DNA from: Candidatus Poseidoniales archaeon
GTDB lineage: Archaea > Thermoplasmatota > Poseidoniia > Poseidoniales > Poseidoniaceae
DNA length: 36,340 bases
Direction: 5' to 3'
Assembly (NCBI GenBank): GCA_028283345.1
Contig: JAPOGE010000012.1
Coordinates: 1 to 36,340 of the forward strand
Shown here: piece by piece, positions 1 through 36,340 of the stretch
How positions within the stretch are numbered: the stretch's first letter is position 1
How the letters are laid out: each line of letters opens with the position of its first letter
Position numbers and translations under genes: made by a program
The notes under the pieces: model-generated
What the model was told of the DNA's origin: nothing
The model's database searches: none
Seen by the model: the letters and a program-made list of their open reading frames with translations, nothing else

Positions 1-436
1 AGAGGGTACTACCAATACCGACCAAAAGAACTCCAATAGCAACCTGCAATACGGCCAGCCAATAACTCTCTGGAGTAGGTAAAATCGGCACCATGATCTC
101 TATAGCCAAAGCAATGAAAATTACATTCAAAATCGTTCCAAGACCAATTTTTTCGCGCAACGGAATCCACAAAAAAAGAACACATACACTAACAATAAAA
201 GTAGCCTGACCAATTGACCGCCCGATGACATCAGAGAGTCCTTCTGCTAAAACCGTCCAAGGTGTGTTGCCTATTCCAGCCGTTATCAGAACTGCATCGC
301 CGGTACCAAAAATCCACTCGCCTGCAATAATTATCAACAATGTGCTGAATTTCGGTTTGACGTTCAGAGGATTATCTGAACTCCACCAAGTGATTGGAAC
401 CTTCTTAGAAGGGCGAAGAAGGCTGAGGAATCCCAT
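1..436 (-). CDS. YczE-like integral membrane protein, 3'-truncated by the window edge
   Basis: Reading the minus strand from an ATG at 436 gives 145 codons without a stop, so the C-terminus lies beyond the left edge. The product is strongly hydrophobic, with about four membrane segments. It contains stretches such as GRSIGQATFIVS and REKIGLGTILNVIFIALAIE, which resemble the YczE/YitT-like group of small multi-span membrane proteins of unknown transport role; that assignment is from memory of the family pattern. The gene is visibly more AT-rich than the chaperonin genes next to it, as is the DoxX-like gene at 33460, so recent acquisition is possible. No clear ribosome-binding site precedes the ATG. 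Function is unknown. Confidence 0.6.
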   Translation of the reverse strand, partial: MGFLSLLRPSKKVPITWWSSDNPLNVKPKFSTLLIIIAGEWIFGTGDAVLITAGIGNTPWTVLAEGLSDVIGRSIGQATFIVSVCVLFLWIPLREKIGLGTILNVIFIALAIEIMVPILPTPESYWLAVLQVAIGVLLVGIGSTL

Positions 437-672
437 GGCTTTGCGTAGGGGGTTATGACTTAAACTCAAGGTTGGAAAGACCCCTTAATCGTGGTCAAAA
501 TCGGTTGCCGAATGGGGTACGGCAGTCAGGCACACAGACTACGTATTGGTTGCAAAGGGCTGAGCACTTGACTCACAGGGTGGTCTACGTAGTGACCTAC
601 CCTCTGCTTCGTACGGTGCACATCACCGGCTTCAACCGACTCGCTTCGTAGGCTCTTTGAGATGGTTTGGTT
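437..672. other. Intergenic stretch between two minus-strand genes
   Basis: I see no convincing gene in these 236 bases. They contain an 8-bp inverted repeat, ACTACGTA at 538-545 and TACGTAGT at 586-593, with a 40-nt spacer. It lies downstream of groEL on the coding strand, so it could belong to its 3' untranslated region. No T-rich tract follows it. Confidence 0.4.
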
Positions 673-2334
<1,662 letters not shown>

Positions 2335-2346
2335 TGATATCACTCC

Positions 2347-2616
2347 TTAAGCAAGCACCTTGGCCTGCAGGTCCTCTTCCTTTATGAGCAGGTACTCGAC
2401 GCCCATCCACTCAATCTCGCTGCCGCTGTAGTTGCGGTAGATGACTCTGTCACCCGCGGCCACGTGCTCGGCCTCAGGGCCGACGGCCACGATTTTTCCG
2501 ACGTTCATTTTCTCTCGCGCTTCCTCGGGAAGCAGCAATCCTGATTGCGTCTTCTCAGCGGCTTTCTCCAGTTCGACCAGCACCATAGATGCCAGTGGTT
2601 CTATTCCTATAGTCAT
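2347..2616 (-). CDS. groES: Co-chaperonin GroES (Hsp10)
   Basis: This 89-residue protein is the lid of the GroEL chamber. It shows the GroES pattern: an N-terminal strand IEPLASMVLVELE, the mobile loop KTQSGLLLPEEAREK, then NVGKIVAVGP, GDRVIYRNYSGSEIE and a C-terminal YLLIKEEDLQAKV. It is slightly shorter than E. coli GroES (97 residues). AAGGTGAT lies a few bases before the ATG. It is the first gene of a two-gene groES-groEL operon, the usual bacterial order. The only promoter-like signal upstream is the TATA box near 2701-2707. Confidence 0.96.
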   Translation of the reverse strand: MTIGIEPLASMVLVELEKAAEKTQSGLLLPEEAREKMNVGKIVAVGPEAEHVAAGDRVIYRNYSGSEIEWMGVEYLLIKEEDLQAKVLA

Positions 2617-2698
2617 CGCATTATCACCTTATATTCTCATGTTAAGTCAAGTCGGCAATCCAAGCCCACTAGTTAACCGAGGGTTGCATAGTACAACC

Positions 2699-2712
2699 TG
2701 TATATAAGGCCA
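2699..2712 (-). promoter_or_regulatory. TATA-type promoter of groES-groEL
   Basis: On the minus strand the sequence CCTTATATACA forms a good archaeal TATA box about 85 bases before the groES ATG. That predicts a leader of roughly 60 nt containing a Shine-Dalgarno site, unlike the leaderless-looking genes elsewhere in the window. Confidence 0.6.
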
Positions 2713-2842
2713 TTTTTTTCGCAGATACACGTCTTGGCCGAACCATCGAGTGAATGGGGAGGAATCCCCCCTGCCAACTTCGTGCAGCAGACCCCCGTCG
2801 GTAGAAGCATCATATGGGCTGGTTCAGCGCAGGAGCACGTCG

Positions 2843-3147
2843 ATGAACGCTGTTGCTGCCTCCCGCTGGGACCTCAAAGCGGTCTCTGAACGTCTTCCCG
2901 TGGTCATCATACTGACCACCTTACTGCTAATCGGCATCCAGGATTCCGCGACCTGACGTTGTGGCGCAATTACTGCTTCGCGGGTGCGACCATGTTCTTG
3001 ATTCTCGGCGCAATCGTCTGGGACGGTCGCCACATGATTCCGCGCACGGCCTTCTGGCTGGGATATCTCGGCTATCTGCTACACTTCGTCGGTGGCAGTT
3101 TCGGTGAGGACGACTGGCAACCTTACGAAGAACAGGTATCAAAGTAA
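2843..3147 (+). pseudogene. Small membrane-protein gene broken by a frameshift
   Basis: An ATG at 2843 with AGGAG seven bases upstream opens a frame encoding a hydrophobic segment (LPVVIILTTLLLIGI) that stops at 2956. The next frame then continues as FRDLTLWRNYCFAGATMF and reads through two more hydrophobic segments to a stop at 3147. Joined, the two halves make a plausible roughly 100-residue, three-span membrane protein, so a single-base frameshift near 2935-2955 is likely, either a real mutation or a sequence error. The last 14 codons (GEDDWQPYEE..) belong to a 73-bp repeat shared with the end of the acidic-protein gene at 33.3 kb. Family unknown. Confidence 0.5.
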
Positions 3148-3175
3148 GATAGGCAGCAACTGCAGACTTACGCAG
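3103..3175 (+). repeat. Dispersed 73-bp repeat, copy 1
   Basis: By my alignment, 66 of 73 bases match positions 33254-33326 without gaps. The repeat covers the last codons of the open frame (encoding EDDWQPYEE) and about 45 bases beyond the point where the other copy has its stop codon. Copy 1 has CAG where copy 2 has TAG, so this frame runs four codons longer. It ends in CTGCAGACTTACGCAG. Confidence 0.9.
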
Positions 3176-3255
3176 TGAGTACCCTCTACTCAGATCCGCA
3201 ATCGGCCATTATTGGACAGATGATACAGGCAGTATCTAGTTAGTAGCAGCCTCAT

Positions 3256-5136
3256 TCAGTGATTCAGCCTGCGGCGACCAACCAGAGCGGCGCCGAACAG
3301 TGCCGCGGCGGCGATGAATCCGGTGAACCCCGGGAATCCCTCCGACAACCTCGGCTCTGGCGTAGTGTCGACGCGTTCGCTGGGCGAGTCTGTTGCGGCA
3401 AAACCATCATCAAAGACACTGACGTACACCGTGTCTGAACTGACTTCAGGGTCGTGGATGATGTCCTCAGCGACTGGATAGTTGAAGCCGCCGATTAAGC
3501 GAACTCCACGATAACGATCGGTGCTGTTGTCAGGCAAATCCACCTGTGTGACGTTGCGACGGCCATGTATCTGATAGACGACTTCAAAGTCCATCTCCTC
3601 ACCCTCTTCGCGCACAGTGACGTTGTTGACCCATCGCAACCGGGCAAACTCTGCACCACTGTCCTCAAAGTATAGACCGCCGCCACGAATCGCCGTGGCA
3701 CGCCTGACAGCGTCGTCCTTCAACTCTCCGTGGTCAGCGCAGTAACCCGTGACCCGGTCATACCGGTTATCCACAGCGTCGAGTAATCGCTCCTTTCGAC
3801 TCTTGTTCGCCTTGTCGTCATCGGCGATGCTGCCAGTCGTATCTCCCGACCGTGACTTGGATTCCTTGTTCGCATCATCCTCTTCATCTTCAGCCTGAAC
3901 CTGATTTTCAGGCTTCATTACTTCCTTGGCTTGCTCTTCGCGCTGCAAGAATTCAGAGGGAGTCATCTTCACGCGCTCGCCCGACGTACCAACCTCCGTG
4001 ATCTTTCCCTCCTCACAGACGTTCAACCAGCCCTCGGTGTCGTACGTCGCTCCGACTGGGTCATCACTTATTTTCCGCTTGGCATGGCCGATGACCGCCT
4101 CCGGGTCAATCGCGTTTTCGAAATTAATCCGCATCCACTCGGCGACTCTCTCATCTATTCGGGTGGCGGTCGCAACCTCGGTGACCGAGAACAGTCGGCT
4201 GTCGTTTCCATCTAGGGTGTCGTTGATTGCGACACCGTCCCAACCTCTGATTCTCATATCGTATTTCCAAGTCGTTTTGAGCACGTGTCCCGTGACATCT
4301 GAGGAGGCAATCTTTCGGCTCTCCTTGACGGTTATCTCATCGTCTGCACCACGTTCAACTTCCACTCTGTAGTGAGGCATACTCTCAATATCGATGACCT
4401 CTTCTCTGGTTGTTCCGTAGAAGGTGATCTCGACCGCGTCCAACTTGGAGGTGTTGTCGCTCATCGTTCCCGCTCTGACAGCTTCGTAAGTGATGTTCTC
4501 AGCTACCAAGGTAAAGGAGAGGCTACGGTTTCGCGAGTCCGTGTCGGAAGTGTTGTCCCAATCACGCAGCGACCATTCCGCGTTCCTGAGGTCAACATAC
4601 TTGTACACCTCCTCATGAGTCATCGCCGCATCGTTGAGAATCTCATTCAGGGAACCTGCCTTGCCGTTTGAAATGACTCCGAACATGCCGTCTGAATCCT
4701 GGTCGGCGTACTCGATAATACCAGGGAATTCCGTCCGGAATAACTTCTCGACGGGGATGCCGATTCGGCCTTCAAACTCGCCGTTAACGTTGTAGATATC
4801 AGCCACGCCGAGGTAGCGCCTTTGAATGCTCACCAACTCAACCGCGCCATTCAAGGAATCATCGCCCCAGCGGACGCTGAATTCATCATCTCCTACTTTG
4901 ATGGAGACCCGCGACTTGTTGTCGGGTTCTCTGATTACTCGAATGTCCTGTTCGCGGTAGTCGATACGCTCGTTGCCGAGAATATCATCGTTGTCGTCAG
5001 AACCAGAGTTGGATGTTGACTCATCTGTTGGAGTTGCTGCTGCCATGGTTGAGGTCAATAGTATGGTGAGGGTGACGAGGAAGAACATTCTTGAGCGGGT
5101 GTTGCGGAAGTTTAACTCTGCTCTCTTAGAAAACAT
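3256..5136 (-). CDS. Secreted surface protein with PGF-CTERM anchor
   Basis: This 626-residue protein has an N-terminal signal peptide (basic start, then FFLVTLTILLTSTMAAA around residues 19-34) and a C-terminal tripartite PGF-CTERM-like tail: PGF, a short hydrophobic helix (FIAAAALFGAALV) and RRR. In archaea such tails are processed by an archaeosortase and replaced with a lipid anchor; that is family knowledge. The body is acidic and rich in Asp and Ser, with several N-x-S/T sequons (NDT, NRS, NVT, NST) suited to N-glycosylation. A low-complexity acidic linker lies around residues 405-450. I recognise no catalytic domain. It is single-standing, with a TATA box about 17-25 bases before the ATG, implying a leaderless transcript. 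Likely a cell-envelope protein. Confidence 0.85.
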   Translation of the reverse strand: MFSKRAELNFRNTRSRMFFLVTLTILLTSTMAAATPTDESTSNSGSDDNDDILGNERIDYREQDIRVIREPDNKSRVSIKVGDDEFSVRWGDDSLNGAVELVSIQRRYLGVADIYNVNGEFEGRIGIPVEKLFRTEFPGIIEYADQDSDGMFGVISNGKAGSLNEILNDAAMTHEEVYKYVDLRNAEWSLRDWDNTSDTDSRNRSLSFTLVAENITYEAVRAGTMSDNTSKLDAVEITFYGTTREEVIDIESMPHYRVEVERGADDEITVKESRKIASSDVTGHVLKTTWKYDMRIRGWDGVAINDTLDGNDSRLFSVTEVATATRIDERVAEWMRINFENAIDPEAVIGHAKRKISDDPVGATYDTEGWLNVCEEGKITEVGTSGERVKMTPSEFLQREEQAKEVMKPENQVQAEDEEDDANKESKSRSGDTTGSIADDDKANKSRKERLLDAVDNRYDRVTGYCADHGELKDDAVRRATAIRGGGLYFEDSGAEFARLRWVNNVTVREEGEEMDFEVVYQIHGRRNVTQVDLPDNSTDRYRGVRLIGGFNYPVAEDIIHDPEVSSDTVYVSVFDDGFAATDSPSERVDTTPEPRLSEGFPGFTGFIAAAALFGAALVGRRRLNH

Positions 5137-5153
5137 GTATTCGCGTTACCTTG

Positions 5154-5164
5154 TTAGTATATTA
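5154..5164 (-). promoter_or_regulatory. TATA box of the PGF-CTERM gene
   Basis: AATATACTAAC on the minus strand lies with its ATACTA core about 17-18 bases before the ATG at 5136. This spacing predicts transcription starting at or very near the start codon. The same motif and spacing precede the genes starting at 11183 and 26195. Confidence 0.55.
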
Positions 5165-5291
5165 TTGATTTGGATGCAGATTTTTCCCAAATAACATTCT
5201 GATATTTCTCCTAACTAGAGACGACCCCATGGTATTGTTTGAACGTAAAGTCCCGAATTCCATGAAACCCGACTACCTTGAAGAAAGCCGC

Positions 5292-5379
5292 AACGTGAAA
5301 ATCACGTTAAGAGCGTAGCAAATATATTCGTCGCCAGTGCGGCATGGTGTAGCGATACCACGTTGCGTCTTTTTGACGC
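5292..5379 (+). promoter_or_regulatory. Promoter with two flanking perfect dyads
   Basis: A TATA box (AAATATATTC, about 5319-5328) lies between two perfect inverted repeats: AACGTG-5 nt-CACGTT at 5292-5308 and GCGTC-TTTTT-GACGC at 5365-5379. The first is just upstream of the TATA box and the second is in the predicted leader. The downstream gene is a winged-helix regulator, so these dyads are candidate autoregulatory operators. The second could instead act as an RNA hairpin. Confidence 0.5.
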
Positions 5380-5424
5380 TGTTTACCGGTGCCTTCATTT
5401 GAGTTGAGGACCGAGGTCGGTTCG

Positions 5425-6096
5425 ATGGCACTGCTTCAGCAATGGGTCCGACAACGGCCGTGGCTAGCGGCTGGGCTGGCAGGTTTGGTCGGTGGATTCG
5501 GCGGATTATCTACTGCTTTCACTTCCAGCGGTACGATAACCACCAGGGTTTCGGATGGCGATGAACACCCACTTAGAGTCTCGATACTGCAGACCTTGGA
5601 TGAACAACCGGGGTTGTGCTATCGTGAACTGCAACGCGCTCTACAGGCGGCCAATGGCTCGCTCAGACACCACCTCGATGTCCTTCAGGTGCAACGCGCC
5701 ATCACCATCGTCAGGGTAAATGGTCGCACCTGCTATTTTGCCGGGGGGCCTAGTCAGGTCGAGGTCTTGTCGGAAATCGATGCCGACCCGCAACGTGCCG
5801 CTAGTCGGCTCGACATCGGTCTTTCGGTAGTCCAGCGCGCGATTGTCGACCACATTCGCATTGATGGCGTGCCACGCTCGCAAGCGGCATTGTCACGCCA
5901 ACTCGGTCGCTCGAAGGCGACAGTACATTCAGCCGTCAAGGTTCTGCGCCGGCGCGGTATTTTACGCCTTGACCGGCTCGACCTTGAAGATCATTTGAAG
6001 CAATCATTGGGCGAGGCGGGTTCTGCCGTGAATGATTCAAGCACCGGCCAACCCGAAGTCTCCGTTCTCGACCATACATGGAATGAAGAGCGCTGA
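5425..6096 (+). CDS. Membrane-anchored regulator with two winged-helix domains
   Basis: A 223-residue protein, starting at the ATG at 5425 because GAGGT lies seven bases upstream; a GTG at 5389 in the same frame is possible but has no such site. A hydrophobic Gly-rich segment (WLAAGLAGLVGGFGGLS) near the N-terminus suggests a membrane anchor. It is followed by a first winged helix (VSILQTLDEQPGLCYRELQRALQAANGSLRHHLDVL) and a second one with ALSRQLGRSKATVHSAVKVLRRRGIL. This is the archaeal pattern of ArsR/MarR-like tandem winged helices. The ligand and targets are unknown. Its promoter region carries two dyads that may be its own operators. The next gene is another winged-helix protein in the same direction. 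Confidence 0.8.
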   Translation: MALLQQWVRQRPWLAAGLAGLVGGFGGLSTAFTSSGTITTRVSDGDEHPLRVSILQTLDEQPGLCYRELQRALQAANGSLRHHLDVLQVQRAITIVRVNGRTCYFAGGPSQVEVLSEIDADPQRAASRLDIGLSVVQRAIVDHIRIDGVPRSQAALSRQLGRSKATVHSAVKVLRRRGILRLDRLDLEDHLKQSLGEAGSAVNDSSTGQPEVSVLDHTWNEER

Positions 6097-6238
6097 TTTG
6101 CGTCTCTACGTACCTCTTGGCCATTCTTATTGCCATCCGTCGTTTTCTTGTCGGCTACGAAGTCGGGCCTCGCCAATCGTCAAATGTTCGTCCTGTCGCG
6201 TGCGCATGCTTATGGTGGGTCGAGGCGGGTGAGTGAAT

Positions 6239-7360
6239 ATGTTCCAGGTCAGGATTGAGGAACATCCAATTCCGACCAGCAAAAAAGATGTTACCCAACT
6301 CATCGATTGGCTGGTCGCCACCTTCGGATTGATTCGCCGTCGTGGCGAAGAACACGCCTTTGGTGATGCCCAGCAGCCGGTGGTCAGATTGTTGCGCGAG
6401 CATTTCTTGGCCAATCCCAAAATCGGTGTCGATGCCAATGCCTTGGGAGATGAATTGGGACTGGCTCCGGCAAGCCTGCATCACCACCTGTCGCGCCTCT
6501 CGGCCTGCCGACTGATAAGCAGCCGCAGCGAAGGTGATGGCTGGCGCCGCCACTTTCTGCGCGGCGGCTGCTTGAGTGCGGCGGTCGAATTATTCTCACA
6601 GGAGGCAAGAATTCTGTTACAGATGCGCTTGGCCGACCTGGATAATTGGTGGGACCGGGGGGGTGGCCAGAGCCCTGGCAAGATTGCGTTGGCCGCTGCG
6701 AGTGAGCCCCCAGCACTGCGATTATGGGTGACCGAACCCTCACCCCTTCCCGACATCAAAGGTGCGAATGAACTGTCGAACTGGATGGCTGAGATGGGAT
6801 TGCTCGGAGAGCGCCCAGGCAAGGCGATAATGGCTGATTCTGTGGCGGTCAAACTATTTTCCACGATGTTGGCGCGCACCGCCCCGCTCTCAATCGACGA
6901 AGCGGTCGAGATGACCAAAGCCACCAAACCCCGGTTGATCCGTATCCTCGAGCGATTTCATGCCGCCGGAATCGTCGAGCGGGTGGCGCGAATCGACCGC
7001 TTGCCCACCATCCTATGGGAGGCGATGGAATCGCAGTTCCGCAAGCGCGGTGAGGATTGGTTATTGCTCAAGGGTGGTTTCAACCGACAACTTCCCCCAC
7101 GGCAGGCTGAGATATTGGTCAAGGCACTGAAGAAGGGTAAATTGACTCCGGAACTGGTCGAGAAGAATCTGGCCAAAGTTTCCCCCCAAGAACAGATGCT
7201 GTTGCTCAATCTACTCGGCGGGAGATTGCCCTTCGGCTACCGAATGGTTGGTGATAATCCTAAGCGCTGTGCCGAGATGTGTATGAGCAAACTCGACCGG
7301 GTTCTACGCCGTATCAGACGGGTGGCCGAGCAGTTGGAAAAGGCCTTTTCCGAGGGTTGA
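6239..7360 (+). CDS. Winged-helix regulator
   Basis: A 373-residue protein starting at the ATG at 6239, preceded by GGTGAG five bases upstream; a GTG two codons earlier is less likely. An N-terminal helix-turn-helix of the ArsR/winged-helix kind is visible as IGVDANALGDELGLAPASLHHHLSRLSACRLISS (about residues 60-95). A second winged helix around residues 215-250 reads LSIDEAVEMTKATKPRLIRILERFHAAGIVERV. The C-terminal part is basic and helical with no recognised domain. It is separated from the dihydrouridine synthase gene by only three bases, so the two are probably co-transcribed. Its targets are unknown. Confidence 0.8.
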   Translation: MFQVRIEEHPIPTSKKDVTQLIDWLVATFGLIRRRGEEHAFGDAQQPVVRLLREHFLANPKIGVDANALGDELGLAPASLHHHLSRLSACRLISSRSEGDGWRRHFLRGGCLSAAVELFSQEARILLQMRLADLDNWWDRGGGQSPGKIALAAASEPPALRLWVTEPSPLPDIKGANELSNWMAEMGLLGERPGKAIMADSVAVKLFSTMLARTAPLSIDEAVEMTKATKPRLIRILERFHAAGIVERVARIDRLPTILWEAMESQFRKRGEDWLLLKGGFNRQLPPRQAEILVKALKKGKLTPELVEKNLAKVSPQEQMLLLNLLGGRLPFGYRMVGDNPKRCAEMCMSKLDRVLRRIRRVAEQLEKAFSEG

Positions 7361-7363
7361 GAG

Positions 7364-8356
7364 GTGCCTTCAAACCCGGCCCAGGTGCCGCTTTCCCTCG
7401 CCCCGATGAGCGGTGTCAGCGACCTGCCATTCCGTCTGCTGGCCAAGGAGTGTGGGGCTGATGTCACGATAACCGAATTCACCTCCTCAGCGGCGCTGAG
7501 CCGAGATGTTGCCCGCTCATGGTTACGGCTCGAATCGGATGAGCGTGAGACGCCATTCATTCCACAGATTTTCGGTGGTGATTTAGATGAGATGGTGAAG
7601 ACCGTTGAATTGCTACAGGGCAGTGCCGACATCATCGACCTCAATTTCGGTTGCCCCGCACCCAAAGTTGCACGGACCTGTGCCGGGGCGGCACTGATGG
7701 GCACCCCGGATGAACTGGTGGGAATTGTCGAGGCCTGCCTAGCCGTCAGCGATATCCCCATCACCGCCAAATTACGATTGGGAACCGGTGCCGGCGCCAA
7801 TAATGTCGTCGAAATCGGTGAAAGACTAGCCACCACCGGAATCATACGGCTGTGTATTCATGGCCGTACCCTGCGCCAGGGATATTCGGGAAATGCCGAT
7901 TGGAAAACCATCGCCAAAGTGGTCGAGAGGGTCGATATTCCGGTAATCGCCAATGGCGACATCACCGATGCCAAAAGCGCGGCGAAATGCCTTGAGGCGA
8001 CCGGTGCGGCAGGATTGATGATTGGAAGAGGAGCGATTGGCCGGCCAATGGTTTTCGCCGAAATCAAAGCCGGATTAGGATGGCCAATCCCGACCAGCCC
8101 ATGGGCTCAAGACGACCCACGGCGATGGGAGGAGGCTAGGCCAAATGAGCGGGACTTCATCGCCCGCGCCTGGTGTTGGAAGCGCTATGTCGAGTTGTCT
8201 GAGGAGACCACTGGGTTACAACCAAAATGGCTGACCCGCCACGCGGTTGCCTTCACCAAGGGTTTGCCCGGAGCGCGGGCGGCGCGCAAACTGATGATGG
8301 GCAATGATAGGCCGGAGGACTTCGCCAAAGCGGTCGCCGATTTCCTCAACAATTAA
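7364..8356 (+). CDS. dus: tRNA-dihydrouridine synthase
   Basis: This FMN enzyme reduces uridines in the D-loop of tRNA using NAD(P)H. The 330-residue sequence shows the Dus TIM barrel: the opening LAPMSGVSDLPFR, the signature NFGCPAPKV with the conserved cysteine expected to act as proton donor, TAKLRLG, the IHGRTLRQGYSG segment, PVIANGDI and the phosphate-binding GLMIGRGAIGRP. The length is normal for Dus. The start is a GTG with GAGAG immediately upstream, in an operon with the winged-helix gene ending at 7360. The gene is followed by a convergent HxlR regulator, with a hairpin between them. Confidence 0.94.
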   Translation: MPSNPAQVPLSLAPMSGVSDLPFRLLAKECGADVTITEFTSSAALSRDVARSWLRLESDERETPFIPQIFGGDLDEMVKTVELLQGSADIIDLNFGCPAPKVARTCAGAALMGTPDELVGIVEACLAVSDIPITAKLRLGTGAGANNVVEIGERLATTGIIRLCIHGRTLRQGYSGNADWKTIAKVVERVDIPVIANGDITDAKSAAKCLEATGAAGLMIGRGAIGRPMVFAEIKAGLGWPIPTSPWAQDDPRRWEEARPNERDFIARAWCWKRYVELSEETTGLQPKWLTRHAVAFTKGLPGARAARKLMMGNDRPEDFAKAVADFLNN

Positions 8357-8424
8357 TCAAGCGAAGCCTTAGGCAATTACCAATCAAAGAATCATAGGTA
8401 AAACTCAGGCTTGCGTGTGAATTG

Positions 8425-8464
8425 GCGAAGGCCGAGTGTTGTGGCATTTCTTAGTGGCCTTCGC
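8425..8464. repeat. 40-nt hairpin element, copy 1
   Basis: Perfect 9-bp arms GCGAAGGCC (8425-8433) and GGCCTTCGC (8456-8464) enclose 22 nt that begin with GAG and end with AGT. The same architecture recurs at 18210-18249. Here it lies between convergent genes and touches the HxlR stop codon, so it could serve as a terminator for one or both. Confidence 0.65.
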
Positions 8465-8480
8465 TACTTAGTGGCCTTCG
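8450..8480. repeat. 14-bp direct repeat duplicating the HxlR gene end
   Basis: CTTAGTGGCCTTCG occurs at 8450-8463 and again at 8467-8480. The second copy encodes the last residues of the HxlR protein (..KATK on the minus strand); the first lies just after its stop codon. It is a 17-bp tandem duplication that includes the stop. Confidence 0.85.
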
Positions 8481-8928
8481 AGATGACGGCACCACAGTGT
8501 AACTTGAGGTATGCAACGAGCGGTGAGAGCAGCCTACCGCACAACAATCCATGCTCGGAGAGGATGTAGTTCACCCTTATCGGGGGTCCCTCTTTGACCT
8601 TGCGGATGACCAATCCCTCCCCGGCCAGCAGAGTCAACTTGTCTGACAGGGTACGGCTGGAGATTCCCGCCAGCAGGCCCTTCAACTCATTGAAGCGCTT
8701 CGGGCCGGTGATGTATAGGGCTGAGAGAATCTCGATGGTCCAGCGACTGGCGAAAACCCGTAAGGCCCTGACCGCGGCCGAGACTTCCCAAGCCTCATCA
8801 TAAGGATAAGTACCGGAGTAGGTCGACAGAATCTTGCGGATATCTACACCGGTGGTCACCGTGTCGGCGATGTAGGCCTGAAGTTTGTCGAGTTCATCGC
8901 TCGGGATGCTCAGCGCCGGTTCAGTCAT
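8464..8928 (-). CDS. HxlR-family transcriptional regulator
   Basis: A 154-residue winged-helix DNA-binding protein. The HxlR signature is clear in the C-terminal half: RWTIEILSALYITGPKRFNEL, then GISSRTLSDKLTLLAGEGLV and the wing before YILSEHG. The N-terminal 60 residues form an extra helical segment. I choose the ATG at 8928 because GAGGT lies seven bases upstream; an in-frame GTG at 8946 is the alternative. It follows the fatty-acid enzyme gene in the same direction with a short gap containing an inverted repeat, so it may control itself or fatty-acid genes. HxlR proteins often respond to aldehydes or oxidants, but no sensor residue is evident. Confidence 0.88.
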   Translation of the reverse strand: MTEPALSIPSDELDKLQAYIADTVTTGVDIRKILSTYSGTYPYDEAWEVSAAVRALRVFASRWTIEILSALYITGPKRFNELKGLLAGISSRTLSDKLTLLAGEGLVIRKVKEGPPIRVNYILSEHGLLCGRLLSPLVAYLKLHCGAVISKATK

Positions 8929-8967
8929 CTGGATTACCTCACACACTCGGTGTTAATTCACATACAT

Positions 8968-8990
8968 GGTTTAATCGGTAAACCGGTTAC
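8968..8990 (-). promoter_or_regulatory. Overlapping inverted repeats upstream of the HxlR gene
   Basis: GGTTTA-5 nt-TAAACC (8968-8984) is a perfect dyad, and the overlapping AACCGGTT (8981-8988) is a second palindrome that runs into the stop codon of the fatty-acid enzyme gene. The position fits an operator for the downstream HxlR gene. Confidence 0.4.
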
Positions 8991-11089
8991 TTACCTGAGT
9001 AGGTCGCCCTGCGCCCTTCTATCAGTGCCGACAGACCCTCTAGCGCATCTGCGGTCGAGAAAATCTCCGGCAGCCGGTCAAGTTCTCCTTGCAGACCATC
9101 CTCCAGGTCGGTATCAGCGGCTGTATCGATCAGTTCACTGGCCATCCGTACGGCGATTGGTGCGGCCCTGGAGAGTGCCTTGAGTTGGCGGGCGACATTT
9201 CCATCCTCGGCATCGAAACCGTCTGGGCAATTACCTTCCAGCAGGGCTTGGAGGGATGAATCACGGTAGAATTCGGCGGCGAAAATAGCCACTTTACTCT
9301 CAGGGTTAGCCGGCTGGCCAGGATATTTGTTGTCCGGCTTTCCATTTTCAGCAATTTCGGCTACGGTTTGCTCGACCTCGCCGACCTCGACCAGATGGGT
9401 CACCAGGCCAAGGTCACGAGCGGTATCGGCATCGATGAAATTACCTGCTAATACGGCCCATCGGGCGGCGGGGATCCCACAGATACGCGCCGGTCGCTGA
9501 GTACCTCCGAGACCGGGATAGATTCCGATGCTGGTTTCGGGGAAGCGGAACTGGGTGCGGTGGGTGCCGATGCGATAATCGCACGCGAGAGCGAGTTCCA
9601 AGCCACCGCCCAACGCCAGCCCGGTGGTCAGGGCGATGGTCGTCTTAGGTGAGGACTCCAGCAGGTTGAGCACTTCGTGGCCGTGGCGGGTGAACTCGAA
9701 TATATCGGGAATCGCCTCGGCGCGGATTTTATCGACGAAGAATTTCACATCGGCGCCGGCCACAAATGCCTTGCCCGCCCCTTCCAGCACGATGGTGGTA
9801 ACATCCTCTCTCGAGTTTGCCTGGGCGACCATTTCGCCGAGTTGGCGAACCATGGTCTGATTCAGTGCGTTCATCGCTTCAGGGCGGTTCAGGGTGATGG
9901 TGGCGATTCCCTCATCAACGCGGAGGTCGACAAAATTGAATTCAAAGGGCTGGCTTATTTCGGCTTGCTGGGGCAGGAATTCAGGTAATTCAAATCCGGC
10001 CAAATCAGCATATTCCTGCGCCATTCGGCTCGCGTTGGCAACGCCGATTTCATTGGCCAATTCGAACGGACCGCGCGACCAGCGCAGTCCGACCTTGGCA
10101 CCGCGGTCGACATCCTCCAGCGAGCAGACCTCTTCCTCGACGATTTGCGCCGCGACCGCGAAGACCTGGCCTAGCAGGCGCTCGGAGATTGTGCTTGCAA
10201 CTTCGTCGTCGAGTGCTTCGTCGCCACCCTCATCCGCAGGAGCGATTTCCCACATCTCTCCCGCAGCAACCATATCGCGTAGGTTGTCGGCCCCGTGGTA
10301 GCGTGGACAATTGAGTTGCTCGCTGAGATAATCGGTTGCGTGAAGAGCAATCGGTGGTCCGGTGAGATTCATCAATGCGAATGGGCCCATGCCGATGCCA
10401 AAGGCCTTGCAGGCCACAGCATCGATCTGGGCGGTGGAGGCGATACCCTGCTCCAACAATAGGCAGGCTTCGTTCAACCACGGAACAAAAAACCGGTTGA
10501 CGACAAATCCGGGGCGGTCTTTGCAGATGATGACCACCTTGCCGCTCATCTTGCAATACTGCACAACCCGGGATAGTGTTTCTGCGCTGGTAGAAGCGCT
10601 GGGAATAACTTCGATGAGGCGGTTCTTGGCCGGGTGGAAGAAGAAATGCAGACCGATGAAGCGGTCTGGTCTGCCGGTGGCTTGGGCAAGTTCGTTCACC
10701 GAGAGACTGCTGGTATTGCTGGCTAGAATCGTGTGCTCATCACATACCTTGTCGAGAATGTGAAAAACCTCGGTTTTGATGGCAAAATCCTCGAACACTG
10801 CTTCGATGACCAAATCGGTTGTTGGATCGATATTCTCAGTGCCGACCACGCTGGTGATTCGGCCCTTGATCTCGGCGACCTGCGCCTCGGAGAAAATGCG
10901 TCGCTCGACCGCCTCAGCGAGGAAATCGGCGATGACGCTCTGGCCACGCTCCACCCATTTCTCCTCGCGGTCGACCATCTGCACATCAAACATTTCTTGG
11001 GCGCTTTTCTGGGCAATTCCCGAGCCCATGTTTCCGGCGCCGATCACCGCCACACTTTCGACCGGTCGCATGACTTGGCGACCTGCCAT
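8987..11089 (-). CDS. Fused 3-hydroxyacyl-CoA dehydrogenase / enoyl-CoA hydratase
   Basis: A 700-residue cytoplasmic fusion catalysing hydration of enoyl-CoA and oxidation of 3-hydroxyacyl-CoA, two steps of beta-oxidation (or the reverse). The dehydrogenase comes first: the Rossmann motif VIGAGNMGSGIAQ, the catalytic-histidine motif GLHFFFHPAKNRLIEVI, GFVVNRFFVPWLNEA, and a C-terminal helical domain. The crotonase half starts near residue 385 with ITLNRPEAMNALN, followed by the oxyanion-hole motif GKAFVAGADVKF, GGGLELALACDYR, and PETSIGIYPGLGGTQR; both expected catalytic glutamates are present. The domain order is dehydrogenase then hydratase, the reverse of bacterial FadB but as in the archaeal fusions known from Archaeoglobus and Sulfolobales. 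It is divergent from the ABC operon. Confidence 0.94.
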   Translation of the reverse strand: MAGRQVMRPVESVAVIGAGNMGSGIAQKSAQEMFDVQMVDREEKWVERGQSVIADFLAEAVERRIFSEAQVAEIKGRITSVVGTENIDPTTDLVIEAVFEDFAIKTEVFHILDKVCDEHTILASNTSSLSVNELAQATGRPDRFIGLHFFFHPAKNRLIEVIPSASTSAETLSRVVQYCKMSGKVVIICKDRPGFVVNRFFVPWLNEACLLLEQGIASTAQIDAVACKAFGIGMGPFALMNLTGPPIALHATDYLSEQLNCPRYHGADNLRDMVAAGEMWEIAPADEGGDEALDDEVASTISERLLGQVFAVAAQIVEEEVCSLEDVDRGAKVGLRWSRGPFELANEIGVANASRMAQEYADLAGFELPEFLPQQAEISQPFEFNFVDLRVDEGIATITLNRPEAMNALNQTMVRQLGEMVAQANSREDVTTIVLEGAGKAFVAGADVKFFVDKIRAEAIPDIFEFTRHGHEVLNLLESSPKTTIALTTGLALGGGLELALACDYRIGTHRTQFRFPETSIGIYPGLGGTQRPARICGIPAARWAVLAGNFIDADTARDLGLVTHLVEVGEVEQTVAEIAENGKPDNKYPGQPANPESKVAIFAAEFYRDSSLQALLEGNCPDGFDAEDGNVARQLKALSRAAPIAVRMASELIDTAADTDLEDGLQGELDRLPEIFSTADALEGLSALIEGRRATYSGK

Positions 11090-11154
11090 CGCTTCATCAA
11101 TCTGTCCTTCGTTCCCAGAGCTCAGATTACCCCAAGTTCGTCAAGGGGCTATCT

Positions 11155-11165
11155 GTAAATACTAT
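11155..11165 (+). promoter_or_regulatory. TATA-like promoter of the ABC operon
   Basis: GTAAATACTAT lies with its ATACTAT core 17 bases before the ATG at 11183. The ATACTA core at this distance is shared with the genes starting at 5136 and 26195, suggesting a leaderless transcript. Confidence 0.45.
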
Positions 11166-11182
11166 CTTTACCAGCCCGCAGT

Positions 11183-11902
11183 ATGCTGGAGGTCTCCGGA
11201 CTAACCAAGGGTTTTGGTTCTGGAACCAACCGTTTGGAAGTTCTGAAGGGCATTGACTTCAAACTCAAGTCCGGTGAACTGGTGGCGATGATGGGACCTT
11301 CGGGTTGCGGGAAGTCCACCCTGCTAAACATCATCGGTGGCTTGCTTGCTGCTGATAGTGGAACAATCAACCTTGAGGGGCGTAAGTATGGCTTGAAAGG
11401 CCCATCCTCTGTGGTCGACGTTCGCCGTCATAAAGTCGGGTGGATTTTCCAGGACTTCCATCTCCTCGACCATCTCTCGGCACTGGACAATGTCGCCATC
11501 GCCCTAGATATTTCTGGAGTCCCCAGCGATGAGTCAGAGAAGCGTGCCTTTGCCGCGCTCAGTAAAGTCGGCCTCGACGACCGTATCGACCACCTGCCGG
11601 GGCAATTATCGGGAGGTCAACAACAGCGCGTCGCCATCGCCCGGGCAATCGCCGGCAACCGTCCCCTTCTGCTGGCCGACGAGCCAACCGGGAATCTCGA
11701 TATCGCCAGCGGCAACGAGATTCTTGAATTGTTCAAGGATTTATGTCACGACGAAACCAACCCGATATCGATTCTCTTGGTCACCCACGACCCGAATCTC
11801 GCTTCAAAGGCTGACCGAATGTTACTGCTCAAGGATGGCAAGACCTCCGACTCGGATATCTACAGCGCTTGGGGCGATGCGATAAGAGGTGAGGAAGAAT
11901 GA
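11183..11902 (+). CDS. ABC transporter ATPase, LolD/MacB type
   Basis: A 239-residue cytoplasmic ATPase. Visible motifs are Walker A GPSGCGKST (about residues 38-46), a Q-loop in the WIFQDFHLLDHLSALDNV stretch, the signature LSGGQQQRVAIARAI and Walker B LLLADEPTGNLD, with the switch histidine in LVTHDP. It is closest in pattern to the LolD/FtsE/MacB group that partners FtsX-type permeases. Its stop overlaps the start of the next gene (ATGA), so it is coupled to the giant permease and, through it, to a second ATPase. Mechanistically, this group usually extracts or exports lipids, lipoproteins or peptides rather than importing small solutes. Confidence 0.93.
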   Translation: MLEVSGLTKGFGSGTNRLEVLKGIDFKLKSGELVAMMGPSGCGKSTLLNIIGGLLAADSGTINLEGRKYGLKGPSSVVDVRRHKVGWIFQDFHLLDHLSALDNVAIALDISGVPSDESEKRAFAALSKVGLDDRIDHLPGQLSGGQQQRVAIARAIAGNRPLLLADEPTGNLDIASGNEILELFKDLCHDETNPISILLVTHDPNLASKADRMLLLKDGKTSDSDIYSAWGDAIRGEEE

Positions 11903-14900
11903 GTCGCCTGAGTTGGGCCAAGGAGAGGGTGCGCAAAGGGCGCGACATTCCCGACCGACTGAGGTTGGCAATACTGGGGGCGTGGCGTGGGCGAGAGCGT
12001 GGGTTAGCGGTTGTTGCCGGTGTCTTCCTCGCTAGCCTGGTCATCACCACAGTGCTGTCTTACGGGGTTGGATTATCACAGATCTTCTTTCAGGAGTCGC
12101 TTGAATCAGAGCCCTTCGATGCCAAGATAGAATTCCGTAAAGCGCCCATCATCGGTGCTGAAGGTTGGAGCAACAACACCTCAACTCTTATGCAGGCCTG
12201 CGATGAGTTGACAGAACGAATAGAAATCAGCGATTGTACGGTCATTCTCGGTCGCCAGGGGATACACGGCGGCGGATTCTTCAACGAGGATTTCATCACC
12301 GCGCAACCATTGTTGATGGATTCTATTTCATCGACTGAAAACACCAACTGGGAGAATGTCACGTTTGAATACCCTGAATTGATGTCGAATGGCCCACCGA
12401 TCACCGATACCCGCGCCATCAGACTCCTTGGCCCAGGTGCTTTCGATGGTGAGATTGCCGAGCGGCTCGGCGCCAGCATCATCTTGGGAATGGGCAACTG
12501 GTCATCGCCGCAGGAGGTGGAGGAACAACGCGGGATATTCATTCCATCAACCATCGCTTCGGCTGCTCAGGCACAGGTGGGAGACCACCTTGATGAGGTG
12601 ACCTTCCAATACGTCGTCGAAAAGAAATCAACGGTTGAAGGGGGGATTGAAGACTGCCCCGGCACCACCGATTTCGGTGAGACCCACCACGTGTTCTGCC
12701 GCCAGACAATCACCCTGACCAATACGACGATACTGGGCATTTACGAGCCTTGGCCATTTGGCAATCCAACTTTGGCACCGAATCCGATTTTCGCCACATG
12801 GACCGCTCTCGAAGAGGATGATATCCGCACTATCATCGACCACGACCATGTCTATCTCGGGATTACCATCGACCGCACGCAACTACCTACTTCCTCAACT
12901 TCCGAAGCGGCTGATTGGGTCGAAGACCTGGGCTGGGAAGTAAGTGGTAAGAACTACACCTCGGAAAATATTGAGTTGTACTATTTTGATATAATCGGTG
13001 GAACAATCACCTTTTTGAACATTTTTCTCGGGCTGATTCAAACCTTTGATTATATCATCATGATTCCGATTGTAGTATTGTCGTTGGCGGTTCTGGTTTA
13101 CGGCTTGGTACTATCATTGGAACAACGCCGGCGCGAGATCTCAATCCACCGCGTCATCGGTGCCGACGCTAAACAATTGCAGGGAATGGTATTACTGGAA
13201 TTGGCGGTCATGTCCTCAGTAGCGTGGCTGGGGGGATATTTCCTTGCCTTGGCCGCGGTTCCGGTGGTTCTCTCCAGCGTCGGATTCATGGTTTTCTCGC
13301 AAAGTGAATTCAACGTCGACCCAGCCTTGGGATTGGGCTCGACCATGCTTACGGCCTTCGCCACCTTGGGACTGGCGATTATTATTGGCCGTGGCAAGGC
13401 CAAGGAATTCATCGAATTGGAAATCGACGAAGGGGTTCGTAAGGTACGTCAGGTGGCCAAGCCGAAGGTTTGGTTGCATTGGCTGATGTTCAGCATCGGT
13501 ATGATTGCGGTCGTCGATACCTGGCTGGAGATGAGGGGCAGTGAAGATGGCATCGTCAAGAATTTCTTCCTCGAGGGTCTGCTCGGAATATTCGGCCCGT
13601 TCCTACTATGGTTCGGTGGGGCGCTACTACTCGGAAGAATCGGCGCCGCGGGGCCGCGCATCATGCAATTCTTCTTCGGCCGCTCACCTCTTCTCAACGA
13701 TGTCAAGCGCGGATTGAAGGGCTCGGGCTCGGCCGAATCGGTCAATCGCCTCGCGGTCATCATGTTGCTGACCCTATCGATAGTCACCTTGGCGGCGGTA
13801 CAGGGGTACACCGGGACGATGGTCGACGAGCGCACCGCCTCATCGACGGTCGGTTCGGACCTGCAGATAACGATGACCGACCTGAGTAGTGCCTCTCAGG
13901 TCGAGGCGCTGGTCGAAGACGTATATGGCGAGCAATTACCTTTGCTCGCGACCACGGTCCCGACTCTTATCTTGAGCAATGATGACGGGGATACGCTACA
14001 GACCTGGGTAATTCTCGATGGTAGTGATGAGGTATTGCACTGGTATGAGCAATCGCTACCCGGGGATGATGTCGAAAAGGCCTTGACCGCCTATCAGGGG
14101 ATGACCTTCTCGGCCGGTTTCGATTCAGCATATACCCTCGACCTATGGGGCTCGGGCCGACGCGGTGGCGGCTCGGACAGTGGCGATATCTTACTCGCCA
14201 CCGATGACTCTCGCGAGCGTTCGGAATTGAGAAATTTCACTTGGGATGAGATTAATTTCGAAATCGTTCAATCCGTTGGCTTCAATCTCAACGATTCAAT
14301 ATCCACGTTCAACCAGTCGGCATTGTCGGCATTGATGGGATTGATGGAGAATTACTCGGCCATGATGGAGCAAGACCTGTCTACGTTGAATCTCAGCGGG
14401 CAAAACTTGAGTGGTCGAGACTATGGTCGCAGTGACCTTTCCTCCAGCGATTTATCGATGGCAGATCTATCACAGGCCAATCTCAGCGAATCACTATTCG
14501 TAGGTACCAATCTGACGGGAACCGACCTATCCGGTGCGCAACTACAGAACACGGTCATAATCGATTTGCCGTTCCTCCCACCTTCACTGACCGGAGCGAA
14601 TCTTTCGGGTGCAAATCTATCCGGAGCATTCGGACTGTTTGACCTCACTGTAGCGGCCGATTTGAGCGGGGCGATATGTCCGGATAACTCGGCTGCAGAT
14701 GATACCGGATGCATCTCTGGATCGGCATTGATGCCGCCACCATTGACCGCGGTATTGTTTGAGTCCGGCACCTCGATTCGGATGAACTCGACCCTGCACA
14801 ATGCCACCCTGCGCTACCTCGGTGTGCACCAGTTCATCCCCGGAATTCCCGATGATACAATGTCGCGATCATTGATTATCGGGCAGTCCGCTTGGCGTGC

Positions 14901-15522
14901 CTTCGTCGGTGATGATGCAGTGAACAACCACACCGCGTACACGTGGATAATAGCCGTTGATGGAATCAAAGGAGAGGAATTGCAGGCGCTGCGGGCAAAT
15001 CTCGAGGCGGATTACCGGGTATCCAGTGCTGATGACTGGTCGAGCGCCCATGAGAAGGTGGAACGCAACGGCGGACTGATTTTCGGCACACCGGGATTAT
15101 TGAGCCTGCAATTCGTCGTCGCCAGCATCGCCGCCATCGCCTCGGCCTTCGTCTTCCTCTCACTGGTATTGAACCAGCGTCAGAAAGAATTGGCGGTATT
15201 GCAGGCCATCGGTGCCAGCCCGAACCAGATAATCCGCCTGGTACTGTTCGAGATTCTCTCCATCATTGTCGTCTCGATGTTCCTCGGCGTCATCCTCGGC
15301 ATGGGATTGGCGCTGTCCTTCAATGGGATGTTCGAGATTTTCGGTTTCATCTTCCAGATTTTCGGGGGCTCTTCGACGGTGATAACCAGAGATCTAGTAT
15401 GGCCGTGGTTTGAATTATCAATGGTTGTCTTAGCGGTATTCATTTCTGTAGTCATAGCATTATTGGTGACCACCAGAAAGGCGCTGAAAGCGGATTTGGC
15501 AACGGTTCTCAAGGGGGAGTGA
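11899..15522 (+). CDS. Double FtsX-type ABC permease with pentapeptide repeats
   Basis: A 1207-residue membrane protein, much larger than a single FtsX permease. After an N-terminal membrane helix (about 38-60) there is a large extracytoplasmic domain. A first FtsX module with several helices follows (about 360-500, containing EQRRREISIHRVIGA), then further helices to about 640. A second outside domain is followed by a C-terminal FtsX module (about 1065-1207, containing NQRQKELAVLQAIGASPNQI). The two coupling-helix motifs show it is a fused permease dimer. The second outside domain contains pentapeptide-type repeats (about 826-929), for example NLSGQNLSG and GANLSGANLSGA. The start overlaps the upstream ATPase stop and its stop overlaps the downstream ATPase start. 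Substrate unknown; a MacB- or Lol-like role in moving envelope lipids or peptides is inference. Confidence 0.9.
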   Translation: MSRLSWAKERVRKGRDIPDRLRLAILGAWRGRERGLAVVAGVFLASLVITTVLSYGVGLSQIFFQESLESEPFDAKIEFRKAPIIGAEGWSNNTSTLMQACDELTERIEISDCTVILGRQGIHGGGFFNEDFITAQPLLMDSISSTENTNWENVTFEYPELMSNGPPITDTRAIRLLGPGAFDGEIAERLGASIILGMGNWSSPQEVEEQRGIFIPSTIASAAQAQVGDHLDEVTFQYVVEKKSTVEGGIEDCPGTTDFGETHHVFCRQTITLTNTTILGIYEPWPFGNPTLAPNPIFATWTALEEDDIRTIIDHDHVYLGITIDRTQLPTSSTSEAADWVEDLGWEVSGKNYTSENIELYYFDIIGGTITFLNIFLGLIQTFDYIIMIPIVVLSLAVLVYGLVLSLEQRRREISIHRVIGADAKQLQGMVLLELAVMSSVAWLGGYFLALAAVPVVLSSVGFMVFSQSEFNVDPALGLGSTMLTAFATLGLAIIIGRGKAKEFIELEIDEGVRKVRQVAKPKVWLHWLMFSIGMIAVVDTWLEMRGSEDGIVKNFFLEGLLGIFGPFLLWFGGALLLGRIGAAGPRIMQFFFGRSPLLNDVKRGLKGSGSAESVNRLAVIMLLTLSIVTLAAVQGYTGTMVDERTASSTVGSDLQITMTDLSSASQVEALVEDVYGEQLPLLATTVPTLILSNDDGDTLQTWVILDGSDEVLHWYEQSLPGDDVEKALTAYQGMTFSAGFDSAYTLDLWGSGRRGGGSDSGDILLATDDSRERSELRNFTWDEINFEIVQSVGFNLNDSISTFNQSALSALMGLMENYSAMMEQDLSTLNLSGQNLSGRDYGRSDLSSSDLSMADLSQANLSESLFVGTNLTGTDLSGAQLQNTVIIDLPFLPPSLTGANLSGANLSGAFGLFDLTVAADLSGAICPDNSAADDTGCISGSALMPPPLTAVLFESGTSIRMNSTLHNATLRYLGVHQFIPGIPDDTMSRSLIIGQSAWRAFVGDDAVNNHTAYTWIIAVDGIKGEELQALRANLEADYRVSSADDWSSAHEKVERNGGLIFGTPGLLSLQFVVASIAAIASAFVFLSLVLNQRQKELAVLQAIGASPNQIIRLVLFEILSIIVVSMFLGVILGMGLALSFNGMFEIFGFIFQIFGGSSTVITRDLVWPWFELSMVVLAVFISVVIALLVTTRKALKADLATVLKGE
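14374..14685 (+). repeat. Pentapeptide-repeat segment inside the FtsX permease
   Basis: The coding sequence here repeats the A(D/N)LSx pattern about fifteen times, interrupted by a short proline-containing insert (around LPFLPPS). Pentapeptide repeats fold as a right-handed square beta-helix. The segment lies in the second extracytoplasmic domain. Confidence 0.8.
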
Positions 15523-16523
15523 AATTGTCGGAGAACAATCAGGAAATCCTTTCCGCCGACAGTCTTTACCACGTCTACGAATCCACCGCGGAAGACGGTA
15601 ACGTCGTGGCATTACGCGGTCTTCATATGAGCGTGAAATCAGGCGAGGCGGTCGCCGTGGTCGGGCCGAGTGGGAGCGGTAAATCCACCCTTCTCAAGTG
15701 CTTGGGTGGGCTGATGAAGCCGACCGCTGGTTCGGTCTCTCTGGCGGGGCGGAATATGACTCGCCTGACCGGCGCAGAACTGGTTGAACTGAGGCGAAAG
15801 ACGGTGTCCTTCATTTTCCAGGAGGGCAATCTCCTGCCGCATATGTCGGCGCTGGACAACGTTGCCCAACCGCTGCGCCACCAAGGGGTCTCACCGCGTG
15901 AAGCGAAGCGGCGCGCCGGCGAGTTACTGATTGAGTTGGGGCTTGAATCACGAATACATGGTCTACCGGCGATGCTCTCTGGAGGTGAACAGCAGCGTGT
16001 GGCCATCGCTCGAGCGCTGATTACCAATCCGAAGTTGATTCTCGCCGATGAGCCGACGGGTTCACTCGACCCGATTACCAGTCGCGAGGTTTTGGCGCTG
16101 TTCAAGCGACTGCACGATGAGGATAATGTTTCCTTCTTACTCGTCACCCACAGCAGTGAGGTCGCCGATTTCTGTGACCGGGCGCTTGAATTACGCGACG
16201 GTCGCTTCATCGCTCAACACGGCGAAGGTTTCGAGGTTGCCGAGTTGGCCGAATCACGCGAATTGCTGATAGATGAAATGGGAATGGTAAGTCTACCCCC
16301 CGACCTCCTGCTCGAGATGGGCGGGCCTGGTAGATGGGTCGTCGCCGAGGTCGCGGAGCGTCGTCTGGTGCTCGAAAGTGCCGAAGATGTGGTGATTTCA
16401 GTATTTGATAAGTCGCACCGCATCCTATCGCTAGAATGCCCGGCGTGCAAATACGAATACGATGATGAGAATGTACAATCATGCCCTGAATGTGGCGCCA
16501 CCCGCCCCTTGGTCAAGACTTGA
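15519..16523 (+). CDS. ABC transporter ATPase with C-terminal zinc ribbon
   Basis: A 334-residue protein whose first ~230 residues are a LolD/MacB-type ATPase: Walker A GPSGSGKST, signature LSGGEQQRVAIARAL, Walker B LILADEPTGSLD and the switch region LVTHSS (Ser replaces the residue after His). The remaining ~100 residues are an extension with a beta-rich stretch and then a rubredoxin-like zinc ribbon, with cysteines at 307, 310, 322 and 325 (CPAC..CPEC). Its GTG start overlaps the permease stop (GTGA) and is preceded by AAGGGGGAG. Together with the ATPase at 11183 it can form an asymmetric ATPase pair for the fused permease. The ribbon may be for regulation or docking; that is inference. Confidence 0.92.
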   Translation: MKLSENNQEILSADSLYHVYESTAEDGNVVALRGLHMSVKSGEAVAVVGPSGSGKSTLLKCLGGLMKPTAGSVSLAGRNMTRLTGAELVELRRKTVSFIFQEGNLLPHMSALDNVAQPLRHQGVSPREAKRRAGELLIELGLESRIHGLPAMLSGGEQQRVAIARALITNPKLILADEPTGSLDPITSREVLALFKRLHDEDNVSFLLVTHSSEVADFCDRALELRDGRFIAQHGEGFEVAELAESRELLIDEMGMVSLPPDLLLEMGGPGRWVVAEVAERRLVLESAEDVVISVFDKSHRILSLECPACKYEYDDENVQSCPECGATRPLVKT

Positions 16524-16579
16524 AGTGGGCTATTCGGATCTGCGCTGTCAGAGAGGGACAGGTGGGTCGTCTCCAATGG

Positions 16580-17932
16580 CTAGACAGCATGTTTGATACA
16601 GTCGCGCAGAAGTCTCTCAAGCGCCCGTGCTTGCACTTCGGGGGTGAAACCACCCTCGACGTGGTTCCGGCCGGCTACGGCCCAATCTCGGCGAATCTCT
16701 GCATCTTGTGCCTGGTCATAGGCTTGGTGCCACGCGGCCATATCCGGATGGTCGCTGGCGGCACCGAGCGGTGGGCGCGGCAATAACCGCCCCGAGCCGG
16801 CACCGGTCATGGTATAGTGGAAACCACCCTCATCGACGAATAGTGCTGGAACTCCGACCGCCATCGCCTCAATCGGCGTCAGCCCAAACGGCTCACCGTG
16901 GGCATGGCTGACCATCGCCACCGCCCCACGCACCAGTTTTCGCAGGGCTGCTTGTTCGAGCCTTGGCATCACCCAGAACGGCACGCCCAATCGCTGTGCT
17001 TCAGCGCGCAAGCGGGCTTTATCGCCATCATCACCACCACCGACCTGTGCTAATCCCAGCCCGGTGCCAGCGAGTGAATGAACGGTTTCCCACGCCCCCT
17101 TGACCCAACCGAGACGGCCGACCGTGACCACATAGGGGGAATCGGGAGTGAGGGGTGATTCGGTTGCGGTCTCAGCGGTATCGGCTACCTCAGGCCAATC
17201 CGCAAGGTCAATGCTCGGCACCACCACCGAAGGTCCGAGCGCCCTGCCGGTGGCATCTCGGGCCGGCGGCTCGCCGTTGGTGAGAGAGGAATCGACGTGC
17301 AAATCATAGAATTTTCCAATATTGGCTTGGGTATAGTGAGAATTTCCGGAAATCGCGCTTCCCTTTCGCTCCAGCAACTGCTTGACCAGCCTTTGGTCGG
17401 CCTTTTTCTGCGACCGGAACAACAGTTTTGTCACCCAGTGTGGTCGCTTGTGACGACCGTCGATTTTTCGCTGTAACACATCTTCGTACAACCAGCGCGG
17501 GGGTTCCAGACAATGGTAGTGAACTCCAATCCCGGAGGGGAGTAAGGGGAGAATCTCCAGCGAGCCTCGACAAACCGAAATGTGCGCCACATCGACATTC
17601 GCAATCGCTTCAGCGAGGCCTGGAACGCTCTTCCAAGCCTTGCTGGCAACCTTGCTCGCCTTAGCGGTGATCTCGGCTGTTCCACCGCTCGGAAGTTCAA
17701 GGGTAACCTCCGGTTTCAGCCACTTGACCTTCAGCCCTGCGGCTAAATCCCGTGCCGCTTTCGGCAGGGACAAAGTGGCAACCGTCACCTCCCATCTTTG
17801 CCCCCAATCCCGAAGGACGGTGAGTAGCTCTCGCTCGGCCCCGCCCAGACTGGCAAATGAGGCTCGCACAACCAGCACCCGCAAGCGCTCACCGGAGGCT
17901 GATTCTCCGTCCACAGTGGCGTGACCGGCCAT
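16580..17932 (-). CDS. GT4-family glycosyltransferase
   Basis: A 450-residue GT-B fold enzyme that transfers a sugar from an activated nucleotide donor. The N-terminal acceptor domain begins RVLVVRASFASLGGAERELL. The C-terminal donor domain has YVVTVGRLGWVKGAWETV and the E-x7-E region HGEPFGLTPIEAMAVGVPALF. I start it at the ATG at 17932, where AGGTCG lies close upstream; an in-frame TTG at 17965 is possible. It converges on the ABC operon and faces away from the GDP-mannose dehydratase gene, so it probably belongs to the surface-glycan group spanning 16.6-20.7 kb. Donor and acceptor cannot be told from sequence alone. Confidence 0.9.
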   Translation of the reverse strand: MAGHATVDGESASGERLRVLVVRASFASLGGAERELLTVLRDWGQRWEVTVATLSLPKAARDLAAGLKVKWLKPEVTLELPSGGTAEITAKASKVASKAWKSVPGLAEAIANVDVAHISVCRGSLEILPLLPSGIGVHYHCLEPPRWLYEDVLQRKIDGRHKRPHWVTKLLFRSQKKADQRLVKQLLERKGSAISGNSHYTQANIGKFYDLHVDSSLTNGEPPARDATGRALGPSVVVPSIDLADWPEVADTAETATESPLTPDSPYVVTVGRLGWVKGAWETVHSLAGTGLGLAQVGGGDDGDKARLRAEAQRLGVPFWVMPRLEQAALRKLVRGAVAMVSHAHGEPFGLTPIEAMAVGVPALFVDEGGFHYTMTGAGSGRLLPRPPLGAASDHPDMAAWHQAYDQAQDAEIRRDWAVAGRNHVEGGFTPEVQARALERLLRDCIKHAV

Positions 17933-17993
17933 CGACCTATGAAGGCGGCGTGAGTCTGTGGGCAATTCTTACCAATCCACCGGTGGGCCTGAA

Positions 17994-18131
17994 ATGCACA
18001 GTTTCGGCTTCTTGCTGGCATTCATCGCGGTATTCATCTGGTGGCTATTCATGCTCTGTGGATACGGCTTCGCACTAGAGACCAACGGCCTTGAAATTCG
18101 CTTCGCCCCACCCGGGTGGACTATTCACTGA
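17994..18131 (+). CDS. Possible 45-residue single-span membrane protein
   Basis: An ATG at 17994 opens 45 codons encoding FGFLLAFIAVFIWWLFMLCGYGF, a clear membrane helix, then a short polar tail. Its end overlaps the next small ORF by 16 bases, as translationally coupled genes often do. No homologue is recognised. It could be a real small protein or chance hydrophobic DNA. Confidence 0.4.
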   Translation: MHSFGFLLAFIAVFIWWLFMLCGYGFALETNGLEIRFAPPGWTIH

Positions 18132-18304
18132 CCTTTGGCTTCTTTTTCTTGGCCGGATGTGCGGGTGCTTTCATCAGTCTATTGATGCATCCTCCAGAGG
18201 TCCCCCCAAGCAAAGGCCGAGCCCGGATTAAAATCTCAGTGGCCTTTGCATTGAAGAGGAGAAGGGGGCTCGGTCAGGCATGGCTGGAGGCAAGACCGCC
18301 CTGA
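18116..18304 (+). CDS. Possible 62-residue single-span membrane protein
   Basis: A GTG at 18116 with GGGTG just upstream opens a frame encoding SLTFGFFFLAGCAGAFISLL, one membrane helix, then a basic tail. It overlaps the small ORF before it by 16 bases and the GDP-mannose dehydratase start after it by 25 bases. A perfect hairpin lies within its second half, which argues that the tail may not be under coding constraint. Function unknown. Confidence 0.35.
   Translation: MDYSLTFGFFFLAGCAGAFISLLMHPPEVPPSKGRARIKISVAFALKRRRGLGQAWLEARPP
18210..18249. repeat. 40-nt hairpin element, copy 2
   Basis: Perfect 9-bp arms GCAAAGGCC (18210-18218) and GGCCTTTGC (18241-18249) enclose 22 nt that begin with GAG and end with CTCAGT. 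GAG can pair with CTC, leaving AGT as a 3-nt bulge. The element at 8425-8464 has the same design. Here it ends 30 bases before the GDP-mannose dehydratase start codon. Confidence 0.65.
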
Positions 18305-19347
18305 TTACCGGGGTAACCGGTCAAGATGGCTCTTATCTGGCAGAACTATTGCTGGAAAAGGGCTACGAGGTCTATGGTCTGGTGCGGCGAACCAGCCAAC
18401 CGACCTTGGGTCGCAGTCTCATCAACCACCTGCAGGGGAACAAGAAATTCCATCTCATCAATGGTGACCTGACCGACCAGAGCAGTATCGATAATGCCGT
18501 CACTGAAGTTCAACCCGATGAGTTCTACAACTTGGGAGCACAGTCCTTTGTCCCCGAATCATGGCGCTCGCCGATGATGACCGCAGACGTTACCGGGATG
18601 GGTGCCCTGCGTTGTCTTGAAGCGATAAAGCGAGTAAAACCTGACTGTAGATACTATCAGGCCGGTTCAAGCGAGCAGTTCGGTGAAGTACGCGAAATTC
18701 CACAGAACGAGTTGACTCCATTCCACCCTCGCTCGCCCTATGGCTGCGCCAAGGTTTTCGCCTTTGAGATTACCAGAAATTATCGTGAGTCATACGGTCT
18801 TTTCGCCTGTACCGGTATTCTCTTCAACCACGAAAGCCCGCGTCGGGGTTTGGAATTCGTCACCCGAAAGGTGACTATGACCGCGGCGCGAATCTCACAC
18901 GGTATCGATGAATGCCTGTGGATAGGTAATGTTGATGCCAAGCGCGACTGGGGCTTTGCCGGCGACTATGTCGAGATGCAATGGCGCATGCTACAGCAGG
19001 ATGAGGCCGACGACTTCGTCGTCGCCACCGGTCGCACCCACAGTGTTCGCGATATGATTAATCATGCCTTCAACCACGCCGGAATGGAGTTGACCTGGTC
19101 TGGTGAGGGTGTCGATACCATCGCCACCGACCAAAGTGGGACGGTGCGGGTTCGTACCAATCCCAAGTTCTTCCGCCCGGCTGAGGTTGAACTGCTAATA
19201 GGTGATTATGCAAAATCCGCCGCTGCCCTCGGTTGGAGTCCAACCACCACCTTTGAGCAATTGGTCGAGATGATGGTCGACAGCGATATGGCAATCGTTG
19301 CCGAAGCGGTCAAGAATGATTACGCCCCGCCGCAACCACCTGAGTGA
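18280..19347 (+). CDS. gmd: GDP-mannose 4,6-dehydratase
   Basis: A 355-residue short-chain dehydrogenase-type enzyme that converts GDP-D-mannose to GDP-4-keto-6-deoxy-D-mannose, the precursor of GDP-fucose, GDP-rhamnose and related deoxysugars. Diagnostic are GVTGQDGSYLAELLLEKGY at the nucleotide site, the GSSEQFGE active-site segment, SPYGCAKVFAFE with the catalytic Tyr-x3-Lys, and the GILFNHESPRRG motif typical of this enzyme. GAGAAGGGGG lies upstream of the ATG. No epimerase/reductase partner is in the window, so the final sugar is unknown. Flanking glycosyltransferases suggest the product decorates glycans or S-layer proteins; the PGF-CTERM protein's sequons are one possible target (inference). 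Confidence 0.95.
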   Translation: MAGGKTALITGVTGQDGSYLAELLLEKGYEVYGLVRRTSQPTLGRSLINHLQGNKKFHLINGDLTDQSSIDNAVTEVQPDEFYNLGAQSFVPESWRSPMMTADVTGMGALRCLEAIKRVKPDCRYYQAGSSEQFGEVREIPQNELTPFHPRSPYGCAKVFAFEITRNYRESYGLFACTGILFNHESPRRGLEFVTRKVTMTAARISHGIDECLWIGNVDAKRDWGFAGDYVEMQWRMLQQDEADDFVVATGRTHSVRDMINHAFNHAGMELTWSGEGVDTIATDQSGTVRVRTNPKFFRPAEVELLIGDYAKSAAALGWSPTTTFEQLVEMMVDSDMAIVAEAVKNDYAPPQPPE

Positions 19348-19448
19348 ATCACACCTCAAACACGATGGCATCCGCATGACCGCTACTACTCCCCCCCCCT
19401 GGAACATCCACTGTTTTCCTCCGCAACCACCCGAGTGAACCACAACTC
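19331..19448 (+). repeat. Duplicated gene end after gmd
   Basis: Positions 19331-19357 and 19422-19448 match in 24 of 27 bases. The first copy is the end of gmd (encoding PQPPE and the stop). The second, 91 bases on, encodes the same PQPPE-stop and is preceded by a run of nine C residues. The rest of this ~200-base gap shows no gene. Confidence 0.8.
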
Positions 19449-19548
19449 GCAGTCATTGCGGTCACCCCCTTGAGACGCCCGAAGAAATCGTCTGACCGAC
19501 AAACTATCGCCGGTTGCTTTCAAGACATGAGAACCTCTCGTGACCTCC

Positions 19549-20697
19549 ATGCCTAGAAGGGTCCTGGTCGCTCGTGGCGGGGCGATTTCCTCGCTTTCCG
19601 GACTCGGTCGGGCGCACCATGACCTTGTGCTACACCTTCGTCACGGGGATATCAATGGCTGGGAACTGGCTGGAGAAATTGACCATATGACCGGCGGTTC
19701 ACCACTGCGCCGTCTGTGGCGACGTTGGCGTTCCCACCCCCGAAAGGTTGCAAGGCGAGTGTCTGAACTCGCCGCTTCCGGTCAAGCTGACCTGCTGCAC
19801 ATCAGCGATCAGGAGCAAGCGATACTTGTGCCACATAATTCACTGATTCCTGTAGCGGTGACGGTTCACGACCTATTCCACCTCGACCCTCAGATAATCG
19901 AGAGCCCAGAGGGAAAAATCACAGTAGGCGAGCAAAATCCCGGTCGAGTGCGCAAACGTGACCTTGAGAAGATTCGCGCTGGGCTAGGGCGCGCTGACCT
20001 GTTGATATGTGACAGCCGAACCACCCAAGAGCACGCTGAGAGGCTGTTTCCCGATAGTCGTACCATCGTTGTCCCCCTCGGCATTGATACTACGGCACGT
20101 AATCCACATCTGAGTCCTCAACCGCGTCCAGAATCATTACCCAGTGACCACCTCAACCTATTGATTATCGGTAGTGAGGAGCCGCGCAAACGACTGCTAT
20201 TCGCCATCGACGTAATCAGCGCCTTGGGTGAAGATATCCGTGGCGATGTAATTCTACACAAGGTCGGTGCTGAATCCGACAGCATACCAAGCCGACGCCT
20301 GCAATCGCAATCGGCGCGCGCCGGCGTCGAAATGAATTGGCTGGGGGCGGTCAGCGAGGTTGAGTTAATCGCTCTTGAACAACATGCTGATGCCCTGTTA
20401 TTCCCATCGGTCGCCGAAGGTTTTGGTTATCCTCCCTTGGAGGCGATGGCGGCAGGTTGCCCGGTATTGATGTCCGATTTGGGTTCACACAATGAATTAG
20501 CAATCCCGGGAACCCCCCTGCCCCCGTTCGAGAAATCAGCCTGGATCGAGGTGATTTCCACTCTTCACAAAGTTTGGGTCAGCAGGAATAAATCGCCACG
20601 CAGTGCCGATACTGCCGGAATTGAGCGGGCGGTGGGATTCTCTCAGAAAAAATTCGTTCAGCGTTTGCGATCTGCTTATGAAACCCTATTTACTTGA
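19549..20697 (+). CDS. GT4-family glycosyltransferase
   Basis: A 382-residue GT-B glycosyltransferase. The donor-binding half shows LLIIGSEEPRKRLLFAIDVI and the E-x7-E motif EGFGYPPLEAMAAGCPVLMSD, typical of the mannosyltransferase-like GT4 group. The acceptor half has LLHISDQEQ and ICDSRTTQEHAERLF. I start at the ATG at 19549; an in-frame GTG lies three codons earlier. It follows gmd in the same direction after about 200 bases and may use the GDP-deoxysugar made there, though this is inference. It lies directly upstream of the ubiquitin-like operon, but a 90-base gap containing a small hairpin (CCCTT..AAGGG near 20727) separates them. Confidence 0.9.
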   Translation: MPRRVLVARGGAISSLSGLGRAHHDLVLHLRHGDINGWELAGEIDHMTGGSPLRRLWRRWRSHPRKVARRVSELAASGQADLLHISDQEQAILVPHNSLIPVAVTVHDLFHLDPQIIESPEGKITVGEQNPGRVRKRDLEKIRAGLGRADLLICDSRTTQEHAERLFPDSRTIVVPLGIDTTARNPHLSPQPRPESLPSDHLNLLIIGSEEPRKRLLFAIDVISALGEDIRGDVILHKVGAESDSIPSRRLQSQSARAGVEMNWLGAVSEVELIALEQHADALLFPSVAEGFGYPPLEAMAAGCPVLMSDLGSHNELAIPGTPLPPFEKSAWIEVISTLHKVWVSRNKSPRSADTAGIERAVGFSQKKFVQRLRSAYETLFT

Positions 20698-20787
20698 GCC
20701 ATAATACCGATTGGCATGATTCACCCTTCAAAAGGGGCTGATGAGCAAACGAAGATAACCCGGGAGAAAACCGTGTAGGAAATAACC

Positions 20788-22062
20788 ATGGAAACGAAAA
20801 ATAAAACCCAAAAACAAACTCAAACCAGCACCCAAACCAGCAACTCGGTCATCACCCCTGTCGCCACTGCGACCACCGCCTCGTCCGCAATCTCGACTAG
20901 CGATATGGCTACCACGACCGTATTGGTAGCCAATCACACCGGTCATGATACCCTTCAACTAACCAAACAAGAGACCATTTCGATGGTCGAAGAACAAAGT
21001 AATAGTTGGGTCTTTGCCGATGGGCGTATGCTCGATGCCGCAGGACTGGGTGAGGCTGATTGGAATGCCATCGGCACCGTTCAGTTGGTACCCGGTCTGG
21101 TCGGTGGCGATGATGAGATTCGTGTGGCGGTGCAGATCGCTAACCATACCGGCCACAGCACCGTGTTGATGACCCAGTCCGAAGCGGTGGCAAAGGCTAC
21201 AGTTACTGCTAATTCCTGGCTTTTCATCAATGGTCAGATGGTCGATACTGCGGGACTGGCCACAGCTGATTGGGCGCAGGTGAAAACGGTGCAGATAATG
21301 CCGCAATTAATCGGCGGGGCGCATGGTGAGTCGCAGAATCTACTCATCGTCGGCGCCGGCGGCATCGGCTCAACTCTGCTCGACTTACTCGCCCCGGCGG
21401 CAAGCCGATGCAACCTCAACTGTCGAATCACGATGATGGATGATGACCTTGTCGAAGCCAACAACCTCGGCCATCAGCGGTTCGGTAATTCCGAGATTGG
21501 TATGCTCAAGGTCGACGCCTTGGCGCAGCGCCACAATACGTGTCCCGGCATCGAAGTAGTGGCGCGCGGTGAAGCATTGCGCAAAGCCGATCAATTGGCT
21601 GAATATGACGTGGTCGTGGTCGCAGTCGATCGGCCTGAGCCACGTGCACTGGTTCACAATAGTGACAAGCCTTGGCTCGACCTTCGTTGCCGTGGTGATG
21701 GCTGGATGTTGCTCGACAGCAATACCGATTCCACCATCATTTCACAACTCTCACCACCACATGAGCCGACCTCCTGCCAACTTGAGGGGGCACTCGAAGC
21801 CGGCAATATCGAATTCGGATTTGCCGCGGTAGCCGCTGCCGGGGCACAATGGTTGCTGCAACACCTGCGTCTGGTAGAAGGCGCAACGACGACCACGCCG
21901 ATGGCGCAGATGAACTCACTCACAATGGGGCCATTGCCACTTCCAGAACCAACCGCAGAGAGCCCATCGGGGCAAACTGGCGGGCAATCTTCGACGAGGT
22001 CAGAATCATCCTCGCAATCATCTTCATCCCCGACCTCGCAATCATCAGAGGTGAGTGCATGA
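20788..22062 (+). CDS. Tandem ubiquitin-like domains fused to an E1/ThiF adenylyltransferase
   Basis: A 424-residue protein in four parts. Residues 1-40 are a Thr/Gln/Ser-rich disordered leader. Two ubiquitin-like domains follow (about 42-107 and 111-177), about 45% identical to each other and each ending in Gly-Gly. Residues 183-365 form an E1/ThiF domain: ATP loop VGAGGIGS (188-195), MDDDLVEANNLGHQRF with the metal-binding acidic cluster, the GMLKVDAL lysine, VVVVAVDRP, and Cys330 in a setting like the catalytic cysteine of MoeB. The usual Arg of NLxRQ is His, and the structural CxxC zinc pairs are missing. Residues 366-424 are a Ser-rich tail. The next gene, a JAMM protease, overlaps its stop codon. 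Predicted role: adenylate and thioester-activate the released ubiquitin-like modules. TAGGA lies upstream of the ATG. Confidence 0.87.
   Translation: METKNKTQKQTQTSTQTSNSVITPVATATTASSAISTSDMATTTVLVANHTGHDTLQLTKQETISMVEEQSNSWVFADGRMLDAAGLGEADWNAIGTVQLVPGLVGGDDEIRVAVQIANHTGHSTVLMTQSEAVAKATVTANSWLFINGQMVDTAGLATADWAQVKTVQIMPQLIGGAHGESQNLLIVGAGGIGSTLLDLLAPAASRCNLNCRITMMDDDLVEANNLGHQRFGNSEIGMLKVDALAQRHNTCPGIEVVARGEALRKADQLAEYDVVVVAVDRPEPRALVHNSDKPWLDLRCRGDGWMLLDSNTDSTIISQLSPPHEPTSCQLEGALEAGNIEFGFAAVAAAGAQWLLQHLRLVEGATTTTPMAQMNSLTMGPLPLPEPTAESPSGQTGGQSSTRSESSSQSSSSPTSQSSEVSA
20911..21108 (+). other. Ubiquitin-like domain 1, ending in Gly106-Gly107
   Basis: Residues 42-107 follow the ubiquitin fold order: a first hairpin VLVANHTGHDTLQLT aligning with ubiquitin's first hairpin (shared Thr-Gly turn), a helix (KQETISMVEEQ), then VFADGRMLD... 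to VQLVPGLVGG. From VFADG to the final GG is 33 residues, exactly the ubiquitin distance from IFAGK to LRLRGG. The central loop is about ten residues shorter than in ubiquitin. Asp-Asp-Glu follows the Gly-Gly. Confidence 0.78.
21118..21318 (+). other. Ubiquitin-like domain 2, ending in Gly176-Gly177
   Basis: Residues 111-177 repeat domain 1 with about 45% identity (shared ANHTGH, NSW.F..G.M.D.AGL..ADW and TVQ..P...GG). It ends in IMPQLIGG and is joined to the E1 domain by only a short linker beginning AHGES. No lysine occurs between the Trp-Leu-Phe strand and position 166, so chain-type conjugation through a ubiquitin-like Lys48 site is not obvious. Confidence 0.78.
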
Positions 22063-22574
22063 AGGACGAGGTCAACACTGCCTTGGAACTCATTGAAGGA
22101 GGAAAGGCTGACGATACGACGGCGATAATTACTGAGTTGGCAAGCCGCGGTCAATGGGATGTGGTTTACTTGTTATCAGTTACTGCTGGGCGAGAACTGA
22201 GTGTACTATTCGATGCTGAAAACACTGTCCACGTCGATTGGGGAGGACCTGGATTGGTTCCCCTCCACCCGCCGCTGGGGATTTCCATTCCCTTCCGACT
22301 CTGGGTCCATACTCACCCGCACGGTTATGCGTACTGGTCGCAGACCGACCGCCAGAGCATTGCTCAAGGGACGATGATTCTCGAGCAGGCACAGGTACTC
22401 GGCGGCAATGGCATTCTCTCCACCACCCGACTGGAGCATCCGAGTCTGCTGGGAAGACTTGCCGATAGCGGGCCGCTCGCTCGCTGGACCGAAGAACAGG
22501 TATTGCCCTGGGAAGAATGGCAACTGCGCAAACAGAGCAACTCCTGCAAGGCAATTACCGAGGTGAGTGCTTGA
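22059..22574 (+). CDS. JAB/JAMM metalloprotease of the ubiquitin-like operon
   Basis: A 171-residue zinc peptidase of the Mpn/JAB family. The JAMM signature is intact: His84-Thr-His86, seven residues, Ser94, two residues, Asp97 (HTHPHGYAYWSQTD). Glu46 in GRELSVLF is the likely catalytic acid. JAMM enzymes cleave after the Gly-Gly of ubiquitin-like proteins, either to mature precursors or to remove conjugates. Its ATG overlaps the stop of the upstream E1 fusion (ATGA) and is preceded by GAGGTGAGTGC. Its own stop overlaps the next start in the same way, so all three genes appear coupled. The expected substrates are the two Gly-Gly junctions in the neighbouring fusion protein. Confidence 0.88.
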   Translation: MKDEVNTALELIEGGKADDTTAIITELASRGQWDVVYLLSVTAGRELSVLFDAENTVHVDWGGPGLVPLHPPLGISIPFRLWVHTHPHGYAYWSQTDRQSIAQGTMILEQAQVLGGNGILSTTRLEHPSLLGRLADSGPLARWTEEQVLPWEEWQLRKQSNSCKAITEVSA

Positions 22575-22816
22575 GAGACTGGATAGCCCGCCAACCTGAA
22601 GATGAGGACGAGCGCAACAAAATCCGCATGGCCATTGCCATGGGTGCCGGAATCAGTGTGGCAGAATTTCTCAACCGCCTGCTCGGCCATGAGCCCGATG
22701 CTTCATTGGTCGAGTCCGTGACGATGAAACTCGAGCAGGCGAAGGACGATGAAGAGCCGGTAGATATCGAAGCCTACGTCAAACAACTCACCGACTGGCA
22801 GAGCAAACTCGCCTGA
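22571..22816 (+). CDS. Small helical protein of the ubiquitin-like operon, unknown function
   Basis: An 81-residue protein if it starts at the TTG at 22571. I choose this start because it overlaps the JAMM gene stop (TTGA) and is preceded by the same GAGGTGAGTGC that precedes the JAMM start; an in-frame ATG at 22517 would overlap by 58 bases and lacks a site. The sequence is acidic and predicted mostly helical (KIRMAIAMGAGISVAEFLNRLL, VESVTMKLEQAKDD, IEAYVKQLTDWQSKLA). With the TTG start it contains no cysteine, so it cannot be a thioester-forming E2. It could be an adaptor, a substrate or an inhibitor. I do not recognise a family. Confidence 0.72.
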   Translation: MRDWIARQPEDEDERNKIRMAIAMGAGISVAEFLNRLLGHEPDASLVESVTMKLEQAKDDEEPVDIEAYVKQLTDWQSKLA

Positions 22817-22877
22817 AGCGATGAGAAGAGACTCAGGAATCTTGGTGGTGCTGGTGATGGTGAGGGGAAATCCTCAA

Positions 22878-23885
22878 TCATCTGGCAAGCGGTAAGTGCT
22901 TGATTGGCGGAGCAATCCCGAGGTCTTCAGGGAAATCCATTATTTTCTCAGGTATAGGGAGTGGGATTTTCTCTCGCCCGATCAGAGCGACCCGACTGGG
23001 ACGAGAATCATCGAGTAAGCGGCGGTCGACCAATGGGGCGAGGGTATTGGCGAATTCGAGAACATCATCGTGGCTCGGCATATTCTCCAGCGACATGACC
23101 TCCCGGCTATGACCGACGAAGACATAACCCTTGCACTCGATCCAATCCGGGTCGGCACGGTTGTCCAGTGCGGCATATTGGGCGAGATGTTCGGGATTCA
23201 TATTTTCACCCTTCACCAAGGTGTGACGGCAGACTATTCGGGTGTCCAGACTGGGTAGAAGGTCGATGGTCTGCTCAAATTTATCCCACGCCCCCGAGCC
23301 CCACTTAGGTTTGCAGATTCGGTTGAAGACCTCCTCATTGGGGGCGTCGACACTGACGTAGAGTTGGGTCGGCAAGACATCGAGGTTCTCGATTGCCTTG
23401 GGCAGGGTGCCATTGGTGACCAGCATCGTCGTCATCCCATGCTTATGACACAAGTCGATGTATTCGGATAGATTTCGGTACAGTGTCGGCTCTCCGTTAA
23501 GCGAAATGGCGACGTGCTTAGGATTCTGCGCCTCGATGAACTTTTCTGGGTTGACTTCGATGTTTCCACCATATCCGGTTAGCAGGCGACGCTGGGCGCG
23601 CACGCTCTCATAAAGAAGTTCAAGTGGGTCTTGGTCGGTCAATTCAAGACTGTCCATATGTGGTTCTCGCCAGCAATAGGTACACGCCAGATTACATTGG
23701 TCGACCACCGGCGACATCTGTAGGCATTCGTGGCTGGCGATACCGTAGAACTTTCCTTTGTAGCACGAGCGGTCACGCAGAAGGCTCTCTCTGGTCCAGT
23801 GACATATTTTGACACCGCCGTGCTCTCCGACGAGGTGATAGCGCTGCTTCTGCAACTTTGCCTTCAGTTGCGGATCCATTCCCAT
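22878..23885 (-). CDS. taw1: 4-demethylwyosine synthase, archaeal Taw1/TYW1
   Basis: A 335-residue radical SAM enzyme that builds the tricyclic base of wyosine at position 37 of tRNA-Phe from N1-methylguanosine and pyruvate. The SAM cluster motif CNLACTYC (Cys64, 68, 71) is intact. Cys28, 41 and 54 have the 13-residue spacing of the second iron-sulfur cluster of archaeal TYW1. Further family marks are VAISLNGEPTLY, LVTNGTLP and LYVSVDAP. This enzyme is confined to archaea and eukaryotes, so it is the best single sign that the window is archaeal. It converges on the ubiquitin-like operon. About 190 bases upstream, to the end of the phosphate transporter gene, show no credible gene. Confidence 0.95.
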   Translation of the reverse strand: MGMDPQLKAKLQKQRYHLVGEHGGVKICHWTRESLLRDRSCYKGKFYGIASHECLQMSPVVDQCNLACTYCWREPHMDSLELTDQDPLELLYESVRAQRRLLTGYGGNIEVNPEKFIEAQNPKHVAISLNGEPTLYRNLSEYIDLCHKHGMTTMLVTNGTLPKAIENLDVLPTQLYVSVDAPNEEVFNRICKPKWGSGAWDKFEQTIDLLPSLDTRIVCRHTLVKGENMNPEHLAQYAALDNRADPDWIECKGYVFVGHSREVMSLENMPSHDDVLEFANTLAPLVDRRLLDDSRPSRVALIGREKIPLPIPEKIMDFPEDLGIAPPIKHLPLAR

Positions 23886-24074
23886 GGCTGAGCACGTCCT
23901 TGAGCGACAACCACCGGCCGTATTGCGGTCGGGGCCTGGCTCGAACGCTCAGCCCACTACAGCATAGCATTTCAAAACCGCGCTCGACCGGTGGGTGACC
24001 GGAGGGCTCCAGCAACGGCCGAAGGAAACCATCTATCAGGCCGACTGGTGGTAAAGGGAGAGTTGGGGTCACAT

Positions 24075-26195
24075 TCAGCGATGTAGGATTGGCAGGAAGG
24101 CATTTGCCGCCTTCTCACAGGCATTCGCAACATCGTCCAAGCGTTGTAGTACCCGATACATGTGCATCGCCGCCAGAGCATCCTCATCACCAGACGAGAA
24201 CACGTGTGCGGCCGCCCGGGATTCCACTTCATCGGCCTCATGCTCTCTCAGATTGACCGCATCGATGAGACTTTCCAGCCTCTCCTTGGCGACCTTGGTC
24301 ATCCCCGACAGGCTCATGTCCTTCAGCGTCTCAACCGCATCCTCGTAAGCGGCGACGGTTATCGCCACCGCTTCACCCATTTTCTTGAGGTTCACCAGGG
24401 CCTCGTCATTGTCGTAGAGTTCTCTGAACGATAGTTGTTCAGCAACATTTTGTGCGTAGTCGGCGATTCGGTCTTGGCGACTGAGCATGTGTAGGAATTC
24501 ATCCCGATTGACCATCAAGCGGAATTCAAGCGCCACCATTTTCGAACGCAGGTCATTCTTGAGCACATCAGCGGCCAACTCGGCCTCAATAGTTGCCTTG
24601 ATTTCAGCGCTGGCATCCTTTCTCTCGGAAGCCTTGTTCACCGCCTCCAACATTTTCTCGACGGTGATTTCTACCGATTTGGCATGCTCGTGGAATAATT
24701 CGAATGGTGTGTGGGCGACGGCATCATCTATCAAGGTCGAATCGTGCACGACCTCTTTGACCGGCTCGTCACGAATGTTCTTCCACATCACATAGCCTAC
24801 GGTCAGGAAAGCGATCGGTAGGATCACTATCATATTCAGGTCATCACCACCAGAGGCGACGAAGAGGACCACGGCACCGAATGCTGTGACGGGGACGCTG
24901 GCTATCCAAGAAGCGACGATCTTGCCGAAGACCCGGAAATCAACAGCCTTCGCGCCACCGGCCAGGCCGACTCCGACCACCGCTCCAACCAAGGTGTGGG
25001 TGGTAGATACCGGGACCGCAAGGAATGGCATCGAGAACATCAGAATCGTCGTGGCCGCACCGAATTCCGCGGCAAAGCCGCGGGTCGGAGTTATTTCGGT
25101 GATTTTGGTACCGATGGTCTCCATCACCCGCCAGCCCCAGGTCATTACCCCGATGGCGATTCCGAGGCTGCCCAGCAGTAATATCCACACCGGGATTGAG
25201 GTCTTCTCCAGGATTTCACCACCACCGCCGAGGATTTGCCATACCGCAGCCATCGGCCCGATAGCGTTTGAGAGGTCGTTTGCTCCGTGCGCGAAAGCGA
25301 CATATGCGGCGGTGATGATCTGCAACCACACGAAGATGCGCTCAACCCCCTTGAAGCCGCGCTTCTCATCATTGATATCGACGCGAATCAAGACATTATA
25401 CAGCACCAGGCTTGCTAAGGTGCCAATCACGGTCGCGACGATCAATGAGTTCAGTGGGAACCATGCATTATCTGCCATCGGATTCCAAACTCCACCTTCA
25501 TTCACCGGTAACCAGTCGTATTTGCTGACGATGAACCCCTCGCTCTCCAAATTGGAGAAAAATCCCTTCAATGCCTTGAATTGAAGCGCTAGACCGAGGA
25601 CAAAGAAGGTTGGGAATGCGAGAATCGGAGCGATAATGATTGCTTTCTCCTCAGGATTTTCTGCATCCATTATCGTCCTCTTGATGATGTAGTAAGAGAA
25701 GAATGCGAGCAGCCCTCCCACCAATGGGCTGACTACCCAGGAGATCACCACTTTGAGCACGACCCCCCAATTGATGAGATCATCCATCTCATACTTGACC
25801 TCGAGAATCAGGCCGATACCGATGATACCACCGATGATTGAGTGGGTGGTGGAGACCGGTAGGCCGAGCCGGGTGGCGACGGTCAACCAAGTTGCCGCGG
25901 CCATCATCGCGGCGATGAAACCAAAAGCCAAATCACGCGAGAATTGGCTACTTACTTTTTCGAAATCCACATTCAAGATACCTTTCCTAATAGTATCGGT
26001 AACCGCATCACCAGCAAAGAAAGCACCGCAGAATTCAAAGATTGCCGCGATTATCACCGCCTGCTTCAGAGTCAGGGCACGTGAACCGACCGAGGTACCC
26101 ATCGCATTGGCTACATCATTAGCACCGATATTCCAAGCCATATAGGCACAGACCAGCAGTGCCAGTCCCAGAATGATGATGGTGGTGGGTTCCAT
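24075..26195 (-). CDS. PiT-family phosphate transporter fused to a DUF47/PhoU-like domain
   Basis: A 706-residue membrane protein. The N-terminal ~500 residues are a PiT (inorganic phosphate) permease with two inverted signature repeats, AWNIGANDVANAMGTSVGS and AHGANDLSNAIGPMAAV, and about ten helices. The C-terminal ~200 residues form a helical PhoU-like DUF47 domain (NRDEFLHMLSRQDRIADYAQNVAEQL). In many organisms these are separate, adjacent genes, so this is a fusion. I choose the ATG at 26195 over one at 26225: a TATA box (ATATACTATC) sits over the upstream ATG, with its core 18 bases from the chosen start, implying a leaderless transcript. It is divergent from AbrB-PhoU, a fitting phosphate pair. 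Confidence 0.93.
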   Translation of the reverse strand: MEPTTIIILGLALLVCAYMAWNIGANDVANAMGTSVGSRALTLKQAVIIAAIFEFCGAFFAGDAVTDTIRKGILNVDFEKVSSQFSRDLAFGFIAAMMAAATWLTVATRLGLPVSTTHSIIGGIIGIGLILEVKYEMDDLINWGVVLKVVISWVVSPLVGGLLAFFSYYIIKRTIMDAENPEEKAIIIAPILAFPTFFVLGLALQFKALKGFFSNLESEGFIVSKYDWLPVNEGGVWNPMADNAWFPLNSLIVATVIGTLASLVLYNVLIRVDINDEKRGFKGVERIFVWLQIITAAYVAFAHGANDLSNAIGPMAAVWQILGGGGEILEKTSIPVWILLLGSLGIAIGVMTWGWRVMETIGTKITEITPTRGFAAEFGAATTILMFSMPFLAVPVSTTHTLVGAVVGVGLAGGAKAVDFRVFGKIVASWIASVPVTAFGAVVLFVASGGDDLNMIVILPIAFLTVGYVMWKNIRDEPVKEVVHDSTLIDDAVAHTPFELFHEHAKSVEITVEKMLEAVNKASERKDASAEIKATIEAELAADVLKNDLRSKMVALEFRLMVNRDEFLHMLSRQDRIADYAQNVAEQLSFRELYDNDEALVNLKKMGEAVAITVAAYEDAVETLKDMSLSGMTKVAKERLESLIDAVNLREHEADEVESRAAAHVFSSGDEDALAAMHMYRVLQRLDDVANACEKAANAFLPILHR

Positions 26196-26212
26196 GGCGT
26201 TCTCACGGTCGA

Positions 26213-26250
26213 GATAGTATATCATCGAGAACTTAGGTAATCTATATAGA
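26213..26250. promoter_or_regulatory. Divergent promoter pair of the phosphate genes
   Basis: The minus-strand TATA box ATATACTATC (about 26213-26222) serves the transporter at 26195. The plus-strand TCTATATAGA (26241-26250) serves AbrB-PhoU at 26273. Both spacings fit leaderless transcripts, and the two core promoters are only about 20 bases apart, so their use may be mutually exclusive. Confidence 0.55.
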
Positions 26251-26272
26251 ACTATGTAGTATCGTAGCGAAC

Positions 26273-27319
26273 ATGGTATCTGGCCCCGGTGATGAGGAAA
26301 TCAGGAAAGTGCAATTGACCGGAGGGGTGACTTACACAATCAGCCTGCCGAAGAAGTGGGTCGTCGCCAACGACATTCAGCCGCGTGACTCGCTTCGACT
26401 GGATTGGCGCCCCAGCGGGGCGATTCGCCTGACCCCGCTTCACGTCAGCGAACAGAGCGGGAAGAGATTAGATATTGTCGCCGACAAATTACCACCGGGA
26501 AGTCTGCACGACCACCTGATGGCTGCATATATTTCCGGCGGAGATTTAATAAAAGTCAGATATGAATCGGGTTCGGAGAAGAAATATTCGCGAGAGATTC
26601 GCAGATTCTTACGTAACACTCGTGGTTTCGAAATCCTCGCCGAGGATGATGAATCACAATCTTTGGTTTGCCTGATCAAATCCGGAGAAATGCCTTTGCA
26701 GTCGAGCCTCAATCGAATGTATTTCTTATTGTCATCACTCTCGCGTGATGTGATGGCGGTATTTACCGGCGAAGATCTGGATGTTCTCAGCGATGATGGC
26801 GAGCGAGAATCCGAAGTTGATGCGATGCACTATCTGATCGAGCGCCAGGTGGGGGTGCTATTGGATTTTCACGCCGTGGCCTCATCGCTTGACCTCAACC
26901 GCAATCAAGCGGTACAATATTCTAAACTGGCAAACTCGTTGGAGCGGATGATGGACCATATGTTCCAGATTTCCACCCTCCTGCGTGAAACCCAACCCTT
27001 GCCTGAACTCGATGCCGATTCGGAACCACTGATCCATATCCCGGTCTGGCAATCAGCCCTGAAACAGATGATGATCGACATCAGAACCCGAGATTCACAT
27101 ACCATTGAACATGCTCGTGAGTCACTTCAATCGGCGCAAAAACAACTCGGTGAGCATGAGGAGCGAATGATGGTCGACAAGAAAAGGCGAGCATTGCCAA
27201 TGTTGTTTGAGTTCAGATTATCCGAATCGATTCGCAGATTATGTGCCTATGCATTGGATATAGGCGAGACCCTGCTCAACATGAAAGCATATGATGAGAT
27301 GATTCTCGAATACAATTAG
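26273..27319 (+). CDS. phoU: AbrB-PhoU phosphate-uptake regulator
   Basis: A 348-residue archaeal-type PhoU. The N-terminal 50 residues are a SpoVT/AbrB swapped-hairpin DNA-binding domain (RKVQLTGGVTYTISLPKKWV...DSLRL). The rest is the helical PhoU region, with two three-helix modules (about 130-220 and 230-348). The combination suggests a DNA-binding phosphate regulator rather than the kinase-interacting PhoU of bacteria. It is divergent from the PiT-DUF47 gene and likely controls it by binding between the two promoters (inference). The ATG fits a leaderless start from the TATA box near 26245. Confidence 0.9.
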   Translation: MVSGPGDEEIRKVQLTGGVTYTISLPKKWVVANDIQPRDSLRLDWRPSGAIRLTPLHVSEQSGKRLDIVADKLPPGSLHDHLMAAYISGGDLIKVRYESGSEKKYSREIRRFLRNTRGFEILAEDDESQSLVCLIKSGEMPLQSSLNRMYFLLSSLSRDVMAVFTGEDLDVLSDDGERESEVDAMHYLIERQVGVLLDFHAVASSLDLNRNQAVQYSKLANSLERMMDHMFQISTLLRETQPLPELDADSEPLIHIPVWQSALKQMMIDIRTRDSHTIEHARESLQSAQKQLGEHEERMMVDKKRRALPMLFEFRLSESIRRLCAYALDIGETLLNMKAYDEMILEYN

Positions 27320-27488
27320 TGGACAAGTAGTTGCCCGATGTCGTCGAATAGTTGCCGGCCTGATTCCGGCGATATCCGGACCCCTCTGGCAGTTTGAGTG
27401 GTTGGGAGAACCCACGACATATTCATATACAGAAGGTGTAGTAAGTAAATCAAGAGCAATAAGTAAACTGCTCGCCCGAGGTGAAAAG

Positions 27489-27614
27489 ATGGATCAAGAA
27501 TTAGAAGGATATGTAGAGGAAGTCATGGAAAAACAGCAATACCGAGAAGGAATTTTCAGTAAGTTCTGGAATTTTCCCAACCTTTTCGACATCATTCGTG
27601 GGCGCACTCATTGA
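27489..27614 (+). CDS. Small hypothetical protein, 41 residues
   Basis: An ATG at 27489 with GAGGTG five bases upstream opens 41 codons. The product is an acidic helix (MDQELEGYVEEVMEKQQYREG) followed by an aromatic stretch (FSKFWNFPNLFDII). The Shine-Dalgarno site supports translation. It ends 36 bases before the AlkB-like gene, but that gene seems to have its own promoter. No homologue is recognised. Between 27319 and 27489 I see nothing else. Confidence 0.5.
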   Translation: MDQELEGYVEEVMEKQQYREGIFSKFWNFPNLFDIIRGRTH

Positions 27615-27652
27615 GTATATCGTTTTCAATGATGACGCTGTCACAGCGTCAT
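27614..27652 (+). promoter_or_regulatory. Promoter and perfect dyad of the AlkB-like gene
   Basis: A TATA-like GTATAT lies at about 27615-27620, 31 bases before the start codon. Between them is the perfect dyad ATGACGCTG-TCA-CAGCGTCAT (27632-27652), whose right end overlaps the ATG at 27651. If the transcript is leaderless, the dyad lies in DNA at the transcription start and is best read as a repressor operator. If not, it would be a hairpin hiding the start codon. Confidence 0.6.
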
Positions 27653-28661
27653 GAATCATGAGTTGACAGCCGCACCGCGACTCGAGTCGTGGCCCTGGCA
27701 TCTGCTCGGTTTCATTCTCCCAGCAGTCGTTGTATACGGTAATCTGGTCGGCGGCTACTCGGTCGTTGTCGGCATTATAGTCGCATTAGGCATATTCCCG
27801 ATAATCGATATTTTTTCCAAACAGGCTGCGCCAGAACGTGTGGCTGAAACAAATAAGGTCGCTTGGAACACCATCCTTGTCGGTCATTCAATTGCTCAAA
27901 TAGTGGTTGTTACCACCCTTCTGTGGCGGGCATCACTAGATGGTGGACAATGGACTACCTGGGCGGCGGCGGCATCGACGGCGATGAGTAGCGGCGCCTC
28001 GGGAATAATTTCCGCCCATGAAAACGGTCATCGCAAGAAGGGCTCGCCATTGTGGTGGCTGGCGCGCCTCAATCTCCTTTCGGTCTTGTATCTGCATTTC
28101 ACCACCGAACACAATCATGGTCACCACCGTAATTATGCGACCGCGATCGACCCGGTTAGTGCACCCAAGGGCAGAGGACTATGGGTTCATCTGGGGATTG
28201 CCATACCTCGACAATTTCCTTCGGCCTGGAAAATTCACTCCCAGCGCGGCCGCCGAGGCCTGCGAAACCCGGTATTCCACGGGCTACTCCTACAAACTGC
28301 GCTGGTGGTCGGGATTTGGTATTGGCTTGGCCAATGGGTGATGCTGGCGTTCTTGATGCAGGCAGGAATTGCGATTATTCTACTTGAATATGTGAATTAC
28401 ATCCAACATTACGGCCTGAGATGTGAGGTGGGAGAGCGTCAGACGACGATGCATTCATGGGAATCCCTGTCGCTGTGGTCGCGCTGGACTTTACTTGAAT
28501 TACCCTTGCATCCAGCGCATCATCAAAAATCGAGTGACCCGATTTGGGCGCTGCGCTCGCACCCGGAATCACCGCAGATGCCGGTGGGATACTATGGCCT
28601 GTTCTGGCCTTGCACCATTCCACCGCTGTGGCGACGATTGATGGATCACCGCATCCCGTGA
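27651..28661 (+). CDS. AlkB-like alkane monooxygenase / membrane di-iron hydroxylase
   Basis: A 336-residue integral membrane protein of the fatty-acid desaturase/AlkB superfamily. The histidine boxes match AlkB in order: HENGH (about residue 123), EHNHGHH (about 154), NYIQHYG (compare NYxEHYG in AlkB) and LHPAHH. About five or six membrane helices surround them. AlkB enzymes hydroxylate terminal carbons of alkanes or related chains using oxygen and rubredoxin electrons; no rubredoxin gene is in the window. The box spacing favours a hydroxylase over a desaturase, but the substrate is not certain. The dyad at its start suggests control by a repressor. The fused beta-oxidation enzyme at 9-11 kb could process its products. 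Confidence 0.85.
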   Translation: MNHELTAAPRLESWPWHLLGFILPAVVVYGNLVGGYSVVVGIIVALGIFPIIDIFSKQAAPERVAETNKVAWNTILVGHSIAQIVVVTTLLWRASLDGGQWTTWAAAASTAMSSGASGIISAHENGHRKKGSPLWWLARLNLLSVLYLHFTTEHNHGHHRNYATAIDPVSAPKGRGLWVHLGIAIPRQFPSAWKIHSQRGRRGLRNPVFHGLLLQTALVVGIWYWLGQWVMLAFLMQAGIAIILLEYVNYIQHYGLRCEVGERQTTMHSWESLSLWSRWTLLELPLHPAHHQKSSDPIWALRSHPESPQMPVGYYGLFWPCTIPPLWRRLMDHRIP

Positions 28662-28662
28662 A

Positions 28663-28862
28663 TCATTCCCCGGCTTCGAGTTCATAGGCCTCGGAGAGCA
28701 TTCTCTGCTCCTGCTTCGCCGCATGCACCGCGAGGCGAACCGCTACTGCGGCATCTGGGGTTACCGAAATCGAGGTGATTCCACAGTAGCGGTTCGCGAA
28801 TGCATCTCAAGGTGGTCTTCGTGGTCAGCATTGGTGAAGCAGGCATTGAGGGCTGCGCGCAA
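28663..28862 (-). pseudogene. Decayed or frameshifted small ORF
   Basis: On the minus strand one frame from a TTG at 28862 reads RAALNACFTNADHEDHLEM. Another frame continues from about 28808 as DAFANRYCGITSISVTP and reaches a stop at 28663 after AAKQEQRMLSEAYELEAGE. Joined by a frameshift, they would make a ~65-residue protein. The second half has no start codon before GTG in its middle, so it is unlikely to be translated alone. No family is recognised. A 14-bp perfect inverted repeat lies inside. Confidence 0.3.
28735..28797. repeat. Perfect 14-bp inverted repeat with 35-nt loop
   Basis: GCGAACCGCTACTG (28735-28748) is exactly complementary to CAGTAGCGGTTCGC (28784-28797). The stem is GC-rich and would be very stable as RNA. 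It lies in the gap between the AlkB-like gene and the convergent cupin gene, so a bidirectional terminator or a small RNA is possible. Confidence 0.75.
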
Positions 28863-28979
28863 AGTAGGCTACGCCGATCCCTTACCTACCTTCTGTCAAT
28901 CAGTTATTCTAAGTCGGTTTATGAACTAACTATAGAAAGTAAATCGCCGCAGTTGTGCGGTTACCGGTGCAAATCCGCC

Positions 28980-29375
28980 TCAGGCAACCTTGACACCATC
29001 GGGCCAGAGCACCAGAATCAGGGTCTTCCCCCGAGTTTTAGGATTGTGGGTGGTGCCGGCATCCATCCACACGATACTTCCGCACGGATAGGTCCCCTCC
29101 TCATCGTAGACCTCCCCCTCCAAGACGAAGTAGACCTCACCCCCGGGGTGCATATGCGGCATGAAGGCCTCTACCTCTACCTCGCTATCGACATCGTAGA
29201 GCACCAGGCTGGTGTTATCCTGTTTGGCGAGTCTTCCCAAGCGGACGCCGGTACCGAAATCCTTCCAGCGAACATTCTCTTCAATCCACTTTCGGTCGAA
29301 TTTCATTGAGAGCCAGGGAGATAGGTCTTCGGTGAACGCCATATCACCGCCATTACGGCTCGGCAAATGAATCAT
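28980..29375 (-). CDS. Small cupin-domain protein (ChrR-like)
   Basis: A 131-residue single-domain cupin. The metal-site motifs are HMHPGGEVYFVLEGEVYDEEG (two histidines and a glutamate) and, later, DAGTTHNPKTRGKT with the fourth ligand histidine. The pattern resembles the cupin of ChrR-type anti-sigma proteins and related stand-alone cupins, some of which are dioxygenases; the reaction here is unknown. The start is uncertain: the ATG at 29375 is used, and an in-frame ATG at 29342 with GGTGAT upstream is a good alternative. It is divergent from the membrane-protein gene after it, with about 20 bases between. Confidence 0.85.
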   Translation of the reverse strand: MIHLPSRNGGDMAFTEDLSPWLSMKFDRKWIEENVRWKDFGTGVRLGRLAKQDNTSLVLYDVDSEVEVEAFMPHMHPGGEVYFVLEGEVYDEEGTYPCGSIVWMDAGTTHNPKTRGKTLILVLWPDGVKVA

Positions 29376-29392
29376 CGCTCAACTTCTTATGG

Positions 29393-30226
29393 GTGAGGCA
29401 CTCACTGGGGCTCGTGTCTCAAGCGCTGGTGTTACCTTCTTTTCCACCGGGAAATGTCTGGGAAGCCTATGTTGGAATCATTATTTGGATACCGTTGCTG
29501 ATGAGACTGCTTTTCTTGAGCAGACCATTTTGGCGGACATTATCCAAACTTGCTCCACATGGGGGTTGGTTAATCAAACGGGTCAAGGAAATGCCGATTC
29601 GCGGTTATGGCCTGTTGCTGTTCAACGAAATCCTCGGCTTCACTTTACCGCCATTATTGGTGTTGTTCTTCCGGATGTTATCCGATCCTCTAGGGTGGTC
29701 GACTTGGGGGGAGACGCCATTACTTGCAGGCTTGATTCTAATCACATTGCTTGGGTTGTGGGTATTCTTTGATTTTCTCCGTATTCTTAGAATTCGAAGA
29801 ATGTTACGAGCGATAGAGAAACGGAACATCAACCGCTTGAAGAAAATCGCAGACGCCGGATTCGGATTACGTGGGTGGATAAGGAAATTCAGCGGTCGGG
29901 ATAAAACCACAGAGGAGCAAGCCACTGAACCATCTCCGGCTAACCGGGTCGCCAAAGGCGCTTTGGCGACATGGGGTGTTAGGATTCTCAAAGCCCGCAA
30001 ATTGACCCCAGCTGGTCTTGTTTCTTCGGTGGCGATGAGTGCTGCGGTAGAGGGTGCTCGCTACGGGGCTGGCAAGGTATCGGACAAAATTGACGAGAAG
30101 TTACAGCAGGAGTTCGACAAGGCATCAAAAGCGAATTCAGGAACAGTAGTGGTCATTTTCCTACGTGATGTGGCGATGGGGCTGTATCCATTGTTCGCAA
30201 TCATGTTGGTTGCGGGCATATTCTGA
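29393..30226 (+). CDS. Integral membrane protein, unknown function
   Basis: A protein of up to 277 residues with about four membrane helices: near 22-42 (VWEAYVGIIIWIPLLM), near 75-95, near 105-125 and at the C-terminus (VAMGLYPLFAIMLVAGIF). A basic, Arg-rich region lies around residues 125-170 (FLRILRIRRMLRAIEKRNINRLKK) and a helical Ala/Gly-rich segment around 195-240. No family is recognised. The start is unsure: GTG codons at 29393 and 29414 are both possible, and no strong ribosome site decides between them. It ends 60 bases before phosphoglycerate mutase. Confidence 0.7.
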   Translation: MRHSLGLVSQALVLPSFPPGNVWEAYVGIIIWIPLLMRLLFLSRPFWRTLSKLAPHGGWLIKRVKEMPIRGYGLLLFNEILGFTLPPLLVLFFRMLSDPLGWSTWGETPLLAGLILITLLGLWVFFDFLRILRIRRMLRAIEKRNINRLKKIADAGFGLRGWIRKFSGRDKTTEEQATEPSPANRVAKGALATWGVRILKARKLTPAGLVSSVAMSAAVEGARYGAGKVSDKIDEKLQQEFDKASKANSGTVVVIFLRDVAMGLYPLFAIMLVAGIF

Positions 30227-30285
30227 CCTGATTAGAGGGCAGGTTGATGAGAGAAGCGCGAGGGTGGCTGGACTAAGGGGATAGC

Positions 30286-31023
30286 ATGGCTTTACTCATC
30301 CTGATGCGCCATGGTCAATCGACCTGGAATGCCGAGAACCTGTTCACCGGCTGGGTCGATGTCCCACTCTCTCAGACGGGAATCGAGGAGGCGATTGCGG
30401 GGGGGGCAGAGATTGCCGACCTGGAGATTGACGAGATTCACACCTCGACCCTGATTCGCGCCCAGATGACGGCGATGCTCGCACTGGCACAGCATTCGTC
30501 GGGTAAATCCCCAGTATTCGTCTATGCCGATGGCAATGCCGAAACCGCTGATGCGAGGGTGGGCGAGTCAAGGGGTTCTGAAAATGAACAGCGGATGGCT
30601 GAATGGTCGCAGATTCGTGGCCAGGCAGGAGGACTGGGGACAATTCCTGTGCATGTGTCATGGCAGTTGAACGAGCGCATGTATGGAGACCTCCAGGGTC
30701 TGGATAAACAGGCGACCCGCGATAAGTACGGCGATGAGCAGGTGCACATTTGGCGGCGCTCATATGACGTCCCGCCTCCCAATGGCGAGAGTCTTGAGAT
30801 GACCGCGGCACGCACCATCCCCTATCTTACCGATGTCATCATGCCGGCACTGGAGTCGGGCAACAATATCTTCGTCGCCGCGCACGGCAACAGTCTGCGC
30901 AGTATCATCATGCATATCGATGGATTGAGCCGAGAAGAAGTGCTCTCATTGGAAGTTCCGACCGGACAGCCAATCTTCTATCGCTTGGAGAATGGGGTTC
31001 TGTCAGCACTGACTCACCCTTGA
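30286..31023 (+). CDS. gpmA: 2,3-bisphosphoglycerate-dependent phosphoglycerate mutase
   Basis: A 245-residue glycolytic enzyme interconverting 3- and 2-phosphoglycerate. Diagnostic motifs are LMRHGQSTWNAENLFTGWVD with the phosphohistidine, TSTLIRAQMTA, LNERMYGDLQGLDK with the acid-base glutamate, RRSYDVPPPNGES and AAHGNSLRSIIMHI with the second histidine. The length matches bacterial dPGM. About 35 residues after TSTLIRAQMTA look like a family-atypical insert (around DGNAETADARVGES). Many archaea use the cofactor-independent enzyme instead, so this one is probably of bacterial origin. The next gene starts directly after its stop. Confidence 0.95.
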   Translation: MALLILMRHGQSTWNAENLFTGWVDVPLSQTGIEEAIAGGAEIADLEIDEIHTSTLIRAQMTAMLALAQHSSGKSPVFVYADGNAETADARVGESRGSENEQRMAEWSQIRGQAGGLGTIPVHVSWQLNERMYGDLQGLDKQATRDKYGDEQVHIWRRSYDVPPPNGESLEMTAARTIPYLTDVIMPALESGNNIFVAAHGNSLRSIIMHIDGLSREEVLSLEVPTGQPIFYRLENGVLSALTHP

Positions 31024-31701
31024 ATGGCCGAGGTGGTTGAGGTGGACGAGGAGACCGAGGTGGTTGGGGAGACCGAGGATTTTTCACAGGCGAGTGATTT
31101 CACCCCCGAATCCACTTCGATCATCGCCACGCTGAGGCGAGGATGGCAGGGTCAACCGAGAATCATCCGCTGGCCGGTGTACACGTTCGCAATCTGGGCA
31201 GTTCTAGTCATGTTGATTCAGATATCAGCGCCAGCCCCGAATGTCGAGAGCATGCCGACCTCATGCCCGGAAGGGAGTCTGAACTGCGTGCGGGTGGCGG
31301 CCGACGGCACCTCATTTCGCGCCGATGGCTTGCAGCCACCATTGGTTGAGGGAACCATCGGTGAGGCGCGGCGGGTCATTTGGCTGTGGCTTGAGGATGA
31401 GAAGGGTGGCGAACATATACGCAGTAACTCCGAACAAATGGGTGCGGTGCTTTTCTTTCACGGTCAAGATAATACCGAATTCTGGTTTTTCCCCGACGAT
31501 ATTTTCGCCCTTACAGAATGTGAAAGCGGCGGCAATCGAACCTTGGTAACCCTGCAGAGCCAGAGCCGGCTCGGGGTCGGGGATATCGGTGAGAATCACG
31601 CAAGGCTCTCCAGCCTCATAACCTACCTGAATGACTACCGATGGTCGGGTGAGAGTTGTGACTATTTCGACCCGGATGACCCGATTCACTCAATCGATTA
31701 G
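31024..31701 (+). CDS. Membrane-anchored DUF1499-family protein
   Basis: A 225-residue protein with an acidic N-terminal tail, one membrane helix (about 49-66, WPVYTFAIWAVLVMLIQI) and a C-terminal domain outside the membrane. The domain carries the DUF1499 pattern: CPEGSLNC near its start, then QSQSRLGVGDIGENHARLSSLITYL, corresponding to the family's SxSRxGxxDxGxNxxRI block. The molecular function of DUF1499 is not known to me. Its ATG immediately follows the stop of phosphoglycerate mutase (TGAATG), so the two are co-translated. It converges on the JAMM gene that follows, 8 bases away. Confidence 0.75.
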   Translation: MAEVVEVDEETEVVGETEDFSQASDFTPESTSIIATLRRGWQGQPRIIRWPVYTFAIWAVLVMLIQISAPAPNVESMPTSCPEGSLNCVRVAADGTSFRADGLQPPLVEGTIGEARRVIWLWLEDEKGGEHIRSNSEQMGAVLFFHGQDNTEFWFFPDDIFALTECESGGNRTLVTLQSQSRLGVGDIGENHARLSSLITYLNDYRWSGESCDYFDPDDPIHSID

Positions 31702-31709
31702 CGTCTCGT

Positions 31710-32513
31710 CTACTCTCTTACATCGGTCTGGAAGGGCCAGCCGTAGGGAAGACCTTCCTCATCGACGAAAATCACGTTGATACCGACACCACTGCGGTGG
31801 AATGCTATCAATTCCAGACCATGGATGCTATGACCGGTCGGCGCCTTTCCCAACACTGGGCGGCGGTCGCGCCGACCGAAGAACCTGCTGCGCCATCTAG
31901 GTCTATTCTGGTCAACAATATCGGCTTCCTGCTCACCGTCTGGCTGACCTTCCTGACCTCCACTCTTTTTCGCCAATGGCCGCCTCTCTCCCTCGATATC
32001 GTCATACCATGGCAGTGGTCCGGCGGGAGAGAAATCCACCCCCAGTATCAGGTCGACCCCCTCGGTTGACTGGGCGGCGTCGGCATCGGCACCACTGGGA
32101 ATCGCCGGAGCATTGGGGTGGGTGTGCAACCAATGGGTGAATCGGGCGCCACGGGCGCCACGCGATTCTGTGAACAGTCCATCGGTCCATTCCTCAGGTA
32201 AATGGTGCACCGAATAAGAGTCGCCACGATTGACGATATGCGCTTCACCGATGATACTTCCCTGGCCGGCGAATAATCCATGGCGGTGGTCAACTCCCCT
32301 GAACAACTCGTCAACTTCACGGCGATGTGGCTTTGAGTTGTCGACCTCCAGCCCAACCAGAATCTCGTCGGGAAGTGATTGAAAGCACCAGTTCACCAAA
32401 TCGGTCAGAATTGGACCGGGCATATGTAATGAGGCGACGTATGATTCCTTTTTTTCCAGCGAGGCGAGATTATAATCAGACATCGCCCGAACCAGCCATT
32501 CCTCGACCATCAT
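31710..32513 (-). CDS. Second JAB/JAMM metalloprotease
   Basis: A 267-residue protein with an intact JAMM motif: His130-Thr-His132, seven residues, Ser140, two residues, Asp143 (HTHPNAPAIPSGAD). Glu50 or Glu56 in DEILVGLE is the likely catalytic acid. The N-terminal ~45 residues are helical. A polar, charged linker (about 175-225, rich in Gly, Arg and Gln) separates the catalytic core from a C-terminal segment HGLELIAFHRSGVGINVIF. It is larger than the operon JAMM at 22059 and has no E1 or ubiquitin-like gene beside it. It may act on the same modifier system. Two adjacent ATGs (32513 and 32510) are possible starts. It is divergent from the acidic protein at 32588. Confidence 0.82.
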   Translation of the reverse strand: MMVEEWLVRAMSDYNLASLEKKESYVASLHMPGPILTDLVNWCFQSLPDEILVGLEVDNSKPHRREVDELFRGVDHRHGLFAGQGSIIGEAHIVNRGDSYSVHHLPEEWTDGLFTESRGARGARFTHWLHTHPNAPAIPSGADADAAQSTEGVDLILGVDFSPAGPLPWYDDIEGERRPLAKKSGGQEGQPDGEQEADIVDQNRPRWRSRFFGRRDRRPVLGKAPTGHSIHGLELIAFHRSGVGINVIFVDEEGLPYGWPFQTDVRE

Positions 32514-32587
32514 CCACCCTCAAGGGGGACTATGAAAGGGTTATGCTGATAAGAGGTCGCAATTAATCCGAGTGCGAGGGGGATTGA

Positions 32588-33286
32588 ATGGCGAGGAAGA
32601 AGCGGGGAATCGGAAAACTTCTCGGAGTGATTACCGGCAGCCCCTATGATCGTTTGCTCAAACAGATCGAGAAGAGTGCCAAGGAGCACGATGATGACCG
32701 CACCTTGGCCAGGGAGTTGAAGAAACTCAGTCGCACAGTACAGAAACAATACCAAGAGGACAATATCGACGATGAGGAGCACGACTTGTTGATGGAGGAA
32801 ATCGAAGAGGCCGACCCGGAGGAGCGTTCTTTTCCGAAGCTAGATACCGAGGAAGACGAATTTTACATGGGGGATATTCCCGATGCACCGAAAATGGATG
32901 TGGGCAAAGAAGTCGACCTCGATGAATTGATGCGTTCAAAGGACGGTTCCTTCACCAGTACCTACGGTCGAGAGGAATTTGATGAATTCCGAAGCCGCAT
33001 GACCGATGAATTCCACGCCGATTCGGAAGAAGCGATTCAGGCCGGTGACTACCAAGCCGAGATTCGTACCCAGCACCGGGTTTTCGCCGATGCCGACCAA
33101 GATACCGATGATTTGAAGCGACAGTACGTCGCCGATAGCGACCTCGTCGACCCGAATGCCCCCCAAGAGGACGATGATGAGAATTACCGCGTCGACGAGG
33201 ATGGCACCGAATGGTGGAAGGACGACGATGGCTACTGGTGGTATCGCGACCGAGGCGAGGACGACTGGCAACCTTACGAGGAATAG
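32588..33286 (+). CDS. Very acidic protein with WW-like C-terminal tail, unknown function
   Basis: A 232-residue cytoplasmic protein. The first ~45 residues are basic (MARKKRGIGKLLG), followed by a helical region and then a long Asp/Glu-rich body. The C-terminus is Trp/Tyr-rich (GTEWWKDDDGYWWYRDRGEDDW) and ends in QPYEE, a style seen in surface-ocean euryarchaeal proteins. No catalytic motif is recognised. Its last codons and 3' flank are the second copy of the 73-bp repeat found at 3103. It is divergent from the second JAMM gene, with 75 bases between. Confidence 0.75.
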   Translation: MARKKRGIGKLLGVITGSPYDRLLKQIEKSAKEHDDDRTLARELKKLSRTVQKQYQEDNIDDEEHDLLMEEIEEADPEERSFPKLDTEEDEFYMGDIPDAPKMDVGKEVDLDELMRSKDGSFTSTYGREEFDEFRSRMTDEFHADSEEAIQAGDYQAEIRTQHRVFADADQDTDDLKRQYVADSDLVDPNAPQEDDDENYRVDEDGTEWWKDDDGYWWYRDRGEDDWQPYEE

Positions 33287-33326
33287 GTATCAAAGTAAGA
33301 TCGGTGGCAACTGCGGACTTACGCAG
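33254..33326 (+). repeat. Dispersed 73-bp repeat, copy 2
   Basis: It matches 3103-3175 at 66 of 73 positions. It covers the last ten codons of the acidic-protein gene, its TAG stop and about 40 bases after it. It ends in a small perfect hairpin, CTGCG-GACTTA-CGCAG (33311-33326), that is imperfect in copy 1 and may act in termination. Confidence 0.9.
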
Positions 33327-33334
33327 CCTCTAGT

Positions 33335-33385
33335 CACTGCGATAATCCACTGCGATAATCCACTGCGATAGCCCGCTGCGAACCC
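33335..33385 (+). repeat. Short tandem repeat, 13-bp unit
   Basis: CACTGCGATAATC occurs twice exactly (33335-33347 and 33348-33360), a third time with two changes (33361-33373), and decays in a fourth unit. It lies between the acidic-protein gene and the AT-rich DoxX-like gene. Downstream, GGTATATTTT (33391-33400) could be a TATA box for that gene. Confidence 0.85.
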
Positions 33386-33459
33386 GGTATGGTATATTTT
33401 CAAGTGCTCACTAAGTCGAATAGAAAATAACTAATGGCTTCGGAAGGGGTCCCTCTCTC

Positions 33460-34083
33460 ATGGCATCTATATCTAAAGCATTAATCTGGATTGATCGCAA
33501 ACTCGATTTCTTAGTGATATTGTATCTCTTCTTAGGTCTATTTTGGTTATTAAACGGTTTTGACAAGTTTTTCAACGGTGAAAACATAATTAATTTCAAT
33601 GGTTATGCAACAAAAGCAGCTATTGTTGACATGAATGGTACAGTAGTATATACCTACCAACCAACTGAACCGAATGGTTGGTTTGGAGTAAATCGCGATG
33701 AGAAAACAATAGGCTATTTTGCTAGGCTTGGCTTACCTTCGGAATTAGCTCTTGGATCATTGTATTTTGTCGGTGTAATTGAGATAATGTTAGGTGTTGC
33801 ATTCCTTAGTATTCTATTCTACAAATCCTTTCTTCCAAAACAATTGGAAAAAGCACTCGAAGCGAACAAAGCCTTTGCCACTCAAACAGTGCACCGCTTA
33901 GCATTCAAGGCCAGTAGTTTACTCTTCGTAGTTTTCATGGTAATGGATATATTATTTGGTGATAGGACCGAATTATGGGAGCATGGAACGTTCCTTATTT
34001 TGACTGCATTAGCATATAGATTCTACATTGACCACGAGCAAATAGAAGCTGTTGAAGAAGCTCAAATCGGTTCATCGAATTGA
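33460..34083 (+). CDS. AT-rich four-span membrane protein, DoxX-like
   Basis: A 207-residue protein with about four membrane helices (near 17-36, 98-122, 145-165 and 172-187). The order of features (LDFLVILYLFLGLFWLLNGFDKF at the start, then LGLPSELALGSLYFVGVIEIMLGV) resembles the DoxX/SURF4-like family of small membrane proteins linked to redox and quinone chemistry; this is a weak match. The coding sequence is strikingly AT-rich, for example ending codons in A or T far more often than its neighbours, which suggests recent horizontal acquisition. GGAAGGGG lies upstream of the ATG at 33460. It is followed by a strong inverted repeat at 34136. Confidence 0.7.
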   Translation: MASISKALIWIDRKLDFLVILYLFLGLFWLLNGFDKFFNGENIINFNGYATKAAIVDMNGTVVYTYQPTEPNGWFGVNRDEKTIGYFARLGLPSELALGSLYFVGVIEIMLGVAFLSILFYKSFLPKQLEKALEANKAFATQTVHRLAFKASSLLFVVFMVMDILFGDRTELWEHGTFLILTALAYRFYIDHEQIEAVEEAQIGSSN

Positions 34084-34135
34084 AGAAGGTATAATCATCT
34101 CCAACTGAGACTGGTGCTACTGCGCCATCATGAAT

Positions 34136-34181
34136 CAGAGGGGCCCCTTACGACCATATACGACTCAAGGGGTACCCTCTG
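34136..34181. terminator. Long imperfect inverted repeat after the DoxX-like gene
   Basis: CAGAGGGGCCCCTT (34136-34149) pairs with AAGGGGTACCCTCTG (34167-34181) with one bulged position. The loop is 17 nt. It lies about 50 bases after the DoxX-like stop and before the convergent receiver gene. A run of A residues follows, so a T-run follows on the minus strand in the reading direction away from it. Termination is plausible. Confidence 0.55.
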
Positions 34182-34243
34182 GGTTGGGTGAAAAAATTTC
34201 TCGACATCAATTTACGTGGCTAACAATCAAATGATCTCGGCCC

Positions 34244-34597
34244 TCAGTTATTAGACCAAATCGGTAATTTCGGCAAATCGAATTTGATTACGCCGTGGTC
34301 GGCACCGAATTGCACCATCCTCTCATTGGCCATGCTGGCACTGCTCATCCCGACGATGATTCTCGGGCGAGTAATCTCACCTGCGGCGACGGCGATGTTG
34401 AGTTGTTGTAGGACCTCAAGACCCTTGGTCGGTGGAATGAAGTGGTCGAGCAGGAGAACCTCCGGGGAGAAATCTCTGATATGGTCGAGGAAGTCGGTGG
34501 TATCCCAACGCTGAACCAGTTCTAATTCGCTCATGTCGATACCATTGGAGGTGAGCAAGGCCCCGATATCGAAACCATCCTCGAAGACCAAGACCAT
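34244..34597 (-). CDS. Stand-alone receiver (response-regulator) domain
   Basis: A 117-residue CheY-like domain with no output domain. The acidic pocket is Glu6-Asp7, the phospho-acceptor is Asp51 (EVLLLDHFIPPTKGLEVL), the switch Ser is 85 or 86 (GMSSAS) and the invariant Lys is 105 (VIKFDLPK). It ends near helix 5, so it is slightly short. It starts at an ATG just after the stop of the S15 hydrolase gene, with AGGTG four bases upstream; a GTG one codon earlier is possible. It therefore seems to be in an operon with a hydrolase, an odd partner. No histidine kinase is in the window. Confidence 0.85.
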   Translation of the reverse strand: MVLVFEDGFDIGALLTSNGIDMSELELVQRWDTTDFLDHIRDFSPEVLLLDHFIPPTKGLEVLQQLNIAVAAGEITRPRIIVGMSSASMANERMVQFGADHGVIKFDLPKLPIWSNN

Positions 34598-34602
34598 CAC
34601 AC

Positions 34603-36340
34603 CTATTCACCTTCTCCTTCAGTGGCCTTGTAAGAGGCGACCTCGAACCAATTGTCATCGCCGATGCCGCGCTCTATCAAGGGTATCGAAAAATCACCTC
34701 CTTGGACTGAGAGGCCTGCAAGCGCACATGTGCTGGGTAGGTAATCCTCCCCGGTATCTGTCAGTTCAATCCCCAAACTATGCCCAGCGGGCAAGACCAC
34801 GTCAATGGGATTGAATTCCATCAGCATCGTATACGAACCCAGTGGTGACACTGGATTGGCATCATACCCGCCATCACGATATCGTAAGTCCATCACCGCA
34901 TGACCGAGACGCAGTCCGATGGTCTCATCCCAAAGAGTTGCGAAGATCTGTCCACCGTTGCATCCTCGTGTATTGACGTCAAGGTGAAGGGTCGGCAATC
35001 CGGAAATGTGGATTTCGTCTTCGAAAACAGGGCTTAACATATTCACCGCCTGGGTGGCACTGACCACACCTGTTGCGCTCTCCCACTCTGCGATATCGTG
35101 ATTTTCCCAAGTGATGTCAGCCGGCGGCCAGGTCTCCTCAAGGTGCCAACGGCCATCGTGGGTCTGCATCTGCACATAGGATTCGGTCTCGTCGCCGACA
35201 CCCTTGAGCCAGTATTCGAACCAATTGAAAATCTCAATCGCCCAATCCATGCGCGACATATTTGCATAGGCCTCCTTGCCGTATCCACTGGCAAGATTTG
35301 AGTGAGTCTCGCCCTGGTCTGGATAATTGTGCCCCCATTGCCCCATTATTCCTCGCACCGTCAGCCCCTTGTCGCGCAACATCTGATAGGCCGGGAAGGC
35401 GTGGTATGGGTCGACATTCCAGTCCTGCATTCCCCATACGATGTAGATACTGCCGTTGTAATTGTCCAATACATCGCCCAGATGGTAACGCTCTTCCCAG
35501 TAATCAGACCAATCAGCACCACCGAATTCCGCTGCTAATGAAGTGGTTATCGGCATCGCCGGCCCGATGATATCATCACTGCAGATTCGCAGGTCATCGG
35601 TGGTCATGTCGGTGGTCGCCCCTTGGTATGCAAGGTCATAGCCGACAGCCCGGGCCTCACTTGAGCCATTGCGATAGAACATCTGCTGGACGCCGATACT
35701 GCCAGAGATCGGCACGATGGTCTTCAGGTGCTCGCTCGGGTTCTGCGCCGCCTCCCAATTGGTCGTTCCCGCATATGACTTACCCATCAGACCGACATTG
35801 CCGTTTGACCATTCCCGGGTTCCGAGCCATTCTACCGCGGCCTGGATGCCGACCTGCTCGCCCAGTCCCTTGACGTCTTGACAGTGTGTTGATTTGCCTG
35901 AACCGAAGGTTGAGACCTGTGCCAATGCGTAGCCGTGGGAAATGAATTCCTCAAATATCCACTGACCGACCCCAAGGTCTGGAATGGTGTTAGGATTGGA
36001 GTCATCGACCTCGGTGCCGTAATCGTAGTAAGGGTGGATTGTGGCGATTATCGGGACTTTGACGCCTTCCGCAACATCTGGCAACCACAGTGCCAAGTGC
36101 ATCAGCGCATCTTCCGGGTATCCTGCATCCTGCTCGCTCGCCGGTAGGTCGACAGGGATGAAGTGCTCGGTCATCGGCAGGATTTCGTAGGGCCCATCCT
36201 CTGGCAGCTGGCTGCGCCAGGAATCCAAGGTCAGGTTGAGTAGATGCCGGTCTTTCAGCGGCACATTACGCCAGTCATCGAGGTTTAGTTGGTCACCGAA
36301 TTCATCGCCGACAACACCGGAGAAATTGACCACAGCAAGT
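34603..36340 (-). CDS. S15/CocE-type alpha/beta-hydrolase, 5'-truncated by the window edge
   Basis: At least 578 residues, open to the right edge, so the true start and any signal peptide lie beyond the window. The nucleophile motif GKSYAG, the acid aspartate region IYIVWGMQDWNVDP and the histidine motif GQWGHNYP form the triad of the S15 peptidase family (X-Pro dipeptidyl peptidase, cocaine esterase, glutaryl acylase). A C-terminal jelly-roll domain (PLGSYTMLMEFNPIDVVLPAGHSLGIELT) is also typical. Substrate is unclear: peptides, esters or beta-lactam-like amides are all possible. Secretion is common in the family and cannot be judged here. It is co-transcribed with the receiver gene downstream. 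Confidence 0.85.
   Translation of the reverse strand, partial: LAVVNFSGVVGDEFGDQLNLDDWRNVPLKDRHLLNLTLDSWRSQLPEDGPYEILPMTEHFIPVDLPASEQDAGYPEDALMHLALWLPDVAEGVKVPIIATIHPYYDYGTEVDDSNPNTIPDLGVGQWIFEEFISHGYALAQVSTFGSGKSTHCQDVKGLGEQVGIQAAVEWLGTREWSNGNVGLMGKSYAGTTNWEAAQNPSEHLKTIVPISGSIGVQQMFYRNGSSEARAVGYDLAYQGATTDMTTDDLRICSDDIIGPAMPITTSLAAEFGGADWSDYWEERYHLGDVLDNYNGSIYIVWGMQDWNVDPYHAFPAYQMLRDKGLTVRGIMGQWGHNYPDQGETHSNLASGYGKEAYANMSRMDWAIEIFNWFEYWLKGVGDETESYVQMQTHDGRWHLEETWPPADITWENHDIAEWESATGVVSATQAVNMLSPVFEDEIHISGLPTLHLDVNTRGCNGGQIFATLWDETIGLRLGHAVMDLRYRDGGYDANPVSPLGSYTMLMEFNPIDVVLPAGHSLGIELTDTGEDYLPSTCALAGLSVQGGDFSIPLIERGIGDDNWFEVASYKATEGEGE

Follow-up and report, generated by a model that had tools for sequence, protein, structure and literature searches.

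Two ubiquitin-like repeats fused to an E1-like domain and coupled to a JAMM protease gene in a Poseidoniales archaeon: likely part of a ubiquitin-type conjugation system

The window analysed here is a stretch of 36,340 nt of contig JAPOGE010000012.1 (assembly GCA_028283345.1) from a Candidatus Poseidoniales archaeon (marine group II). The source genome, termed G000, comprises 2.1 Mb in 201 contigs, and Euryarchaeota archaeon UBA60, a member of Candidatus Poseidoniales according to NCBI, is a close relative. Three overlapping genes are carried by the forward strand. The first (20788-22062) encodes a 424-aa protein composed of a low-complexity N-terminus, two ubiquitin (Ub)-like repeats, A and B, a ThiF/E1 domain and a Ser-rich tail. 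The two repeats and the ThiF domain are thus read from a single ORF, and the modifier precursor and the activating enzyme are one protein, as an earlier note on this DNA had proposed. The second gene (22059-22574) encodes a JAMM metalloprotease of 171 aa and overlaps the stop of the fused gene by an ATGA at 22059, again as described before. The third, small gene (22571-22816, 81 aa) overlaps the JAMM gene by a TTGA. An identical 11-base leader, GAGGTGAGTGC, precedes both starts, giving the coupling elements GAGGTGAGTGC + ATGA between the fused gene and the JAMM gene (22048-22062) and GAGGTGAGTGC + TTGA between the JAMM gene and the small gene (22560-22574). A glycosyltransferase-like gene recognized by eye upstream of the fused gene (19540-20697) and a radical-SAM gene downstream of the cassette were judged to lie outside the system. 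The radical-SAM gene (22878-23885, CxxxCxxC) converges on the cassette and is found at the same position in the three other fused-gene loci; its product presumably resembles TYW1/Taw1 of wybutosine synthesis, judging by eye.

The two Ub-like repeats are each of about 70 aa and were found where the earlier note had located them, closed by Gly-Gly at residues 107 and 177. Repeat A spans residues 42-107 (20911-21108) and ends in VPGLVGG (101-107), and repeat B spans residues 108-177 (21109-21318) and ends in MPQLIGG (171-177). Repeat B is included in our alignments A2 and A7, with a Ub profile domain match of 9.2e-28. To compare the repeats with known structures, a profile was built from an alignment of 20 homologous repeats (A2) and used to search the PDB. 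It retrieved ubiquitin with the Gly-Gly of the repeats aligned on that of ubiquitin, and among the best 60 chains shown nearly all were ubiquitin or ubiquitin-derived. E-values against single-ubiquitin chains were 0.02-0.2, the lower values reached with polyubiquitin being a sum over repeats. Repeat A was modelled by AlphaFold as E-E-H-E-H-E with a pLDDT of 89, and its best Foldseek matches were ISG15, SUMO, ubiquitin and other Ubls (E of 9e-3 or above, TM about 0.5). The structure prediction that the earlier note had called for thus gives repeat A a ubiquitin-type beta-grasp fold. With this predicted fold and a C-terminal Gly-Gly, the repeats qualify as ubiquitin-like beta-grasp modifiers, individual E-values being modest.

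The Gly-Gly was also found to be retained in relatives, family-wide among modifier homologues, with Ala-Gly in a few (L058 822-1061, L066 4352-4792 and L067 4701-5285), and both fused repeats keep it in 4/4 fused sequences. When the fused repeats were compared with those of L005, from the same genus, dN was about 0.06 and dS 0.22-0.30, with a dN/dS of about 0.27 for repeat B; these sequence comparisons are consistent with purifying selection. Neither of the two outcomes that the note had named as refuting its proposal, a fold other than beta-grasp or loss of the Gly-Gly in relatives, was thus observed. Since no Lys or Arg shortly precedes the Gly-Gly of the repeats, trypsin is unsuited to a Gly-Gly remnant test; the remnants would be of about 29 residues for repeat A and 11 for repeat B.

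A Pfam profile search of each part of the cassette, also suggested earlier, was successful for the ThiF domain only: no Pfam family matches either repeat singly, and the JAMM protein remained below the family cut-off. The E1-like domain (residues 182-393, 21331-21966) lies in the same chain as the repeats, as the note had said, and matches PF00899 over residues 182-381 (E 1.5e-17, 64 bits for a curated cut-off of 28.1). It keeps GxGGIG (189-194) and the Asp/Asn residues, and conserved columns were defined over 31 homologous stretches, in 94 percent of which Cys330, in PTSCQLEG, is conserved. The position of this residue is compatible with that of the catalytic Cys of ThiF/Uba4. Neither a rhodanese domain nor a conserved CxxC pair was detected in the E1 domain. 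The top NCBIfam model was PRTRC_ThiF (TIGR03736), with an E-value of 9e-15 and 54.6 bits for a cut-off of 144.75. The JAMM protein carries the motif Glu46, His84-x-His86, Ser94-x2-Asp97, which 27 homologues keep without exception; because the Pfam Prok-JAB score (E 0.0017, 18.6 bits) is below the cut-off of 25, the class is assigned by motif only. The small protein had no family match. It is probably helical, carries a R-x-P-x-D-[DE]-x-E motif and is conserved directly 3' of the JAMM gene in 22 loci. The coupling of its gene, claimed previously, was borne out at TTG 22571. The start proposed at 22517 (99 aa) was not, because the region conserved in the 22 homologues begins near 22571, which is most likely the true start from these alignments.

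We then looked at the distribution of the cassette. Among 78 genomes including G000, an E1 of the window type, scored as present for E below 1e-30, was found in 34. The neighbourhood survey proposed in the note revealed that the E1-JAMM-small gene order is conserved across relatives and that the modifier is mostly separate from the E1, encoded elsewhere in the genome. Separate modifiers comprise between one and three repeats in the loci that were read, and up to four on one contig from the phylum search. Most solo Poseidoniales modifiers have one or more further residues after the Gly-Gly and therefore need processing. The Ub-Ub-E1 fusion was found in four genomes (G000, G001, G005 and G014), with the orthologues of the window gene at loci L039/L005, L037 and L038; the E1 tree does not settle how the window sequence is related to the other fused pair. 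At least three of these four genomes (G000, G001 and G005) hold a solo modifier as well. The earlier note had regarded the locus as self-contained. G000 argues against this, since it has a solo modifier on contig C197, a second E1-JAMM-small cassette on C8, with an E1 44 percent identical to that of the window, and three E2-like proteins. Other fusions link the parts in other ways: E1 and JAMM are joined at L057 and L061, and in G004 (L050 5762-6859) a Ub-like domain is N-terminal to a divergent E2-like region with Gly-Gly at the junction. Among the sampled Thermoplasmatota, the modifier was detected in 37/293 genomes and the E2-like domain in 32/243, each in only two Poseidoniales families.

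The E2-like proteins came from clustering of the cassette neighbours, which grouped Poseidoniales proteins with a common C-terminal domain bearing ICIH and LPLGD motifs, many of them with an N-terminal CxxC..CxxC zinc ribbon. In the sister genome, one such gene immediately precedes the fused gene (L039 3386-5071; also L005), and others lie beside the cassette in L037, L038, L045, L046, L047 and L056. The three proteins of G000 (C188, C124 and C111) have an intact Cys. Across 29 aligned sequences, no substitution is seen at G45, C78, D90 and D102. For structure modelling, the input excluded the entire row of one locus whose sequence contains ambiguous bases. The model obtained (pLDDT 89.5, pTM 0.80) comprises a helix, four strands, the Cys and three helices (H-EEEE-Cys-HHH), and this predicted topology is that of an E2. 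In Foldseek, Rad6 came first and E2s made up 26 of the 31 best PDB chains (E 0.06-0.9, TM about 0.4). At the sequence level, an hmmsearch of the PDB with the E2-like profiles A1 and A3 gave no significant E2 match, and hhalign found no connection to four canonical E2s. An E2-like protein is present in 33/34 genomes with the E1 and in 1/44 without it (p = 1e-19; p = 7e-5 when collapsed by genus), and in the mixed genera 8, 13, 15 and 16 both are present or absent together. The sole E1 genome without a match is G004, where the divergent copy fused to Ub has a full-sequence E-value of 2e-6 in a reduced search. Altogether, the model and its best matches make the neighbour family a probable E2, termed E2-like here, and it represents a candidate new E2 family that Pfam models do not recognize. 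An ORF preceding the second cassette (L035 1-465), a suspected further member, is not included in the family, its E-value with the profile being only 3.5. A RING-type E3 (zf-RING_2) was not found above cut-off in 58 of the 59 genomes searched. The previous statement that no E2 or E3 lies nearby consequently holds for the window, but not for the genome or the loci of relatives, where E2-like proteins are encoded.

Some E2-like genes are found in particular arrangements. On contig C124 of G000 (L079 288-1925 / 1852-3315) and at L087 in G001, the two genomes of the genus, the 5' end of an E2-like gene is overlapped by a gene for an AAA ATPase, and a link to an unfoldase is possible. At L111 (2188-2733) and L112 (1439-1990), a Cys-less E2-like copy is beside an intact one, a pairing that resembles that of UEV proteins with Ubc13 in eukaryotes.

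The likely explanation, in our opinion, is that the window holds the E1, modifier and protease end of a conjugation system of the Ub/E1/E2/JAMM type in Poseidoniales, in which the JAMM protein frees the modifier from the fusion. The fused polypeptide and the JAMM protease would be co-produced through translational coupling. The protease would cut after Gly107 and Gly177, yielding two modifiers with an exposed Gly-Gly and an E1 remainder, a processing like that of polyubiquitin and ubiquitin-ribosomal fusions. The E1 would then adenylate the modifier C-terminus and form a thioester on the conserved Cys330, from which the modifier would pass to the invariant Cys of an E2-like protein encoded elsewhere in the genome, the remaining parts of the E2-like proteins choosing the substrates. 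The JAMM protease may also remove the modifier from substrates for recycling, and the small protein may be an adaptor. Cleavage, thioester steps, conjugation and every function are inferred here, from gene structure, coupling, motifs, co-occurrence and fusions that are observed and from the predicted folds of repeat A and of the E2-like domain. Such a cleavage is described for the JAMM protein Rpn11 of Caldiarchaeum, which cuts the Ub precursor after the Gly-Gly and linear Ub fusions too (PMC6043591). Points against this explanation are the modest Foldseek values and missing sequence match of the E2-like family, the lack of an E2 gene beside the cassette of the window, the Ala-Gly ends of some modifiers and the near absence of RING-type E3s. 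More tentatively, Poseidoniales may have evolved a Ub system of their own, with mono-, poly- and E1-fused modifier precursors and an enlarged E2 family confined to the order, one protein acting as E2 and E3; many of its members would combine the N-terminal zinc ribbon with a long variable region that picks substrates.

Alternatively, the repeats could stay attached to the E1 as fixed regulatory or docking domains while the solo modifier, encoded on C197 in G000, is the one conjugated. The linker between repeat B and the E1 core is of just a few residues, a solo modifier accompanies the fusion in at least three of the four genomes, and some bacteria have a ThiS-ThiF fusion with a second solo ThiS-like protein in the operon (PMC1779556). 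However, docking domains would not need the Gly-Gly kept at both repeat ends in all four sequences, and the JAMM gene is coupled to the fused gene itself, which makes this alternative rather unlikely. It is still harder to see in the cassette an anti-virus defence system of the Bil, Bub or CBASS-associated kind, an explanation that we consider improbable. The cassette is patchily distributed within genera, its composition is reminiscent of bacterial defence operons that combine Ub, E1, E2 and JAMM, and three relatives have a gene for a phage-type RNA polymerase upstream. On the other hand, the PADLOC matches do not extend beyond the ThiF portion of E1-E2 models, and many cassette, E2-like and modifier loci are surrounded by housekeeping genes in an order common to relatives, unlike a defence island.

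Two further explanations were considered. The earlier note favoured an E2-free mode, placed between sulfur-carrier and true conjugation systems, in which E1 and modifier suffice as in SAMP/Urm1. The window indeed lacks an E2 gene, and its E1 has the minimal ThiF form found in sulfur-carrier and SAMP systems. We rejected this mode, to which we give very little credence, because of the E2-like family: 33 of the 34 E1-bearing genomes have it, G000 in three copies, and in the sister genome one of its genes immediately precedes the fused gene. Moreover, the E1 reaches 36.9 bits with the UbaA model for a cut-off of 450. In the least probable scenario, the modifier would be a sulfur carrier turned into a thiocarboxylate for tRNA or cofactor synthesis, in line with the ThiF homology and the ThiS-ThiF fusion precedents. 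The E1, however, is devoid of a rhodanese domain and of a CxxC pair, the modifiers are in tandem, and the partners are JAMM and E2-like proteins. Relatives also encode another E1, of the MoeB/UbaA type (in G011 complete and with a rhodanese domain; in G000 a weaker match on C201), and therefore sulfur transfer is served elsewhere. An intermediate position between sulfur carrier and conjugation is unlikely for the same reasons.

Among archaea, Caldiarchaeum has a characterized complete ubiquitin-like system, and a few further lineages are known to contain one. For marine group II, a survey of 2014 listed no more than scattered genes of the ubiquitin system, from one single-cell genome (PMC4327156). 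The operon of Caldiarchaeum (Ub, E1, E2, small RING and Rpn11; PMC5654768 and PMC6043591) likewise has an archaeal Ub-fold modifier with Gly-Gly and a C-terminal extension, an E1, an E2 and a JAMM protein. It differs by its separate genes and its canonical E2 and RING, whereas Poseidoniales have a divergent E2-like family with a zinc ribbon, almost no RING and tandem or E1-fused modifiers. The parts list itself was already known, since bacterial operons comprising Ub, JAB, E1, E2-like and helical proteins (type 6d), polyUbl operons (6e) and Ub-ThiF fusions were reported by Iyer and colleagues (PMC1779556). Type 6d and the PRTRC cassette of bacterial plasmids (Ub-like protein, JAB, E1, E2-like and alpha-helical protein; PMC1779556) are alike in composition, and the nearest plasmid matches of the window E1 include PRTRC ThiF genes (hhalign probability 98 percent). 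In contrast, the PRTRC cassette's Ub, E2 and helical proteins have no detectable relation to those of Poseidoniales, its JAMM is at most weakly related, and the PRTRC protein C examined has no Gly-Gly end, while the Poseidoniales system is chromosomal and archaeal, lacks ParB/PRTRC proteins and has E1-fused repeats. Membership in PRTRC was rejected on these missing partners and on the TIGR03736 cut-off, and membership in SAMP/UbaA on the UbaA equivalog score. Bacterial type 6e polyUbl operons/BilABCD share tandem Ub domains, E1 and JAB/JAMM, and type 6e also a Ub fused to an E2-like domain, but the E2-like domain of 6e is inactive and the JAB is fused to the E1, whereas in Poseidoniales Ub is N-terminal to the E1 and the E2-like domain keeps its Cys. 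ThiS-ThiF fusions, as in Campylobacter, also have a Ub-like domain N-terminal to the E1 and a second solo modifier; there, however, the domain is single and in a sulfur-carrier context, unlike the two Gly-Gly-ended repeats with JAMM and E2-like partners. In the open-licence papers searched, we found no description of this lineage, of the E2-like family, of two Gly-Gly-ended Ubs fused to an E1 or of the near absence of detectable RING. The Poseidoniales system recurs in many genera of an abundant ocean group, and its modifier, E1, E2-like protein and protease are fused in differing pairs (Ub-E1, Ub-E2-like and E1-JAMM), which opens the assembly of multi-step ubiquitin cascades to direct test.

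Two other genes were repeatedly encountered in the surroundings of these loci. A T7-like single-subunit RNA polymerase gene, with no match in G000, precedes the cassette-associated E2-like gene in three genomes of Poseidoniales (L039 21-2294 in G001, L038 3-2042 in G014 and L047 307-4149 in G023) and is also found on G025:C9; the L039 protein matches PF00940 (E 6.7e-58), its nearest phage enzymes being only about 25 percent identical. Finally, a protein of about 250 aa with a weak MarR-like match adjoins solo modifiers in some genomes and follows the E1-JAMM-small cassette in others (L036 4473-5246, L071 3423-4190, L070 3342-4055, L049 6916-7608 and L052 3930-4673), and could possibly be a further component or a regulator.

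Follow-up and report, generated by a model that had tools for sequence, protein, structure and literature searches.

A Predicted Polyprotein of Two Ubiquitin-like Modifiers and Their Activating Enzyme in a Marine Poseidoniales Archaeon

In a 2.14-Mb draft genome of a Poseidoniales archaeon, one open reading frame (ORF) joins two head-to-tail ubiquitin-like (Ubl) domains to an E1-type activating enzyme, and the next gene, which overlaps it, encodes a protein with the motif of JAMM proteases. The product is probably a precursor that is cut after both Gly-Gly pairs by this operon JAMM, the two Ubl modifiers then being activated by the E1; processing after both pairs by the operon JAMM is well supported by comparison with related genes. 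In the relatives, the Ubls form polyubiquitin-like chains whose end is removable, and this suggests a release of the Ubls after each Gly-Gly by the neighbouring zinc protease. The domain make-up, the conserved terminal Gly, the removable tails, the catalytic motifs and the co-occurrence of the genes are all visible in the sequences themselves.

According to the proposed mechanism, the JAMM would cut the peptide bonds following Gly107 and Gly177, and the products would be Ubl1 with its N-terminal tail (residues 1–107), Ubl2 (residues 108–177, 70 aa) and a free E1 (residues 178–424, 247 aa) that starts like its unfused relatives. Two modifiers of about 65 residues each, as had been expected earlier, would not result; the Ubl cores comprise 66–67 residues, and the first product would keep a 40-residue low-complexity N-terminal tail, or measure 68 aa if translation starts at Met40. 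The freed C-terminal Gly of each Ubl would be adenylated by the E1 and the Ubl handed on, probably to proteins, from which the same JAMM may also take it off again. The cleavage as such, its order and the attachment targets of the modifiers are steps that we infer. If the mechanism holds, modifier and activating enzyme would arise from a single chain at a fixed ratio of 2:1 in the window (the whole stretch of 36,340 nucleotides that was analysed).

Layout of the Fused Gene

The features of the operon and of a second JAMM-domain gene are compiled in Table 1. Both Gly-Gly pairs named in the original prediction, the first followed by Asp-Asp-Glu and the second by Ala-His-Gly, are found in the translation, where position 21103 is the first base of codon 106 and position 21318 the last base of codon 177. 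The ubiquitin-like spacing of 33 residues in domain 1, counted inclusively from VFADG (starting at residue 75) to the last Gly, was likewise reproduced; the same inclusive spacing of 33 residues applies to domain 2, which the prediction had left aside, from LFING (starting at residue 145) to the last Gly. The other fused genes begin with N-terminal stretches unlike this extension of 40 residues. The term self-processing, on the other hand, does not fit, as the polyprotein contains no recognised protease domain; the cut would be made in trans by the product of 22059–22574.

Table 1. Features of the fused gene, its operon and the second JAMM-domain gene (positions in the window).
Feature	Position	Strand	Evidence or remark
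Ubl1-Ubl2-E1 polyprotein ORF, 424 aa	20788..22062	+	ThiF domain, E 1.5e-17
Low-complexity Thr/Ser/Gln-rich N-terminal extension, residues 1-40	20788..20907	+	Sequence
Ubl domain 1, residues 42-107	20911..21108	+	Family profile; predicted structure
Gly106-Gly107, predicted cut site 1	21103..21108	+	Alignment; low-confidence and probably flexible in the model
Spacer Asp-Asp-Glu between the Ubls	21109..21117	+	Sequence
Ubl domain 2, residues 111-177	21118..21318	+	Family profile; predicted structure
Gly176-Gly177, predicted cut site 2	21313..21318	+	Alignment; predicted structure
ThiF/E1 domain, residues 178-395	21319..21972	+	GxGGxG motif; Asp/Lys/Arg, Cys301 and Cys330 invariant
Ser/Gln-rich C-terminal tail of the E1	21973..22059	+	Sequence
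JAMM/MPN+ protease, 171 aa	22059..22574	+	Motif; its start codon shares bases with the E1 stop (ATGA)
Third operon gene, small ("P3"), 81 aa with TTG start	22571..22816	+	Adjoins the JAMM gene in relatives
Second JAMM-domain gene, judged to lie outside this system	31710..32513	-	27/29 genomes, also without Ubl matches

In the predicted structure (residue numbers of the model plus 37 give those of the ORF), each of the fused Ubls shows the order beta-beta-alpha-beta-beta-alpha-beta, which is the strand and helix order of ubiquitin. Outside the C-terminal tail, pLDDT falls below 50 at residues 104–108 and 174–179 only, that is, at the two Gly-Gly junctions. The profile of the Ubl family aligns with residues 40–76 of ubiquitin without gaps and ends on the same Gly-Gly, in a weak match: single copies reach E values of 0.36–1.4, and the low E values of long chains result from the summing of repeats. 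No Pfam family matched the Ubl pair of the window; the ThiS model matched two of 16 Ubl members (best E 2.3e-5), and unrelated models matched more members, more weakly. Among 20 aligned Ubl domains, the copies are 26–55% identical to Ubl1 of the window, and G65 and G66 provide two of the five invariant columns. Together with the terminal Gly kept at every internal domain end (see below), this indicates that the Gly-Gly at the Ubl ends is more than chance.

Ubl Genes among the Poseidoniales

The survey covered 170 genomes of the family and a sample of 292 genomes of the order Poseidoniales (marine group II), and removal of identical sequences left 128 distinct Ubl ORFs, 124 of them unfused to an E1. 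Unfused ORFs free of open ends and unread residues (n = 111) carry one (50), two (41), three (19) or four (1) head-to-tail copies. The Ubl-Ubl-E1 fusion is found in four genomes from two genera (G000 and G169; G131 and G132), the fused gene of G169 being interrupted by unread bases. Both Gly-Gly pairs are kept in all four fused genes, with spacers that differ between the two genera: the fused Ubls are separated by eight residues in genus g9, as opposed to Asp-Asp-Glu in the window. The dN/dS ratios of the two fused Ubls, from short alignments in both comparisons, are 0.18 and 0.27 for G000 and G169, and 0.05 and 0.08 for G131 and G132, pointing to purifying selection on both domains. In a sample of 292 genomes of the phylum, all 37 genomes with a match fell within the same order at the sensitivity used, and a scan of viral contigs for a viral origin, made with the single ORF and able to reach close relatives only, gave no match.

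These data bear on the possibility that the fusion stays uncut, in which case the Ubls would have a lasting structural or regulatory role and the Gly-Gly pairs would be a legacy of the unfused genes. Cleavage is deduced here from sequence comparison, and the fusion may be recent, so that the pairs could be remnants. We nevertheless regard an uncut fusion as highly improbable: the fused Gly-Gly pairs persist in two genera, with differing spacers and under purifying selection, and in the three fused loci with both genes readable (the window, L005 and L006) the fused gene is directly followed and overlapped by the JAMM gene. Furthermore, no E1 of the family other than the fused one was found in G131 and G132, where an uncut chain would have to carry all activation.

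Residues beyond the Terminal Glycine

If the chains are cut after each Gly-Gly, the residues that follow the last Gly would be removed as well. Such residues, at least one, occur in 116 of the 118 unfused Ubl ORFs with a complete 3' end, and two chains end at the last Gly; these are raw ORF counts that disregard kinship between genomes. The tails consist of one residue in 58 ORFs, two in 18, three in 18, four in 5, six in 7 and at least eight in 10, one of the long tails (L112) reflecting unread residues or an assembly gap. The count leaves out the four E1-fused ORFs, four that run off the contig at the 3' end, and L122 (unread residues) and L175 (ending in FG), in which the terminal Gly was not recognised; some of the remaining 118 are open at the 5' end, and several are joined to other C-terminal domains. 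As a control served the ThiS/MoaD Ubls (PF02597), present in 28 of 29 genomes of the order and represented by the Gly-Gly-ending ORF that overlaps the family match, one for each of the 28 loci: all 28 stop exactly at Gly-Gly and none is tailed, which argues that the tails belong to the present Ubl family in these genomes. They do not define a Ubl family everywhere, since C. subterraneum has tailed SAMP precursors as well as a tailed ubiquitin, the two kinds being described as trimmed each by its own JAMM-family enzyme (PMC6043591). Among the 107 short C-terminal tails (1–8 residues), 26 have Cys as their last residue (RAC, SVC, NHC, EVC and others; examples are L034, L064, L106 and L145).

Near the end of the profile, GG, QAG, LAG and QYG were accepted as end motifs and other ends were scored "none"; the three such cases concern last domains, of which one is truncated by a contig end. 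At internal domain ends, 95 between Ubls and four at an E1, the terminal Gly is kept in 99 of 99 cases (84 GG, 15 AG), with 1–8 residues between it and the next Ubl. Where AG occurs, in 15 genes, both ends have it, and no gene mixes GG and AG. Such coordination would be expected of two ends used by the same enzymes; it could also stem from repeat homogenisation or common descent. The AG genes (L047, L072, L074, L076, L077, L086, L092, L094, L096–L098, L101, L104, L117 and L119) have two copies, and after AG comes Q, L or a spacer. Identical repeats occur in L044 (both copies) and in L106 (at least two of the three), and some Ubl genes seem to have multiplied or homogenised their copies recently.

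The predicted JAMM cut after both Gly-Gly pairs thus finds comparative support in the tails, in the internal Gly residues that were kept and in the co-occurrence with JAMM genes described below. Biochemical precedents come from archaeal enzymes: an archaeal Rpn11/JAMM protein is reported to remove a 9-aa tail of pro-ubiquitin exactly after Gly-Gly (PMC5654768), and cleavage of a Ub-GFP fusion is described as well (PMC5654768; PMC6043591). The cut may require the Gly-Gly, yet a JAMM need not depend on it, since HvJAMM1 is stated to cut linear SAMP1 fusions lacking the diglycine (PMC8832034).

The Operon JAMM and a Second JAMM-domain Protein

The JAMM/MPN+ motif, given as E-xn-H-[ST]-H-x7-S-x2-D (PMC300881), is present in full in the product of 22059–22574 (E46, H84-T-H86-x7-S94-x2-D97) and in 33 of 33 aligned rows; it was also found in nine of nine rows that include another family of the order. 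The Pfam match to Prok-JAB (E 0.0028) lies below the cut-off. The structure model is of moderate quality (pLDDT 76), and Foldseek returned nothing from the PDB at E ≤ 0.001. The best structural match is 5lda, P. furiosus JAMM1 with SAMP2 (Z 6.7, below 8; rmsd 3.7; 106 aligned residues), and most of the other matches listed are JAMM/MPN chains with Z of 6.7 or less, among them AMSH-type deubiquitinases, C. subterraneum Rpn11 with ubiquitin, Cap3 and a bacterial Bub protein. With Z values in this range and nothing from Foldseek at that limit, the assignment as a JAMM protein rests mainly on the motif.

Among the 292 genomes of the order, the Ubl was matched in 126 (E ≤ 1e-3), the JAMM in 137 (E ≤ 1e-10) and the E1 in 131 (E ≤ 1e-20); all three occur in 112 and any of them in 148, in raw genome counts that disregard kinship. 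The JAMM is present in 115 of the 126 Ubl genomes and was not found in 11, for which incompleteness of the metagenome-assembled genomes may be the reason. E1 and JAMM form one ORF in another family of the order, at five loci (L113, L114, L115, L116 and L118) that have a gene for a 76-aa Ubl monomer (PGLTGG followed by Q or F) upstream.

The precursor might instead be cut by another enzyme, either the JAMM-domain protein encoded at 31710, which had been put forward as a further candidate, or a non-JAMM protease. The 31710 protein does contain H-x-H-x7-S-x2-D and matches Prok-JAB weakly (E 1.2e-4, short of the cut-off), and P. furiosus JAMM1 is described as cutting several Ubls (PMC6043591). Promiscuous archaeal JAMMs being known from that account, cleavage by the 31710 enzyme in vitro is conceivable. 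As a dedicated partner it fits poorly: its gene is near-universal in the order, kept in 27 of 29 genomes, and it is retained where no Ubl match was reported (G020, G033, G127, G170, G171, G173 and G174), so that it probably has a housekeeping role in some other process. The 22059-type JAMM, on the other hand, tracks the Ubl and the E1 across genomes, and the two JAMM-family enzymes of C. subterraneum are each reported to cut their own Ubl only (PMC6043591). Processing by another enzyme is for these reasons judged very unlikely, and the operon JAMM remains the preferred protease. Many matches to the 31710 protein break around residues 185–210, which suggests a variable insert in this region.

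The E1 and the Third Gene of the Operon

The E1 part matches PF00899 with 64 bits (cut-off 28.1), and the structure comparison of the E1-containing model gave Z values of about 20 to ThiF, MoeB and UBA3, the match list being filled by the E1 part. GxGGxG and the conserved Asp, Lys and Arg of an adenylating Rossmann fold are present in the alignment. All ten aligned E1 sequences share Cys301 and Cys330 (residue numbers refer to the 424-aa ORF), which are candidate thioester cysteines. In the family and the order the same E1 is mostly unfused, with the JAMM gene and the third gene after it in the loci that were read. PRTRC_ThiF (TIGR03736) is the best NCBIfam match of the polyprotein, yet it scores 54.6 bits against a cut-off of 144.75, and a PRTRC system was rejected as an assignment. 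The same applies to a known defence system, as the best 25 of 29 PADLOC matches of the ORF are all to generic E1-E2 models; the JAMM protein matched one JAB model of PADLOC (E 0.038).

The E1 would be left with a short N-terminus, as foreseen: cutting at the second Gly-Gly would leave 11 residues before GxGGxG in the window and 17 in genus g9, while in 30 distinct unfused E1 ORFs the most frequent length is 13 (12 ORFs; range 8–46, depending on the start codon). In a different scenario, one junction alone is cut, for example at the first Gly-Gly, and Ubl2, left on the E1, serves in docking, oligomerisation or auto-inhibition and not as a substrate. Bacterial Ubl-ThiF fusions are known, for which a role of the fused Ubl unlike that of standalone ThiS has been suggested (PMC1779556), and Ubl-E1-TBP fusions are reported from Thaumarchaeota (PMC2948915). 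Besides, the fusion need not supply every Ubl, since the window genome contains a gene for a monomeric Ubl ending in GG-Ile (contig C197) and a second set of E1, JAMM and third gene (contig C8). Cleavage at a single junction is still held to be unlikely, because both Ubls keep Gly-Gly in all four fused genes, the distance from the second Gly-Gly to the E1 differs between the genera, and none of the 30 listed unfused E1s of the family has an N-terminal Ubl. E1s adenylate a free C-terminal carboxylate, which the internal Gly of a tethered Ubl2 lacks, so that the domain is an unlikely substrate in this state. Along these lines, uncut archaeal pro-ubiquitin is described as refractory to its E1 until the tail is removed (PMC5654768), and the suggestion that domain 2 might stay tethered as a built-in substrate of its E1 is not supported. 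Cleavage at both junctions is therefore retained as the preferred reading.

A UBC-fold E2 (PF00179) was matched neither in the 29 genomes nor in any of 14 control genomes, and no E2 or E3 was identified for this system. The TTG start of P3 overlaps the stop of the JAMM gene; its product has invariant R, P, D, E, G, G and D residues in 12 aligned rows and matched no known family.

Relation to Known Systems

In 2006, Iyer, Burroughs and Aravind predicted bacterial operons that combine tandem Ubls with JAB and E1 (PMC1779556). The bacterial polyUbl type 6e of that account is similar to the present system, with one to three Ub-like repeats per protein, an E1-like enzyme and, in most cases, a JAB peptidase. 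The JAB is mostly placed at the N-terminus of the E1 in type 6e, whereas the JAMM described here is a separate protein encoded after the E1 or, in the other family of the order, the C-terminal part of the E1. Type 6e is further described with an inactive E2-like domain and a metal-binding protein. Pfam recognises no E2-like domain in the operon proteins here. The table row for type 6e lists bacteria only, in contrast to the archaeal system with up to four copies and with Ubl-Ubl-E1 in one chain. The Ub operon of Caldiarchaeum subterraneum shares the removal by JAMM of a precursor tail after Gly-Gly, prior to activation by the E1 (PMC5654768, PMC6043591). It is composed of a single Ub and separate E1, E2 and RING E3 proteins, and the excerpts of these sources describe neither tandem copies nor a Ub-E1 polyprotein. 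In D. radiodurans, MoaD-MoaE is another fusion of a Ubl to its partner that needs a JAMM cut to work, leaving a C-terminal Gly (PMC8832034); there, however, a single sulfur-carrier Ubl is joined to MoaE, whereas the partner in the window is the E1.

Eukaryotic polyubiquitin and ubiquitin-ribosomal-protein genes also consist of head-to-tail copies cut after Gly-Gly, include Gly-Gly-joined fusions and vary in copy number between species (PMC11354881). They differ from the present family, in which the copies are merely 26–55% identical to Ubl1 of the window, are separated by spacers of 1–8 residues and are presumably cut by a JAMM. In eukaryotic polyubiquitin, an extra residue follows the last copy. 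In ISG15-like proteins, to our knowledge, the first Ubl lacks a working Gly-Gly. BilA of the bacterial Bil operons resembles the fused gene in having two Ubl domains and in being proteolysed by a JAB/JAMM deubiquitinase (PMC11354881), but an E2 is present in these operons and BilA and the E1 are separate proteins, whereas Ubls and E1 form one chain here.

For a marine group II genome, UCH and RING genes have been reported, and the excerpt of that report does not mention tandem Ubls (PMC4327156). Among the matches listed from the open-licence literature, a scope outside of which the recent bacterial "Bub" work lies, there were neither polyubiquitin-like precursors in Poseidoniales nor a Ubl-Ubl-E1 polyprotein. 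Bacterial polyUbl operons and the processing of archaeal pro-ubiquitin are thus already known, while the archaeal polyUbl genes and the Ubl-Ubl-E1 version are unreported among these matches. A wider proposal, for which we see even chances, is a polyubiquitin-style supply line in Poseidoniales, in which capped head-to-tail Ubls and Gly-Gly-joined fusions (to E1, AAA ATPase and others) would all be matured by one dedicated JAMM. If true, Ubls would be encoded as polyproteins in a widespread group of marine archaea, separately from the Caldiarchaeum-type operon; this would extend polyubiquitin-like precursors to archaea, and an E1 would be seen to be produced in one chain with its modifier. One fusion protein and one protease form a small set for a direct test of precursor processing, and the genes with one to four copies, AG-type ends or Gly-Gly-joined fusions form a comparative set for the origin of polyubiquitin genes and the likeness of their copies.

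Further Ubl Fusions and an Outlying Locus

Ubls are joined to other domains in additional loci. In L169 (genome G300), the ORF at 3051–4724 links a Ubl via Gly-Gly to an AAA ATPase (PF00004, E 3.4e-20), and the ORF at 5095–5520 encodes another Ubl with a Cys-containing extension of 55 residues; both adjoin E1 and JAMM genes. An upstream ORF of 906 aa resembles what we take to be a phage-type RNA polymerase, so that this locus may be mobile. At L044:3063–4514, two Ubls are joined via Gly-Gly to a 315-residue domain, and at L188:2259–3341 one Ubl is joined via Gly-Gly to a 290-residue domain. Neither domain has a significant Pfam match; the genes for E1, JAMM and the third protein come after the fused Ubl gene in L044. 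Finally, L120, a contig labelled as a gammaproteobacterial metagenome-assembled genome and possibly mis-binned, carries an archaeal-type Ubl (ending in QYG, with no tail) together with an E1.
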